Positions 1-64,000 of a stretch of 64,000 bases of DNA are shown here, piece after piece. Position 1 is the first letter of the stretch. The number at the start of each line of letters is the position of its first letter. The stretch is from assembly GCA_017992055.1 (NCBI GenBank), contig JAGOPK010000014.1, forward strand, positions 1 to 64,000, written 5' to 3'. Under the pieces are notes generated by a model that was not told where the DNA came from, searched no databases, and saw nothing but the letters and a program-made list of their open reading frames with translations. The stretch comes from Burkholderiaceae bacterium (GTDB lineage: Bacteria; Pseudomonadota; Gammaproteobacteria; Burkholderiales; Burkholderiaceae_C). The translations under genes were made by a program, and so were the position numbers.

Positions 1-59
1 TCGAACCAACGACCCCCACCATGTCAAGGTGGTGCTCTAACCAGCTGAGCTACGCGCCT
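1..59 (-). tRNA. tRNA-Val (anticodon GAC), 3' part cut off by window start
   Basis: Read on the minus strand, the 5' acceptor strand AGGCGCG is followed by TA, a D-arm (GCTC/GAGC), and an anticodon stem CCACC/GGTGG enclosing the loop TTGACAT. The anticodon is therefore GAC, which reads valine codons GUC and GUU. The T-arm begins with GTTCGA at the window edge; the end of the T-arm and the acceptor 3' strand lie outside the window. It is transcribed away from relA's 3' end and in the same direction. Confidence 0.9.
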
Positions 60-71
60 ACAGAGCCTCGC

Positions 72-80
72 ACTATAGCA
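72..80 (-). promoter_or_regulatory. Extended -10 promoter of tRNA-Val
   Basis: On the minus strand TGC is directly followed by TATAGT, an extended -10 element. It ends 12 nt before the tRNA 5' end, giving a leader of only a few bases. The stretch after the -10 (GCGAGGC) is GC-rich, as is known for stringently controlled stable-RNA promoters. I see no clear -35 hexamer. Confidence 0.5.
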
Positions 81-124
81 TGGGTTTTCAGGCGGTCCTG
101 AACCCGGCGTGAAGAATCGCTGGT

Positions 125-2452
125 TCAGCGCCGCCGTGCATGGCGCACGCCGGGCACCTGGGCCACCTGGCGCAGCACGCCCTGCAGCCGCGTGGCATCA
201 CCGACCTCGACGGTGAAGGTCATGTAGGCCACCCGTCCCGACGGCCCGCGCACCGACTGCGTGTGCACGCCGGTGACATGGGTCTTCTCCTTGGCAAACA
301 CCTCGCTGATGTCGCGCAGCAGGCCGGTGCGGTCGCTGGCCTCGACCATCACGTCCACCGGGTAGACGGCGTCGGCACCGCTGCCGGAGCCACGCTCGCC
401 CCAGGCCACGGCGATGACACGCTCGGGCGCCTGCTGGGCCATGTGGCGGAAGTTGGGGCAGTTGCTGCGGTGGATGGCCACGCCCTTGCCGCGGGTGACA
501 TAACCGCCGATGTCATCGGGCGGTGCCGGCCGGCAGCAGCGCGACAAGGCGGTGAGCAGCGACTCCACGCCGACCACCAGCACCCCGCCCTCGCCGGCGC
601 CGGCGCTGGCGCGCTTGAGCGCGATGGTCTCGGCCGGCGGCTCGGCACCGGCCGGTGGCGCGGCCGGCGGCGGGCGCAGCAGGGTCTCGATGTTGCGCAG
701 CGAGTACTCGTCCTTGCCGATGACCTCGAACAGCGCGTCGGCGCCACGAAAGCCCAGCTGCGCCGCCAGGTCCTCCAGCCGCACCGCGGTGCGGCCCTCG
801 CGCTGCAGCAGCTTTTCCACCAGCTCGCGGCCGCGGGCAATGGTCGCCGCCTGGGCCTGGGCATTGAACCAGGCGCGCACCTTGGCGCGCGCGCGTGGGC
901 TCTTCAGATAGCCCAGCTCGGCATTCAGCCAGTCCAGCGACGGCCCGCCCTCCTTGACCGACACCACCTCCACCGTCTGGCCGTTGGCCAGCGGCGTGTT
1001 CAGCGGCACCATCACGCCGTCGACCTTGGCACCGCGGCAGCGGTGGCCCAGGTCGGTGTGCAGGGCATAGGCGAAGTCCACCGGCGTGGCGGCGGCGGTC
1101 AGCTCGATCACCGTGGCCTGCGGCGTGAACACATAGATGCGGTCGTCGAAGGCCGGGCCATCGGTGGCTGCCGCGGCCGCGCCTGCGGCCGGCTCCTGGC
1201 CGCGACCCGCATAGTCGCGCTCCCAGGCCAGCAGCTGGCGCAGCACGGCCTTGCGCGCCTCGGCCACGCGCTCCTCGAAGTCTCCTGCCGCGCTGACGCC
1301 GGCATAGCCCTTGGTGCCGGCCTCCTTGTAGGCCCAGTGGGCGGCCACGCCATGCTCGGCATGCTCGTGCATGGCCTGGGTGCGGATCTGCACCTCCACC
1401 GGCCGGGCACCGGCCGCACTGCCGCCGGCGCCATCCATCAGCACCACGGTGTGCAGGCTCTGGTAGCCATTCGGCTTGGGACGGGCGATGTAGTCGTCGT
1501 ATTCGTCGGCCACCGGCGCCCAGCGCTCGTGCACCCGCGACAGCGCCGCATAACAGGCCGGCACATCGGCCACCACCACGCGCAGCGCGCGCACGTCGAA
1601 CACGCGCTCCAGGCCCAGGTTCTTGCCACGCATCTTCTTCCAGATGCTGTAGAGGTGCTTGGGCCGGCCCTGCACCAGGGCGGCGATGCCGGCCTCGGCC
1701 AGGGCCTGGGCCAGGGCCGCGCGGGCGGCCTCGATGCCGGCCTCGCGCTCCACGCGCTTCTCGGCCAGCAGAGCGGCCACGCGCTTGTATTCGTCGGGCT
1801 GCAGGAAGCGGAAGGCCAGGTCCTCCATCTCCCACTTGATCTGCCAGATGCCCAGGCGGTTGGCCAGGGGCGCAAACACCTGCTGCGATTCGAGCGCCAG
1901 CGCCTGCGGGCAGGCGGTGCGGCTGGCCGCATACCAGCGCAGCGTCTGCAGCCGCGAGGCCAGGCGCAGCAGCACCACGCGCAGGTCGCGGCTGAAGGCC
2001 AGCAGCATCTTGCGTACGCGCTCGGTCTGCTGGGCACGCTGGTTGTCGCCGACCTGGGCCTCGCGCGCGGCGCGCTGGATCTGCACCAGCTTGCGCGTCA
2101 GCGCCACCAGGCTGGCGTACTGCTCGCCAAAGGCCTTGGCCACCATCTCCTCGGGCCGCTGCAGGAAGTCGCCGGCATAGACCAGGTAGGCCGCGGCCTG
2201 CATGCTGGGCGCTGCGCCGATGGCGCGCAGGATGGCCGCCACGCCGTCGGCATGGCCCAGCGCGTCCTCGCCGGTGTCCAGCACCTGGCCGGCCAGCAGT
2301 TCGGCGGCAAACAGCCGCGCGCGCTGCAGGTCGCTGGCGCCGTCGTCGCCGGCCGGGCCGGGGCTGCGCGCACCGGCGCGGCCGTCGACCAGGCGCACGA
2401 TGGGCGCCGCCTCCCCGGGCAGCGGGGCCGGCAGCACAGGATAGTTCTTCAT
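125..2452 (-). CDS. relA: GTP pyrophosphokinase RelA, (p)ppGpp synthetase I
   Basis: This 775-residue RelA/SpoT homologue makes the stringent-response alarmone (p)ppGpp on stalled ribosomes. The N-terminal hydrolase-like region (about 70-190) has AYLVYAGDFLQ where SpoT enzymes carry HDxxED, so hydrolase activity is probably lost. The synthetase domain (about 255-380) has RPKHLYSIWKKM and EYDD, the acidic ExDD form typical of RelA rather than the RxKD form of bifunctional enzymes. A TGS domain starts near 436 (DRIYVFTPQ) and a C-terminal ACT domain near 697. The frame stays open well upstream, but ATG at 2452 overlaps the preceding hydrolase stop (ATGA) and gives the normal length. Confidence 0.95.
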   Translation of the reverse strand: MKNYPVLPAPLPGEAAPIVRLVDGRAGARSPGPAGDDGASDLQRARLFAAELLAGQVLDTGEDALGHADGVAAILRAIGAAPSMQAAAYLVYAGDFLQRPEEMVAKAFGEQYASLVALTRKLVQIQRAAREAQVGDNQRAQQTERVRKMLLAFSRDLRVVLLRLASRLQTLRWYAASRTACPQALALESQQVFAPLANRLGIWQIKWEMEDLAFRFLQPDEYKRVAALLAEKRVEREAGIEAARAALAQALAEAGIAALVQGRPKHLYSIWKKMRGKNLGLERVFDVRALRVVVADVPACYAALSRVHERWAPVADEYDDYIARPKPNGYQSLHTVVLMDGAGGSAAGARPVEVQIRTQAMHEHAEHGVAAHWAYKEAGTKGYAGVSAAGDFEERVAEARKAVLRQLLAWERDYAGRGQEPAAGAAAAATDGPAFDDRIYVFTPQATVIELTAAATPVDFAYALHTDLGHRCRGAKVDGVMVPLNTPLANGQTVEVVSVKEGGPSLDWLNAELGYLKSPRARAKVRAWFNAQAQAATIARGRELVEKLLQREGRTAVRLEDLAAQLGFRGADALFEVIGKDEYSLRNIETLLRPPPAAPPAGAEPPAETIALKRASAGAGEGGVLVVGVESLLTALSRCCRPAPPDDIGGYVTRGKGVAIHRSNCPNFRHMAQQAPERVIAVAWGERGSGSGADAVYPVDVMVEASDRTGLLRDISEVFAKEKTHVTGVHTQSVRGPSGRVAYMTFTVEVGDATRLQGVLRQVAQVPGVRHARRR

Positions 2453-3348
2453 GGCGCGAGCAGGAACTCCCGCAGCGCCGCCACCTGGTCGGCCGCCTGC
2501 AGCGTGGGCGCATGGCCGACGCCGTCGAACTCGACCAGGCGCGCGCGCGGGCCACGCTGCGTCATCTGCTGCGCGGTCTCGGCCGACAGCAGGTCGCTCT
2601 GCGCGCCGCGCAGCAGCAGCGTGGGGCAACTCAGGCGGTCGTAGGCGGCCCACAGCGCGGCCTGGCCGGCCGCGGCCACCTCGGGCGTGACCAGGCGGAA
2701 GGGCTGGGCGATGGCCGGGTCGTAGTGCGGCTTGAAGCCGCCGTCTTCGGTCGCCACCAGTTGCGGCCGCGTCAGCGCCAGCCACTGCTCGCGGCTGTGC
2801 GGGCCGAAGCCCTGGCTGATGGCCCACAGCGCGTCGGCGGCTTCGTCCAGGCTGGACCAGCGCGCCGGCAGGCCCAGGTAAGTGCCGATGCGCTGCAGCG
2901 CCGCGTATTCAATCACCGGACCTACGTCGTTGAGCACCAGGCGCGACACCGGGCTGCCCGGCAGCGCGGCCACGCCCAAGCCGATCAGGCCGCCCATCGA
3001 GGTGCCGACCCAGTGCACCGTCTGCGCATCCAGCCGCGCCAGCAGCGTGACCATGTCGGCCACGTACTGCGGCACGGCATAGCCCATGGGATCGGCCAGC
3101 CAGTCGCTGCGGCCGCGACCGGCGATGTCGGGACAGACCACGCGGTAGTCGGCGGCCAGCGCACGGGCCAGGGTGTCGAAGTCGCGGCCCTGGCGGCTCA
3201 GGCCGTGCACGCAGACCAGCACGCGCGGATTGGCCGGATCGCCCCATTCCCAGTAGGCCAGGCGGTGCAGGCCGCGGCTGTCCAGGCACTGCACCTGGTG
3301 CAGGCGGGGTTCGGTGGCAGCGGCTTGCACGGGATGTGGGTCAGTCAC
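2449..3348 (-). CDS. Alpha/beta-fold hydrolase, coupled to relA
   Basis: This 299-residue soluble alpha/beta hydrolase has an HG oxyanion motif (VCVHGLSRQGRDF, about 46-58), a nucleophile elbow VGTSMGG with Ser117, a later Asp in the GAQSDLL loop and a terminal His in FDGVGHAPTL. No signal peptide is seen. The start is GTG at 3348, with a GGAG-like site about nine bases upstream. Its stop overlaps the relA start (ATGA), so the two are translationally coupled. The substrate cannot be predicted. It is divergent from the 3-hydroxybutyrate dehydrogenase gene, with 74 bp between them. Confidence 0.85.
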   Translation of the reverse strand: MTDPHPVQAAATEPRLHQVQCLDSRGLHRLAYWEWGDPANPRVLVCVHGLSRQGRDFDTLARALAADYRVVCPDIAGRGRSDWLADPMGYAVPQYVADMVTLLARLDAQTVHWVGTSMGGLIGLGVAALPGSPVSRLVLNDVGPVIEYAALQRIGTYLGLPARWSSLDEAADALWAISQGFGPHSREQWLALTRPQLVATEDGGFKPHYDPAIAQPFRLVTPEVAAAGQAALWAAYDRLSCPTLLLRGAQSDLLSAETAQQMTQRGPRARLVEFDGVGHAPTLQAADQVAALREFLLAP

Positions 3349-3422
3349 TTTTCAGGCTCCTTGCCCATAATGATCGCAGCAACCGCCCTCCTCCATCGCC
3401 CAGCCTCAGAAGGATCCCGTCC

Positions 3423-4211
3423 ATGCTTCAAGGAAAAACCGCCCTCGTCACCGGCTCGACCAGCGGCATCGGACTGGGCATGGCCCTGGCCCTGGCACGC
3501 CAGGGCGCGCATGTGATGCTCAACGGCTTTGGCGATGCCGAGGCGGCCAAGGCCGAGGTGACCGCCGCTGCCGCTGCCGCCGGCCTGGGCGGCAAAGTCA
3601 GCTACCACGGCGCCGACATGAGCCAGCCGGCGCAGATCGAGGCCATGGTGCGCGCCTGCGAGGCCGAGTTCGGCGCCGTCGACATCCTGGTCAACAACGC
3701 CGGCATCCAGCATGTGGCAACGGTGGAGAACTTCCCGGTCGAGCGCTGGGACGCCATCATCGCCATCAACCTCAGCTCGGCCTTCCATGCCATGCGCGTG
3801 GCCCTGCCGGGCATGCAGGCGCGCAACTGGGGCCGCATCCTGAACATCGCCTCGGTGCACGGCCTGGTGGCCTCGGTGCAGAAGTCGGCCTATGTGGCGG
3901 CCAAGCACGGCATCGTCGGCCTGACCAAGGTGGCGGCACTCGAAAACGCCACCACCGGCATCACCGTCAACGCCATCTGCCCCGGCTGGGTGCTGACGCC
4001 GCTGGTGCAAAAGCAGGTGGATGCGCGCGCCGCCGCGGCCGGCATCAGCAACGACGAGGCCAAGAAGCAACTGCTGGCCGAGAAGCAGCCCTCGCTGCAG
4101 TTCACCACGCCCGAGCAACTGGCCGAGCTGGCGCTGTTCCTGTGCTCGGAGGCCGCCGCCAACATCCGCGGCGTGGCCTGGCAGATGGACGGCGGCTGGA
4201 CCGCTCAGTAA
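3423..4211 (+). CDS. bdhA: 3-hydroxybutyrate dehydrogenase (SDR family)
   Basis: The 262-residue protein is a classical short-chain dehydrogenase: GSTSGIG cofactor loop at 11-17, NNAG at 91-94, and catalytic Ser144, Tyr157 and Lys161. The sequence around WVLTPLVQKQVD, and the long segment between it and the C-terminal GGWTAQ, match D-3-hydroxybutyrate dehydrogenases. These interconvert 3-hydroxybutyrate and acetoacetate with NAD during polyhydroxybutyrate turnover. The frame is open upstream of 3423, but only the ATG at 3423 places the Rossmann motif at the usual distance from the N-terminus. A PHB role fits bktB and hbd about 17 kb away. Confidence 0.92.
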   Translation: MLQGKTALVTGSTSGIGLGMALALARQGAHVMLNGFGDAEAAKAEVTAAAAAAGLGGKVSYHGADMSQPAQIEAMVRACEAEFGAVDILVNNAGIQHVATVENFPVERWDAIIAINLSSAFHAMRVALPGMQARNWGRILNIASVHGLVASVQKSAYVAAKHGIVGLTKVAALENATTGITVNAICPGWVLTPLVQKQVDARAAAAGISNDEAKKQLLAEKQPSLQFTTPEQLAELALFLCSEAAANIRGVAWQMDGGWTAQ

Positions 4212-4222
4212 CTGGAGCACCC

Positions 4223-4260
4223 GGCGCCGCGAGTACGCGGCGCCACCCGCCGGGCGGGTG
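4223..4260. terminator. Tandem perfect hairpins between convergent genes
   Basis: Two adjacent inverted repeats follow the bdhA stop. GGCGCCGCG/CGCGGCGCC forms a perfect 9-bp stem with loop AGTA (4223-4244). CACCCGCC/GGCGGGTG is a 17-nt palindrome (4244-4260). They lie between bdhA and the convergent dioxygenase gene ending at 4365, so a bidirectional termination role is likely. There is no U-tract on either strand, so this is not a canonical intrinsic terminator. Confidence 0.45.
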
Positions 4261-4364
4261 GTGCTTGCGAAGACAGCGGCCGGCCTGGGAGCGGCCCGGC
4301 GCTCGGCCGGCGTGCGCGGTGCACGCGGCACGGCCAGTCCTCGCCGGTCTTTGGCTGAGCCCGC

Positions 4365-5210
4365 TCAACCCTGCTTTGGCTCCATCAGCATCAGACCGGT
4401 GGCGGTGTTGGAAATGGGCAGGTGATAGTTGCGGTGCAGTTCGGTCACCTGCGGGCCCAGGGCGGCGCGGGTGGCCAGCCACATCAGCAGTTCCACGCCC
4501 TGGGTGCCGGCCTGCTCGACGATCTGGCGGGTGCTGAACTGGGTGGCCCAGTCGGGCTGGGGGCCGACCAGGCTGTCCATGAACTGCAGGTCGAAGGGCT
4601 TGTTGATGAAGCCGGCGCGCTGGCCGTCGAGCTGGTGGCTCAGGCCGCCGGTGCCCAGCACCAGCACGCGCTCGTCGCCGGGCCACGAGGCCACGGCGCG
4701 GCCCAGGGCCTGGCCCAGCTTCCAGCAGCGGGCAGCGCTGGGCAGCGGCGCCTGCACGGTGTTGATGCACACCGGTACCACCTTCACCGGCCAATGCTGA
4801 TCCGGCCACAGCAGGGCCATCGGCAGCGTGAAGGCATGGTCGACCTTCATCGCCTGGCAGCTGACCGGGTCGAACTCCTCGTCGACCAGCGACTCCAGCA
4901 GATGCCAGCTCAGGGCCGGATGGCCGGCAAACGGCGCCACCTGCGGAATGCCCCAGCCCTCGTCGGCATTGCGGTACTCGGGCGCCGCGCCGATGGCGAA
5001 GGTGGGCATGGCATCGAGGAAGAAGTTCAGCCCGTGGTCGTTGTAGACCACCACCACGGTGTCGGGCCGGGTTTCGGCCAGCCAGCGGCGCAGCGGCACG
5101 AAGCCGTCGAAGAAGGGCTTCCAGTACGGGTCTTGCTGCAATCCCTTGGCGATGGCGCCGCCGATGGCGGGCACGTGCGAGGTGGTGATGCCACCGATGA
5201 TTCGGGCCAT
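4365..5210 (-). CDS. Class III extradiol dioxygenase, LigB-type catalytic subunit (paralogue)
   Basis: This 281-residue protein belongs to the protocatechuate 4,5-dioxygenase beta-subunit (LigB) family, which cleaves catecholic rings next to the hydroxyls using Fe(II). Family residues are in place: His12 (TSHVPAIG), His59 (VYNDHG), the base His in GTGGLSHQL and the ligand Glu in VELLMWL. ATG at 5210 gives the same N-terminus as the second LigB in this window. The longer open frame upstream runs through the alpha-subunit gene. It lies 26 bp downstream of its partner and is divergent from a LysR gene. Its substrate may be protocatechuate, gallate or a methoxylated analogue; sequence alone does not decide. 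Confidence 0.85.
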   Translation of the reverse strand: MARIIGGITTSHVPAIGGAIAKGLQQDPYWKPFFDGFVPLRRWLAETRPDTVVVVYNDHGLNFFLDAMPTFAIGAAPEYRNADEGWGIPQVAPFAGHPALSWHLLESLVDEEFDPVSCQAMKVDHAFTLPMALLWPDQHWPVKVVPVCINTVQAPLPSAARCWKLGQALGRAVASWPGDERVLVLGTGGLSHQLDGQRAGFINKPFDLQFMDSLVGPQPDWATQFSTRQIVEQAGTQGVELLMWLATRAALGPQVTELHRNYHLPISNTATGLMLMEPKQG

Positions 5211-5236
5211 GCGAGTCTCCTTGGCTGCCTGTTGTT

Positions 5237-5590
5237 TCAGCGGTGGGCCAGCAGCCTGGCCTTGAACTGTTCCTTGCTCAGCCCGGTCTGCTGGGCGCCG
5301 ATGTCCTGCATGTCCAGGCCGAAGATGCCGGCGAACTTGGCCAGGTAGTAGGCATTGCCGCCGGCGGCGATCAGCGCCAGCACATTGCGGCCGCGGATGG
5401 CCTCGCGCTGCTCGGCATCCAGGCCGTAGCGGGCGCAGTAGCCGTCCTCGTCGGCGACGAAGGCGGCGCGGTTGGACGCGTCGTTGAAGGAATAGCACAT
5501 CGCGTTCAGCGCATGGCCGCGCATGGCCTGCCGGCCATCGAAGATCACGGTGCCAGGGATGGGCGGGGTGTTGATGCAGGGCTTGGTCAT
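5237..5590 (-). CDS. LigA-type small subunit of extradiol dioxygenase (paralogue)
   Basis: This 117-residue protein matches the alpha subunit of protocatechuate 4,5-dioxygenase: an N-terminal PPIPGTVIFD segment and the helical core ending in GGNAYYLAKFAGIFGLDMQDIG. That core parallels GGNIYFLAKIGATDGKSFQYMA in the second LigA of this window. It is about 33 residues shorter than that one because it lacks the C-terminal tail. ATG at 5590 was chosen because homology begins just after it. It forms an operon with the LigB-type gene and probably helps cover the active site. Confidence 0.8.
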   Translation of the reverse strand: MTKPCINTPPIPGTVIFDGRQAMRGHALNAMCYSFNDASNRAAFVADEDGYCARYGLDAEQREAIRGRNVLALIAAGGNAYYLAKFAGIFGLDMQDIGAQQTGLSKEQFKARLLAHR

Positions 5591-5609
5591 GCGCGGGCTC
5601 CGGCCGGGT

Positions 5610-5642
5610 TTGAGCTGGGTCAAGCGCATGCTTGGCGTCAAG
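5610..5642. promoter_or_regulatory. Candidate LysR operator: two palindromes
   Basis: The 114-bp space between the LigA paralogue and the divergent LysR gene contains TTGA-N6-TCAA (5610-5623) and CTTG-N4-CAAG (5631-5642). Their centres are about two helical turns apart. Paired dyads in the divergent promoter region of a LysR gene and its target are the usual arrangement for this family. The assignment is inference from position and symmetry. Confidence 0.4.
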
Positions 5643-5704
5643 ACCCTGGCGTCAGTGTGGCCTGCGGCATGATGTGGAACAAGCCTGGTTCATCGATGCC
5701 ACCC

Positions 5705-6604
5705 ATGAGCGATTTCGATCATTTGGATCTGGACGGCCGCCTGCTGCAGCTGCTGCTGGCGGTGGCCGAAGAGGGCTCGGTGACGCGCGCGGCGCAGCGC
5801 CTGGGGCTCACGCAATCGGCCGTCAGCCATGCGCTGGACAAGCTGCGCGCCATCGTCGGCGACCCGCTGTTCCTGCGCTCGGGCCGCGGCATCGTGGCCA
5901 CCGCGCGCTGCGAGCTGCTGGTGCTGCAGGCGCGTGGCCTGCTGGAGCAGATGCGCGGCTTCGTCACCACCGGCGGCTTCGATCCGGCGCGCTTCGACGG
6001 CTGGGTCACGGTGGCGGCCAACGACCTGCAGCGCGACCTGCTGCTGCCCGGCCTGCTGCGCAGCCTGCGCCAGCAGGCGCCGGGCCTGAAGCTGCGTGTC
6101 ATTCCGTCCGGCGTGCCCACGCCCGAGATGCTGCGCGACGGCCTGTGCCAGCTGCTGCTGACGCCACGCCCGCCCGAGGCCGGCGACCTGCGCCACAAGC
6201 GCCTGTTCGAGGATGCCTATGCGGTGTTCCACGATCCGGCGCAGCGCGCCGCGCCCGCCAGCCTGGCCGACTACCTGGACAGCGAGCATGTGACCGTGGT
6301 CTACGAGCCGCGGCGCGCCCTCGACCTGGACCAGGCGCTGGCCGAGCGCGGCCTGCGGCGCCGCTTCATCGCCACCGTGCCGGGCTTTGCCGGTGTGCCG
6401 GCCTTTGTGCGCGGCAGCCGGGCGCTGTGCACCGCCCCCAGCCTGCTGCGCCTGGGCCTGCTGCAGGGCCTGGCCTGCAGCCCGCCGCCGCTGCCCTGCC
6501 CGGGCCTGCCGATGTACCTGGTCTGGCATGGCCGCCACCATGACGACCCCTGGCATCTGTGGCTGCGCCAGGCAGTGGCGGACCAGGCCGCCGGGCTCAG
6601 CTGA
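5705..6604 (+). CDS. LysR-family transcriptional regulator
   Basis: This 299-residue protein has an N-terminal winged HTH (about 10-68: VTRAAQRLGLTQSAVSHALDKL, then GDPLFLRSGRG) and a LysR effector domain. It is divergent from the LigAB paralogue pair, the normal setting for a regulator of that pair. ATG at 5705 and in-frame ATG at 5696 are equally possible and neither has a strong ribosome site. The longer frame upstream is antisense to the dioxygenase genes. Its stop overlaps the convergent acetyltransferase gene end by a few bases. The effector is presumably the aromatic substrate or a ring-cleavage intermediate. Confidence 0.85.
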   Translation: MSDFDHLDLDGRLLQLLLAVAEEGSVTRAAQRLGLTQSAVSHALDKLRAIVGDPLFLRSGRGIVATARCELLVLQARGLLEQMRGFVTTGGFDPARFDGWVTVAANDLQRDLLLPGLLRSLRQQAPGLKLRVIPSGVPTPEMLRDGLCQLLLTPRPPEAGDLRHKRLFEDAYAVFHDPAQRAAPASLADYLDSEHVTVVYEPRRALDLDQALAERGLRRRFIATVPGFAGVPAFVRGSRALCTAPSLLRLGLLQGLACSPPPLPCPGLPMYLVWHGRHHDDPWHLWLRQAVADQAAGLS

Positions 6605-7121
6605 GCTGGCGGTAGAACAGCGTGGTGCCGCACAGGCCGCCCTGCGGCCACAGCGCATAGCCGGGGATCTCGCCCACGCGCTGCCAGCCCAGGCGGGCAT
6701 ACAGGCGCTCGGCATCGCCGCCAGTCACCGTGTCCAGCACCAGCAGGCGCTTGCCGCGGCGCCGCGCCAGCGCCTCGGCCTCGGTCATCAGCCGCTCGGC
6801 CAGGCCCTGGCGGCGGGCGCGGCGGTGCACCAGCATCTTGGCCAGGTCGGCGCGGTGCGGCTGGTTGTCGGGCTGGGCCAGCACCAGCTGCACGGTGCCG
6901 ACGATGGCGCCGCCGACCGCATCACGCGCCACCAGCAGCGCACGCCGGCCGGCCCGCACATCGGCCGCCACGTCCTGCCAGAAGGCCAGCGCCCGCTCAG
7001 GCGCCAGCGGCGACATGAAGCTGACCGAGGCACCGCCGTCCACGCAGTCCAGCAGCACCTGGGCCAGGCCCTGCAGATCGGCGGCGCTGGGATCGCTGAG
7101 TTCTTCGATCATCGCCGTCAT
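6597..7121 (-). CDS. GNAT-family N-acetyltransferase
   Basis: This 174-residue protein has the GNAT fold. Motif A is visible as LAKMLVHRRARRQGLAERLM, with the acetyl-CoA pyrophosphate loop RRARRQGLA, followed by the C-terminal AERLYARLGWQRVGEIPGYA. Such enzymes move acetyl groups from acetyl-CoA to small molecules or proteins; the acceptor is unknown. ATG at 7121 overlaps the stop of the AEC transporter gene (ATGA), so it is the last gene of the long leftward run. An internal ATG at 7112 is an alternative start. Confidence 0.82.
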   Translation of the reverse strand: MTAMIEELSDPSAADLQGLAQVLLDCVDGGASVSFMSPLAPERALAFWQDVAADVRAGRRALLVARDAVGGAIVGTVQLVLAQPDNQPHRADLAKMLVHRRARRQGLAERLMTEAEALARRRGKRLLVLDTVTGGDAERLYARLGWQRVGEIPGYALWPQGGLCGTTLFYRQLS

Positions 7122-8089
7122 TGTGGCGCGCCCCAGGCCCAGCGCAGCAGGGCCATCACCAGCGACAGGCTGAAGAAGGCGGCCACCGTGCTGCCCAGCA
7201 TGCAGGCGGCATTCACCGCCTGCAGGCCGTAGCGCTGGCCCAGGATCGGGTAGATGCCCAGCATGGGCACGGCGGCCATCACCACGCCGCCCCACACCAG
7301 GGGCACGGCCACCGGCTGCGTGGCCCAGCCCACCAGCCCCAGCATCAAGGCCACGGCCAGCGGATGCAGCAGCAGCTTGCCCACGGCCACCGCCGCCACC
7401 TGGGTCTTGAGCCCGCCGATGTGCAGGCCGGCCAGGTTGCCGCCGATGAAAAACAGCGACACCGCCGTCGACGCAGCAGCCAGCAGGGCCACCGAGCGGT
7501 CGATGGCCGACGGCAGGGTCCAGCCGGTGCCGGCCTTCAGCGCCCCGGTGGCCACGCCGGCCAGCAGGCCCAGCACGATGGGATTGCGCCGCAGGCCCCA
7601 CAGCGAGCGCAGCAGCACGCGGTGCAGCGGCTCGTGCTGGCCGGAGCGCATGTCGGCCAGCGCCAGGCACAGCGGCAGCATCAGGAAGTTCTCGACCAGC
7701 AGCACCAGGGCGAAGGCCACCGTGGCCTCGCCGGCGACCAACTGGCTGACCAGCGGAAAGCCGATGAAGGCGGTGTTGGAGCAGCTCATGCCCATGCCGG
7801 TCATCGCCGCCCGGTCGACCGACTGGCCACGCCCGCGCGCCCAGGCCCAGCCCAGGCCGAGGGCGATCAGCGAGCCCAGCGCATAGGCCAGCAGAAAGCC
7901 GCCGTGCAGCACCTCCAGCGGATTGCGCTGGGCCAGCGAGCGCCACAGCAGGGCCGGCACGCAGAAGGCGATGACGAAGCGGCCCAGCGCCGGCAGCAGC
8001 GCGCGGTCGAACCAGCCACGCTGCACCGACAGCCAGCCCAGGCCGATCAGCGCAAACAGCGGCCCGGTGATCTGCAGCAGCTCAGCCAC
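7118..8089 (-). CDS. AEC-family transporter (auxin efflux carrier/malonate permease type)
   Basis: This 323-residue membrane protein is predicted to have about ten transmembrane helices. It has the AEC-type conserved segment GMSCSNTAFIGFPLV and a C-terminal half with LFFIGGNLAGL. Family members move organic anions such as malonate, malate or pyruvate. In an operon whose pathway ends in pyruvate and oxaloacetate, an organic-acid role is plausible inference. GTG at 8089 (VAELLQITGPLFALIGLGWL) is preferred because it overlaps the upstream stop (GTGGCTGA) and places a hydrophobic helix at the N-terminus. Confidence 0.82.
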   Translation of the reverse strand: MAELLQITGPLFALIGLGWLSVQRGWFDRALLPALGRFVIAFCVPALLWRSLAQRNPLEVLHGGFLLAYALGSLIALGLGWAWARGRGQSVDRAAMTGMGMSCSNTAFIGFPLVSQLVAGEATVAFALVLLVENFLMLPLCLALADMRSGQHEPLHRVLLRSLWGLRRNPIVLGLLAGVATGALKAGTGWTLPSAIDRSVALLAAASTAVSLFFIGGNLAGLHIGGLKTQVAAVAVGKLLLHPLAVALMLGLVGWATQPVAVPLVWGGVVMAAVPMLGIYPILGQRYGLQAVNAACMLGSTVAAFFSLSLVMALLRWAWGAPQ

Positions 8090-9113
8090 CGGCTGACGCG
8101 GCGCCGGCGCTGAAATCCTCGGTGTCGACCTCGGTCTGGTTGGCCGTGTTGTAGCGGTGGCCGTGCACGGCCTGCGGCGCAAACAGCGCCTCCAGCCGCG
8201 CCACCAGGTCGGGCGCCAGCACCACGCCCGAGGCGCCCAGGTTCTCGTGCAGATGCTCGACCGAGGTGGTGCCGGGGATCGGGATCACCTGCTCGCCGCG
8301 CTGCAGCAGCCAGGCCAGTGCCAGCTGGGCCGGCGTGCAGCCGGCCTCGGCGGCCAGCGGCAGCATCGCATCCAGCAGTTGCAGGTTGGCCGCATAGTTG
8401 CCGGGCGTGAAGCGCGGCATGGCGCGGCGGATGTCCTTGGCATCGAAGCCGCTCACATCGCGCAGCGCATTGGTCAGAAAGGCCCGCGCCAGCGGGCTGA
8501 AGGCCACATAGGCGATGCCCAGTTCGGCGCAGGCCGCCAGCGTGCCCAGCTCGGCATTGCGGCTCCACAGCGAATATTCGCTCTGCAGCGCGGCGATCGG
8601 CGCCACCGCATGGGCGCGGCGCAGCGTGGCCGTGGAAACCTCGCTCAGGCCCAGCGCGCGGATCTTGCCCTCGGCCTGCAGCCGCGCCAGCTCGCCCACC
8701 GAGTCCTCGATGGGCACCTGCTTGTGCCAGCGGTGCAGGTAGTACAGGTCGATGACCTCGGTGCCCAGGCGCTGCAGGCTGGCCTCGACATCGCGCCGCA
8801 GGCTGGCCGGGCTGCCGTCGATGACCCGCTGCAGCGCGCCGTTGGGGCCGACCGGCTGGCCGGTCATGCCACCCTTGCTGCACAGCACGATGCGCTGGCG
8901 GTGCGGGCCGAGCACACGCCCGACCAGCTTCTCGTTGCCGCCGAAGCCGTACAGCGCGGCGGTGTCGATCAGCGTGACGCCGGCATCGAGTGCCGCCAGC
9001 AGCACCCGCTCGCCCTGCTCGGCCGACACCGGCGTGCCATAGGCATGGCTGAGGTTCATGCAGCCCAGGCCGATCTCGGCGACCTGGAAGCCCGCGATGC
9101 GGCGAGTCTTCAT
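8082..9113 (-). CDS. Aldo/keto reductase
   Basis: This 343-residue TIM-barrel oxidoreductase has the AKR tetrad in sequence: Asp in TLIDTAALYG, Tyr in the same segment, Lys in IVLCSKGG and His in YYLHRWH. The C-terminal NADPH motif IPIPGTTSVEHLHENLGA is also present. It resembles the YajO/general-stress AKR group that reduces aldehydes and ketones. It follows ligC by 11 bp and is coupled to the AEC transporter gene, so it may handle a carbonyl by-product of aromatic breakdown. That role is inference. ATG at 9113 gives the normal N-terminus. Confidence 0.87.
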   Translation of the reverse strand: MKTRRIAGFQVAEIGLGCMNLSHAYGTPVSAEQGERVLLAALDAGVTLIDTAALYGFGGNEKLVGRVLGPHRQRIVLCSKGGMTGQPVGPNGALQRVIDGSPASLRRDVEASLQRLGTEVIDLYYLHRWHKQVPIEDSVGELARLQAEGKIRALGLSEVSTATLRRAHAVAPIAALQSEYSLWSRNAELGTLAACAELGIAYVAFSPLARAFLTNALRDVSGFDAKDIRRAMPRFTPGNYAANLQLLDAMLPLAAEAGCTPAQLALAWLLQRGEQVIPIPGTTSVEHLHENLGASGVVLAPDLVARLEALFAPQAVHGHRYNTANQTEVDTEDFSAGAASAGG

Positions 9114-9124
9114 CGTGCGGCCGC

Positions 9125-11386
<2,262 letters not shown>

Positions 11387-11399
11387 TGGATTTCCTCGC

Positions 11400-13112
11400 T
11401 CAGTGGGGCACGCATTCGAAGCTGGCGGCCGCATCGGCCGGGCCGCTGCCCTTGTACCGCGCATGGCCCGGCCATTCGCACAGCGGGCGGGCGCGCTGCT
11501 GCGGGAACGGCGCCGACAGCACGGTCTGCTCGACCAGGCGCAGCTCGCCCGGCGCCACACCCTGCTCCACCCAGGCCGCCAGCGGCTTGAGCATGTCGAC
11601 CAGGGCCGGCGCGCCGGTGCCCACATGGTCGACGCCGGGCGCGGTGTACAGGCGCAGGAACTGGCGCGCACGGTCGGCGCCCAGCGTGCGCTGCACCGCC
11701 TGCACGTACTGGATGCCGGCATAGGGGCTTTGCGCGTAGTCGCTCAGGTACTCCAGCACGATCAGCTTGCCGCCGCGGGCATGGAAGGCCGACAGGTCGG
11801 GATTGGTCGAGTCCATCAGCGCCGACACCTCGCGCACGCGCTGCGCATGGGCCTCGGGCGTGATGCTGCGGGGATCGGCCTGCGGGTTGCGGGCATAGAA
11901 GTACTGCAGCGCGCCGCTGCCGTAGAACCAGGCGATGCCGTTGGCCGGCAGCGGCGGCACGGTGGGCGCGGCATTGCCGGTCCACCAGGCGCGCCAGCCA
12001 CCGGTGGGGCCGACGGCCGGCGTGTCCTCGCCGCCCAGGCCCCAGGCCGGGTATTCGCTCAGGCCGTTGGCCAGCGGCAGGCTGAACTTGAACGGCGAGC
12101 GCAGCGTGCGCACCGCCTGCACCTGGGCCGGCAGCAGGCAGGCATCGTCGTTGCGGCCGGCCGGACATTGCAGCGTGGCCGGATCGAAGCGGCTGCGGCA
12201 GGCCTCGGTGGCGCCGATCACGCGGTCGGCCAAGCCATCCAGCGCATCGCAGGCGGCCAGCGTGGCCTCGTGCACCAGCTTGACCCGCGCCGGGTTCAGC
12301 CAGCCCTCGCCCATCAGCGCCAGGCCGTTGCGGGTGCCGGCGAACTGCAGGCCGGTCCAGTGGATCACCGGCACGCGGCTGAAGATGCCGTCGAAGGCCG
12401 CCGGATAGCGCTGGGCCATGGTCAGGCCCTCGCGCCCGCCTTCGCTGCTGCCGACGAAGTACAGCTTGTCGGGCGCACGGCCGTAGGCGCGCTTCATCAG
12501 CTCCACCGCGACATTGCGCACCTTGGGGTAGGACGCATGGGCGAAGTTGGCCAGCATCTCGTCGTTCAGCGCAAAGCTCTGCGGCGGCTGGCCGGCCTTG
12601 GTCAGGTGGCCCGAATCGGTGCCCACCGTGGCATAGCCCTGGGCCAGCGGGCCGGGCGTGTCATAGGGCGAGCCCGGCACCAGGGCCAGGCCGTTGATCA
12701 GCACGCCGTTGAAGCCGCCACCGCCGAACTGCACCGAGCGCCCGTTCCACTGCAGCGGCAGGTTGACCTGGAACTGGATGGGCTCGGCCGCCGGGTCCAC
12801 CGGCGCGATCTTGCCCAGCACGCGGCAGTGCTGCGGCAGGGCCGGCGTGATGCGGCCGGCCGGCGTGGGCCCGCCCGGGGCCACCACCAGCGGCGTGGCC
12901 GCCACCAGGCTGGCGCTGTCCACGGTGGCGGCGCCGCTGCTCAGGCCGGGCCAGACGATGCGTTCGGCCGGAATGCTGGCGCCGGCCAGCGCGGCGCAGG
13001 CGGCCTGGGCATCGCCGGACAGGCGCGGGCCGGCGGGGATGTCGGGCGCGCTGGCGCAGGCGGCCAGCAGCAGCGGCACCGAGGCCGCGGCAAGGGTTCG
13101 GTTCATGGCCAT
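11400..13112 (-). CDS. Tannase/feruloyl esterase family lipoprotein (MHETase-like), atypical active site
   Basis: This 570-residue protein has a lipoprotein signal (LLLAAC, Cys19) and the tannase/feruloyl esterase fold. Recognisable parts are the nucleophile elbow VGSSEGGREG (Ser223), Asp458 in YLSDYAQ, His496 in GVDHVGTG, the ACDALDGLADRV segment of the lid region and the C-terminal ARYKGSG. It probably hydrolyses an ester of an aromatic acid at the cell surface or in the periplasm and feeds the operon. The cysteines that flank the Ser and the His in this family (CS-D-HC motif) are Ser222 and Val497 here. Start is ATG 13112 (GGAGA just upstream) or 13106. Confidence 0.88.
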   Translation of the reverse strand: MAMNRTLAAASVPLLLAACASAPDIPAGPRLSGDAQAACAALAGASIPAERIVWPGLSSGAATVDSASLVAATPLVVAPGGPTPAGRITPALPQHCRVLGKIAPVDPAAEPIQFQVNLPLQWNGRSVQFGGGGFNGVLINGLALVPGSPYDTPGPLAQGYATVGTDSGHLTKAGQPPQSFALNDEMLANFAHASYPKVRNVAVELMKRAYGRAPDKLYFVGSSEGGREGLTMAQRYPAAFDGIFSRVPVIHWTGLQFAGTRNGLALMGEGWLNPARVKLVHEATLAACDALDGLADRVIGATEACRSRFDPATLQCPAGRNDDACLLPAQVQAVRTLRSPFKFSLPLANGLSEYPAWGLGGEDTPAVGPTGGWRAWWTGNAAPTVPPLPANGIAWFYGSGALQYFYARNPQADPRSITPEAHAQRVREVSALMDSTNPDLSAFHARGGKLIVLEYLSDYAQSPYAGIQYVQAVQRTLGADRARQFLRLYTAPGVDHVGTGAPALVDMLKPLAAWVEQGVAPGELRLVEQTVLSAPFPQQRARPLCEWPGHARYKGSGPADAAASFECVPH

Positions 13113-13146
13113 CGTGTCTCCGTCGATGGGATGTGGAAGATCGGGC

Positions 13147-14079
13147 TCAGGCCTCTTCGGGCCAGTACAGGCGCATCGGGTTGTCGACCAGCAGCTTGCG
13201 CTGCAGCTCGGCCGTGGGCGCGATCTGCGAGATGAAGTCGACCAGCAGGCCGTCGTCGGGCATGTGGTCCTTCAGGTTGGGATGCGGCCAGTCGGTGCCC
13301 CAGAGCACACGATCGGGGAATTCTTCGACCACGCGGCGCGCGAACGGCACCACGTCCTGGTAAGCGGCTTGCTCGCCATTCAGCGCCTTGGGGCCGGTGA
13401 CGCTCAGGCGCTCGGGGCAGCTGACCTTGCTCCAGACGTTGGGGTGCTGGCGCATGAACTTCAGGAACAGCGCGAACTCGGGCCCATCGACGGGCTTGCT
13501 GACGTCGGGGCGGCCCATGTGGTCGACCACCACGGTGGTGGGCAACGCGGTGAAGAAGTCCCACAGCTCGGGCAGGTCCACCGCCTCGAAGTAGATCACC
13601 ACATGCCAGCCGAGCTTGGCGATGCGCGCGGCAATCTCCATCAGCTCGTCCTTGGGCGTGAAGTCGACCAGGCGCTTGACGAAGTTGAAGCGCACGCCGC
13701 GCACGCCGGCCGCATGCAGCTGCTGCAGCTCGTCGTCGCTGACGCTGCGCCGCACCGTGGCCACGCCACGCGCCTTGCCGCCGCTGGCGATGCAGGCGTC
13801 GACCATGGCGCGGTTGTCGGCGCCATGGCAGGTGGCCTGCACGACCACGTTGCGCGCAAAGCCCAGGTGGTCGCGCAGCGCAAACAGCTCGTGCTTGCTG
13901 GCGTCGCAGGGCGTGTACTTGCGCTCGGGCGCATAGGGAAACTCGGCGCCGGGGCCGAACACATGGCAGTGCGCGTCCACCGCGCCGGCCGGCAGCGCAA
14001 AGCGCGGCTTGGCCGGGCCGGTGTACCAGTCCAGCCAGCCCGGGGTCTTGGTGAAGTCGCCCGACGTGGGTTTGCTCAT
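13147..14079 (-). CDS. ligI: 2-pyrone-4,6-dicarboxylate lactonase (PDC hydrolase)
   Basis: This 310-residue amidohydrolase-superfamily enzyme has the N-terminal metal-site motif VDAHCHVFGPGAEFPY, VVDHMGRPD in mid-protein and LWGTDWPHPN near the C-terminus. This is the LigI/PmdD pattern. It opens the lactone PDC, the LigC product, to 4-oxalomesaconate. The start is ATG at 14079 and the neighbours are 16 bp (upstream oxidoreductase) and 34 bp (downstream tannase-like gene) away, consistent with one operon. Confidence 0.93.
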   Translation of the reverse strand: MSKPTSGDFTKTPGWLDWYTGPAKPRFALPAGAVDAHCHVFGPGAEFPYAPERKYTPCDASKHELFALRDHLGFARNVVVQATCHGADNRAMVDACIASGGKARGVATVRRSVSDDELQQLHAAGVRGVRFNFVKRLVDFTPKDELMEIAARIAKLGWHVVIYFEAVDLPELWDFFTALPTTVVVDHMGRPDVSKPVDGPEFALFLKFMRQHPNVWSKVSCPERLSVTGPKALNGEQAAYQDVVPFARRVVEEFPDRVLWGTDWPHPNLKDHMPDDGLLVDFISQIAPTAELQRKLLVDNPMRLYWPEEA

Positions 14080-14094
14080 GGCAGCGGTCCTGTC

Positions 14095-15027
14095 TCAGTC
14101 CTTGTTGGCTTGCAGATGCACCAGGATGCGGTCGGCCTCGACACGCCAGTCGGCCGCCCGGGCAAAGCCCGGCGTGCCGCGCCGGCCGAACAGGCCGTCG
14201 TCGGCCAGGTCGGCCACCCAGGCTTGGCGCTCGGCGGTGCCGGCCGCGCTCCAGGGCGTGAGGCCGGCCTCGCGCACGGTCTCGGCCACCTCGCGCACCT
14301 CTTCGCTGCGGCGCCGGCCATGCTCGACCACACGCTGGAAGAAATAGGCGGCCTGCTTCTCCCAGTCGATGCCGGGGAAGGTTTCGTACAGGCTGGCCAC
14401 CACCGCGTCTTCCACGCCGTAATGGCGGGCGGCGGTGAAGCTCTCGATGACCATGGCCTCCAGGCCCTTGATCATCACGCTGCGGCACATCTTGGTGGCG
14501 CTGGCCAGGCCCAGCGTGGCGCTGTGCACCTTGGGCGCAAAGCCCAGGGCCGCCAGCGCCGGCTGCAGCGCCTGCGCATCCGGCCCGCCCAGCAGCAGCG
14601 GCACGCGGATGCGGTAGGGCGGCACGCTGGTCATCACCGCGCCCTCGACATAACGCCCACCGGCCGCGTTCACCACCTGGGCGGCGCGGCCCTTGGCGCC
14701 GGGCGAGGCCGAGTTGAAGTCGAGGAAAAACGCGTCCGGCGGCAGCGCCGGCGCCACCGCCTCGGCCACCGCCACCGCCTGGCTGGCGGTGACGGCGCTG
14801 ACCACCAGGTCGCAGTCGCGGGCCAGGGCCGCGGCATCGCTGTGCAGCTGCACGCCGTGGGCCTGGGCATGGGCCTGCAGCGGCGCGGCGCCCTCGCCGG
14901 CCAGCTTCAGGTCGTGGGCGGCGATGGCCAGGCCCTGGGCGCGCAGGTCCTCGGCCAGGATCTTGCCGACCTCGCCATAACCGACCAGGCCGATGCGCCA
15001 GGTCTTGGGATCTTGGGACAGGCTCAT
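14095..15027 (-). CDS. NAD(P)-dependent oxidoreductase, 6PGDH-type Rossmann domain plus DUF1932
   Basis: This 310-residue protein begins with a dinucleotide-binding motif (IGLVGYGEVGKILAEDL) in a 6-phosphogluconate/3-hydroxyisobutyrate dehydrogenase-like domain, with DFNSASPGAKG around 115-125. An all-helical DUF1932-type C-terminal domain follows, starting near TKMCRSVMIKGLEAM. The reaction is not known. Its place between PDC hydrolase and the binding-protein gene suggests it acts on an operon intermediate or an alternative substrate such as a hydroxy acid. ATG at 15027 puts the Rossmann motif at residue 12. Confidence 0.82.
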   Translation of the reverse strand: MSLSQDPKTWRIGLVGYGEVGKILAEDLRAQGLAIAAHDLKLAGEGAAPLQAHAQAHGVQLHSDAAALARDCDLVVSAVTASQAVAVAEAVAPALPPDAFFLDFNSASPGAKGRAAQVVNAAGGRYVEGAVMTSVPPYRIRVPLLLGGPDAQALQPALAALGFAPKVHSATLGLASATKMCRSVMIKGLEAMVIESFTAARHYGVEDAVVASLYETFPGIDWEKQAAYFFQRVVEHGRRRSEEVREVAETVREAGLTPWSAAGTAERQAWVADLADDGLFGRRGTPGFARAADWRVEADRILVHLQANKD

Positions 15028-15056
15028 GGGATCACCGTGGACGGTTGGCCGCCATC

Positions 15057-16046
15057 TCAGTCCAGTGCCGCCTTGGCACGGCGCACCACGTCGGCATACA
15101 GGGCCGACTGCTGGGCGATCTGCTGGTTGAACTGCTCGCGCGTGGCCGGGAACAGCTCGTAGCCGAAGGTGGCATAGCGCTCCTTGATGTCGGGCTCGGC
15201 CAGCGCGTCGGCAATGTCCTTCTGGATCTTGTCGGCCACCGCCTTGGGCAGGCCCTTGGGCGCGGCGATGGTGGTCCAGCCGGTGACCTCATAGCCCTTG
15301 GGGCCGCCCGATTCGCTGACCGTGGGCACGTCCGGGAAGGCCGGGTGGCGCTTGGGGCCGGTGACGGCGATGAACTTGAGCTTGCCGCTGCGCTGCAGCG
15401 GGCCGGCCGTGGCCAGCGAGCCGAGGGCGAAGTTCAGCTCGCCATTGGCCACGCCGGTGTAGAGCATGGCCGTTTCCTTGTAGATCACATGCTGCATCTC
15501 GGTGCCGGTGCTGGCCTCCAGCAGGGCCGAGCCCAGGTGCACCGGATTGCCCACCGACCAGGAGCCGTAGTTCAGCGCGCCCGGATGGGCCTTGGCATCG
15601 GCCACGATGTCGCCCACCGTCTTGTACTTGCTGTTCGTCGGCACGGTGACGAAGAAGTAGGTGCGGAACAGCGGCAGCAGCGGATCGAAGTCCTTGGCCG
15701 CGTCATAGGGCAGCTTCTTGAACAGGTGCGGATAGGCCACCAGGTGCACGTTGTCCAGCTGGATCAGCTCGTGGCCATCGGGATTGGCACGCTTCCAGGC
15801 GTCGATGGCGATGAAGCCGTTGGCGCCGGGCTTGTTCTCGATGATCACCGGCTTGCCCCATTTGCGCTGCAGCTTCTCGGCCAGCACGCGCAGCACGGCC
15901 TCGGGGCCGGCGCCGGCCGGGAACGGCGTCGTGATGCGCACCGGCTTGGTCGGGAAGTCCTGGGCCTGGGCCAGGCCCGGCAGCAGCGAAACGGCGGTGG
16001 TGGCAAGCGCGGCGGCCGCGGCCAGCCAGTGTCGGCGAAGGGTCAT
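15057..16046 (-). CDS. Bug/TctC-family periplasmic substrate-binding protein
   Basis: This 329-residue protein has a cleavable signal peptide (about 1-28, ending AQA) followed by FPTKPVRITTPFPAGAGPE and GKPVIIENKPGANG. These are hallmarks of the Bug family, which binds small carboxylates for tripartite tricarboxylate transport or sensing. No TctA or TctB membrane gene is present in the window, so it is an orphan binding protein, as is common in Burkholderiales. It probably binds an aromatic acid or dicarboxylate related to the pathway. The start is ATG at 16046. Confidence 0.88.
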   Translation of the reverse strand: MTLRRHWLAAAAALATTAVSLLPGLAQAQDFPTKPVRITTPFPAGAGPEAVLRVLAEKLQRKWGKPVIIENKPGANGFIAIDAWKRANPDGHELIQLDNVHLVAYPHLFKKLPYDAAKDFDPLLPLFRTYFFVTVPTNSKYKTVGDIVADAKAHPGALNYGSWSVGNPVHLGSALLEASTGTEMQHVIYKETAMLYTGVANGELNFALGSLATAGPLQRSGKLKFIAVTGPKRHPAFPDVPTVSESGGPKGYEVTGWTTIAAPKGLPKAVADKIQKDIADALAEPDIKERYATFGYELFPATREQFNQQIAQQSALYADVVRRAKAALD

Positions 16047-16067
16047 GGAGCGGATCGGAAAAAAGCT

Positions 16068-16751
16068 TCAGTCGATGTAGCGCAGGCCGGCCTTGGCCAG
16101 CGGTTCGCGCATCTTGTACATGTCCAGGCCCAGCACGCCGGCGGCCAGCTGCTCGCGCTTGGCGCCTTCGTTGGCCTCGCGGGCGCGGGCGGCTTCCAGG
16201 GTCTTGGCGGCCAGCGCACGCGGCACGCAGACCACGCCGTCGTCGTCGGCCACGATCACGTCGCCGGGCGTCACCCACATGCCGGCGCAGACCACCGGGA
16301 TGTTCACCGAGCCCACCGTGGCCTTGATCGTGCCCTTGCTGCTGATGGCCTTGCTCCACACCGGGAAGCCCATCTCGGTGAGCGTCTTCACGTCGCGCAC
16401 GCCGGCGTCGATGACCAGGGCGCGCGCGCCGCGGGCCATGAAGCTGGTGGCCAGCAGGTCGCCGAAGTAGCCGTCCGTGCATTCGGCGGTGATGGCGGCG
16501 ACGACGATGTCGCCGGGGCGGATCTGCTCGGCCACCACATGCATCATCCAGTTGTCGCCGGGGTGCAGCAGCACGGTGACGGCCGTGCCCGAGACCTGGG
16601 CACCGGCATAGATGGGCCGCATATAGGGCTTGAGCAGGCCGACGCGGCCCATGGCCTCGTGCACCGTGGCGCTGCCGAGTGCGGCCAGCCCATCGGCCAC
16701 GGCGGCCTCGGTGCGTTCGATGTTGCGGTAGACGACGCCGAGTTCGTACAT
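16068..16751 (-). CDS. ligK: 4-carboxy-4-hydroxy-2-oxoadipate aldolase
   Basis: This 227-residue RraA-fold class II aldolase has the [16 protein letters not shown] segment, with the catalytic Arg and the metal-binding Asp of the family, and [15 protein letters not shown] near the C-terminal third. LigK/PmdF cleaves CHA to pyruvate and oxaloacetate, the final step of protocatechuate 4,5-cleavage, and also decarboxylates oxaloacetate. ATG at 16751 gives the standard N-terminus [11 protein letters not shown]. It is 32 bp downstream of ligJ. Confidence 0.92.
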
Positions 16752-16783
16752 GGTGGGTGCTCCTTGAATCAAAGGCTCAAAAC

Positions 16784-17812
16784 TCAAAGGCCCTTTGCCT
16801 TCAGCTGGGCATCGAGGCGGCCGAACACGCGGCGCGCATTGCCTTCGTAGACCTTGTGCTTGTCCTCGGCCGACAGGATGGTGCTGGCCTCGATGTAGCG
16901 CTTGGTGTCGTCGTAGTAGAAGCCGGTCTCGGGGTCGATGCCACGCACGGCGCCGATCATCTCGCTGGCGAACAGGATGTTGTCCACCGGGATCACCTTG
17001 GTCAGCAGGTCGATGCCCGGCTGGTGGTAGACGCAGGTGTCGAAGAAGATGTTGTTCAGCAGGTGGTCCTTCAGCAGCGGCTTCTTCAGCTCTTGTGCCA
17101 GGCCGCGGAAGCGCCCCCAGTGGTAGGGCACGGCGCCGCCGCCATGCGGGATCAGGAACTTCAGCGTCGGGAAGTCCTTGAACAGGTCGCTGGTCAGGCA
17201 CTGCATGAAGGCCGTGGTGTCGGCATTCAGGTAGTGGGCGCCGGTGGTGTGGAAGCAGGCGTTGCAGCTGGTGCTGACATGGATCATCGCCGGGATGTCG
17301 TACTCGACCATCTTCTCGTAGATCGGGTACCAGCTGCGGTCGCTCAGCGGCGGGCTGGTCCAGTGGCCGCCGGAAGGATCGGGGTTCAGGTTGATGCCGA
17401 CATTGCCGTACTGCTCCACGCACTTCACCAGCTCGGGGATGCAGGTGGCCGGGTCCACGCCCGGGCTCTGCGGCAGCATCGCCGCCGGCACGAAGTGCTC
17501 GGGGAACAGCTGGCTGACGCGGTAGCACAGCTCATTGCAGATCGCCGCCCAGGTGCTGCTGACCTGGAAGTCGCCGATGTGGTGGGCCATGAAGCTGGCG
17601 CGCGGGCTGAAGATGGTCAGGTCGCTGCCGCGCTCCTTCATCTTGGCCAGCTGGTTCTGCTCGATGGTCTCGCGCAGCTCGTCGTCGCTGATCTTCAGAT
17701 CGCTGACCTTGGGCATGGCGGCCGGGTCCTTGATGCCGGCGATCTGCGCATTGCGCCAGGTCTCCAGCGCCTTGGGCGCGGTGGTGTAGTGGCCGTGCAC
17801 GTCGATGATCAT
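16784..17812 (-). CDS. ligJ: 4-oxalomesaconate hydratase
   Basis: This 342-residue amidohydrolase-2 family enzyme starts [13 protein letters not shown], with a metal-binding HGH. It contains [45 protein letters not shown] (shown here in parts: the metal-site His lies in MIHVS), [15 protein letters not shown] and the C-terminal NARRVF. This is the LigJ/PmdE pattern. It hydrates the enol form of 4-oxalomesaconate to 4-carboxy-4-hydroxy-2-oxoadipate, the substrate of LigK. ATG at 17812 puts the metal motif at residues 6-8. Confidence 0.92.
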
Positions 17813-17849
17813 GGCGTTTGCCTCCTGCTCTGAGATGGATGCGTGGGAT

Positions 17850-18575
17850 TCAGGCCGGGTCCATGCCCTGGCGGCGCTTGGCCTCGGTGGCCTCGGCGCC
17901 GGCCATGTAGGCCAGCAGCGCCCGGGCCGCTTCGGCATCGGCAGCCGTGCGGCAGACGGCGCCGGAAAACACGGTGTTGATCTGCGCCTCGGCCGGCAGC
18001 GTGGAGGCCAGGCGGATGCCCGGCTGGTGGATCAGCTCAGACAACTGCTGGAAACCCAGCGCCACCTCGCCACGCGCCACCAGGCTGCCCACCGGCACGC
18101 CGGCCGGGGCCTGCAGCAAACGGCCGGCCAGGGCCTCGGACAGGCCCCATTGCTCAAACAGCTTCAGCAGCTGGGTGCCGCTGGGACCGGTGGAATAACC
18201 GATGCTCGGTGCAGCCAGCAGGGCCGCGTGCAGCGCAGCCAGGCTGGACAGGTCGGGCAGCGGTGCGCCCTCGGGCACGGCCACGGCCACGCCGGAGCGG
18301 GTCAGCGGCAGCGTGCTGCCCGGCAGCAGATGGCCGGCGGCCTCCAGCTTGGCGATGGCGTCCGAGGCCAGCACCACCACGTCGAAGGCCTCGCCGGCGG
18401 CCACGCGCTTGGCGGCGTCGACGCCGCCCACCGACTCGAAGACCACCGCCCGGCCCCCGGCCGCCGCATGGGCCTGGGCCAGCTCGGCCAGCACCAGGCG
18501 CGTGGCCATCGACGAAATACCACGCAGCACCGGGGCCGGCGACTGCAGGTCGGAATCGGTATCGGGGCGGGTCAT
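17850..18575 (-). CDS. ModA-like substrate-binding-domain protein without signal peptide
   Basis: This 241-residue protein has the molybdate-binding-protein-like two-lobe fold. Recognisable segments are GISSMATRLVLAEL, VVFESVGGVDAAKRVAAGEAFDVVVLA and GYSTGPSGTQLLKLFEQWGL. No signal peptide or lipobox precedes the domain, from either ATG 18575 or the longer GTG frame to 18602, so a cytoplasmic location is predicted. No modB or modC gene is nearby. It is the first gene of the pathway operon, 38 bp before ligJ. A role as a ligand-binding accessory or an unrecognised enzyme step, such as OMA isomerisation, is speculative. Confidence 0.75.
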   Translation of the reverse strand: MTRPDTDSDLQSPAPVLRGISSMATRLVLAELAQAHAAAGGRAVVFESVGGVDAAKRVAAGEAFDVVVLASDAIAKLEAAGHLLPGSTLPLTRSGVAVAVPEGAPLPDLSSLAALHAALLAAPSIGYSTGPSGTQLLKLFEQWGLSEALAGRLLQAPAGVPVGSLVARGEVALGFQQLSELIHQPGIRLASTLPAEAQINTVFSGAVCRTAADAEAARALLAYMAGAEATEAKRRQGMDPA

Positions 18576-18622
18576 GCGGCATTCTTGTCCGCAGTCCACC
18601 AATCAAGAAGGCATGGCTCGGG

Positions 18623-18633
18623 ATAGCTGCTAT
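18623..18633. promoter_or_regulatory. Palindrome before the pathway operon, candidate LysR site
   Basis: ATAGC-T-GCTAT is a perfect 5-1-5 inverted repeat lying between the LysR gene stop and the first structural gene, whose start is 48 bases away. A TTGATA hexamer on the minus strand overlaps its upstream edge and could be a -35 element. Position and symmetry fit regulation by the adjacent LysR protein. This is inference. Confidence 0.4.
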
Positions 18634-18634
18634 A

Positions 18635-19585
18635 TCAACCTGGCATGGACTGTGCCGCCGCGCCCTGCGGCAGCGAACGGGTCAGCTCGGTCAGCAGGCG
18701 CATGGTCTGGCGCATCAGCGGCCCGGGGCGCTTGTGGGCGCTGGCGGCCAGGCACAGCACGGTGGACAGGCGTGGCTGCACCATGGCGCGCACCAGCAGC
18801 TGGTCGGCACGCCCGCTGGCGGCCACGGCGCTGGCATGCAGCACCGCATGGCCGTAGCCGGCGGCCACCAGCTCGATGATGGCGGCGATGCTGGACACCT
18901 CCCAGGCGATGTCCAGGCGCACGCCGGCCAGCGCGGCCTGGGTCTCCAGCAGGCGGCGGATGGCATGGCCGCGCTCGGGCGCGATCAGCGCATAGTCGGC
19001 CAGGCGGCGCAGCGGCACGGCCGTGGCCGCAGCCTCGGGCACCGGCGCCAGTGCGCCGACCATCGGCGACACCAGGCACAGCGGCTCCTCGTGCACCGGC
19101 GTGATCTCCAGCGCCGGCTGGGCCTCGGGGTTGTACATCAGGCCCAGGTCCACGCGGCCGGTGGTGATCCACTCGACGATGTGGGTGGACAGGCCCTCGA
19201 CGATGGCCAGCCGCGCCTGCGGGCAGCGGCGGCCGAAGGCGTCGATCAAGGGCAGCGTGAGCTGGCGGCTCAGCGTGGGCGGCAGGCCCACGGTGATGCG
19301 GCCGGTGGGCAGGTCGCGCGAGGCGCCCATGTCGCTGCGCGCCGCGGCCACCGCCTCCAGGATGCTGCGGCCATGCTCGAACAGGCGCTGGCCGGCCTCG
19401 GTGAGGGTGACGCCGCGGCCGTTGCGCAGCAGCAGGGTCTCGCGCAGATCGGTTTCCAGCGCCCGCACCTGGCGGCTGAGCGCGGGCTGGGCGATGTCCA
19501 GCACCAGGGCGGCCTTGCTGAAACTGCCCAGCTCGGCCACATGCACGAAGTATTCGAGTTGCTTCAGGTTCACGGCAAGCGGCAT
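18635..19585 (-). CDS. LysR-family regulator of the protocatechuate 4,5-cleavage operon (PmdR-like)
   Basis: This 316-residue LysR protein has an N-terminal HTH (about 7-65: FSKAALVLDIAQPALSRQVRALE, then LLLRNGRGVTLTEAG) and an effector domain. It is encoded immediately upstream of, and in the same direction as, the pathway genes, so it may both regulate and be transcribed with them. ATG at 19585 gives MPLAVNLKQLEYF, the standard LysR spacing. Known relatives of this operon are induced by protocatechuate or its cleavage products. The ligand here is inferred only from context. Confidence 0.87.
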   Translation of the reverse strand: MPLAVNLKQLEYFVHVAELGSFSKAALVLDIAQPALSRQVRALETDLRETLLLRNGRGVTLTEAGQRLFEHGRSILEAVAAARSDMGASRDLPTGRITVGLPPTLSRQLTLPLIDAFGRRCPQARLAIVEGLSTHIVEWITTGRVDLGLMYNPEAQPALEITPVHEEPLCLVSPMVGALAPVPEAAATAVPLRRLADYALIAPERGHAIRRLLETQAALAGVRLDIAWEVSSIAAIIELVAAGYGHAVLHASAVAASGRADQLLVRAMVQPRLSTVLCLAASAHKRPGPLMRQTMRLLTELTRSLPQGAAAQSMPG

Positions 19586-19616
19586 TGTCGCCGCTGGCCG
19601 TGAACCCCGGCCCCGC

Positions 19617-20852
<1,236 letters not shown>

Positions 20853-21047
20853 GGAGGTCTCCTGTGGGTTGCGCTCCCTGCGGTGCTGCTGCAGGCCAGG
20901 TGGGCATTGCATCACCGCCTGGGGGGGCGCGGCGGTCTCCTTGGCGACGACACCTGGGCGACAGCCACGGCCGGCGCTGGCGCAGTCAGCCCGCCGCAAT
21001 GCGCCTGCGCTACGCTTGGACGACCCAACGCACCCGAGGAACTCCCC

Positions 21048-22235
21048 ATGTCGCAGAAGCCCGAAGTTTTTGTCGTCGCCGCCGCCCGCACCGCCATCGG
21101 CACCTTTGGCGGCGCGCTGAAGGACACGCCGCCGGCCGATCTGGCCACGCTGGCGGTGAAGACCGCGCTGGAGCGCTCGGGCGCGCCGGCCGATGCCGTG
21201 GGCCACCTGGCCATGGGCACCGTCATCACCACCGAGCCGCGCGATGTGTACCTCAGCCGCGTGGCGGCGATGCAGGCTGGCCTGCCCAAGGAAATGCCGG
21301 CCTTCAACGTCAACCGCCTGTGCGGCTCGGGCCTGCAGGCCATCGTCTCGGCGGCACAGTCCATCCTGCTCGGCGACTGCGAGATCGCCATCGGCGCCGG
21401 CTGCGAGGTCATGTCGCGCGGCGCCTACCTGGTGCCGGCGGCGCGCTTCGGCGCGCGCATGGGCGATGCGCAGATGCTGGACCTGATGGTCGGCGCGCTG
21501 CACGATCCCTTCCACAAGATCCACATGGGCATCACCGCCGAGAACGTGGGCGAGCAGTTCGGCATCACGCGCGAGCAGATGGACGCGCTGGCGGTGCAAA
21601 GCCAGCAGCGCGCCGCCGCGGCGATTGCCGCCGGCCGCTTCAAGGACCAGATCGTCCCGGTGATGCTGAAGACGCGCAAGGGCGAGGTCGCCTTCGACAC
21701 CGACGAGCATGTGAAGGCCGACACCACGCTGGACACCCTGGCCAAGATGCGCCCGGCCTTCAAGAAGGACGGCGCGGTGACCGCCGGCAATGCCTCGGGC
21801 ATCAACGATGGCGCGGCGGCCGTGGTGCTGGCCTCGGCGGCCGCGGTGAAGGCGCAGAACCTGCGCCCGCTGGCCCGGCTGGTGGGCTATGCCCATGCCG
21901 GCGTCGAACCCACGATCATGGGCATCGGCCCGGTGCCGGCCACGCGCAAGCTGCTGGAGCGCTGCGGCCTGTCGGTGGCCGACCTGGACGTGATCGAAAG
22001 CAACGAGGCCTTTGCCGCCCAGGCCTGCGCGGTGGTCAAGGAGCTGGGCCTGGATCCGGCCAAGGTCAACCCCAACGGCTCGGGCATTTCGCTGGGCCAC
22101 CCGATTGGCGCCACCGGCGCGGTGATCACCACCAAGGCGGTGTACGAGCTGCAGCGCACCGGCGGCCGCTATGCTCTGGTCACCATGTGCATCGGCGGCG
22201 GCCAGGGCATTGCCGCCATCTTCGAAAGGGTTTGA
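21048..22235 (+). CDS. bktB: Acetyl-CoA C-acyltransferase (beta-ketothiolase, BktB type)
   Basis: This 395-residue thiolase has the nucleophile Cys92 in NRLCGSGLQ, His351 in GHPIG and Cys381 in MCIGGGQG. Stretches such as [13 protein letters not shown] and [11 protein letters not shown] match the BktB group, which condenses acetyl-CoA with acetyl- or propionyl-CoA for PHA synthesis and runs in reverse in beta-oxidation. The start is ATG at 21048 with GAGGA eight bases upstream. It is followed three bases later by hbd, so the two form an operon. Confidence 0.92.
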
Positions 22236-22238
22236 TTC

Positions 22239-23080
22239 ATGAGCATCACCAAGGTCGGCGTGATCGGCGCCGGCACCATGGGCAATGGCATTGCCCAGAC
22301 CTGCGCGCTCAGCGGCATTGCCGTCGTGATGGTCGACATCGCCCAGGCGGCGGTCGACAAGGGCCTGGCCACCGTGGCCTCGAGCCTGGACCGGCTGATC
22401 AAGAAGGACAAGCTGAGCGAGGCGCAAAAGGCCGAGGCGCTGGCCCGCATCCAGGGCGGCACCGACTATGCGACGCTGGCCGACTGCGGCCTGGTGATCG
22501 AGGCCGCCACCGAAAACGAGGGCCTGAAGCGCAAGATCCTGGCCCAGCTCGATGGCCTGCTGCCGGCCGAGGCCATCGTCGCCACCAACACCAGCTCGAT
22601 TTCCATCACCAAGCTGGCGGCGGCCACCTCGCGGCCCGATCGCTTCATCGGCATGCACTTCTTCAACCCGGTGCCGATGATGGCCCTGGTGGAGATCATC
22701 CGCGGCCTGGCCACCAGCGACGCCACCCATGATGCGGTGAAGGACCTGGCCACCCGCCTGGGCAAGACGCCGATCACGGTGAAAAACGCGCCAGGCTTCG
22801 TGGTCAACCGCATCCTGGTGCCGATGATCAACGAGGCCTTCTTCGTGCTGGCCGAGGGCCTGGCCACGCCCGAGGACATCGACGCCGGCATGAAGCTGGG
22901 CTGCAACCAGCCGATCGGCCCGCTGGCCCTGGCCGACATGATCGGCCTGGACGTGTGCCTGGCGGTGATGGAGGTCTACCTGGCCGAATACGGCGACAGC
23001 AAGTACCGCCCGGCGCCGCTGCTCAAGGAGATGGTGGCCGCCGGCTGGCTGGGCCGCAAGAGCGGCCGCGGCGTGTATCG

Positions 23081-23087
<7 letters not shown>
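22239..23087 (+). CDS. hbd: 3-hydroxybutyryl-CoA dehydrogenase
   Basis: This 282-residue protein has the N-terminal Rossmann motif [15 protein letters not shown], the catalytic His in [11 protein letters not shown], the conserved NTSSISIT before it and [11 protein letters not shown] starting the C-terminal domain. It interconverts 3-hydroxybutyryl-CoA and acetoacetyl-CoA with NAD(P). With bktB it makes a short thiolase/dehydrogenase operon for beta-oxidation or PHA precursor supply. Its stop overlaps the convergent histidine-kinase gene by seven bases. Confidence 0.93.
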
Positions 23088-26464
<3,377 letters not shown>

Positions 26465-26514
26465 GCAGTCTTCGGCGGGACGGGGGCGGACGGGCGGAGG
26501 ATGGCGCTGGCGGG

Positions 26515-27048
26515 TCAGACAGTATCGCCAAGTGAGCGGCCGGCGGCCACCTCGGCCAGCGCGCGGCGCAGCGCCACATGGGTGCGCACCCGCGCCAGCA
26601 GGCGTGGCGCGCGGATGGGCTTGTTCAGGTAGTCGTCGGCGCCCAGGCGGAAGGCCCGGGCCTCGCTGTCGGCATCGTCCAGCGCGGTCAGCAGGATCAC
26701 CGGGATCTGCGCCGTGCTGGCCTGGGCGCGCAGCCTGCGCAGCACCTCGAAGCCGTCCATGCCCGGCATCATCAGGTCCAGCAGGATCAGGTCGGGCGGC
26801 GGCGCCATCGCCGCCAGCGCCAGCGCCCGCAGGCCGCTGTTGGCCGCACGCACCGCATAGTGCGGCTGCAGCAGCTCGCCGATGACGGTCAGGTTCTCGG
26901 GGTTGTCGTCGACGATCAGCACCAAGGCCGGCGCCGATGGCAGGGCCGACGGCTGCAGCACCGCGGTGCCGCCGTCGTCGCCCGGTTCGGCTGGCTCTGC
27001 TCGCTCGGTCCGGTACAAGGCCGCACCCTCCTCGCTGTCTGGCACCAT
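26515..27048 (-). CDS. Stand-alone response-regulator receiver protein
   Basis: This 177-residue protein is a single REC domain after a polar tail of about 40 residues. It has the acidic pair in LIVDDNPENL, phospho-acceptor Asp91 in LILLDLMMPGMDG, Thr in ILLTALDD and Lys in DYLNKPIRAPRLLARV. No output domain follows, so it acts as a phosphate carrier or a protein-interaction switch. ATG at 27048 was chosen; the frame is open further upstream, antisense to the BtuF-like gene. It precedes the hybrid kinase by 50 bp on the same strand, so the two are likely cotranscribed. Confidence 0.85.
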   Translation of the reverse strand: MVPDSEEGAALYRTERAEPAEPGDDGGTAVLQPSALPSAPALVLIVDDNPENLTVIGELLQPHYAVRAANSGLRALALAAMAPPPDLILLDLMMPGMDGFEVLRRLRAQASTAQIPVILLTALDDADSEARAFRLGADDYLNKPIRAPRLLARVRTHVALRRALAEVAAGRSLGDTV

Positions 27049-27175
27049 GCGGCGCCGGCCCCGCACCGGCCGGGCCGGAGGTGGCTGGCCAGGGTCGGTG
27101 CCCGCTACGAATGGGAATTGTTTTGAACGCTTACGTTTTATCACATCCGTGTTTCCCGCCCGGCGCGGCCCGCCG

Positions 27176-27997
27176 ATGAGCGCCACCGGACCGCAGCGCA
27201 TCGTCTGCCTGACCGAGGAGCCCACCGAGCTGCTGTACCTGCTGGGCCAGCAGCAGCGCATCGTCGGCATCTCCGGCTTCACGGTGCGCCCGCCGCAGGC
27301 GCGGCAGGAAAAACCCCGCGTCAGCGCCTTCACCAGCGCCAAGATCGCGCGCATCCTGGAGCTGCAGCCCGACCTGGCGATCGGCTTCTCGGACATGCAG
27401 GCCGACATCGCCGCGGCCCTGGTCAAGGCCGGGGTCGAGGTGTGGATCGCCAACCACCGCTCGGTGGACGGCATCCTCGACTACTGCCGCCGCCTGGGCG
27501 CCCTGGTCGGCGAGGCCGCCGCCGCCCAGGCCCTGGCGCAGCGCCTGGCCGATCGCGTGCAGGCCGTGCGCGCGGCCGCCACCGCCCTGCCCCGCCGGCC
27601 GCGCGTGTACTTCGAAGAATGGGACGAGCCGCAGATCAGCGCCATCCGCTGGGTCAGCGAGCTGATCGCCGTGGCCGGCGGCGACGACATCTTTCCGCAG
27701 CGTGCCGCCGCGCCCCTGGGCCGCGAGCGCATCGTCGCCGACCCGGCCGAGGTGATTGCCGCGGCGCCCGACCTCATCATCGGCAGCTGGTGCGGCAAGA
27801 AGTTCCGCCCCGAGCAGGTGGCGGCGCGGCCCGGCTGGCAGCAGGTGCCGGCGGTGCGCGACGGCGAGCTGCACGAGATCAAGTCGCCGCTGATCCTGCA
27901 GCCCGGCCCGGCGGCGCTGACCGACGGCCTGGACCGGCTGCAGGCCATCATCGGCGGCTGGGCCCAGCGCCAGGCCGCACGATCAATGCGAACATGA
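27176..27997 (+). CDS. BtuF-like cobalamin/Fe3+-siderophore binding-fold protein, no signal peptide
   Basis: This 273-residue protein has the class III periplasmic-binding fold of BtuF and siderophore-binding proteins: QRIVCLTEEPTELLYLLG, RILELQPDLAIGFSDMQADIA, RVYFEEWDEPQISAIRWVSEL and VIAAAPDLIIGSWCGKKFRPEQ. The ATG at 27176 leaves no room for a signal peptide, so a cytoplasmic protein is predicted, and no BtuCD genes are near. It might bind corrinoids or haem inside the cell. It diverges from the receiver/kinase genes across 127 bp containing an A/T-rich stretch (about 27110-27145), the likely promoter area. Confidence 0.78.
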   Translation: MSATGPQRIVCLTEEPTELLYLLGQQQRIVGISGFTVRPPQARQEKPRVSAFTSAKIARILELQPDLAIGFSDMQADIAAALVKAGVEVWIANHRSVDGILDYCRRLGALVGEAAAAQALAQRLADRVQAVRAAATALPRRPRVYFEEWDEPQISAIRWVSELIAVAGGDDIFPQRAAAPLGRERIVADPAEVIAAAPDLIIGSWCGKKFRPEQVAARPGWQQVPAVRDGELHEIKSPLILQPGPAALTDGLDRLQAIIGGWAQRQAARSMRT

Positions 27998-28037
27998 AAC
28001 CCAGTACCCGCTGACTCACCCGACCGAGGAGACGACG

Positions 28038-29042
28038 ATGTTCAAGGCCATCCTGCTGAGCCAGACCGCCGACAAGAAGACCCATGCCGAGCTGGCGACG
28101 CTGGACGACGCCCGCCTGCCCGATGCCGCGCAGCGGCCGGTGACGATGGACGTCAGCCATTCGACGCTGAACTTCAAGGACGCGCTGGCCATCACCGGCC
28201 GCGGCGCGGTGGTGCGCAACTGGCCGCTGGTGCCGGGCATCGACCTGGCCGGCACGGTGCGCGACAGCCAGCATCCCGACTGGCGGCCCGGTGATGCCGT
28301 GGTGATCACCGGCTGGGGCCTGGGCGAAAACCACTGGGGCGGGCTGACGCAGCGCCAGCGCGTCGAGGCCGGCTGGCTGCTGAAGATCCCGGCGCCGTTC
28401 ACGCCGCGCACGGCCATGGCCGTGGGCACGGCCGGCTTCACCGCCGCGCTGTGCGTGCAGGCCCTGCTCAAGCACGGCCTGCAGCCCGGTGGCGCCGAAT
28501 CGGGCGAGGTGCTGGTCACCGGCGCCGCCGGTGGCGTGGGCTCGATCGCCGTGGCCCTGCTGGCGCACCTGGGCTTCAAGGTGGCGGCGGCCACCGGCCG
28601 GCCGCAGGAGGCCGACTACCTGCAGCGCCTGGGCGCCAGCCGCATCGTCGCCCGCGACGAGCTGGCCGCGCCGGGCAAGCCGCTGCAGAAGGAGGTGTGG
28701 GCCGGCGTGGTCGACACCGTGGGCAGCCACACCCTGGCCAATGCCTGCGCCCAGACGCGCTTCAACGGCGCCGTGGCCGCCTGCGGCCTGGCCCAGGGCG
28801 GCGACTTCCCGGCCACGGTGATGCCCTTCATCCTGCGTGGCGTCACGCTCTACGGCATCAACAGCGTGTTCGTGCCGAATGTGCTGCGTGAGCAGGCCTG
28901 GCAGCTGCTGGCCCGCCACCTGGACCTGGGCCTGCTGGAGGCGATGACGCAGGAGATCGGCCTCAGCGAGGCGATCGAGTTTGCGCCGCGGCTGCTGGCC
29001 GGCCAGGTGCGTGGCCGCACGGTGGTGGACTGCGCACGCTGA
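28038..29042 (+). CDS. acuI: MDR-family NADPH oxidoreductase, acrylyl-CoA reductase (AcuI/YhdH) type
   Basis: This 334-residue zinc-independent medium-chain reductase has LNFKDALAITGRG near the start, PGIDLAGTV, and the nucleotide-binding VTGAAGGVGSIAVALL in mid-protein. GINSVFVPNVLREQAW in the C-terminal part is typical of the YhdH/AcuI group. The reaction is NADPH-dependent reduction of acryloyl-CoA to propionyl-CoA or a related enone. A strong GAGGAG site lies before ATG 28038. It follows the BtuF-like gene by 40 bp and may share its transcript. Confidence 0.88.
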   Translation: MFKAILLSQTADKKTHAELATLDDARLPDAAQRPVTMDVSHSTLNFKDALAITGRGAVVRNWPLVPGIDLAGTVRDSQHPDWRPGDAVVITGWGLGENHWGGLTQRQRVEAGWLLKIPAPFTPRTAMAVGTAGFTAALCVQALLKHGLQPGGAESGEVLVTGAAGGVGSIAVALLAHLGFKVAAATGRPQEADYLQRLGASRIVARDELAAPGKPLQKEVWAGVVDTVGSHTLANACAQTRFNGAVAACGLAQGGDFPATVMPFILRGVTLYGINSVFVPNVLREQAWQLLARHLDLGLLEAMTQEIGLSEAIEFAPRLLAGQVRGRTVVDCAR

Positions 29043-29113
29043 GCGGGCGTCAGCACCCCGCATCACGCCCCCGAATCGGGCCGCCAGGCACCACCCAGGG
29101 GCGCGCAGCGCAC

Positions 29114-29207
29114 CGAGTTTGAGCTTGCTCAAACTCGCCGCCAGGCCCGGCCGAAAACGCCTCAAGCGCCGGGCCGCGGGGCCGACAACCCCGGTGAAAA
29201 CCCGGGG
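29114..29207 (+). promoter_or_regulatory. Two hairpins in the leader of the chemoreceptor gene
   Basis: The 223-bp gap before the chemoreceptor gene holds a perfect 10-bp stem CGAGTTTGAG/CTCAAACTCG with loop CTTG (29114-29137) and a 6-bp GC stem CCCCGG/CCGGGG with a 7-base loop (29189-29207). No U-tract follows either, so a classical terminator for the upstream gene is not supported. They may be a Rho-type end of the acuI transcript, a mobile repeat or a leader structure. Confidence 0.35.
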
Positions 29208-29265
29208 CATCCAAGGCAGTGACGGACGTCCCACGGGTTCCACCGACCCTGGGGAGTGTTGAGCC

Positions 29266-31203
29266 ATGTCCGTCCTGCGCCACCTGCGCATCACCCACAA
29301 GTTCCTGCTGCTGGCCGCGGCCTTCGGCCTGCTGTGCCTGCCGCTGATGCTGTTTCTGATGCGCGCCGAGTGGAACGACCTGCGCGCCACACGGGCCGAG
29401 CAGGCCGGCGTGCCCGCCGTCGGCGCCATGCTGCAGCTGATCCGCGACACCCAGGTGCACCGCGGCGTCAGCACCAACTGGCTGGCCGGCAACGAGGCCC
29501 TGGCGGCCCAGCGGGCCAGCCAGGCCGACAAGCTGGAGCAGGCGGTGAGCCGGGCGCTGGACGCCACCGCGGCCTATGCCCAAGGCCAGGGCGCCATTGC
29601 CGAGCGCCGCCAGGCCCTGCGCAGCCAGTGGGATGCGCTGAAGCAGCAGGTGGCCAACAAGGGCGTGGATGCGGCCCAGGGCTTTGCCCGCCACACCGCC
29701 CTGGTGGACCTGCAGCTGCGCCTGCTGGCCGACGTGGCCGACGACTCCACGCTGATGCTGGACCCGGCCGCCGGCAGCTACTTCCTGATCGCCTCGGTGG
29801 TCGACACCCTGCCCAAGATGAGCGAGGTGCTGGGCCAGAGCCGGGCCCTGGGCGCGATGTACCTGAAGCGCCAGGCCATCACGCCGGCCGAGCGCGCCGG
29901 CCTGCAGGTGGCGGCCGAGCGCATCGTGCAGCTGCAGACCGACTTCCAGCGCTACTTTGCCAACATCGAGCGCCATGCGCCCGAGACCTCGCGCAGCCTG
30001 GCCGCGCCGCGCCAGGCCGCGCTGGCCGGCGCCGAGCAGGCCCTGGCCCTGCTGCGCAGCCAGCTGCTGCAGGCCGAGGTGCCCAATGCGCCGTCAGCGG
30101 CCTATTTCGATGCCATGACCGGCCACATCGATGCGCTGTTCAAGCTGTCCGATGCCTCGTTCCAGGCACTGGACCAGAACCTGGCGCAGCGCGAGCGCCA
30201 CATCCTCAGCACCACCGCGCTGTCGATGGGCCTGGTGGGCTGCATGGTGCTGGCCTGCGCGGTGCTGGTGACGGTGGTGGCGCGCCAGACGCGGCGCAAT
30301 GTGGACCTGGCCCAGGGCGCGCTGGCCGCGCTGGCACGCGGCGAGCTGGACCACCGCGTGGACAGCGATGCGCGCGACGAGCTGGGCCAGATCGCCCGCG
30401 GCATCGGCGCGGCCATGGCCCAGCTGGCGGCGATGGTGGCCGAGATGAAGTCCAGCAGCGGCTCGCTCGGCACCGCCGCGGCGCAGATCGCCAGCGGCAA
30501 TGCCGACCTGAGCCAGCGCACCGAGCAGGCGGCGGCCAATCTGCAGCAGGCGGCCTCGGCACTGGAGCAGCTGACCGGCACCGTGCGGCACAACGCCGAG
30601 CATGCGCGCCAGGCCACCCAGCTGGCCGGCCAGGCCAGCGCCACCGCCGGTGCCGGCGGCGAGCTGATGGGCCGGGTGGCGACGACCATGGACGCCATCA
30701 GCCACAGCGCCGGCCAGATCGCCGAGATCACCGGCGTCATCGACGGCATCGCCTTCCAGACCAACATCCTGGCGCTGAATGCGGCGGTGGAAGCCGCGCG
30801 GGCCGGTGAGTCGGGCCGCGGCTTTGCCGTGGTGGCCTCCGAGGTGCGGGCCCTGGCCCAGCGCTCGGCCGAAGCCGCGCGCCAGATCAAGAGCCTGATC
30901 GGCCAGAGCGTGGGCACGGTGGAAGAAGGCGCCCGCCTGGTGGGCGAGGCCCGCAGCACCATGCAGGGCATCGTCGAGCAGGCGCGCCATGTCAACACCC
31001 TGGTCGGCGAGATCGACCGCGCCACCAACGAGCAGGCCAGCGGCCTGGCTGCGGTCAGCGATTCGGTGACCCAGCTCGACCATGCGACGCAGCAGAACGC
31101 GGCCCTGGTCGAAGAATCGGCCGCCGCCGCGCAGAGCATGAGCGATCAGGCGCGGCGCATGCTGGACGCGGCCGGGCGCTTCCGCACCGGCGCCGCGGCC
31201 TGA
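29266..31203 (+). CDS. Methyl-accepting chemotaxis protein
   Basis: This 645-residue receptor has TM1 (about 13-33), a periplasmic helical sensor (about 34-310), TM2 (about 312-335), HAMP (about 336-390) and a long cytoplasmic coiled coil. The signalling tip reads IDGIAFQTNILALNAAVEAARAGE (quoted partly: IAFQTNILALNAAVEAARAG), so CheA and CheW coupling is expected. No CheB/CheR-binding pentapeptide is at the C-terminus. GGGGAG lies upstream of ATG 29266. The sensor contains DSTLMLDPAAGSYFL, common in four-helix-bundle Tsr/Tar-like sensors. The ligand is unknown. Confidence 0.93.
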   Translation: MSVLRHLRITHKFLLLAAAFGLLCLPLMLFLMRAEWNDLRATRAEQAGVPAVGAMLQLIRDTQVHRGVSTNWLAGNEALAAQRASQADKLEQAVSRALDATAAYAQGQGAIAERRQALRSQWDALKQQVANKGVDAAQGFARHTALVDLQLRLLADVADDSTLMLDPAAGSYFLIASVVDTLPKMSEVLGQSRALGAMYLKRQAITPAERAGLQVAAERIVQLQTDFQRYFANIERHAPETSRSLAAPRQAALAGAEQALALLRSQLLQAEVPNAPSAAYFDAMTGHIDALFKLSDASFQALDQNLAQRERHILSTTALSMGLVGCMVLACAVLVTVVARQTRRNVDLAQGALAALARGELDHRVDSDARDELGQIARGIGAAMAQLAAMVAEMKSSSGSLGTAAAQIASGNADLSQRTEQAAANLQQAASALEQLTGTVRHNAEHARQATQLAGQASATAGAGGELMGRVATTMDAISHSAGQIAEITGVIDGIAFQTNILALNAAVEAARAGESGRGFAVVASEVRALAQRSAEAARQIKSLIGQSVGTVEEGARLVGEARSTMQGIVEQARHVNTLVGEIDRATNEQASGLAAVSDSVTQLDHATQQNAALVEESAAAAQSMSDQARRMLDAAGRFRTGAAA

Positions 31204-31217
31204 TCAGGCCGCGCCGG

Positions 31218-32027
31218 TCAGGCCTTGGGCCGCGGCGTGCCGGGCCACTGGAACAGCGCCGGCTGCTTGTCCAGAAAGCGCTGCACGGCCTGGCCGTGGT
31301 AGTCGCTCATGAAGCACAGCGCCTGGTGGTCGGCCTCGTGCTGCAGCGTGGTGTCCAGGCCGCTGGCCAGCGACATGCCGATCTCGCGCTTGATCAGGCC
31401 CACGGCCAGCGGTGAGGCGCCGGCAAAGCTGGCCGCCAGCGCCTGGGCGCGTGGCAGCAGCTGGTCGGCCGCCTGCAGCTCCAGCACCAGGCCCAGGCGC
31501 AGCGCCTCGTCGGCACCCACCTCGCGGGCCGACAACATCAGCTCCTTGGCGCGCTGCACGCCGACGATGCGCGGCAGCGTGTGCATGGCGGCAAAGTCGG
31601 GCACCAGGCCCACGCGCATGAAGCTCAGGCAGAAACGTGCCGCCGGCGTGGCGACCACGAAGTCGGCCATCAGCGCCAGGCTGAAGCCGGCGCCATAGGC
31701 AAAGCCGTCGACGGCGGCGACCAGCGGCTTTTCCAGCTCCAGCAGCTGGCGCATCCAGGGCTGCACGCCCTGCATGCGGGCGCGCCAGTCGCCCACCTTC
31801 ATGCGGTCGCGCACGGCCATCATGCCGCGCAGGTCACCGCCGGCGCAGAAGTGGCCGCCGCCGCCGGTGAGCACCAGGGCGCGCACGTCCGGATCGGCGG
31901 CCAGCGCCGGCACGGCCTCGGCGAAGGCGGACTTCATCTCGTCGCCCAGCGCATTGCGCACCTCGGGGCGGTTCATCGTGAGCGTGGCCACGCCGTCGGC
32001 GATGGCTATGTCCAGGGCAGCGGGCAT
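31218..32027 (-). CDS. Enoyl-CoA hydratase/isomerase (crotonase) family protein
   Basis: This 269-residue crotonase has the oxyanion-hole segments GGGGHFCAGGDLRGM and GFAYGAGFSLALMADFV. Both glutamates used for hydration in classical enoyl-CoA hydratases appear replaced: the GxGxE-type position is Ser in GAGFSLAL, and the second lies in the CLSFMRVGL segment. An Asp follows in VGLVPD, as in PaaG-type isomerases. An isomerase role is therefore as likely as hydration. ATG at 32027 is preferred over the in-frame TTG at 32042. Confidence 0.85.
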   Translation of the reverse strand: MPAALDIAIADGVATLTMNRPEVRNALGDEMKSAFAEAVPALAADPDVRALVLTGGGGHFCAGGDLRGMMAVRDRMKVGDWRARMQGVQPWMRQLLELEKPLVAAVDGFAYGAGFSLALMADFVVATPAARFCLSFMRVGLVPDFAAMHTLPRIVGVQRAKELMLSAREVGADEALRLGLVLELQAADQLLPRAQALAASFAGASPLAVGLIKREIGMSLASGLDTTLQHEADHQALCFMSDYHGQAVQRFLDKQPALFQWPGTPRPKA

Positions 32028-32173
32028 GGTGCGGTGCGGCAATCAAAAGCGGGCCGCCAGTGTGTCATGGCCACCCGGCGGGCGGCGTCGCCTGCAGGTC
32101 ATGCAGGCGACAAGCGCGCGGCGCCGCACCGGCCTACAGTTGGCCGCACAACAACCACGTCAGGAGACCCACG

Positions 32174-33817
32174 ATGAAGCCCTTCGTCCGCCCTCTGCTG
32201 TCTGGCGCCGTGTGCGCCATCGGCCTGCTGCTGGCCGGCTGTGCCGGCACCCCCAGCCGGCCGGCGGCCTGGCAGGCGCCCCAGGCCCTGGTGGCGCCCT
32301 CGTCCTTCACCGGCGTGCACGGCCTGGCCGTGGACAAGCAGGGCCGGCTGCTGGCCGGCAGCGTGGTCGGCAATGCCATCTGGCAGGTGGACCGGCAAAG
32401 CGGCGCGGCCAGGATCCTGATCGGCGGCCCGGACGGCCAGGCCGACGACATCGCCATCGGCCCCAACGGCGAGATGGCCTGGACCAACTACCTGATGGGC
32501 GCGGTGCGCGTGCGCGACAGCGACTCGGGCACCCAGCGTGTGGTGGCCCAGGGCCTGCCGGGCCTCAACTCGCTGGACTTCGACCGCCGCAACGGCAAGC
32601 TCTACGCCACCCAGGTGTTCCTCGGCGATGCGCTGTACGAGCTGGACCCCAAGGGCGTGCAGCCGCCGCGGCTGATCACCAAGGACCTGGGCGGCTTCAA
32701 CGGCTTCGAGGTCGGGCCCGACGGCATGCTCTACGGGCCGCTGTGGTTCAAGCGCAGCGTGGCCAAGGTCGACCCGGCCAATGGCGCGGTGTCGGTGATC
32801 AATGCCGACTTCGAGATCCCGGCCGCCGCCAACCTGGACGGCAAGGGCAATCTGTGGGTGGTGGACACCGCCACCGGCGAGCTGAGCAAGGTGGCGCTGG
32901 ACAGCGGCCGCAAGACCGTGGTGGCCAAGCTGCCCACGGCCCTGGACAACCTGGCGATTGCGCCCGACGACGGCACGATCTATGTGTCGAACATGGCCGA
33001 CAACGCGGTGATCGCGGTCAACCCCGACACCGGCGCCACGCGCACGCTGACGCGCGGCGCGGTGGCCGTGCCGGCCGGCATCCGCGCCGATGCCGGTCAG
33101 CTGTGGCTGGCCGACATCTTTGCCTTCCGCCGCGTGGACGCGGCCAGCGGCGCCGTCACCGACCTGAAGCGCATGCAGTCGTCGGACATGGAGTACCCGT
33201 TCTCCATCGGCCTGTCGGCCAGGCATGTGGCCCTGGCCTCGTGGTTCACCGGCAGCGTGCAGGTGCTGGACCGGGCCACGCTGTCCACGCAGATGATGCT
33301 GCACGGCTGGCAGGCGCCTTATGACGCCCTGCCCCTGGCCGATGGCAGCGTGCTGGTGGCCGAGCTGGCCACCGGCAGCCTGGTGCGCGCCCATGGCGAC
33401 AACTGGCAGACGCGCACGCCGCTGGCCACCGGCCTGGCCGGCCCGGTGCAGATGGCGCTGGCGCCCGATGCGGCCAGCGTCTATGTCAGCGAGGCCGCCG
33501 GCAACATCGTCAAGGTGGGCCTGGCCGATGGCGCCAAGACCCAGGTGGCCACCGGCCTGGCCCTGCCCGAAGGCCTGGCCTTCACGCCCTGGGGCACCCT
33601 GGTGGTGGCCGAAACCGCCGCCGGCCGGCTGACCGAGCTGGACCTGGCCAGCAACCAGCGCCGCACCGTGGCCGAGCGCTTGCCCATCGGCCTGTCGGGC
33701 GGCCCCGGCATGCCGCCGCCCTATGTGCCCACCGGCGTGGCGGTGGACGCAGCCGGCACCGTGTACTTCAGCGCCGACCGCAACAACGCGGTCTACGCCA
33801 TCAAGCCGCAGCGCTGA
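32174..33817 (+). CDS. SMP-30/NHL-like beta-propeller lipoprotein
   Basis: This 547-residue protein has a lipoprotein signal (LLLAGC, Cys23). The rest is repeated propeller blades such as DDIAIGPNGEMAWTNYLMG, NLDGKGNLWVVDTATGEL, DNLAIAPDDGTIYVSNMADN and EGLAFTPWGTLVVAETAAG. The repeats resemble SMP-30/gluconolactonase and NHL propellers, found in lactonases and in scaffold proteins. It is probably anchored in the outer membrane facing the periplasm. AGGAGA precedes ATG 32174. Its 3' end overlaps the convergent MBL gene by 17 bp. Enzymatic activity cannot be claimed. Confidence 0.82.
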   Translation: MKPFVRPLLSGAVCAIGLLLAGCAGTPSRPAAWQAPQALVAPSSFTGVHGLAVDKQGRLLAGSVVGNAIWQVDRQSGAARILIGGPDGQADDIAIGPNGEMAWTNYLMGAVRVRDSDSGTQRVVAQGLPGLNSLDFDRRNGKLYATQVFLGDALYELDPKGVQPPRLITKDLGGFNGFEVGPDGMLYGPLWFKRSVAKVDPANGAVSVINADFEIPAAANLDGKGNLWVVDTATGELSKVALDSGRKTVVAKLPTALDNLAIAPDDGTIYVSNMADNAVIAVNPDTGATRTLTRGAVAVPAGIRADAGQLWLADIFAFRRVDAASGAVTDLKRMQSSDMEYPFSIGLSARHVALASWFTGSVQVLDRATLSTQMMLHGWQAPYDALPLADGSVLVAELATGSLVRAHGDNWQTRTPLATGLAGPVQMALAPDAASVYVSEAAGNIVKVGLADGAKTQVATGLALPEGLAFTPWGTLVVAETAAGRLTELDLASNQRRTVAERLPIGLSGGPGMPPPYVPTGVAVDAAGTVYFSADRNNAVYAIKPQR

Positions 33818-34985
33818 GCGGGGCGCCGGCTGGGGCGCTGTCCAGCAGCCGATACCAGCGCACGCCGCTGGCATCGCGCTCGACCACCACCTCGCCCAGC
33901 GCGATCAGGTGGTTGAGGTGGGCCAGGCTCTCGCCGGTGGCCATGCCGAAGACCTCGCTGCGCGCATCGATGGGACGGGCGAACAGCGCGCCGAACACAT
34001 CGATGGAACGCTTGGGCCCGCCAGCCAGCGCGCGCCGCAGCCGCTGCAGCCCGCTGTGGTGGCCGCCCGACAGCCGATCCAGCCGCGCATGCAAGCCCAG
34101 GAAGGGCTCGCCATGCGCCGGCAGCACCAGCAGATCATCGGGCAGCGTGGCGCGCAGGTGATCGAGCGAGCTGATCCAGTCGCCCAGCGGATCGGCATCG
34201 GGCTCGGTGGGGAACACGCTGACGTTGGACGAGATGCGCGGCAGCACCTGGTCGCCCGAGATCAGCACGCCCAGGCTGGGGCTCATCAGGCAGGCATGCT
34301 CGGGCGAGTGGCCGCGGCCCACCAGCACCTGCCAGTCGTGATCGCCGATGCGCAGCGTCTCGCCATCGTGGATGCGGCGATAGGCCTCGGGCAGCGGATG
34401 CAGGAACTTGCCAAAGCCGCCGAAGCGCGCGCGGTAGTCGTCCAGCGCCTCCTCGGGCCAGCCGCAATCGGCATAGAAGCGCAGCGCCTCGGGCGGCGCC
34501 TCGCGGCCGGTGTCGGCGGCCAGCACGCGGCAGGTCAGGTATTCCAGCCGCGTCATCCACAGCCGGCACTGGAACTTGCGCGTCAGCCAGCCGGCCATGC
34601 CCACATGGTCTGGGTGCATGTGGGTGCAGAAGATGCGCGTGATGCGCGCCGGCCGGCCCGCCGCGGCCAGCGCGCCATCGGGCGCGATCAGGCTGCGCCA
34701 GGCGGCCACCGCCTCGGGCGTCTTGGTGCCGGTATCGACGATGGCCCAGCCCGGCCCCTGCTCATCGGCATCGGCCAGCGCCCACAGATTGATGTGGTTC
34801 AGCGCAAACGGCAGCGGCACACGCAGCCACAGCACGCCGGGCGCGACCTCGCTGACCTGGCCGGGGACCGGCGGCTCGCCGCAGGGGTAGCGCAGGGCTG
34901 CGGTGGTGGACGACGACGGGGCCGGCTGGCCGGCGCCAGGCTGGGCCTCGTCCGGACGGCCATCGGGGGTGGGGGCTTGGGTCAT
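33801..34985 (-). CDS. MBL-fold metallo-hydrolase
   Basis: This 394-residue protein has the metallo-beta-lactamase motif THMHPDHVG (about 119-127), further metal ligands in GRGHSPEHACL and SGDQVLPRIS, and a C-terminal helical region ending in a LACTB2-like winged segment (about 340-380, HLNHLIALGEVVVERD). Relatives include glyoxalase II-like thioesterases and quorum or CoA-ester hydrolases. The first 45 residues are low-complexity and polar, so the true start may lie further in. The substrate is unknown. Confidence 0.85.
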   Translation of the reverse strand: MTQAPTPDGRPDEAQPGAGQPAPSSSTTAALRYPCGEPPVPGQVSEVAPGVLWLRVPLPFALNHINLWALADADEQGPGWAIVDTGTKTPEAVAAWRSLIAPDGALAAAGRPARITRIFCTHMHPDHVGMAGWLTRKFQCRLWMTRLEYLTCRVLAADTGREAPPEALRFYADCGWPEEALDDYRARFGGFGKFLHPLPEAYRRIHDGETLRIGDHDWQVLVGRGHSPEHACLMSPSLGVLISGDQVLPRISSNVSVFPTEPDADPLGDWISSLDHLRATLPDDLLVLPAHGEPFLGLHARLDRLSGGHHSGLQRLRRALAGGPKRSIDVFGALFARPIDARSEVFGMATGESLAHLNHLIALGEVVVERDASGVRWYRLLDSAPAGAPLSAAA

Positions 34986-35221
34986 GCCTGGATTGTCGGG
35001 GCTGGGCGGGGGTGTCGGCTTGGGGTGGGGATTGGCGTTGGAATGGACGGAGGCCCGAGAGGCGGCTTGTCACCTTGCAGATTGGACGAGACAACCCATG
35101 CAGATTCGGCGTTATGCTGGCGCTGTAACGGCCGACTGCACGCAGGCGCGCGAATACGGAGACGGCGGCGGAGACGGAGATGCAACAGCGGACATCACGA
35201 TAGGCATCACGGCACCACCCA

Positions 35222-35911
35222 ATGCGACAGTTTCTAGCTGGCATCGCCGTAGGCGCCTCGGTGGCCACCCTTGTCTGGTGGCCTGCCTCCGATCGCAGTT
35301 CAAGCGACGGCGCAGGCACTCAACAGTCGAGTCGGGTCACCACGGCCTCCAGGACCACGGAATCTGGTGCAAACGCGAGTCAGCCCAGCGTTGGCAGCCA
35401 AGCCACGAAACCAACGCTGCCAGCCGTTGCAAGTTCAGCAACAACAACCGGGCCACCTGCTTACCCTGCTGCCAACGTTCGCCCGCCACCAGCACCAGCA
35501 CCAGCGCCAGCACCGGCACCTGCCCATGGTTTGTCTGCAGACCATGCAAAGGTCTTGGTCCCTGACAGTCCGGAAATAAGACCTCCATCTCTGGCTGAGC
35601 TTCATGCTCAGTTTTCCGCGGAGGCCAAGGACCCCAATTGGGCCTCAGAGATGGAGCAGTACATCCATCAATTGATTGACAAGAATAACTCGACAGCTGA
35701 GTTCGAAGTTTTGGCAGTTGAGTGCCGGACGACTTTGTGTGAAGTTCGTGCATTCGGAAACCTGCCGAATTCTGCTCAATCCTGGAACCGGATCGGAGAC
35801 GAAATCGGCAAACAACCTTGGTGGTCAGGTTTCCAGGGCAACTTTACCTCGTCATTCAATCAGAACGGACGAATTACAATCGTCACCATCCTCCAAAGGG
35901 CAAGGCGGTAG
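35222..35911 (+). CDS. Hypothetical membrane-anchored or secreted protein with Pro-Ala linker
   Basis: This 229-residue protein has an N-terminal hydrophobic segment (about 4-20, LAGIAVGASVATLVWW), a long Ser/Thr/Ala-rich stretch, a (Pro-Ala)n linker (about 88-101) and a compact C-terminal domain of about 120 residues. The C-terminal domain holds the VECRTTLCEVRAFG segment, whose two Cys could form a disulfide outside the cytoplasm. The C-terminal half is clearly lower in G+C than the rest of the window. No family is recognised. No clear ribosome site precedes ATG 35222. Confidence 0.65.
   Translation: MRQFLAGIAVGASVATLVWWPASDRSSSDGAGTQQSSRVTTASRTTESGANASQPSVGSQATKPTLPAVASSATTTGPPAYPAANVRPPPAPAPAPAPAPAHGLSADHAKVLVPDSPEIRPPSLAELHAQFSAEAKDPNWASEMEQYIHQLIDKNNSTAEFEVLAVECRTTLCEVRAFGNLPNSAQSWNRIGDEIGKQPWWSGFQGNFTSSFNQNGRITIVTILQRARR
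35485..35525 (+). repeat. Hexanucleotide (Pro-Ala) microsatellite
   Basis: About six tandem, slightly varied copies of CCAGCA/CCGGCA encode alternating Pro-Ala inside the hypothetical secreted protein. Such a run gives a rigid extended linker and can change length by slippage without a frameshift because the unit is six bases. Confidence 0.6.
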
Positions 35912-35941
35912 GAAGTCACGATGGGCGTCGCAGGAGAGAAT

Positions 35942-36220
35942 ATGCTGGCCGCATTGGCGATCCTCTTGATCATCTCGATCACCGCCGTCCTTTTATCAGC
36001 CCCCATCATTTACCTGTTGAGGCGGCGAAAGACCGGCTCCGTTGTCGCAGCGTCCGACCTTTACCGTAGGGCGCTGAGCTTTGGGCACGTCGTACCTGGG
36101 CTGGTGCTTGTCATCCTGATGTACTTTCTGCTCGCGCACGACTCGGTCTTCTGGTGCGCCACCGTTCTGTTGGCGGCGGCTTTGGCACATCGGCGGCGGC
36201 GGAACCGGCCAGATTCTTGA
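35942..36220 (+). CDS. Small membrane protein, hypothetical
   Basis: This 92-residue protein has about three hydrophobic helices: LAALAILLIISITAVLLS, VVPGLVLVILMYFLL and VFWCATVLLAAALA. Arg-rich stretches (YLLRRRK and HRRRRNR) suggest a positive-inside topology. AGGAG lies seven bases before ATG 35942, which favours it over the in-frame ATG at 35921. It starts 30 bp after the preceding hypothetical gene and is followed within 15 bp by a lipoprotein gene, so the three probably form one unit. No family is recognised. Confidence 0.55.
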   Translation: MLAALAILLIISITAVLLSAPIIYLLRRRKTGSVVAASDLYRRALSFGHVVPGLVLVILMYFLLAHDSVFWCATVLLAAALAHRRRRNRPDS

Positions 36221-36234
36221 AGGACACAGCGGTC

Positions 36235-36516
36235 GTGAACACAAAACTGGGTCAGTTTGCAACCGTGGTCATGGTGGCCGTCGCTCTTTCGGGGTGCGCG
36301 AGCCACAGCCAGGAGGCCGCCGACAGGGAGCAGAGATCGGCCGATGACCTGCGCCGTGCCGGCGCCGGATCAACGACCGCGGCACGCAATGCCCAGGAGC
36401 GTGCGGACCAGAACCGCATGGATGCCCAGTGCTCGGAGGCTGTTTCCTGCCTCGCCGATGTTGCGGGGCAGTTGATCCTCGGCATCCTCACCGGGGGAAG
36501 TTCGTCAAAGAAGTAG
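36235..36516 (+). CDS. Small lipoprotein, hypothetical
   Basis: This 93-residue protein has a type II signal (VVMVAVALSGC, Cys21). The polar helical body has two further Cys (QCSEAVSCLAD) and a short C-terminal GILTGGSSSKK. It begins with GTG at 36235, about ten bases after AAGGA; no ATG gives a correctly placed signal. It is probably an outer-membrane or inner-membrane anchored lipoprotein. Function unknown; it follows the small membrane protein gene. Confidence 0.6.
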   Translation: MNTKLGQFATVVMVAVALSGCASHSQEAADREQRSADDLRRAGAGSTTAARNAQERADQNRMDAQCSEAVSCLADVAGQLILGILTGGSSSKK

Positions 36517-36944
36517 CCGAAGCCAGCGCTTCGATCCGGTGCTCCTCGGCCGCGTTGCGCGCGCGACTTGAGCCAGGTTTCGAGCGGTGGTCCAAAGCCA
36601 CTTGCTGCTGCAGATTTGGACATCGCACCATGCCAGGAGGTCTTGTTGTCGCAGCGGCCATACTCGCCGTGGCTTGCACTGAGAGAGACGACATGTGGAA
36701 GACTGGAAGGGCCGCTATGGTCACCTGGGTCTTTACAGCCGAGAGGTCAGGGTCAAGTCGGTGATCTCTTGCCGAGTTGCAGACGACGAGATGAGGGGTC
36801 GATAGTCTTCAATGGTCAGCGGCTGCATGGTGCTGCGCAGACACTCACCGGAAGGATCCTGGGCAGGCCCATCCCATCCAGAGCATCGAACATCCGCACC
36901 GAACCATTGCTCGCGGGAGCGCCGTCGATACGCACCACCGCCAC
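36517..36944. other. Gene-poor, probably degenerate stretch
   Basis: No convincing gene fills these 428 bases. The best candidate is a 44-codon frame at 36630-36764 (+) starting MPGGLVVAAAILAVAC, which looks like a lipoprotein signal followed by a truncated body. On the minus strand, about 36735-36993, there is an open frame without recognisable domains. Base composition rises from the lower-G+C block on the left to the normal level on the right, so this may be the scar of an insertion or deletion. Confidence 0.5.
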
Positions 36945-37787
36945 TTGCAGCAAGCTGTGGAGCCTCGTCACCCAGCGACCGCACCCGCCACAACCGTCAC
37001 CGCCTTGACCCACCCCTCCCCCCACCTCTCCCGCGCCAACCAGATCCGGCGCCTTGAATCCCGGCTGCGCGGCCACAGCTTCCCGCGCCTGCAGATGCTG
37101 CTGCTCGTTGCCCTCACCGGCGGCTTTGGGCTGCTGTCCTCGTTCGGGCTGCTGCAGGCCGGCCTGGATTCGATGGCCATCCGCTATCCGTTGGCGCTGG
37201 CCTTGTCGTATGGGTTCTTTCTGTTCCTGCTCTGGCTTTGGCTGCGCACCAGCGCCGATGACTATCTGCAGGGCATGGACCCCGCCGCCTTCGTTCCCTC
37301 CAGCCGAGCACCCAACAGTCCGCCGGATTTCACCAGCGGCTGCGGCGGCGACTTTTCCGGCGGTGGCGCCTCGGCCTCTTTCGATGCCCCTGCCCTGGAG
37401 ATCGGGGAGATGGTTTCTGCCCCTGTCAAGGCAGCCGGCGAAGCCGTCGGAACCGTGAGCGAGGCCGATGAACTGGCGGTGCCGCTGATCGCCATCGTTC
37501 TCGCGGTGGGCCTGGCCCTGGCGTCCTTGTACGTCGTCTACATCGCGCCGGTGCTGTTTGCCGAACTGCTGGTCGACGGCGCGCTGTCCTATGCGCTGTT
37601 CCGCCATCTGCGCGCTGAAGACCGTCGGCACTGGGTCACCAGCGCGCTGCGCCACACCCTGGTTCCATTCGTGGTGACGGCCCTCTTTCTGGCCCTCGTC
37701 GGTGGCACCATGTCCTGGTTCGCGCCGGGAGCAAAGTCCATCGGGCAGGTTGTGGAGCGCCTGGGCTCCAAGCCCAACGGCCAGTAG
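36945..37787 (+). CDS. Hypothetical membrane protein with Gly-rich motif
   Basis: The frame has up to 280 codons. Four hydrophobic helices are visible (about 50-68, 78-99, 180-205 and 250-270). A cytoplasmic or periplasmic loop contains the Gly-rich run SGCGGDFSGGGASASFD, similar to tails seen in TPM-domain and related membrane proteins. No ATG occurs near the N-terminus; TTG at 36945 or, more plausibly by homology spacing, TTG at 37005 would start it. Neither has a good ribosome site. The function is unknown. Confidence 0.6.
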   Translation: MQQAVEPRHPATAPATTVTALTHPSPHLSRANQIRRLESRLRGHSFPRLQMLLLVALTGGFGLLSSFGLLQAGLDSMAIRYPLALALSYGFFLFLLWLWLRTSADDYLQGMDPAAFVPSSRAPNSPPDFTSGCGGDFSGGGASASFDAPALEIGEMVSAPVKAAGEAVGTVSEADELAVPLIAIVLAVGLALASLYVVYIAPVLFAELLVDGALSYALFRHLRAEDRRHWVTSALRHTLVPFVVTALFLALVGGTMSWFAPGAKSIGQVVERLGSKPNGQ

Positions 37788-37912
37788 GGCCCAGCTTGGC
37801 GCACCCAAAGGCGAATCGAGGGGGGCCGCATCCGGCAACATTGGACGGGCAGCCAGTTCACGTCACCTGCAAATACAACGCGGCATTCCGATCAACTCGA
37901 TCCATTCAGCCC

Positions 37913-38683
37913 ATGCAACACCTTCTGCGACTTATTCTGGCGCTGGCAGCGGGTTTGACGATGCCAGGCGCAAGCCATGCGCAGGCGATCAACGTCGAGC
38001 AAGAGAACTTAGCCGTGCTGTCTCTGGTGGGCGATGCCATGACCATCGTCAGCTTTGTTCCGGCCACCGGCAGCCACGTCGACACCAATCACCATCAGAC
38101 GCTGCCATTGCCCGATCGCAGCCTGGACAATGCCATTCTCCGTGCCACCGATCAGGCCTTGAAAAAGGCCGCGGCCAAAAGCTCGGCGGTTCTGCTTTCG
38201 TCATCGGACCCGACGCTTTTTTCCGATCAGCATCGGCTGTTTGACGGCGACCGGCTGTCGTTGCCGCCGGATCTGCAGAAGGTGATCACCGATCATGCGG
38301 CCACCCATCTGCTGCTGCTCACCAAGCACAGGGCGGATGCGGCGCTCAAGTTTCGCCACTCCACCGGCGGCAGTGGCAAGCTCGAAGGGCTGGGCTTTTA
38401 TCTCGACACCACGGTCAAGGTGAGGACTTCCAACGGAAGGAAGGTGGGAACCGGCCTGATTGGGCCCTATGTGTATCTGGACCTCTGGCTGGTGAATGCC
38501 AAGACCTGGGCGGTGGTCAAGCGCAGAAGCATCAAGACCGCCGAGACGATTTCTTCTGCGCGTGGCTCGGACGACACCGATCCATGGAAGTCCTTCACCG
38601 ATGCGCAGAAGACCGCCATGCTGCTGGGATCGGCCAGAAGGTCGATTGCCGAGGCGGTGCAGCAACTGCTGACCCCCGATTGA
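37913..38683 (+). CDS. Hypothetical secreted protein
   Basis: This 256-residue protein has a cleavable signal peptide (HLLRLILALAAGLTMPGASHA, given partly: LLRLILALAAGL; cleavage near AHA/SHA-QA). The mature domain has alternating beta segments such as ATHLLLLTKHRADAALKF and GPYVYLDLWLVNAKTWAVV. It is predicted periplasmic. No catalytic motif is visible and no family is recognised. ATG at 37913 is chosen because the signal peptide follows directly. It is followed after 21 bp by the next membrane protein gene. Confidence 0.65.
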   Translation: MQHLLRLILALAAGLTMPGASHAQAINVEQENLAVLSLVGDAMTIVSFVPATGSHVDTNHHQTLPLPDRSLDNAILRATDQALKKAAAKSSAVLLSSSDPTLFSDQHRLFDGDRLSLPPDLQKVITDHAATHLLLLTKHRADAALKFRHSTGGSGKLEGLGFYLDTTVKVRTSNGRKVGTGLIGPYVYLDLWLVNAKTWAVVKRRSIKTAETISSARGSDDTDPWKSFTDAQKTAMLLGSARRSIAEAVQQLLTPD

Positions 38684-38704
38684 CGATGGACGCAGGGCAG
38701 GTTC

Positions 38705-39346
38705 ATGGCCACCGAACTGTCCCTGCTCCAAGCCTGGTCGCTGTGGCTGGACGGTCCGCTGCCGGCCGATGCCACCTACCTGGGCCTGAAGATGTTTGTC
38801 TGGGCGCGCGCAGGCAAGGTGCTGCAGTTCCTGGGCGGCGCCACCATCCTGGCCGAGATCATCGGCACGCAGCGGCTGCGGCAGTTTGGCGCCTCGCTGC
38901 ACGCCCTCTTCTCGGCCCGCGCTGCGCTGGCCTTTCTGCGCGATGTCTGGACCTTCTACAAGTCCTGGATCGGCATCCTGCGGCACGACAAGAACTCCGA
39001 GGCCTACCAGCAGGCCGATGCCCAGCTCAACGCCACCTTGACCGGCAAGCTGTGGATAGCACTGTTGCTGCTGCTGCTGTTGGGCGGCCTGGCCCTGATC
39101 TGGAGCGAGCACGACCTGTGGGGCCTGCTGGTCATCGCCGTGGTCTGGTTCTTCGTGCTGGCCCTGATCACGCCCACCCTGGTGGCCGTGCTGGGCGTGG
39201 CCGCCTGCCTGGCCCTGATGCTGGTCGAGGCCGGCGTGGAGGCCACGGCCTGGCTGCTGGAGCGGCCGCAGCTGGATCTGTGGATCAAGCTGTTCGCCTT
39301 TCTGGCGCTGCTGGTCGGCTTCCACTTCGACTTTCTGGGCTCGTGA
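38705..39346 (+). CDS. Hypothetical integral membrane protein
   Basis: This 213-residue protein has an amphipathic N-terminal part followed by strong hydrophobic helices at about 115-130 (LWIALLLLLLLGGLALIW), 138-170 (LLVIAVVWFFVLALITPTLV and following) and 195-210. The central polar segment (about 75-112) may be cytoplasmic. No family is recognised. The start is ATG at 38705, after a short GCAGG. Together with the preceding secreted protein it may form a two-gene envelope unit. Confidence 0.65.
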   Translation: MATELSLLQAWSLWLDGPLPADATYLGLKMFVWARAGKVLQFLGGATILAEIIGTQRLRQFGASLHALFSARAALAFLRDVWTFYKSWIGILRHDKNSEAYQQADAQLNATLTGKLWIALLLLLLLGGLALIWSEHDLWGLLVIAVVWFFVLALITPTLVAVLGVAACLALMLVEAGVEATAWLLERPQLDLWIKLFAFLALLVGFHFDFLGS

Positions 39347-39376
39347 TGCCGCTGCGTTGGCGGTCCAGAATGGCGC

Positions 39377-39922
39377 ATGACGCCTGCTGACCGCGATCAA
39401 CTGCTGCAGTTGCTGCAGACACGTTTCATCAACCACATGCACCGGCATGCGGGGCTGGACTGGCCCACCGTGCGGGCCCGCATCGACGCCCATCCAACGG
39501 CGCTGCCATCGCTGCTGGCCATGGAGTCCAGCGGCGGCGAGCCCGATGTGATCGGCCTTGACCAGGCCAGCGGGCAGTGCCTGTTCTGCGACTGCTCGGC
39601 CGAGAGCCCGGCCGGCCGCCGAAGCCTGTGCTACGACCGCCAGGCCCTTGACGCGCGCAAGGAGAACAAGCCGCCGGGCTGCGCCACCGATGTGGCGGCC
39701 GCCATGGGCATCGAGCTGCTGGACGAGGCCGGCTATCGCGCCCTGCAGATGCTGGGCGAGTTCGATGCCAAGACCTCCAGCTGGATTGCCACGCCGGACG
39801 GGCTGCGCGCGCTGGGCGGCGCGCTGTTCTGCGACCGGCGCTATGGCCGGGTGTTCGTCTATCACAATGGCGCGCAGTCTTACTACGCCGCCCGGGGCTG
39901 TCGCGGCCTGCTGCGCGTGTGA
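39377..39922 (+). CDS. DUF4256 family protein
   Basis: This 181-residue protein matches DUF4256 over its whole length. Conserved signatures are RHAGLDWPTVRARIDAHP, SSGGEPDVIG, FCDCSAESPAGRRSLCYDR, AAAMGIELLDE, LGGALFCDRRYGRVFVYHNG and SYYAARGCRGLLRV. The family is widespread in bacteria, soluble and of unknown function. Several conserved Cys, Asp and His could bind a metal, but this is not established. ATG at 39377 gives the family's usual N-terminus. Confidence 0.88.
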   Translation: MTPADRDQLLQLLQTRFINHMHRHAGLDWPTVRARIDAHPTALPSLLAMESSGGEPDVIGLDQASGQCLFCDCSAESPAGRRSLCYDRQALDARKENKPPGCATDVAAAMGIELLDEAGYRALQMLGEFDAKTSSWIATPDGLRALGGALFCDRRYGRVFVYHNGAQSYYAARGCRGLLRV

Positions 39923-39963
39923 GCCGGCACCGCTCCATCAGCCAGCCTGCCAGGATAAAAACC

Positions 39964-40488
39964 ATGTCCAACAAGTCGCTGCAATCGCTGTTCGCCCAGA
40001 AGTCCTGGGCCAACAACGAGCTGTTCAATGCGCTGGCCGCCATCGACGCGGCCCAGCACCCGGCGGCCGTGCACACGGCCATGCGCACGCTCAACCACAT
40101 CCACGTGGTGGACCGCATCTTCCGCGCGCACCTGATCGGCGAGCCGCATGGCTACACGGCCACCAATACCGAGGCCACGCCCGAGCTGGGCGAGCTGCAG
40201 TTTGCGGCGGCCGAAACCGATGCCTGGTTCGAGGCCTATGTCGCCGGGGTGGGCCAGGCCGAGCTGGACCAGGTCATCGCCTTCGGCTTCACCGATGGTG
40301 ATGCCGGCGCCATGAGCCGCGAGGAGATGCTGCTGCACGTCATCACGCATGGCGCCTACCACCGCGGCAATGTGGGCCAGGTGATGAAGTCGCTGTCCAT
40401 CGCGCCGCCGCGCGACCTGCTGACCAAGTTTCTGCACCTGCGCGAGCCCGCGCGCCGCCAGGAGGGCTTTGCCCAGGCGCAGGGGTGA
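39964..40488 (+). CDS. DinB family protein
   Basis: This 174-residue four-helix-bundle protein of the DinB/DUF664 type has the metal-site histidines in TLNHIHVVDRIF (near 47) and THGAYHRGNVGQVM (near 130). Relatives are thiol-dependent metal proteins (bacillithiol/mycothiol transferase fold), though many are uncharacterised. It starts at ATG 39964, 41 bp after the DUF4256 gene. A methyltransferase gene begins 11 bp after its stop, so the three are likely cotranscribed. Confidence 0.85.
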   Translation: MSNKSLQSLFAQKSWANNELFNALAAIDAAQHPAAVHTAMRTLNHIHVVDRIFRAHLIGEPHGYTATNTEATPELGELQFAAAETDAWFEAYVAGVGQAELDQVIAFGFTDGDAGAMSREEMLLHVITHGAYHRGNVGQVMKSLSIAPPRDLLTKFLHLREPARRQEGFAQAQG

Positions 40489-40498
40489 AACCGTAGCC

Positions 40499-41077
40499 AT
40501 GCTCCACGACCCTTGGCTTGACCGCTGGCTTGACTTGCTGCGCACCAGTGCTGGCGCATCGCCGGTGCTGGAGATCGGCTGCGGCAGCGGCGCCGACACG
40601 GCCACGCTGGTGGCGGCCGGCCTGTCGGTGCTGGCCTTCGATCTGTCGGCCGCCGCGGTGGCCGAGGCCCAGCGCAGCGTGCCGCAGGCCCGGGTGCTGT
40701 GCCAGGATGTCCGCGATCCTTTTCCGCTGGGCGATGGCGAGGCCGGCGCGGTGCTGGCCAGCCTGAGCCTGCACTACTTTCCCTGGGACCAGACGCTGGA
40801 CATCGTGCAGCGCATCCGGCGCACGCTGGCGCCGGGCGGGCTGCTGCTGTGCCGGCTCAACTCCACCGAAGACACGCACTTCGGCGCCACCGGCCATCCC
40901 GCCATCGAGCCGCACTACCATCTGGTCGATGGCCAGCCCAAACGCTTTTTCGACGCGGCCAGTGTCGACCGCCTGTTCGACAGCGGCTGGATCCTGCTGT
41001 CCAAGCAACACCACACCACCCGCAAGTATGTGCAGACCAAGTCGCTGTGGGAGGTGGTGGCGCGCCGTGACGGCTGA
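40499..41077 (+). CDS. Class I SAM-dependent methyltransferase
   Basis: This 192-residue protein has the SAM-binding motif VLEIGCGSGADTATL (about 23-37), the acidic VLAFDLSAAAV, the CQDVRDPFPLGDGEA segment and LHYFPW. RRTLAPGGLLLCRLNS matches motif post-I/III of the methyltransferase-11/25 group. The substrate is unknown. ATG at 40499 starts just before the domain. Its last codons overlap the next gene's GTG start by 11 bases. Confidence 0.85.
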   Translation: MLHDPWLDRWLDLLRTSAGASPVLEIGCGSGADTATLVAAGLSVLAFDLSAAAVAEAQRSVPQARVLCQDVRDPFPLGDGEAGAVLASLSLHYFPWDQTLDIVQRIRRTLAPGGLLLCRLNSTEDTHFGATGHPAIEPHYHLVDGQPKRFFDAASVDRLFDSGWILLSKQHHTTRKYVQTKSLWEVVARRDG

Positions 41078-41750
41078 CCGGTGGCCCCCGTGCGCCAGCG
41101 GCATCGCGACCGGTCGGTCGGCGGTGCGTGGCCTGGTGCTGGCCACCGTGCTGGGCGCACTGTGGGCTGGGGCACCACCGCTGCTCGCTCAGTCGGCCGC
41201 GCCGGCAGCCCCCGCCTCCTTCGAAACGACCCGCATCATCACCGTCTGGGCCAGCGTGTTGTTCGACGAAACCGGCGCCTGCCGATCGCTGCGCTTTTCA
41301 GACAAGTCCGATCCGCCGGATGAACTGCTGCAGCGCCTGCGTGCACCGCTGGAACGCATGCGCATCCCGCCGAAGCTGGATGGCGGCCAGCCCGCCACGT
41401 TCGAGACCGGGCTGCGGATCGAAGTCAACATCCTGTCGGATGGCAGCTCGTCGCGCTTCAAGCTCGATTCGCTGACCCTGCAGCCCTTGCCCGTCTCGAC
41501 GGTGGCGCCCGACTACCCTGCCGTGATGGTCGACGGCGGCACAGGCCGGTTCGAGGTCGACGCCACCTGCGTGGTGAGCGAGTCGGGGCGGTGCACGGCC
41601 GTCACGCTGAAGCCCAAGGGCGTGGTGCCCGAGACTTTTCTGCGCGCCATGCGCGCCACCTACGCGCAATGGACCTTCGAGCCGCAAAAGCTCAACGGCC
41701 GGCCGGTGCCCGGTGAGGCCACGATGGGCTTTGCCCTGGTGGTGAACTGA
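41067..41750 (+). CDS. TonB C-terminal-like secreted protein
   Basis: This 227-residue protein has a hydrophobic signal segment (RGLVLATVLGALWAGAPPLLAQ, given partly: VLATVLGALWAG) followed by two beta-rich regions. The second, with VAPDYPAVMVDGGTGRFEVDATC and FEPQKLNGRPVPGEATMGFAL, resembles the TonB C-terminal/energy-transducer family. It has no proline-rich spacer and no N-terminal membrane anchor beyond the signal, so a periplasmic protein is likely. GTG at 41067 lies within the end of the methyltransferase gene. Confidence 0.65.
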   Translation: MTADRWPPCASGIATGRSAVRGLVLATVLGALWAGAPPLLAQSAAPAAPASFETTRIITVWASVLFDETGACRSLRFSDKSDPPDELLQRLRAPLERMRIPPKLDGGQPATFETGLRIEVNILSDGSSSRFKLDSLTLQPLPVSTVAPDYPAVMVDGGTGRFEVDATCVVSESGRCTAVTLKPKGVVPETFLRAMRATYAQWTFEPQKLNGRPVPGEATMGFALVVN

Positions 41751-41805
41751 GCAGCCTTCGCCCTTCCAGCGTCCTTTCGGCGTCCTTTCGGCGCCCACCC
41801 GCCGT

Positions 41806-42834
41806 TCAATCGCTCAGCGCATACAGCAGCCGGCGGTACACCCGGGCATGGCTCAGCAGTTCGAGGTGGTGCACATCGTCGGCCACCCAGCACTGGCTGG
41901 CCGGCAGGCCCAGGCCACGCGCCGCATCGGCATGGCGGCCCAGGGCACTGTCCAGCGGCACCAGGCCGTCGCCCTGCTGGCCGGGCAGCAGGCCGGCCAG
42001 GGCATGGCAGACCACGCCCGCGGGCAGCGGCAGGCGCTGCGGCGCGCGGGCCGGGGCACCGGCCAGCAGCCGGGCCTGGTGCAGATCCGCCATGCCGGCG
42101 CTGCGCCACTTGACCAGGCGCGCCAGCGGCGCCGAGGCCTGGCGCAGCCCCAGCACCCGGCGCAGCCAGGGATAGAGGCGCTGCGCGGGCAGGCCCAGGT
42201 GCGGCGTGCCCAGAAACACCAGCCGCCGCAGCGCGCCGCGCCAGGGCCGGCGCGCCGCCTCGGCCTGGGCGCAGGCGCTGCGCAGCACCAGGCCGCCCAT
42301 GCCATGGCCCACGGCGTCCAGGGTCTGCAGCGGCAGTGGCCAGGCGGCCTGCAGCCGGTCCAGTTGCTCGGCCAGCAGGGCGGCGTTGTGGTGCACGGCC
42401 AGGCCGCTGTTGTAGCGCAGGGTCAGCACGGTGGCATCCAGCGTGCCGGCCAGCAGCGCGCCGTAGTCGTGGCCCTCGCGCTGCCAGCTGTGCTCGTCCA
42501 GGCACAGGTCGTGCACCAGCAGCAGCACGCGACGGCGGGCCTGCTCGCCCAGGGCCGCCGGCACGCCGGCGGGCGGCAGGGGCTGGCCCTGGTGGCGCAG
42601 TTGCAGCGGCGTGGCCAGCGGGTGCTCGGCCTGCTGCAGGTGGTCGCCCAGCAAGCCGTTGAGCACGGCCACCAGGGCGTCGCGCACCGGTCCGGGCTGG
42701 GCGGCCAGGCCATGGGCGCACAGGGCCAGCACCTGGCTCAGTTCGTCGGCGCCGGGCCGCAGCGGCGGCAGCGGGGCGATGTCGGTTGTCCACGGGGCCG
42801 CGCCCAGGGCGGCGGCAAATGGGGCTGGGTGCAT
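41806..42834 (-). CDS. Lipase-like alpha/beta hydrolase with Gly in place of the nucleophile Ser
   Basis: This 342-residue protein has an alpha/beta hydrolase core resembling triacylglycerol-lipase/PGAP1-like proteins: VLLLVHDLCLDEHSW (oxyanion strand), AVGHGMGGLVLRSAC (elbow), LVFLGTPHLGLP, GDGLVPLDSAL and DVHHLELLSH (Asp and His candidates). At the elbow the codon is GGC, Gly178, instead of AGC or TCN for Ser. Unless another Ser serves, it should be catalytically dead. The rest of the gene is intact, so it is not an obvious pseudogene. No signal peptide is seen. Confidence 0.8.
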   Translation of the reverse strand: MHPAPFAAALGAAPWTTDIAPLPPLRPGADELSQVLALCAHGLAAQPGPVRDALVAVLNGLLGDHLQQAEHPLATPLQLRHQGQPLPPAGVPAALGEQARRRVLLLVHDLCLDEHSWQREGHDYGALLAGTLDATVLTLRYNSGLAVHHNAALLAEQLDRLQAAWPLPLQTLDAVGHGMGGLVLRSACAQAEAARRPWRGALRRLVFLGTPHLGLPAQRLYPWLRRVLGLRQASAPLARLVKWRSAGMADLHQARLLAGAPARAPQRLPLPAGVVCHALAGLLPGQQGDGLVPLDSALGRHADAARGLGLPASQCWVADDVHHLELLSHARVYRRLLYALSD

Positions 42835-42991
42835 GGCTCACCTCCGGTCGGTCCAGCGCGGCGCCCGTGCCGGCCGGAGGCAGGCCGCGCGCCACGCCGC
42901 CATTGGTGCGCAGCGCAGCACCACCGGTGCTGCGGCAGATCAAGCCGGCGCCGGGCGGAGGCAGGTGCTCTGCGGGCGGCTCTGCGGTGGC

Positions 42992-43942
42992 TCAAGCCGC
43001 GCCGGGCCGGGCCGCATCGCCCAGCGCGGCGGGAATGGCCTCGCGCAGCGCGGCCACAAAGGCCGTCAGGCGCGACGGCTGGTGGCGCGCATGCGGATAC
43101 AGCAGGTACAGCGGCAGGGCCGCGGGCCGCCACTGCGGCGCCAGGTGCAGCAGCCGACCGGTGGCCAGGTCATCGGCCAGCAGCCAGGTGGATGCGGCGC
43201 AGGCGCCCAGGCCCAGCAGCGCGGCGCTGCGCAGCGCATACAGGCTGTCGGTGCTGATGCGCGGCTGCAGCGGCACCGTGGCCGGCTGGCCGCTGTCCAC
43301 ATGCTGCAGCGCCAGCTCGTGCCGGTAGTAGGTGCGCAAGGCCAGCCAGGGCAGCGCCGCCAGTTCGTCCGGCGCGGTGGGCAGCCGGCCCTGCGGCAGC
43401 AGCGACGGCGCCGCCACCACGATGCGCGGCACCTCGCCCAGGCGCAGAGCCACCACCGACGGGTCGCGTGGCTCGCCCACCTGGATGGCGCAGTCGATGC
43501 CGCTGCCGATGAAGTCGTGCACATCGTCGCGCAGCAGCCATTCGACACGCACGCGTGGATAGCGCTGCAGAAAGTCGGCCAGCGGCCGCACCAGCAACTG
43601 CTGGCCAAAGGCATGCGGCACGACCACGCGCAGGCAGCCCTCGGGCTCGTGGCGGGCGCCGCGCAGCTCGGCCTCCAGCGCCTCCCAGTCGGCCAGCAGG
43701 GCACGGGCCCGGACCAGGCAGCGCTCGCCGTCCACGGTCAGGCGCAGCGCATGGGTGGAGCGCTGCAGCAGGCGCAGGCCCAGCGACTGCTCCAGCGCCT
43801 GCAACCGCCGGCTGACCGTGGGCTGGGTGGCGCCCAGCTGGGCCGCCGCCGCCGACAGGCTGCCGGCCTCGACGATGCGCACAAAGGTCTGCATCAGCTG
43901 CAGCCGGTCGACCGGGACGGGGGTGCTGCGGGATCTGCTCAT
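42992..43942 (-). CDS. LysR-family regulator of the adjacent MFS transporter
   Basis: This 316-residue LysR protein has the HTH in LSAAAAQLGATQPTVSRRLQALE and LRLLQRSTHALRLTVDGERCL. Its effector domain includes LRVVVPHAFGQQLLVRPL, close to the CrgA/PecT-like subgroup. ATG at 43942 gives MSRSRSTPVPVDRLQLMQTF, normal spacing. It diverges from the MFS gene across about 109 bp that includes a perfect palindrome, the standard self- and target-regulation layout. Confidence 0.87.
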   Translation of the reverse strand: MSRSRSTPVPVDRLQLMQTFVRIVEAGSLSAAAAQLGATQPTVSRRLQALEQSLGLRLLQRSTHALRLTVDGERCLVRARALLADWEALEAELRGARHEPEGCLRVVVPHAFGQQLLVRPLADFLQRYPRVRVEWLLRDDVHDFIGSGIDCAIQVGEPRDPSVVALRLGEVPRIVVAAPSLLPQGRLPTAPDELAALPWLALRTYYRHELALQHVDSGQPATVPLQPRISTDSLYALRSAALLGLGACAASTWLLADDLATGRLLHLAPQWRPAALPLYLLYPHARHQPSRLTAFVAALREAIPAALGDAARPGAA

Positions 43943-43989
43943 TCGCCCAGCGTATGACCATTCTGCGATCCTCGCCACTACCAGGCCAT

Positions 43990-44002
43990 GCTGCGACGCA
44001 GC
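43990..44002. promoter_or_regulatory. Palindrome between divergent LysR and MFS genes
   Basis: GCTGCG-A-CGCAGC is a perfect 6-1-6 inverted repeat, 48 bases upstream of the LysR start and 49 bases upstream of the MFS start. Its central place between divergent genes makes it a candidate binding site for the LysR protein. Assignment rests on symmetry and position only. Confidence 0.4.
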
Positions 44003-44051
44003 AAACTAGCATCCAACTGCTGCTTTTGCGCTTGCCACCCTGTCTTCTGTC

Positions 44052-45227
44052 ATGCAAACAACGAATGATGCTCTGCCCGCACCGCTGGTGCTGCTGCTCG
44101 CCGGTGGCGCCGGCCTGGCGGTGGCCTCGCTGTACTACAGCCAGCCGATGCTGGGCGTGCTGGCCAGCGATCTGCAGGCACCGGCCCAGGCGGTGGGCTG
44201 GATTCCCACGCTCACCCAGCTGGGCTATGCGCTGGGCATTGCGCTGCTGGCGCCGCTGGGCGACCGGCACGACCGGCGCCGCATCATCGTGCTCAAGGCC
44301 CTGGGCTTGAGCCTGGCCCTGCTGGCCGCCGCCACCGCGCCCACGCTGGGCGTGCTGCTGGCGGCCAGCCTGGCGATTGGCATGGTGGCCACGCTGGCCC
44401 AGGACATCGTGCCCGCGGCGGCCACGCTGGCGCCCGAGGCCCAGCGCGGCCGGGTGGTGGGCCAGGTGATGACCGGGCTGCTGCTGGGCATTCTGCTGTC
44501 GCGGGTGGTCAGCGGCGGCCTGGCCCAGGCCTGGGGCTGGCGCTCGGTGTTCGTCATCGCCGCGGCCAGCCTGGCGCTGGTGGCGGTGGCGGCCTGGCGC
44601 GGCCTGCCGGCCTTTGCGCCCAGCACCCGCCTGCCCTATGGCGCGCTGCTGGCCTCGCTGCTGCAGCTGTGGCGCCGGCATGCGGCGTTGCGCCGCGCGG
44701 CCCTGGCCCAGGGCCTGCTGTCGGTGGGCTTCAGCGCCTTCTGGTCCACGCTGGCCCTGCTGCTGCACGGCGCGCCCTTCCACCTGGGCAGCGGCGCAGC
44801 CGGCGCCTTTGGCCTGGCCGGCGCCGCCGGTGCCCTGGCCGCACCGCTGGCCGGCCGCCTGGCCGATGGCCGTGGCCCGGCCTGGGTCACACGCGCCGGC
44901 GCCACGCTGGCCCTGGCCTCGTTTGCGGCCATGGGCCTGATGCCTTGGCTGCCGCTGCCGGCCCAGCTGGGCCTGCTGGCGCTGGCGGCCGTGGGTTTTG
45001 ACCTGGGCGTGCAGGCCACCCTGGTGGCCCACCAGACCCTGGTCTACGGCCTGGACCCGGCAGCGCGCAGCCGGCTCAATGCCCTGCTCTTTGTGGGCAT
45101 GTTCAGCGGCATGGCCAGCGGCGCGGCGCTGGGCAGTGCGCTGTTTGCGGCCCTGGGCTGGCCGGGCGTGGTGGGCCTGGCCACGCTGGCCTCGCTGGCC
45201 GCGCTGCAGGTGCTGAGACGGGCCTGA
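44052..45227 (+). CDS. MFS transporter (drug/arabinose efflux type)
   Basis: This 391-residue protein has twelve predicted transmembrane helices. The MFS signature loop GDRHDRRRIIVLKALGLSL lies between helices 2 and 3. YYSQPMLGVLASDL near the start and the Arg-rich central loop fit the AraJ/YnfM-like efflux group. The likely role is export of a small organic molecule; the divergent LysR gene probably senses it. ATG at 44052. Confidence 0.88.
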   Translation: MQTTNDALPAPLVLLLAGGAGLAVASLYYSQPMLGVLASDLQAPAQAVGWIPTLTQLGYALGIALLAPLGDRHDRRRIIVLKALGLSLALLAAATAPTLGVLLAASLAIGMVATLAQDIVPAAATLAPEAQRGRVVGQVMTGLLLGILLSRVVSGGLAQAWGWRSVFVIAAASLALVAVAAWRGLPAFAPSTRLPYGALLASLLQLWRRHAALRRAALAQGLLSVGFSAFWSTLALLLHGAPFHLGSGAAGAFGLAGAAGALAAPLAGRLADGRGPAWVTRAGATLALASFAAMGLMPWLPLPAQLGLLALAAVGFDLGVQATLVAHQTLVYGLDPAARSRLNALLFVGMFSGMASGAALGSALFAALGWPGVVGLATLASLAALQVLRRA

Positions 45228-45245
45228 GGCGTCGCCGAAACGCCC

Positions 45246-47165
45246 TCAGGCCGCGGCCTTGCCGCTGTACATGTCCTCGATCAGCGGCGAGTACTTCTTG
45301 GCGATCAGCGCGCGCTTCAACTTCATGGTCGGCGTCAGCTCCTCGTCCTCGGCGGTCAGGCGCTGCTCGATCAGGCGGAACTGCTTGATCTGCTCGACGC
45401 GGGCGAACTGTTTGTTCACCTTCTCGATCTCCTCGCCGATCAGCGCAATCACCTCGGGCGCGCGGCACAGGCTCTTGAAGTCGCTGAACTGCACGTCGCG
45501 GTCCTGCGCCCACTGGGCCACGTTCTCCTCGTCGATCATCACCAGGCAGCTGAGGTAGGCGCGCTTGTCGCCGATGACCACCGCATCCGTCACATAGGGG
45601 CTGAACTTGAGCTGGTTCTCCCACTCGCTGGGCGTGATGTTCTTGCCGCCGGCGGTGATGATGATGTCCTTCATGCGGTCGGTGATGTAGAACCAGCCTT
45701 CATCGTCGACCCGGCCCACGTCGCCGGTGTGCAGCCAGCCCTCGGCATCGATGGCCTCGGCGGTCTTCTCCGGCAGGTTCAGGTAGCCGCCAAAGCGGTT
45801 GTCGCCACGCAGCAGGATCTCGTTGGTGACCGGCGCGATGCGCATCTCCACGCCCGGCCCGGGGATGCCGATGCTGCCGGGCCGCGTGCTGTCGCGCGGC
45901 GTGACCGTGCCGCCGCCGGCGGTCTCGGTCATGCCCCAGCCTTCGCGCAGCGGGATGCCCAGCGCCAGGAACCAGCGGATCAGCTCGGGCGAGATCGGCG
46001 CGGCGCCGGTCAGGCCCAGGTGCACGCGGTTCAGGCCCAGCATGCGGCGCACATTGTTCAGCACCAGCAGCTGCGCCAGCTTGAGCTGGCCGGCCAGGGC
46101 CGCGCCCACCGGCTGGCCCTGCTCCTTGAGCTTGGCCACCTTCAGGCCCACGCCGATGGCCCAGCCATAGGCCAGCTGCTGGCTCTTGCCGGCTTCCTTC
46201 AGCGCGATCATCACGCTGGAATACATCTTCTCCCACACCCGCGGCACGGCGAAGAACACATGCGGCTGCACCTCGCGCACGTTCTCGAACACGGTCTCGG
46301 GGTTCTCGACGAAGTTGATCACCGAGCGGCGGTAGATGGACACGTATTCACCGATCAGCCGCTCGGCGATGTGGCACAGCGGCAAAAAGGCGATGCGCTC
46401 CTCGGGCGCCGGCAGGCCCTCGAACAGGCCGGGGTTGACGCCCGACAGCACGGCGCACAGATTGCGGTGCAGCATCATCGCGCCCTTGGGCTTGCCGGTG
46501 GTGCCCGAGGTGTAGACCAGCACCGCCAGGTCCTCGGGCTTGCGCGAGGCCAGGCGCTCGTCCAGCAGCCTGGGATGGGCCTTCAGGTACTCGCGGCCAC
46601 GCTCGCGCAGCGCGTCCAGGCTCATCACCTGCGGATCGCTGAAGTGCGTCAGGCCCTCCATGTCGAAGATGATGACGTGGCGCAGCCTGGGCAGCTGCTC
46701 GCGCACCTCCAGCCATTTGTCGAGCTGCTCGTCGTCCTCGACGAACAGGAACACCGAGCCCGAGTCCTCGCACAGATAGTGCACCTGGCCGGCCGAGTCG
46801 GTGGGGTAGATGCCGTTGACCACGCCACCCATGGACAGGCCGGCCAGATCGGTCCACACCCATTCGCGGCAGGTGTTGGCCAGCACCGAGATCACCTCGC
46901 CCGGCTGGTAGCCCAGGCTCACCAGTCCGGCGCCGATCTCGGTGACGATGCCGGCCACCTCGTTCCAGGTATAGGACTTCCAGATGCCCAGGTCCTTCTG
47001 GCGCATCATCACCTGGTCGCCCAGTTCCTTGACGCGCTGCCAGAACATCTTGGGCACGGTGTCGAAGGCCACGGCCTCGGGCGTCCAGTTCGGCCGCTGG
47101 CCGACGACGATGCGGTGGGGGTCTTTGCTGAGGGTGGTTGCGTTCATGGCTGCGGCTCCGCTCAT
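45246..47165 (-). CDS. AMP-dependent acyl-CoA synthetase (long-chain type)
   Basis: This 639-residue ligase of the ANL superfamily has the P-loop-like LVYTSGTTGKPKGAM, GWGMTETAGGG (A5), GWLHTGDVGRVDDEGWFYITDR (quoted partly: WLHTGDVGRVDDEG) and KNITPSEWENQLK with the C-terminal Lys region. Its size and the N-terminal region place it with FadD15/AcsL-like enzymes. It activates a carboxylic acid to its CoA ester with ATP. It ends the livHMGF operon and its ATG overlaps the livF stop (ATGA), tying uptake to activation. Confidence 0.9.
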   Translation of the reverse strand: MSGAAAMNATTLSKDPHRIVVGQRPNWTPEAVAFDTVPKMFWQRVKELGDQVMMRQKDLGIWKSYTWNEVAGIVTEIGAGLVSLGYQPGEVISVLANTCREWVWTDLAGLSMGGVVNGIYPTDSAGQVHYLCEDSGSVFLFVEDDEQLDKWLEVREQLPRLRHVIIFDMEGLTHFSDPQVMSLDALRERGREYLKAHPRLLDERLASRKPEDLAVLVYTSGTTGKPKGAMMLHRNLCAVLSGVNPGLFEGLPAPEERIAFLPLCHIAERLIGEYVSIYRRSVINFVENPETVFENVREVQPHVFFAVPRVWEKMYSSVMIALKEAGKSQQLAYGWAIGVGLKVAKLKEQGQPVGAALAGQLKLAQLLVLNNVRRMLGLNRVHLGLTGAAPISPELIRWFLALGIPLREGWGMTETAGGGTVTPRDSTRPGSIGIPGPGVEMRIAPVTNEILLRGDNRFGGYLNLPEKTAEAIDAEGWLHTGDVGRVDDEGWFYITDRMKDIIITAGGKNITPSEWENQLKFSPYVTDAVVIGDKRAYLSCLVMIDEENVAQWAQDRDVQFSDFKSLCRAPEVIALIGEEIEKVNKQFARVEQIKQFRLIEQRLTAEDEELTPTMKLKRALIAKKYSPLIEDMYSGKAAA

Positions 47166-47965
47166 CGCCAGGTCTTCTTCTTCTTCCAGCGCCGCTCGCC
47201 GCGCACGCCGGCTTCCTTCATGCCCAGGTAGAACTCGCGGATGTCTTCCTTGTCGCGCAGCACATCGCAGCGGTCTTCCATGACGATGCGGCCGTTCTCC
47301 AGCACATAGCCGTAGTCGGCGGCATTCAGCGCCATGTTGGCGTTCTGCTCGACCAGCAGGATGGTCGTGCCACGCTCGCGGTTGATGCGCACCACGATCT
47401 CGAAGATCTCCTTGGTGAGCTTGGGACTCAGGCCCAGGCTGGGCTCGTCCAGCAGCACCAGCTCGGGGTTGCTCATCAGCGCACGGCTGATGGCCAGCAT
47501 CTGCTGCTGGCCGCCCGACAGCAGGCCGGCGTCCTGCTTCTCGCGCTCCTTCAGGATCGGGAAGTAGCGGTAGACCTGCTCGATGTCGCGCGCCACGCCG
47601 TCGCGGTCGCCGCGGGTGAAGGCGCCCATCAGCAGGTTGTCGTGCACGCTGAGCAGCGGAAACACCTCGCGGCCCTCGGGCACATGCACCAGGCCGCGGC
47701 GCACGATGTCGGCGGGGTCCAGGCCGGTGATGTCCTGGCCCTTGAACTGCACCGTGCCGCGCGTGGGGTCGAGCACGCCGGAGATGGTCTTCAGGATGGT
47801 GCTCTTGCCGGCGCCGTTGCTGCCCAGCACGGTGGCGATCTCCCCGCGCCGCACCTTCAGGCTGACGCCGCGGATGGCCTTGATCGGCCCGTAGGCGCTT
47901 TCGACATTGGCCAGCGAGAGCAGGATCTCGTCTGCGGCCACGGCTTGCAGCGGAACGGCGCTCAT
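47162..47965 (-). CDS. livF: LIV-type ABC transporter ATPase LivF
   Basis: This 267-residue ATPase has Walker A GSNGAGKST, signature LLSGGQQQMLA and Walker B LVLLDEPSLGLSPKL, and ends in the LivF-type YVLENGRIVMED. A basic C-terminal tail (RRWKKKKTWR) is unusual. ATG at 47965 overlaps the livG stop. It energises the permease made by the two upstream genes. Substrates of this ABC family include branched-chain amino acids, amides and aromatic or aliphatic acids. Confidence 0.92.
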   Translation of the reverse strand: MSAVPLQAVAADEILLSLANVESAYGPIKAIRGVSLKVRRGEIATVLGSNGAGKSTILKTISGVLDPTRGTVQFKGQDITGLDPADIVRRGLVHVPEGREVFPLLSVHDNLLMGAFTRGDRDGVARDIEQVYRYFPILKEREKQDAGLLSGGQQQMLAISRALMSNPELVLLDEPSLGLSPKLTKEIFEIVVRINRERGTTILLVEQNANMALNAADYGYVLENGRIVMEDRCDVLRDKEDIREFYLGMKEAGVRGERRWKKKKTWR

Positions 47966-48762
47966 GCGGCTTGCCTCCTCAGGCTGGACACGTCGTCCAC
48001 CGTGCCCAGATAGGCCTCGATCACGCCCGGATGGGCCTGCACCTCGGCCGGTGTGCCCAGGGCCAGCACCTCGCCCTGGTTCATCGCCAGCACGCGATCG
48101 CTGACGCGCGACACCAGGCTCATGTCGTGCTCGACCATCAGCACGGTGATGCCCAGCTCGGTCTTGATGTCCTGAATCCACCAGGCCATGTCCTCGGTCT
48201 CCTCGACGTTCAGGCCCGACGAGGGCTCGTCCAGCAGCAGCAGCTTCGGAGCGGTGCACAGCGCCCGCGCCAGCTCCACCACCTTGCGCTTGCCATAGGG
48301 CAGGCCGGCGACGAAGCTGTCGCGGTAGTGCTGCAGGTCCAGCAGGTCGATCACCTGCTCGGCGCGCAGCCGCGCCTCCTGCTCGGCACGCCGCGTGGCC
48401 GGCAGGAACAGCAGATTGCTCCAGAAGCCGGTGCCGCGGTGGATGTGGTGGCCGATCAGCAGGTTCTGCAGCACCGTGGCGTTTTCGAACAGCTCGATGT
48501 TCTGGAAGGTGCGTGCAATGCCCAGCGCCGCGATGTCGTGCGGCGCGCGCTCGTTGAGCGCCTGGCCCTCGAAGCTCAGCGTGCCGGTGGTCGGGTTGTA
48601 GATGCGGCTGATCAGGTTGAAGACGGTGGTCTTGCCCGCGCCATTGGGGCCGATCAGCGTGAACACCTCGCCGCGCCGCACGTCGAAGCTGACCTTGTTG
48701 ACGGCCAGCACGCCGCCGAAGCGCACGCTCAGCTCACGGGCTTCCAACAGGTTGCTGCTCAT
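47962..48762 (-). CDS. livG: LIV-type ABC transporter ATPase LivG
   Basis: This 266-residue ATPase has Walker A GPNGAGKTT, a LivG-type FQNIELFENATVLQNLLIG Q-loop region and Walker B LLLLDEPSSGLNVEE. The signature reads LPYGKRKVVELARAL rather than the usual LSYGQQ form. ATG 48762 shares one base with the livM stop (TGATG); a GTG one codon upstream is also open. It pairs with LivF. Confidence 0.92.
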   Translation of the reverse strand: MSSNLLEARELSVRFGGVLAVNKVSFDVRRGEVFTLIGPNGAGKTTVFNLISRIYNPTTGTLSFEGQALNERAPHDIAALGIARTFQNIELFENATVLQNLLIGHHIHRGTGFWSNLLFLPATRRAEQEARLRAEQVIDLLDLQHYRDSFVAGLPYGKRKVVELARALCTAPKLLLLDEPSSGLNVEETEDMAWWIQDIKTELGITVLMVEHDMSLVSRVSDRVLAMNQGEVLALGTPAEVQAHPGVIEAYLGTVDDVSSLRRQAA

Positions 48763-49838
48763 CACTTCAGCCTCTCGGACTTGGTATAGGACTTCTGCCG
48801 TTTGAACATGCCGCGGCGGTAGAACGGGAACAGCTGCAGCCAGGTGCGCACCTTCAGCCAGCGGCCATACAGGCCCATGGGCTCGAACAGCACAAAGGCC
48901 ATCAGCACCACGCCGTACACCACCGCCTGCAGGCCGGCGGCCTGGCCGATGGACGGCGGCAGGAAGTCCTTGCCCAGGGCAATCAGCTGCGGCATGGTGA
49001 TCAGGAACACCGCGCCGAAGAACGCGCCGTGCACCGAGCCGATGCCGCCCACCACCACCAGCAGCAGCAGGTCGATGCTCTGCACGATGCCGAACTGGTC
49101 GGGCGAGATGAAGCGCAGCTTGTGCGCATACAGCGCGCCAGCCAGGCCGACGATGGCCGCCGACAGCGCAAAGGCCAGGGTCTTGTAGCCGGCCAGGTGG
49201 ATGCCCATGCTCTGCGCCGAGATCTCGCTGTCGCGGATGGCGATGAAGGCGCGACCGGTGGCCGAGCGCAGCAGGTTCAGCACGCCCAGCGTGACCAGCA
49301 CGCAGGTGCCCAGCGCCAGGTAGTAGAAGGACTCGCCCGAGCCCAGGTCGGCGCCGAAGAACTGCGGGCTGCTCACGCTCATGCCGGCATTGCCCTTGGT
49401 CAGGCTCTCCCAGCGCGCCAGCACCTCCTCGACGATGAAGCCGGCCGACAGCGTGGCGATGGCCAGGTAGATGCCCTTGACGCGCAGCGCCGGCAGGCCC
49501 ACCACCGTGCCCACCGCCGCCGACAGCAGGGCCGCCATGACCATGCTCAGCGGGAACGGCCAGCCGCGCGCGGCCAGCACCGCCTCGGTGTAGGCGCCGA
49601 CGCCCAGAAAGGCCGCATGGCCGATGGATGCCAGGCCGGTGAAGCCCGACAGCACCATCAGGCCCAGGCCGGCAATCGCATACACCAGCACAAAGCTGAA
49701 CTGGCTGAGCCAGTAGTCGCCGGCCCAGAACGGTGCGCTCAGCGCGGCCAGCAGCAGCAGGCTGTACCAGAAGGCCTGGCCGCCGTGCTTGACGAGCTGG
49801 ATGTCCTGCTCGTAGTGGGTCTTGAAGATGAAACGCAT
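48762..49838 (-). CDS. livM: LIV-type ABC transporter permease LivM
   Basis: This 358-residue integral membrane protein has the LivM-type motif GLASIGHAAFLGVGAYT, the cytoplasmic EAA-like stretch GRAFIAIRDSEISAQSMGI, and GGIGSVHGAFFGAVFL. About nine to ten helices are predicted. ATG at 49838 lies seven bases after the livH stop. The polar C-terminal tail (about 330-358) is long and basic. Confidence 0.9.
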   Translation of the reverse strand: MRFIFKTHYEQDIQLVKHGGQAFWYSLLLLAALSAPFWAGDYWLSQFSFVLVYAIAGLGLMVLSGFTGLASIGHAAFLGVGAYTEAVLAARGWPFPLSMVMAALLSAAVGTVVGLPALRVKGIYLAIATLSAGFIVEEVLARWESLTKGNAGMSVSSPQFFGADLGSGESFYYLALGTCVLVTLGVLNLLRSATGRAFIAIRDSEISAQSMGIHLAGYKTLAFALSAAIVGLAGALYAHKLRFISPDQFGIVQSIDLLLLVVVGGIGSVHGAFFGAVFLITMPQLIALGKDFLPPSIGQAAGLQAVVYGVVLMAFVLFEPMGLYGRWLKVRTWLQLFPFYRRGMFKRQKSYTKSERLK

Positions 49839-49845
49839 CGCGGAC

Positions 49846-50721
49846 TCAGACCTTCTTGCGCATCGCGCCGCCAAACAGGCCGTGCGGCTTGACCGCCAGC
49901 ATCACCAGCACCACCACATAGGCGGCGATGTCCTTGAAACCCTCGGGCAGGTAGAAGCCGGCGAAGGCCTCGACCAGGCCGATCACCAGGCCGCCGACGA
50001 TGGCCCCGGGCAGGCTGCCGAAGCCGCCCACCACCGCCGCCGGAAAGGCCTTCAGGCCGATGAAGCCCATGTTGGCGTGCACGAAGGTGATGGGCGCCAG
50101 CAGCAGGCCGGCAATCGCCGCCACCGCCGCCGACAGGCCCCACACCAGGCCATTGAGCTGGCGCACCGGAATGCCCATGTAGTACGCGGCCAGCTGGTTC
50201 TGCGAGGCCGCCTGCATGGCGATGCCGATCTTGCTGTAGCGGAACATCAGGAACAGCGCCCCGCACAGCAGCGCCGTCATGCCGATCACCGCCAGCTGCT
50301 CCACGCTGATGACCGCGCCGCCGAGGTTGAGCACCTGGTCCTTGTAGGGCACGGGCAGCGCGCTGGTCTCGGTGCCGATCTCCGGCAGCATCGAGATCAG
50401 GCCACGCGCCGTGTAGCCCACGCCGATGGTCAGCATGACCACAGTGAACTGCGGCTGGCCCAGGATGGGCCGGATCACCAGCCGCTCCAGCGCGATGCCG
50501 AGTGCCAGCATGCCGGCCACGGCCACCGGCGCGGCGGCCCAGAAGCTCCAGCCGCCACTCTTGATCAGCAGCAGCGCACCAAAGGCACCCAGCATCATCA
50601 ACTCGCCCTGGGCGAAGTTGACGGTCTCGGTGGCCTTGTAGATGAGCACGAAGCCCAGCGCTATCAGCGCATAGATGCATCCGAGCGAGATCCCGGACAC
50701 CAGCAATTGCACGATCGCCAA
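49846..50721 (-). CDS. livH: LIV-type ABC transporter permease LivH
   Basis: This 291-residue permease has the LivH start VQLLVSGISLGCIYALIALG, NFAQGELMMLGAF, the loop GIAMQAASQNQLAAYYMGI and GGFGSLPGAIVGG. Eight or more helices are predicted. The start codon is TTG at 50721, supported by GGGAG seven bases upstream; no ATG or GTG is better placed. It is the first gene of the operon, and no substrate-binding-protein gene accompanies it within the window. Confidence 0.9.
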   Translation of the reverse strand: MAIVQLLVSGISLGCIYALIALGFVLIYKATETVNFAQGELMMLGAFGALLLIKSGGWSFWAAAPVAVAGMLALGIALERLVIRPILGQPQFTVVMLTIGVGYTARGLISMLPEIGTETSALPVPYKDQVLNLGGAVISVEQLAVIGMTALLCGALFLMFRYSKIGIAMQAASQNQLAAYYMGIPVRQLNGLVWGLSAAVAAIAGLLLAPITFVHANMGFIGLKAFPAAVVGGFGSLPGAIVGGLVIGLVEAFAGFYLPEGFKDIAAYVVVLVMLAVKPHGLFGGAMRKKV

Positions 50722-50968
50722 ACCGATTCTCCCGAGCGCGGCCCGCGCCGGAGGGCGCAGGCCATGGACTGCTGCAAACGGCGCGCAGAGTAGGTGGGCC
50801 CCTGCAGAGCGTCTTGTGTCCAGATGCTGCCTGGGCCGGACCGGGGCGCGAGCCGGGGAAAGCCACTAGGACCCGTGTTCGCGCGCCGGCCGTCACCTGT
50901 TTGACGCGGCCGCGCCGGCGCCGCGGTTAAGTTCGGCGCTCAACATCACGCCCCTGGAGAGCCTTCCC
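50722..50968. other. Divergent intergenic region, livH and nitroreductase promoters
   Basis: These 247 bases separate the leftward liv operon from the rightward nitroreductase gene and must hold both promoters. On the plus strand TTGACG (50901-50906) lies 18 bases before GGTTAA (50925-50930), a weak candidate for the nitroreductase promoter. The region contains no open frame that I can support. Confidence 0.4.
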
Positions 50969-51649
50969 ATGCATGTGGCCGACGCCCTCGCCGCCCGTCG
51001 CTCGATCCGCGACTTCCTGCCCCGGCCGGTGCCCGGTGAGCTGATCCGCCGCGTGCTGGCCCAGGCCGCGCGCTCGCCCTCGGGCGGCAATCTGCAGCCC
51101 TGGCACATCGATGTGCTGGCCGGCGAGCGGCTGGAAGCGCTGCGCGCGCTTATGCGCGAGCGCCTGGCGGCAGTGGCCGCCGGCGACACCAGCGAGCAGC
51201 CCGAATACGCCATCTATCCCAAGGAACTGGTCTCGCCCTACCGCGACCGGCGCTTCCAGGTCGGCGAGGACATGTACGCCACCATGGGCGTGGCGCGCGA
51301 GGACCGGCCGGCCCGGCTGCGCTGGTTTGCGCGCAACTACGAGGCCTTTGGCGCGCCGATGCTGCTGTTTTGCAGCGTCGACCGCCGCATGGGCCCGCCG
51401 CAGTGGAGCGACCTGGGCATGTTCCTGCAGAGCCTGATGCTGCTGCTGCAGGCCGAAGGCGTGGACAGCTGCGCCCAGGAGGCCTGGAGCGTCTACCCGC
51501 GCACGATTGGCGGCTTTCTCGGGCTGCCGGCCGAGCGCATGCTGTTCACCGGCATGGCCATCGGCTACCGCAACCCGGAGCACCCGGTCAATTCACTGGT
51601 CGCGCAGCGTGCGCCGCTGGAGGAGTTTGCGCGCTTTCACGGCTGCTGA
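50969..51649 (+). CDS. Nitroreductase family protein
   Basis: This 226-residue FMN-dependent oxidoreductase has ARRSIRDFLPRPVPGELIRR at the N-terminus, SPSGGNLQPWHIDVLAG, and the C-terminal GFLGLPAERMLFTGMAIGY with a terminal Arg/Gly region. The inserted segment PYRDRRFQVGEDMYATMGV is typical of the larger nitrobenzoate/nitrofuran reductase subgroup. It reduces nitro or quinone compounds with NAD(P)H. GGAGAG precedes ATG 50969. It is convergent with the MATE gene, overlapping by 13 bp. Confidence 0.88.
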   Translation: MHVADALAARRSIRDFLPRPVPGELIRRVLAQAARSPSGGNLQPWHIDVLAGERLEALRALMRERLAAVAAGDTSEQPEYAIYPKELVSPYRDRRFQVGEDMYATMGVAREDRPARLRWFARNYEAFGAPMLLFCSVDRRMGPPQWSDLGMFLQSLMLLLQAEGVDSCAQEAWSVYPRTIGGFLGLPAERMLFTGMAIGYRNPEHPVNSLVAQRAPLEEFARFHGC

Positions 51650-53019
51650 GCCTGCGCCTGCTGCAAGCGCAGCCGGCGGTGCAGCCGGCGCGCATGCGGC
51701 ACCCAGCCCAGGCGCAGCCAGCGCCGCCACATCAGCAGGCCGCGGATCCATTCGTCGGCGGCATAGGCGATCCACACGCCGACCAGGCCCCAGCCCATCC
51801 AGGCGCCCAGGAACCAGGTGCCACCGGCCATCACGAAGACAAAGGACACGGCACCGGCGGCCACCGGGTAACGCGCATCGCCGGCGGCGCGCAGCGCATT
51901 GACGATCACCAGGTTGAAGCTGCGGCCGGTTTCCAGCAGCGGCGTCAGCCACAGCAGCAGCACGCCGGCCGACAGGATGGCCGCATCGGCGGTGAAGGCG
52001 CGCAGCAGCCAGGGCCCGGCCAGGGCCGCCAGCAGCGACAGCCCGCCCGAGATCGCCAGGCCACGCGCCATCGAACGCCGCACCAGCTGGTGGGCCTCGT
52101 GCAGCCGGCCGGCGCCGATCAGGTGGCCGACCACGATCTCGGCCGACAGGCCGATGGCCAGGCTGGCCAGCAGCAGCACATGCAGCACCTGCATCACATA
52201 GGCATGGGTGGCCAGGGCCTGGGTGCCCATGCTGCCCACCACCGACACGCTGACCACATAGGCCAGGCGCCAGGCGATGTTCTCGGCTGCGCCGGGCAGT
52301 CCGATGTGCAGCACCGGGCCCAGGGCCGGACGGTCCAGGCGCCACAGGTCGCGGGCCTGCGGCCGCAGGCCCAGCCGGCGCCGCCACAGCTGCAGCAGCA
52401 GGGCCGCGCCCAGCGCGCGGCTGGCCAGCAGGGCCACGGCAAAGCCGGGCAGGCCCCAGCCGGCCGGGCCCATCAGCAGCCAGGCCAGCACCAGGTGCAG
52501 GCCGTTCATCACCAGGATCAGGCGCAGCGTGGGCCGCGCCAGCAGGTGCGAGCGGGCCACGCTGGCCAGCGTGGCCACCCAGGCGTCGAGCAGCATGGCC
52601 GGGGCCAGCGCGATCAGCATCGGCTGGGCCAGCGGCCGCAGCTCGGACGGCGCATTCATCAGCGCCAGCAGCGGGCCCGAGCCGGCGCCGGCGATCAGCG
52701 CGCCGGCGCAGCCGATCCAGCTGGCCGCGCCCAGCGTGGCGCGGGCCGTGCGGTCGGCCTGGTCGCGCCGGCCGCCGCCCAGCGCCTGCGACACCACCAC
52801 GCCGACACCGGCGCCGACGATGCGGAAGAACACGAACAGCATCGCCAGCACCTGGTTGGCCAGCGCAAAGGCCGCGCCCGAGGCATCGCCCAGGCGCGCC
52901 GCCAGCGTGGTGCCGACCAGGCCCACCGAGATGCCCAGCAGCAGCTCGGCAAACAGCGGCCCGGCCAGCGGCAGCAGGCGCGGCCGCTCGCCGATGCGCG
53001 GCGCCGCGGCGGCGCTCAA
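51637..53019 (-). CDS. MATE-family efflux transporter
   Basis: This 460-residue protein has about twelve hydrophobic helices in two repeated halves, with MATE-type segments such as GISVGLVGTTLAARLG, FRIVGAGVGVVVSQALGGG and GLPGAAENIAWRLAYV. It exports cationic or aromatic compounds using a Na+ or H+ gradient. Start is TTG at 53019, overlapping the stop of the isomerase gene (TTGA). It closes an operon of glutathione-linked detoxification genes. Confidence 0.88.
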   Translation of the reverse strand: MSAAAAPRIGERPRLLPLAGPLFAELLLGISVGLVGTTLAARLGDASGAAFALANQVLAMLFVFFRIVGAGVGVVVSQALGGGRRDQADRTARATLGAASWIGCAGALIAGAGSGPLLALMNAPSELRPLAQPMLIALAPAMLLDAWVATLASVARSHLLARPTLRLILVMNGLHLVLAWLLMGPAGWGLPGFAVALLASRALGAALLLQLWRRRLGLRPQARDLWRLDRPALGPVLHIGLPGAAENIAWRLAYVVSVSVVGSMGTQALATHAYVMQVLHVLLLASLAIGLSAEIVVGHLIGAGRLHEAHQLVRRSMARGLAISGGLSLLAALAGPWLLRAFTADAAILSAGVLLLWLTPLLETGRSFNLVIVNALRAAGDARYPVAAGAVSFVFVMAGGTWFLGAWMGWGLVGVWIAYAADEWIRGLLMWRRWLRLGWVPHARRLHRRLRLQQAQAQQP

Positions 53020-53642
53020 GTGCCGCCGGCGGCGGCCGCGGCGCGGCGGCGCAGCACGGCCTCGCGCACCAGCGGCAGGCGGTCGTTGCCGAAGTACAGG
53101 TCGTCGCCGCCGACGAAGATCGTCGGCGAGCCGAAGGCGCCGCGGGCGATGGCCTCGTCGGTGTTGGCCTTCAGCGCGGCCTTGTAGACCGGGTCGGCCG
53201 CGGCGGCCAGCACGGCCGCGGGGTCCAGGCCGGCGGCGCGGGCGCAGTCGGCCAGCACCGTGTCCTGGCTGATGTCGCGGTCGTCGCTCCAGTAGGTGCG
53301 GAACACCTGGTCGCAAAACGGGTCCAGACCGCCCTGCTCGCCGGCCCAGATCGCCGCGCGCATGGCCTTGACGCTGTTGACCGGAAACACGCTGGGCGGA
53401 AAGCGGATGTCCAGGCCCACATGGCGGGCCCAGTCCTGCAGGTCCTTTTTCAGATAGGCCTGCTTGGCCGGCGGGCCGTTCTCGCGGAAGCTGTAGACGC
53501 TGGGGTTGACGGCATTGAAGATGCCGCCCACCAGCACCGGCCGCCATTGAACGTCCACGCCCAGCTCACGCGCCAGCGGGCGCAGCTGGTGGAAGCACAG
53601 CCAGGTCCAGGGGCTGGAGCAGTCGAAGAAGCATTCGATCAT
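53016..53642 (-). CDS. 2-hydroxychromene-2-carboxylate isomerase family (DsbA-like, glutathione-dependent)
   Basis: This 208-residue kappa-class GST/HCCA isomerase has FFDCSSPWTWLCFHQL at the N-terminus, where a Ser (Ser9/Ser10) binds the glutathione thiol, VLVGGIFNAVN, and AFGSPTIFVGGDDLYFGNDRL near the C-terminus with the cis-Pro site. The family isomerises chromene carboxylates in naphthalene catabolism or acts as a general GSH enzyme. ATG at 53642 overlaps the GST stop (ATGA). Confidence 0.88.
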   Translation of the reverse strand: MIECFFDCSSPWTWLCFHQLRPLARELGVDVQWRPVLVGGIFNAVNPSVYSFRENGPPAKQAYLKKDLQDWARHVGLDIRFPPSVFPVNSVKAMRAAIWAGEQGGLDPFCDQVFRTYWSDDRDISQDTVLADCARAAGLDPAAVLAAAADPVYKAALKANTDEAIARGAFGSPTIFVGGDDLYFGNDRLPLVREAVLRRRAAAAAGGT

Positions 53643-54367
53643 GGGGTGGTTCCGGAGGTGCCGGCGGCGGCCGTGCCGGCAAACAGGTGCTTGCGCGCCT
53701 CGGCATCGGGCACGGTCTGGGCGCTGCGCAGCTCGCGTCCCACGGCCAGGCCACGCTGCACGGCCTCGCGCGCGCGCAGCAGCGCATACCAGCGCTTGAC
53801 GGCCGGCCAGTCGTCCAGCGTGAAGCCCTGGGCCTTGTGCGTCATGGCCCAGGGAAAGATGGCGATGTCGGCAATCGAATACTCGCCGCAGACGAAGTCG
53901 TGCCCGGCCGCCTGCTGGCGCGCCAGCTGGGCATCGAGCACGCCGTACAGCCGCCGCGCCTCGGCCGCATAACGCTCGATGGCATAGGGCAGCTGCTCGG
54001 TGGCATAAAGCTTGAAGTGGCCGTGCTGGCCCAGCATGGGCCCAAAGCCGCCCATCTGCCACATCAGCCAGGACAGCACGGCCTGGCGCTCGCGCGGCGC
54101 CTGCGGCAGCAGGCGGCCGGCCTTGTCGGCCAGGTAGATCAGCATCGCGCCGCTCTCGAAGCTGCTGATCGGCGCACCGCCGCCGGGTGGATCGTGGTCC
54201 ACCAAGGCCGGGATGCGGTTGTTCGGGCTGATGGCCAGGAAGTCGGCGCCGAACTGCTCGCCGCGGGCGATGTTGACCGGCCGCAGGCGGTAGGCCAGGC
54301 CCAGTTCTTCGAGGGCGATGGACAGCTTCCAGCCATTCGGCGTGGGCCAGTAGTACAGGTCGATCAC
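53639..54367 (-). CDS. yfcG: Glutathione S-transferase, Nu class (YfcG type)
   Basis: This 242-residue GST starts IDLYYWPTPNGWKLSIALEE; the TPNG motif replaces the usual Tyr, Ser or Cys of GSTs and is the mark of YfcG-type disulfide-bond oxidoreductases. ISPNNRIPALVDHDP, FESGAMLIYLADKAG, MGGFGPMLGQHGHF and YSIADIAIFPW all match that group. GTG at 54367 is the start. A C-terminal extension of about 25 residues is Ala/Gly/Thr-rich. It leads the GST-isomerase-MATE operon. Confidence 0.9.
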   Translation of the reverse strand: MIDLYYWPTPNGWKLSIALEELGLAYRLRPVNIARGEQFGADFLAISPNNRIPALVDHDPPGGGAPISSFESGAMLIYLADKAGRLLPQAPRERQAVLSWLMWQMGGFGPMLGQHGHFKLYATEQLPYAIERYAAEARRLYGVLDAQLARQQAAGHDFVCGEYSIADIAIFPWAMTHKAQGFTLDDWPAVKRWYALLRAREAVQRGLAVGRELRSAQTVPDAEARKHLFAGTAAAGTSGTTP

Positions 54368-54446
54368 GGTGGTGGCGCGCCGGTGACAGCAGGGCTTGCG
54401 AGACTACCGCGAAACTGGGCCTGCAAAGTTACCGAGGAGACACAGC

Positions 54447-55145
54447 ATGGACGGATCCCAGGATCTGCCGACCGCTGCCCACCTGGCACCGGCCAGCATG
54501 GTCGACAGCGAGCACCCGGCGGTGCGCGCCTTTGCGCAGCAGCATGCCGTGGGCGACAGCCCGCGCCAGCGCGCCGTGGCGCTGTACCTGGCGGTGCGCG
54601 ACGGCTTTCGCTACGACCCCTACCAGGCCGACCTCAGCGCCCAGGGCATGTCCGCCAGCACGGTGCTGGCCAACGGCCATGGCTGGTGCGTGCCCAAGGC
54701 GGCCCTGCTGACGGCCGCCTGCCGCGCCGCCGGCATCCCGTCGCGGCTGGGCTTTGCCGACGTGAAGAACCACCTCAGCACCGAGCGCATGCGCGCGCAG
54801 ATGGGCACCGACGTGTTCTTCTGGCACGGCTTCTCGGAGATCTGGCTGGACGGCGCCTGGCGCAAGGCCACGCCGGCCTTCAACCTGTCGCTGTGCCAGC
54901 GCTTCGGCCTGCTGCCGCTGGAGTTCGACGGCGTCAGCGACTCGATCTACCACCCGTTTGACCGCGAGGGCCGGCGCCACATGGAATACCTGGCCCAGCG
55001 CGGCCACTTCGACGATGTGCCGCTGGCGCAGATGCGCGCCGACTTTGCGCTGCACTATCCGAACTGGGCCTATCTCTCGGCCGACGAGGCCGACTTCGAG
55101 GCCGAGTCGGCAAAAGAAGCTGCCGCAACAGGACCGGCACGATGA
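54447..55145 (+). CDS. Transglutaminase-like domain protein
   Basis: This 232-residue protein has a transglutaminase-like core with the nucleophile Cys in GHGWCVPKAALLTAACRAAG and the His in FWHGFSEIWLDGAW. The third residue region is KATPAFN, lacking the standard Asp-Pro, as in a bacterial subgroup. Such proteins act as cysteine peptidases or in modification chemistry; the substrate is unknown. GAGGAGA lies just before ATG 54447. Its stop overlaps the thioesterase start (ATGA), so the two are coupled. Confidence 0.85.
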   Translation: MDGSQDLPTAAHLAPASMVDSEHPAVRAFAQQHAVGDSPRQRAVALYLAVRDGFRYDPYQADLSAQGMSASTVLANGHGWCVPKAALLTAACRAAGIPSRLGFADVKNHLSTERMRAQMGTDVFFWHGFSEIWLDGAWRKATPAFNLSLCQRFGLLPLEFDGVSDSIYHPFDREGRRHMEYLAQRGHFDDVPLAQMRADFALHYPNWAYLSADEADFEAESAKEAAATGPAR

Positions 55146-55603
55146 GCGGTGCCAGCGATCTGCCGCCGGGCTTTGCCGAGCTGGTCATCCCCGAGGGCTT
55201 CTTCGGCGTCAACGGGCCGCTGTACCTGAAGCACGAGGGCGAGCTGGTGCAGCTGGGTTTTCGCGTCGAGCCGCGGCACTGCAACCCGATGCGCAACTGC
55301 CATGGCGGCATGCTGGCCAGCTTTGCCGACATGGTGCTGCCACTGTCGGTGCAGCGCAAGGCGCCCGAGGTCGGCTGGCGCTTTCTGCCGACCATCAACC
55401 TGACGCTGGACTACCTGGCGCCGGCGCCGCTGGGTTGCTGGGTGCAGGGCGAGGCGCAGGTGCTGCGCACCACGCGCAGCCTGGTGTTCGCCCAGGCCCT
55501 GATCACGGCCGACGGCGCACCCTGCGTGCGCGTCAGCGGCATCTTCAAGATCGGACCGCCGTTCCAGGTGCCCGGCGCACCGCCCGGCGTGGTGCCGGCC
55601 TGA
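55142..55603 (+). CDS. PaaI-type acyl-CoA thioesterase (hotdog fold)
   Basis: This 153-residue hotdog-fold protein has NPMRNCHGGMLASFADMVLP, holding the PaaI-type catalytic HGG and Asp, then LTLDYLAPAPLGCWVQGEAQVL and a final beta strand with VSGIFKIG. It hydrolyses an acyl- or aryl-CoA. Translational coupling to the transglutaminase-like gene is unusual for a thioesterase and hints at a shared substrate. Confidence 0.87.
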   Translation: MSGASDLPPGFAELVIPEGFFGVNGPLYLKHEGELVQLGFRVEPRHCNPMRNCHGGMLASFADMVLPLSVQRKAPEVGWRFLPTINLTLDYLAPAPLGCWVQGEAQVLRTTRSLVFAQALITADGAPCVRVSGIFKIGPPFQVPGAPPGVVPA

Positions 55604-55644
55604 GCGCAGCGGGCCCGAGCGCAGCGGGCCCGAGCGCAGCGGGC
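55602..55644 (+). repeat. 15-bp tandem repeat, about 2.9 copies
   Basis: GAGCGCAGCGGGCCC occurs at 55602 and 55617, and 13 of 15 bases again at 55632, directly between the thioesterase stop (which it overlaps) and the marR stop. The copies are identical, so the expansion is recent or maintained. Function unknown; it could affect termination between the convergent genes. Confidence 0.75.
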
Positions 55645-55646
55645 GC

Positions 55647-56098
55647 TCAGCGCGGCTGCGCCACCTTGGTCAGCAGCTCGATCAGCATCAGCCGCTCGGC
55701 GCGCGTCAGCCGGTCGTCCAGCTCGGCCTCCATCGGACCGGCGGCGGTGGCGCTGTCGGCGGCCATCTGGCGGCCGGCCTCGGTGAGCACGATGTTGTGG
55801 CTGCGGCGGTCGGCCTCGCTGCGCTCGCGGCGGATCAGGTCGCGCTGCTGCAGCCGGTCCAGCAGCAGGGTCAGATTGGGCGCCGACAGCGCCAGCGTCT
55901 GGCCCAGGCGCTTGGGCGACAGCGGGCCATTGGCCAGCAGCAGCAGCAGCAGCGAATACTCCACCTTGCGCAGGCCAAAGCGCTGGCCGATGTGGCGGTC
56001 GAAGGTGTCCATGGTCACCACCCGGGCCTGGGCCACGTGGTAGCCCAGCACCTCGCCCAGCACGCCCAGCGACACCGGTGGCTGCGACGGGCGCGGAT

Positions 56099-56102
<4 letters not shown>
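55647..56102 (-). CDS. MarR-family transcriptional regulator
   Basis: This 151-residue winged-HTH protein has the recognition region LSPKRLGQTLALSAPNLTLLLDRLQQRDLI and the wing RERSEADRRSHNIVLTEAG, of MarR type. ATG at 56102 overlaps the stop of the acyl-CoA dehydrogenase gene, so it is the last gene of the operon. A MarR gene in such operons usually represses them in response to a CoA thioester or aromatic acid. No operator was identified for it. Confidence 0.88.
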
Positions 56103-57915
<1,813 letters not shown>

Positions 57916-57916
<1 letters not shown>

Positions 57917-58671
57917 CAAGCCTCTTGGTTGGCCTGTTGGTCGGCCGGCTTGCGGCCGGCGCCCAGATACGTCTCGATCACGCGCGGGTCCACCGCCAGA
58001 TCGGCCGCCGGGCCCTGCAGCGCGATGGCGCCGGTCTCCAGCACATAGCCGTGGTCGGCCACTTCCAGCGCGGCACGCGCGTTCTGCTCGACCAGCAGGA
58101 TGGACACGCCCTGTTCGCGCAGCGTGGAGATGATGCGGAAGATCTCGCGCACGATCAGCGGCGCCAGGCCCAGGCTGGGCTCGTCGAGCATCAAGAGCTT
58201 GGGCTCGCTCATCAGCGCGCGGCCCACGGCCAGCATCTGGCGCTCGCCGCCCGACAGCGTGCCGGCCAGCTGGGCGCGGCGCTCCTTGAGCCGCGGAAAG
58301 GTGGTGTAGACGCGCTCCAACGCGCGCTTCCAGTCGCGGCCCTGCTTCATCGCGCGCCAGGCGCCCAGCACCAGGTTGTCTTCCACCGGCATGGTGCCGA
58401 ACAGCTCGCGCTTCTCGGGCACCAGGGCCAGGCCCATCATCACCCGCTCTTCCAGCGACACATCGGCCAGGTCCACGCCGTCGAAGACGATCTGGCCGCG
58501 TGCGGGCAGCACGGCCATCAGCGCATTCAGCGTGGTGCTCTTGCCGGCGCCGTTGGGGCCGATGATGGTGATGACCTGGCCCTTGGCCAGCGAGAAGTTC
58601 AGGCCCGTGAGCACCTCGGCGCGGCCGTAGCCGGCGTGCAGGTTCTGGACATTCAGCAATGCGTCTGCCAT
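57916..58671 (-). CDS. livF: LIV-type ABC transporter ATPase LivF
   Basis: This 251-residue ATPase has Walker A GPNGAGKST, signature LSGGERQMLAVGRALM and Walker B LLMLDEPSLGLAPLIVREIF, and ends YVLETGAIALQG. It lies seven bases after the livM-livG fusion gene. It is a separate lineage from the LivF at 47162 by sequence, so the two transporters are not recent duplicates of one another. Confidence 0.92.
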
Positions 58672-58678
58672 GGCGTTC

Positions 58679-60448
58679 TCAATGTTCCGTGCCCAGGTAG
58701 GCGGCGCGCACCACCGGGCTGGCCTGCACTTCGTCGGGCGTGCCCTCGATCAGCTTGGTGCCGAACTCCATCACCACGATGCGGTCGGTCAGGCCCATCA
58801 CGAAGTCCATGTCGTGCTCGACCAGCAGGATGCTCATGCCCTCGCTCTTGAGCTGGCGCAGCACCGCGGCCAGTGCCTGCTTCTCCTTGTGGCGCAGGCC
58901 GGCGGCGGGCTCGTCCAGCAGCAGCAGGGCCGGGTCGGTGCACAGCGCGCGGGCGATCTCCATCAGCCGCTGCGGGCCCAGGGCCAGGTTGCCGGCCTGC
59001 TCGTGCATCAGCTCGGCCATGCCGATGCGCGCCAGCTGGGCCTCGGCCTCGGCGAACAGGCGGCGCTCCTCGGCGCGGTCCAGGCGCAGCATGGCGCGGA
59101 TTTCGCCCGAGCTGCTGCGCAGATAGCCGCCGAGGGCCACGTTCTCCAGCACCGTCATCTCGGGGATCATCTTCACGTGCTGGAAGGTGCGCGACATGCC
59201 GCGCCGCGCGATCTGGCGCGACGGCAGGCCGCCGACCTGCTCGCCGCGGAAGCGCACCGCGCCGCGCGTCAGCGGCAGTACGCCGGTGACCAGGTTGAAG
59301 GTGGTGCTCTTGCCGGCGCCGTTGGGACCGATCAGGCCCATGATCTCGCCGGCACGCAGCGTGAACGACACGTCGTTGACCGCCACCAGGCCGCCGAACT
59401 CCTTGCGCACCGCGTCCACCTCCAGCAGCAGCTCGCCACGCGCCGGCTTCTCGCGCTGCGGCAGCTTCTGCGCGCCATGCCAGTCGGGCACGCGGCGGGC
59501 CGGCGGCAGCCAGCGGGTGACAAAGGTCCACAGGCCGTCGGGCGCGTACTTCAGCACCGCGATCAGCACCAGGCCGAAGACGATGATCTCGAAGTTGCCC
59601 GAGTGGCCGATCAGCGCCGGCAGCAGCACCTGCAGCTGGTCCTCGACGATCTTGACCACGGCCGCGCCCAGGAAGGCGCCCCAGACATGGCCCACGCCGC
59701 CGAGCACGGCCATGAACAGGTACTCGATGCCCTTGTGGATGCCGAAGGGCGACGGATTGACCGTGCGCTGGAAGTGCGCAAACAGCCAGCCCGAGACCGC
59801 CGCCAGGACGGCCGCCAGCACAAACACCACCAGCTTGTAGCGGAAGGTGGAGATGCCCATGGCCTCGGCCATGGTGGTGCCGTTCTTCAGCGCGCGGATG
59901 GCGCGGCCGGGCCGGCTGTCCAGCAGATGCGTCACCGCCAGCGCCGCCAGCAGGGCCACGGCCCAGATCAGCACGCAGATGCCACGGCCCGAGCCCAGGC
60001 TGGTGCCGGCGATCTCCAGCGGCGGAATGCCCAGCAGGCCGTCGTACTTGCCCAGGAACTCCATGTTGGCCATGGTGTAGTTCAGCGCCAGGCCCCAGGC
60101 GATGGTGGCCAGCGGCAGGTAGTGGCCCGACATGCGCAGCGTGATCGCACCCAGCGCCAGCGACACGGCCACGCTGAGCGCGACGCCGACGAACACCGTC
60201 AGCCAGGGGTTCCAGCCGGCCTTGGAGGCCAGGAAGGCCGCGGTGTAGGCGCCAACGCCGACAAAGGCGGCCTGGCCGAAGGAGGTGAGCCCGGCCACGC
60301 CGGTGAGCAGCACCAGGCCCAGCGAGACGATGGCATACAGGCCGATGTAGTTGAGCTGGGTGATCCAGAACTCGGGCACCGGCAGTGCCGGCAGCACCAG
60401 CATCAGCAGGGCAAACAGCGGAAAGGCAAAACGTTGCAGCGCGGCCAT
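58679..60448 (-). CDS. LivM permease-LivG ATPase fusion protein
   Basis: This 589-residue protein carries a permease half (about 1-315) with GVAGLTSFGQAAFVGVGAYT, GRAIRALKNGTTMAEAMGI and GGVGHVWGAFLGAAVV. After a linker (about 316-350) comes an ATPase half with Walker A GPNGAGKST, signature NLALGPQRLMEIARAL and Walker B LLLLDEPAAGL. It joins LivM and LivG in one chain, a known variant in aromatic-acid and amide ABC systems. Start ATG 60448 has GAGGAG seven bases upstream; the frame upstream to 60475 overlaps livH. Confidence 0.92.
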   Translation of the reverse strand: MAALQRFAFPLFALLMLVLPALPVPEFWITQLNYIGLYAIVSLGLVLLTGVAGLTSFGQAAFVGVGAYTAAFLASKAGWNPWLTVFVGVALSVAVSLALGAITLRMSGHYLPLATIAWGLALNYTMANMEFLGKYDGLLGIPPLEIAGTSLGSGRGICVLIWAVALLAALAVTHLLDSRPGRAIRALKNGTTMAEAMGISTFRYKLVVFVLAAVLAAVSGWLFAHFQRTVNPSPFGIHKGIEYLFMAVLGGVGHVWGAFLGAAVVKIVEDQLQVLLPALIGHSGNFEIIVFGLVLIAVLKYAPDGLWTFVTRWLPPARRVPDWHGAQKLPQREKPARGELLLEVDAVRKEFGGLVAVNDVSFTLRAGEIMGLIGPNGAGKSTTFNLVTGVLPLTRGAVRFRGEQVGGLPSRQIARRGMSRTFQHVKMIPEMTVLENVALGGYLRSSSGEIRAMLRLDRAEERRLFAEAEAQLARIGMAELMHEQAGNLALGPQRLMEIARALCTDPALLLLDEPAAGLRHKEKQALAAVLRQLKSEGMSILLVEHDMDFVMGLTDRIVVMEFGTKLIEGTPDEVQASPVVRAAYLGTEH

Positions 60449-60449
60449 C

Positions 60450-61487
60450 TCAATGCTCCTCGGCATGGGGGTCACGCAGCGAGCGCCACAGCAGCACCGG
60501 GATGATGGCCGAGAACACGATCACTTCCTTGAAGGCACTGGCCCAGAACGAGCCAAAGGATTCCAGCAGGCCCACGCCCAGCGCACCGACCAGGGCCAGC
60601 GGATAACTGGCCAGTCCACCGAACACCGCGGCGACGAAGCCCTTCAGGCCGATCAGGAAGCCGGAGTCGTAGAACACCGTCGTCGTCGGCCCGATCAGCA
60701 GGCCCGACAGCGCGCCGAACAGCGCCGCCAGCGTGAAGGTCAGGCGGCCGGCGGATTCGCTGCTGATGCCCATCAGCCGCGCGCCGAGTCGGTTGACGGC
60801 GGTGGCGCGCAGCGCCTTGCCGTACAGGCTGCGCTCGAAGAACAGCCACAGCGCAACGATCAGCGCCAGCGACACCAGCATGATGATCAGCGTCTGCCCG
60901 GTCAGCGCCAGCGGGCCCAGCGTGAAGCGCTCGTCCCAGAAGCTGGGGTTGCGGAAGCCCTCGGCGCCGAAGAACAGCAGGCCCAGGCCGACCAGCGCAA
61001 AGTGCACGCCCACCGAGACGATCAGCAGCACCAGCACGCTGGCATCGGCCAGCGACTGGTAGGCCACGCGGTACAGCAGCGGGCCGAAGGCCGTCACCAG
61101 GGCCAGGGTCAGCGCGGCCTGGGCCAGCAGCGGCAGCTGCAGCGGCGCCAGCCAGATGGCCAGCAGCGACACCGCCACCGGAAAACCCACGCTGCCGGCC
61201 ACGCGCCGGGCGATGCGCGGCGCCGCCTGGTGCAGCTTGAGGCCGTCGATGACATCGGCCACCGCGGCGCAGCCGGCCAGGATCAGCAGCAGCCACACCG
61301 TGCCCGGCACCTGGCCCTGCTGCAGCAGGGCCAGCGTCAGCGCGCCAAAGGCCACGAACTCGCCCTGCGGAATGAAGATGATGCGCGTGACGGCGAACAC
61401 CAGCACGGTGGCCAGCGCCAGCAGCGCATAGACGGCTCCGTTGGTGACGCCGTCCAGCGCCAGGATGCTTGCAATCGATAAATCCAT
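60450..61487 (-). CDS. livH: LIV-type ABC transporter permease LivH
   Basis: This 345-residue permease has [24 protein letters not shown] (quoted partly: [15 protein letters not shown]), [17 protein letters not shown], the loop [19 protein letters not shown] and [17 protein letters not shown]. It is longer than the LivH at 49846 by a segment near 75-115. ATG at 61487 starts it. Its stop is one base from the fusion gene start. A predicted promoter and a palindrome lie upstream, between it and the binding-protein gene. Confidence 0.9.
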
Positions 61488-61542
61488 GGGGGGTCCCAGA
61501 GCGTCGGTACGGGCCGGCAGATCGGCCGCGCGCCAATCTTCA

Positions 61543-61556
61543 ACCGACCAGTCGGT
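61543..61556. promoter_or_regulatory. TetR-type operator palindrome
   Basis: ACCGAC-CA-GTCGGT is a perfect dyad of two hexamers with a 2-base centre, the size and form typical of TetR-family operators. On the minus strand it begins two bases after the candidate -10 of the livH promoter, so a bound repressor would block transcription start. No tetR gene is within the window. Confidence 0.5.
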
Positions 61557-61558
61557 CG

Positions 61559-61588
61559 ATGTTAAGAACGGCGCCGCGGCTGATGCAA
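61559..61588 (-). promoter_or_regulatory. Predicted promoter of the livH-marR operon
   Basis: On the minus strand TTGCAT (61588-61583) is followed after 18 bases by TAACAT (61564-61559). A second -35-like TTGACT lies just upstream of it. The region is one of the few less GC-rich stretches of this gap and is directly followed by the TetR-type palindrome. Confidence 0.4.
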
Positions 61589-61663
61589 GTCAATCCCCAC
61601 CCGGGTCAATCCGGATGGCGGCAAGCGGCGGCATGGGGCCTGGAGCCCATGCCGCCGCGCTGG

Positions 61664-62815
61664 TCACTGGGCCAGCACCCAGTCGCCGTTTTTCACCTGC
61701 AGCATCACGCCGGTCTCCAGCGTGTAGCCCCAGTGGTCGGTCGGCGTCCAGTTCAGCACGCCGTGGGCCAGCACGGTGCGGCCCATGGTCTCCATCGACT
61801 CCTTCAGCGCGGCGCGGAACTCCGGCGTGCCGGGCTTGGCCTTCTTCAGTGCCATCGGCACGATCTTCTCGAGGATGATCTGCGCGTCGTAGCTGTGGCC
61901 GGCAAACTGGTTGGCCATGTTCTTGCCGTAGGCCTTCTCGTACTTCAGCAGGAAGTCCTGCGAGACCTTCTTGCTGGGATGGCTGTCGGGCAGGATGTCG
62001 CCGACGGTGGCCGGGCCGGACACCACGAAGGCGCCTTCCACGTCCTTGCCGCCCACGCGCATCAGGTCCATCGAGGCCGCGGCATGGGTCTGGTAGATCT
62101 TGCCCTTGTAGCCGCGCTCGACCACGGCCTTGTGCGGCATGGCCGCGCCCGAGCCCGAGGCCACGATCAGCATCGCATCGGGATTGGCCGAGCTCAGCTT
62201 CAGTGCCTGGGCGGTGACCGAGGTGTCGGTGCGCGCAAAGCGCTCGGTGGCGACGATCTGGATGCCGTTCTTGGCGGCCTCGGCGGTGGCGGCCTTCAGC
62301 CACAGCTCGCCATAGGCATCGGTGTAGCCCAGGAAGCCGATGGTCTTGACGCCCTGCTTCTTCATCAGCGCGAACACGGCGTGGGCCATCACGTCATTGC
62401 TCTGCGGCAGGCGGAACACCCAGCCGTCCTGGCCCGGCGGCAGGCCCACCGGCGAGGCCGCCAGCTGCACCGTCTTGGCCTCGGTGGCCACCGGCGACAT
62501 GGCCGCAGCCACCGCGGTGATGCACGAGCCGATGATCATGTCCACCTTGTCCTCGCTGACGAAGCGGCGCGCATTGGTGGCGCCCTTGCCCGGATCGGTG
62601 GCGTCGTCCAGGATCACCAGCGTGACCTTCTCGCCGGCAATGGTCTGCGGAAACAGCTTGAACTGGTTCTGCATCGGGATGCCCAGGCCGGAGCCGGGGC
62701 CGGTCAGCGACAGGCTCACGCCGATCTTGATCTCGGCCCAGGCGGCCTGGGGCAGTGCGGCACCAAACGCGACGACGGCGGTCGCGGCGGCCAGCAGGGT
62801 CTTGGTCAGCTTCAT
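61664..62815 (-). CDS. LIV-type ABC transporter substrate-binding protein
   Basis: This 383-residue periplasmic protein has a signal peptide (about 1-27, ending AWA) and a leucine-binding-protein fold: EIKIGVSLSLTGPGSGLGIP, DDATDPGKGATNARRFV, ASPVGLPPGQDGWVFRLPQSN and GFLGYTDAYGELW. The ligand is not predicted; the operon content suggests a carboxylic acid rather than an amino acid. ATG at 62815. It lies 50 bp downstream of the thioesterase gene. Confidence 0.9.
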   Translation of the reverse strand: MKLTKTLLAAATAVVAFGAALPQAAWAEIKIGVSLSLTGPGSGLGIPMQNQFKLFPQTIAGEKVTLVILDDATDPGKGATNARRFVSEDKVDMIIGSCITAVAAAMSPVATEAKTVQLAASPVGLPPGQDGWVFRLPQSNDVMAHAVFALMKKQGVKTIGFLGYTDAYGELWLKAATAEAAKNGIQIVATERFARTDTSVTAQALKLSSANPDAMLIVASGSGAAMPHKAVVERGYKGKIYQTHAAASMDLMRVGGKDVEGAFVVSGPATVGDILPDSHPSKKVSQDFLLKYEKAYGKNMANQFAGHSYDAQIILEKIVPMALKKAKPGTPEFRAALKESMETMGRTVLAHGVLNWTPTDHWGYTLETGVMLQVKNGDWVLAQ

Positions 62816-62865
62816 CGGGTGTCTCCTCGGGTGGCTGGGGGTGGGGAACGCAAACATCGCAGAGC

Positions 62866-63288
62866 TCACAGGCACAGCGCCTTGAGGTCCTCGGGAACGG
62901 GGATGGCCTTGATGCGGTCGGGATCGGCGGGATCGCGCATGCAGAAGGCGCGCACCTCGGTGCCCTCGCACAGCACATCGTCGCCACGGCGCACCACATG
63001 GCGCTGGCGGAAGGTCTTGGCGGCCCAGGATTCGACCGAGGTGTGCACCTCCAGGGTCTCGCCATAGGTGGCCGGCTTCAGGAACCTGGTGTGGATCTCC
63101 AGCAGCGGCGTGCCGATGATGCCGCGGGTCTTGACCAGCTCGCGCCAGGGCGGGATGCCGCAGGCCATGAAAAACGCCAGCGAGGCCGTGTCCATCCACT
63201 TCGAGAAGTTGGGAAAGAACACGATGCCCGCGGGATCGCAGTCGCCGAAGCAGACCTCGACGCGGTGGATGTGCGTCTTGTTGTTCAT
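62866..63288 (-). CDS. 4HBT-type acyl-CoA thioesterase
   Basis: This 140-residue hotdog thioesterase has FGDCDPAGIVFFPNFSKWMD, the 4-hydroxybenzoyl-CoA thioesterase signature with catalytic Asp, followed by GTPLLEIHTRFLKPATYGET. It releases CoA from an aryl- or acyl-CoA. It lies between the SDR and binding-protein genes on one strand, with gaps of 11 and 50 bp. ATG at 63288 gives the family N-terminus. Confidence 0.9.
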   Translation of the reverse strand: MNNKTHIHRVEVCFGDCDPAGIVFFPNFSKWMDTASLAFFMACGIPPWRELVKTRGIIGTPLLEIHTRFLKPATYGETLEVHTSVESWAAKTFRQRHVVRRGDDVLCEGTEVRAFCMRDPADPDRIKAIPVPEDLKALCL

Positions 63289-63299
63289 GGAAGAAGGGC

Positions 63300-64000
63300 T
63301 CAGCGCGGCGCCATGCGCAGCGAGCCATCCAGGCGGATGACCTCGCCGTTGAGGTGCACGTTGGTTACCGCATGCAGGGCCAGCGAGGCAAATTCTTCCG
63401 GCTTGCCCAGGCGCTTCGGGAAGGGAATGCTGGCCGCCAGCGACTGCTGCACGGCCTCGGGCAGCTCCTGCATCAGCGGCGTGGCAAACAGGCCCGGCGC
63501 GATGGTGACCACGCGGATGCCCCACTGCGCCAGGTCGCGCGCCATCGGCAGGGTCATGCCGACGATGCCGCCCTTGCTGGCCGAATAGGCCTCCTGGCCG
63601 ACCTGGCCGTCGAAGGCCGCCACCGAGGCGGTGTTCAGCACCAGGCCACGCTCGCCGTCATCGAGTGCCGGCAACTGGGCGATGCGCGCCGCCGCCAGCC
63701 GCGCCACGTTGTAGGCGCCGACCAGGTTGACCTTGACCACACGCTCGAAGTCTTCCAGCGGTGCCGGCGAGCCGTCCTTGGCGATGATGCGCTTGGCCGT
63801 GCCGATGCCGGCGATGTTCATCACGATGCGCGGCACGCCATGGGCTTCGGCCGCCTGGTCCAACGCCGAGGTGACCGAGGCGGTGTCGGTGATGTCGCAG
63901 CGCAGCGCGATGGCGCGGCCGCCGCCGGCGACGATGTCGCCGGCCACGCGCTCGGCGCCGGCGGCATTGACATCGAGCACGGCCACGCGGCAGCCGGCTG
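63300..64000 (-). CDS. Short-chain dehydrogenase (3-hydroxyacyl-CoA dehydrogenase type 2-like), N-terminus outside window
   Basis: About 233 residues are visible; the frame runs off the window end, so the N-terminal GxxxGxG loop is missing. Visible SDR parts are LDVNAAGAE with the cofactor-selecting Asp, NIAGIG in place of NNAG, and the catalytic Ser, Tyr and Lys in NTASVAAFDGQVGQEAYSASK. NVHLNGEVIRLDGSLRM is the end. The sequence resembles HSD17B10-like 3-hydroxyacyl-CoA dehydrogenases, which fits the ACAD and thioesterase in the same operon. Confidence 0.88.
   Translation of the reverse strand, partial: AGCRVAVLDVNAAGAERVAGDIVAGGGRAIALRCDITDTASVTSALDQAAEAHGVPRIVMNIAGIGTAKRIIAKDGSPAPLEDFERVVKVNLVGAYNVARLAAARIAQLPALDDGERGLVLNTASVAAFDGQVGQEAYSASKGGIVGMTLPMARDLAQWGIRVVTIAPGLFATPLMQELPEAVQQSLAASIPFPKRLGKPEEFASLALHAVTNVHLNGEVIRLDGSLRMAPR

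Follow-up and report, generated by a model that had tools for sequence, protein, structure and literature searches.

The window, the whole stretch of 64,000 nucleotides analysed here, encodes an esterase belonging to a disulfide-free branch of a known enzyme family, that of the tannases, feruloyl esterases, and MHETase (PF07519). This branch is a true and conserved feature; none of its rows examined has either cysteine of the active-site clamp, and two chance substitutions do not account for this paired absence. The clade of the window esterase, recognized by the motif S-S-E-G-G around the catalytic Ser, is nested in the larger disulfide-free branch, and the loss of the disulfide extends more widely than the protocatechuate 4,5-cleavage operon in which the esterase gene is located.

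The esterase and its gene neighbourhood

The esterase gene is part of a run of genes on the minus strand. The features of this region are as follows:

9125–10075, minus strand: putative LigC/PmdC-type dehydrogenase (GFO_IDH_MocA and OxRdtase_C domains)
10072–10929, minus strand: protocatechuate 4,5-dioxygenase beta subunit LigB/PmdB (PRK13366, 588 bits, cut-off 317; PF02900)
10934–11386, minus strand: protocatechuate 4,5-dioxygenase alpha subunit LigA/PmdA (TIGR02792, 225 bits, cut-off 108.6)
11400–13112, minus strand: coding sequence of the PF07519 esterase, S-S/D/H-V form (ORF of 570 aa)
11622–11627, minus strand: catalytic H496 and V497 of the esterase (MHETase H528 and C529)
11739–11741, minus strand: catalytic D458 of the esterase (MHETase D492)
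12444–12449, minus strand: S222-S223 of the esterase; S223 is the nucleophile, and S222 replaces the disulfide Cys (MHETase C224)
13056–13112, minus strand: N-terminal signal of the esterase, ending in the lipobox L16-A-A-C19 (LLLAAC), recognized by eye and by a regular expression
13147–14079, minus strand: LigI/PmdD-type amidohydrolase, putative 2-pyrone-4,6-dicarboxylate hydrolase (from family and position; best NCBIfam match below its cut-off)
14095–15027, minus strand: DUF1932/NAD_binding_2 dehydrogenase-like protein of the same gene run
15057–16046, minus strand: TctC-type periplasmic substrate-binding protein
16068–17528, minus strand: ORF with an RraA-like aldolase domain, the true start lying inside the ORF (putative aldolase step, from the family)
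16784–17938, minus strand: second amidohydrolase, putatively of the LigJ/PmdE type (from family and position)
18635–19771, minus strand: LysR-type regulator, upstream boundary of the run

The LigI-type gene is located 34 bases upstream of the esterase ATG, and the ATG of LigA lies 13 bases past the esterase stop codon. The preliminary description, which was made from the window sequence, had spoken of a complete protocatechuate 4,5-cleavage operon. This is broadly right: the LigA and LigB models pass their curated cut-offs, whereas the roles of LigC, LigI, LigJ, and the aldolase were assigned by Pfam family and gene order only, and the tautomerase step is unplaced. A second LigB-family (PF02900) ORF was noted at 4368–5498 on the minus strand; it lies close to a LysR-type ORF, a few kilobases beyond the downstream end of the operon. 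A minority of the named related operons (L052, L054, L055, and L060) also have a DUF1932/NAD_binding_2 protein beside LigI.

The match of the esterase to PF07519 covered the full domain (466 bits against a curated cut-off of 29.8; protein residues 96–568, model positions 1–490), and membership in the family is clear from this sequence match. For the same protein, no naming model of NCBIfam scored above its cut-off. According to the phmmer search, the nearest solved relatives were MHETase and then fungal feruloyl esterases. An AF2 model obtained with 20 sequences had a pLDDT of 81.6 and a pTM of 0.86; its best PDB match in Foldseek was MHETase (E 8e-37), followed by feruloyl esterases and the tannase of A. 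niger, so that the predicted fold matches solved members of the family. The confidence of the model was low at residues 133–137, 384–396, and 497–501, which form the active-site loops; therefore, how these loops are held is not readable from it.

The active site of the esterase comprises the motifs G221-S222-S223-E224-G225-G226, D458, and D495-H496-V497, the last within P-G-V-D-H-V-G. In the phmmer alignment with the MHETase structures, the cysteine positions fell on S222 and V497, while the Ser-His-Asp triad was intact and, together with the oxyanion Gly, in register with that of MHETase. The initial observation of Ser222-Ser223, Asp458, and His496-Val497, with both cysteines gone and the triad kept, was thus confirmed. 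Cysteines elsewhere nearby, the alternative raised at the time, were looked for, and none was found: among the nine cysteines of the protein (residues 19, 39, 96, 288, 305, 316, 325, 545, and 567), C19 belongs to the lipobox, and the remaining eight align with the other four cysteine pairs that the family conserves. An alignment slip or a substitute nearby Cys was ruled out, since all nine cysteines are assigned and the motif is invariant in the clade. The four other pairs and the Asp residues of the lid calcium site are conserved at the level of sequence positions. The active-site clamp is the sole conserved pair missing from the window esterase.

The S-S-E-G-G clade and its link with the protocatechuate operon

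Homologs of the esterase were searched for in the window's genome, 60 relatives, 399 genomes of the order, 397 genomes of the phylum, and a set of named genomes, which yielded 19 loci; the order survey used the window protein itself as the query. The alignment contained 144 rows, including the query and MHETase, and comprised part of the further survey matches, the weaker or fragmentary ones being left out; rows identical to another row or contained in it were merged, and three short ORFs were dropped. The motif S-S-E-G-G was found in 34 rows, the query included, and the residue after the catalytic His was Val in 33 of them and Met in one. In this alignment, all 33 relatives with at least 58% identity to the query carried the motif. 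The 34 rows formed one clade (SH-aLRT 99) in a tree computed without columns 222 and 497. A tree of 80 rows, which were picked by hand and include neither the long branch L156 nor the majority of near-copies, was likewise computed without both columns and united the 14 representatives in one clade with a support of 100/100 and in 100% of 200 bootstrap trees. The supposition that the esterase represents a distinct subfamily is thereby upheld by a well-supported clade, which lies, however, inside a wider disulfide-free branch.

Relative to the rows with both cysteines (C/C), the clade has fixed or nearly fixed residues at S222, E224, R246, V247, W252, W271, W395, E454, Q461, D495, and V497. Among them, E224, W252, E454, and D495 were present in all 34 clade rows and Q461 in 33. 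Position 454, four residues before the catalytic Asp, is Glu in the clade and His in 61 of 74 C/C rows, and position 461, which corresponds to F495 of MHETase, is Gln in the clade and mostly Phe, Ile, or Val elsewhere. Judging from their conservation, these residues are candidates for a loop lock and for substrate choice. Among 47 distinct S-S-E-G-G proteins, 32 showed the lipobox pattern; the 15 without it were 13 Bradyrhizobium-type copies, L182, and L034. The Bradyrhizobium-type copies had N-termini that appeared signal-like by eye and were without a lipobox.

Comparison of gene neighbourhoods demonstrated that LigI and LigA flank the esterase in 18 of the 19 named loci, two of which probably correspond to surveyed genomes, as they share an identical 260-residue core with them (L055/L009 and L056/L006). 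The flanked loci belonged to Ramlibacter, Caenimonas, Rubrivivax, an uncultured Aquabacterium, other Burkholderiales, and one MAG labelled only Proteobacteria; the exception was Bradyrhizobium stylosanthis. Among 399 genomes of the window's family, the clade was present in 14 (window included), with LigA adjoining in 12 of these, and LigB was present in 223. The slot between LigI and LigA was compared at 90 LigB loci from 89 genomes, which were the best-scoring PmdB matches (the 30 best and the next 60 in list order) and not a random sample: 80 slots were empty, six held an SS-type enzyme, two held a CC-type enzyme, and two were unassigned. Two PmdB matches at contig starts (G959 and G873) were skipped, and since G873 has an SS-type enzyme beside PmdA, one SS case was left out of this count. 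As 80 of the 90 sampled PmdB loci were without such an esterase, the enzyme is accessory.

The two CC-type enzymes found in the slot carry CS-D-HC and are about 33% identical to the query. In Rubrivivax MAG-218 (L053:1–4460), the slot holds a CS-D-HC esterase and an SS-D-HV esterase in tandem. The CC-type enzymes that occupy the slot singly were nearest to a C/C branch other than that of the tandem CC-type enzyme of Rubrivivax, and three PF07519 branches were found in the LigI-LigA slot. Disulfide loss is therefore not required for the slot, and a tie between this loss and the operon was rejected because CC-type enzymes occupy the same position. The preliminary description had connected the missing disulfide with the operon and its substrate; in addition to the CC-type enzymes, the occurrence of the disulfide-free state in 62–63 of 144 rows and of clade copies outside the operon argues against this. 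It had also named close CS-D-HC homologs in this position as evidence against a separate subfamily. Members with CS-D-HC do occur in the operon position, but they are the distant ones mentioned above, and no close CS-D-HC homolog was found in the order, phylum, named-genome, window's-family, and Bradyrhizobium-family surveys.

Copies outside the operon were observed in two groups. The Bradyrhizobium family had matches in 15 of 198 genomes, 13 with S-S-E-G-G and two with G-G-S-E-G-G, and no pathway genes were present within about 1.5 kb of these copies. Five wider neighbourhoods of the Bradyrhizobium type, L064 included, contained no protocatechuate pathway genes either. Neighbours noted for Bradyrhizobium-type copies were rhodanese, 2-hydroxyacid dehydrogenase, PepSY, MFS, and chemotaxis genes, which indicate no single substrate. 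In two genomes of genus g49 from the window's family, the clade copy was located outside the operon, and both genomes were absent among the LigB-positive genomes listed. One of them has branched-chain-type ABC transporter genes, LysR, and TctC by the esterase, and two loci of the GSEGG group have dehydrogenases, acyl-CoA dehydrogenase, and GST as neighbours; in both cases, no single substrate is indicated. Hence, a permanent location in the protocatechuate 4,5 operon does not define the clade, as the copies of the Bradyrhizobium family and of genus g49 lie elsewhere. The link of the clade to the protocatechuate 4,5-cleavage pathway is clear but not exclusive. Of the preliminary reading, the association with the operon is supported for Burkholderiales, where the named loci and the family genomes place the gene mostly inside the operon; the specialization for an aromatic ester is putative.

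Taken together with the family assignment, this context suggests that the window esterase is probably an active exported PF07519 serine esterase that releases protocatechuate-type acids from esters outside the cytoplasm. The enzyme would have an alpha/beta-hydrolase core with a large lid and, in Burkholderiales, would mostly be lipid-anchored, as predicted from the N-termini. S223, H496, and D458 would perform ordinary acyl-enzyme chemistry. The putative substrates are esters of protocatechuate or of closely related hydroxybenzoates, such as those of the gallate, vanillate, or 4-hydroxybenzoate type; after uptake, the freed acid would be cleaved by the protocatechuate 4,5-cleavage enzymes of the adjacent genes. 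For the clade members located away from the operon (Bradyrhizobium family, L064, and genus g49), a wider or another substrate range is therefore possible. A more specific proposal, which we put forward tentatively, is that the clade is the dedicated extracytoplasmic esterase of protocatechuate 4,5-cleavage, acting on protocatechuoyl or galloyl esters with a non-covalent loop lock and a rewired pocket and charge relay. As part of this same tentative proposal, the lock might consist of the invariant D495 before the catalytic His, E454, W252, and the nearly invariant Q461.

The enzyme might instead be a general exported phenolic or carboxyl esterase of the feruloyl, chlorogenate, or tannase-like kind, for which the operon is merely a convenient site of co-expression. 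This possibility is less likely, although the location of the Bradyrhizobium-family and genus g49 copies away from the operon is consistent with it, as is the broad substrate range given for Tan410, a CS-D-HC enzyme, in the accessible text of its report (PMC7936011). What argues against it is the recurrence of the gene order LigI-esterase-LigA in several genera, as well as the presence of three family branches in the same slot. Both observations indicate a link with the protocatechuate pathway.

Terephthalate and phthalate also feed protocatechuate. For this reason, and because S-E-G-G is common to the clade and MHETase, we considered a MHETase-like enzyme or a hydrolase of phthalate or terephthalate monoesters, which is unlikely. 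The nearest solved structures are those of MHETases, and E224 aligns with E226 of MHETase; however, the carboxylate-binding R411 corresponds to I393 here (Ile in 33 of 34 clade rows), S416 to G398, and F495 to Q461, the alignment of the lid being less sure, and the clade is far from MHETase in the tree. According to the available part of PMC6461665, the substitutions R411A and R411Q almost completely abolished MHET conversion in MHETase. In addition, no terephthalate gene was found among the scanned ORFs of the window (parts of 1–31 kb), in a scan that was not terephthalate-specific. MHETase proper was rejected on account of the non-conserved R411, with the reservation on the lid alignment given above, and the sequence makes membership in MHETase sensu stricto unlikely.

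The active-site disulfide across the family

The state of the two cysteine positions was counted on 143 rows, one row without a C-terminus being excluded. Both cysteines were present in 73 rows, MHETase included, and neither in 70, a proportion that is no estimate of the family share because relatives of the query are over-represented in the sample; no row was mixed. For comparison, the other four pairs, counted without MHETase, were complete in 137 rows (one with neither, five gapped), 143 rows, 140 rows (three gapped), and 131 rows (eight with neither, four gapped), and all four were retained in the 34 clade rows. On the tree, the disulfide state switched at least four times, giving one large disulfide-free branch (the 62–63 rows mentioned above) and three smaller ones; four switches were also observed on the 80-row tree.

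Loss of the disulfide is likelier than its gain, on a tree that is unrooted. The reverse course, with the disulfide gained several times and the disulfide-free state ancestral in part of the family, is improbable. It draws on the missing root and on the fact that counts of changes do not separate gain from loss; however, C/C is found in about half of the readable rows, with distant branches and MHETase among them, and repeated gain of both cysteines would be less likely than losing both.

Several further observations concern the family at large. A second disulfide-free PF07519 paralogue of the window's genome, L001 (C15:346045–347505; T-S-N-G-G / H-S), lies within a C/C branch, is grouped with L010, and was counted as a separate switch. 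The ten top PF07519 scores in the phylum survey all belonged to S-S-E-G-G proteins (nine from family f95 and one from the window's family); thus, in this survey, the Pfam model fits the disulfide-free branch best. The catalytic Ser is replaced in six of the 144 rows, by Gly in L004, L115, and L023 and by Ala in L027, L102, and L152. L004 is a paralogue in the window's own genome (C7:44468–45955) and keeps the HC motif. It groups together with L115, so a conserved non-catalytic form is possible.

With respect to the clade of the window esterase, the clamp between the nucleophile loop and the His loop may have been given up as a unit in the ancestor of the larger branch. The loops would then be held by packing and hydrogen bonds involving S222/V497, E224, W252, E454, D495, and Q461, and the fold by the remaining four disulfides together with clade-specific packing. 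The full-length MHETase double mutants described below were insoluble or unexpressed, from which it follows that tolerance of clamp loss needs compensation, for which the residues listed are candidates only. Relocation to the cytosol as the cause of the loss was rejected, since the four other pairs are kept and the N-termini are of the export type.

In seven chosen close pairs of the clade, dN/dS (NG86) was about 0.12–0.39, a sign of purifying selection. The triad was present in all 34 clade rows, and the triad, S-S-E-G-G-R, and D-H were invariant in the set of 20 sequences; no internal stops were detected among the 14 matches of the family survey and the 15 of the Bradyrhizobium family. Thus, even though six family rows lack the catalytic Ser, one of them in the same genome, it is hardly credible in view of this invariance, the dN/dS values below 0.4, and the uninterrupted reading frames that the enzyme is a paralogue in decay or without catalytic activity, whose disulfide disappeared under relaxed selection.

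Comparison with known enzymes

The disulfide of the CS-D-HC motif is described as typical of the tannase/feruloyl esterase family and more than 80% conserved, and an active-site disulfide is stated for the structures 3wmt and 6g21, in the available part of PMC6461665. Since the conservation given there is only above 80%, exceptions must already be known in number. Having S222 and V497, the window esterase falls outside the CS-D-HC group of the family. A “non-CS-D-HC” class of feruloyl esterases and tannases (de las Rivas et al., 2019) is cited in the accessible text of PMC8507159; therefore, the lack of the motif has in itself been recorded before. The window esterase shares this absence with the class and is likened to it by the class name alone; the same portion of PMC8507159 does not mention an operon link or the paired loss of cysteines. 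In the parts seen of the open-licence PMC texts, including PMC8958541 and PMC6449761, no description of an SS-D-HV clade or of the gene order LigI-esterase-LigA was found.

The fungal feruloyl esterases (3wmt, 6g21, 6fat, and 8bhh) and the A. niger tannase (7k4o) have the same fold as the window esterase according to Foldseek and are similar to it in phmmer, but their sequence identity to it is low. Tan410, an esterase from a soil metagenome, has a signal peptide and hydrolysed every hydroxybenzoic ester on which it was assayed, as stated in the excerpted report (PMC7936011), in which the substrates tested include methyl 3,4-dihydroxybenzoate. It is a phenolic-ester hydrolase that, unlike the window esterase, has CS-D-HC, and the two are likened by description alone. 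The enzyme of Variovorax sp. SRS16 (WP_162571174.1, L292) is also disulfide-free (G-G-S-E-G-G / N-H-G) and has a lipobox-like N-terminus; it is plasmid-borne, 43% identical to the query, and nearest to the G-S-E-G-G sister group. Its gene adjoins an annotated 4-oxalomesaconate tautomerase, a TTT binding protein, and a LysR regulator, none of which was found within 4 kb of a Comamonadaceae plasmid match. The neighbourhood in Variovorax and the activity given for Tan410 are in keeping with the putative release of protocatechuate-type acids by the window esterase. The occupation of one operon slot by different branches of the family provides a testable substrate class for proteins annotated as “tannase/feruloyl esterase family.”

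The closest comparison is with the MHETase of Ideonella sakaiensis (6qz1 and 6qg9), which has a PF07519-type sequence, the lidded fold, and the triad in common with the window esterase. S-E-G-G after the nucleophile, the calcium-site Asp residues, and the cysteines of the other disulfides are in register as well, whereas the C224/C529 disulfide of MHETase has its counterpart in S222/V497. In the consulted part of PMC7568301, ten cysteine positions of MHETase are called highly conserved, double mutants of C224/C529 in the full-length enzyme are reported to have given inclusion bodies or no expression, and a lidless MHETase with this pair replaced was produced and had very low activity. If the reading of the clade as a dedicated esterase is true, the clamp would be dispensable given a defined set of residues, although full-length MHETase without it gave no soluble protein. 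The natural disulfide-free branch thus offers ready-made templates for disulfide-free MHETase and feruloyl esterase scaffolds, along with a list of candidate residues, and the paired and repeated absence of the clamp in the family contrasts with its failed removal from full-length MHETase, as far as the latter is documented in that part of the source.
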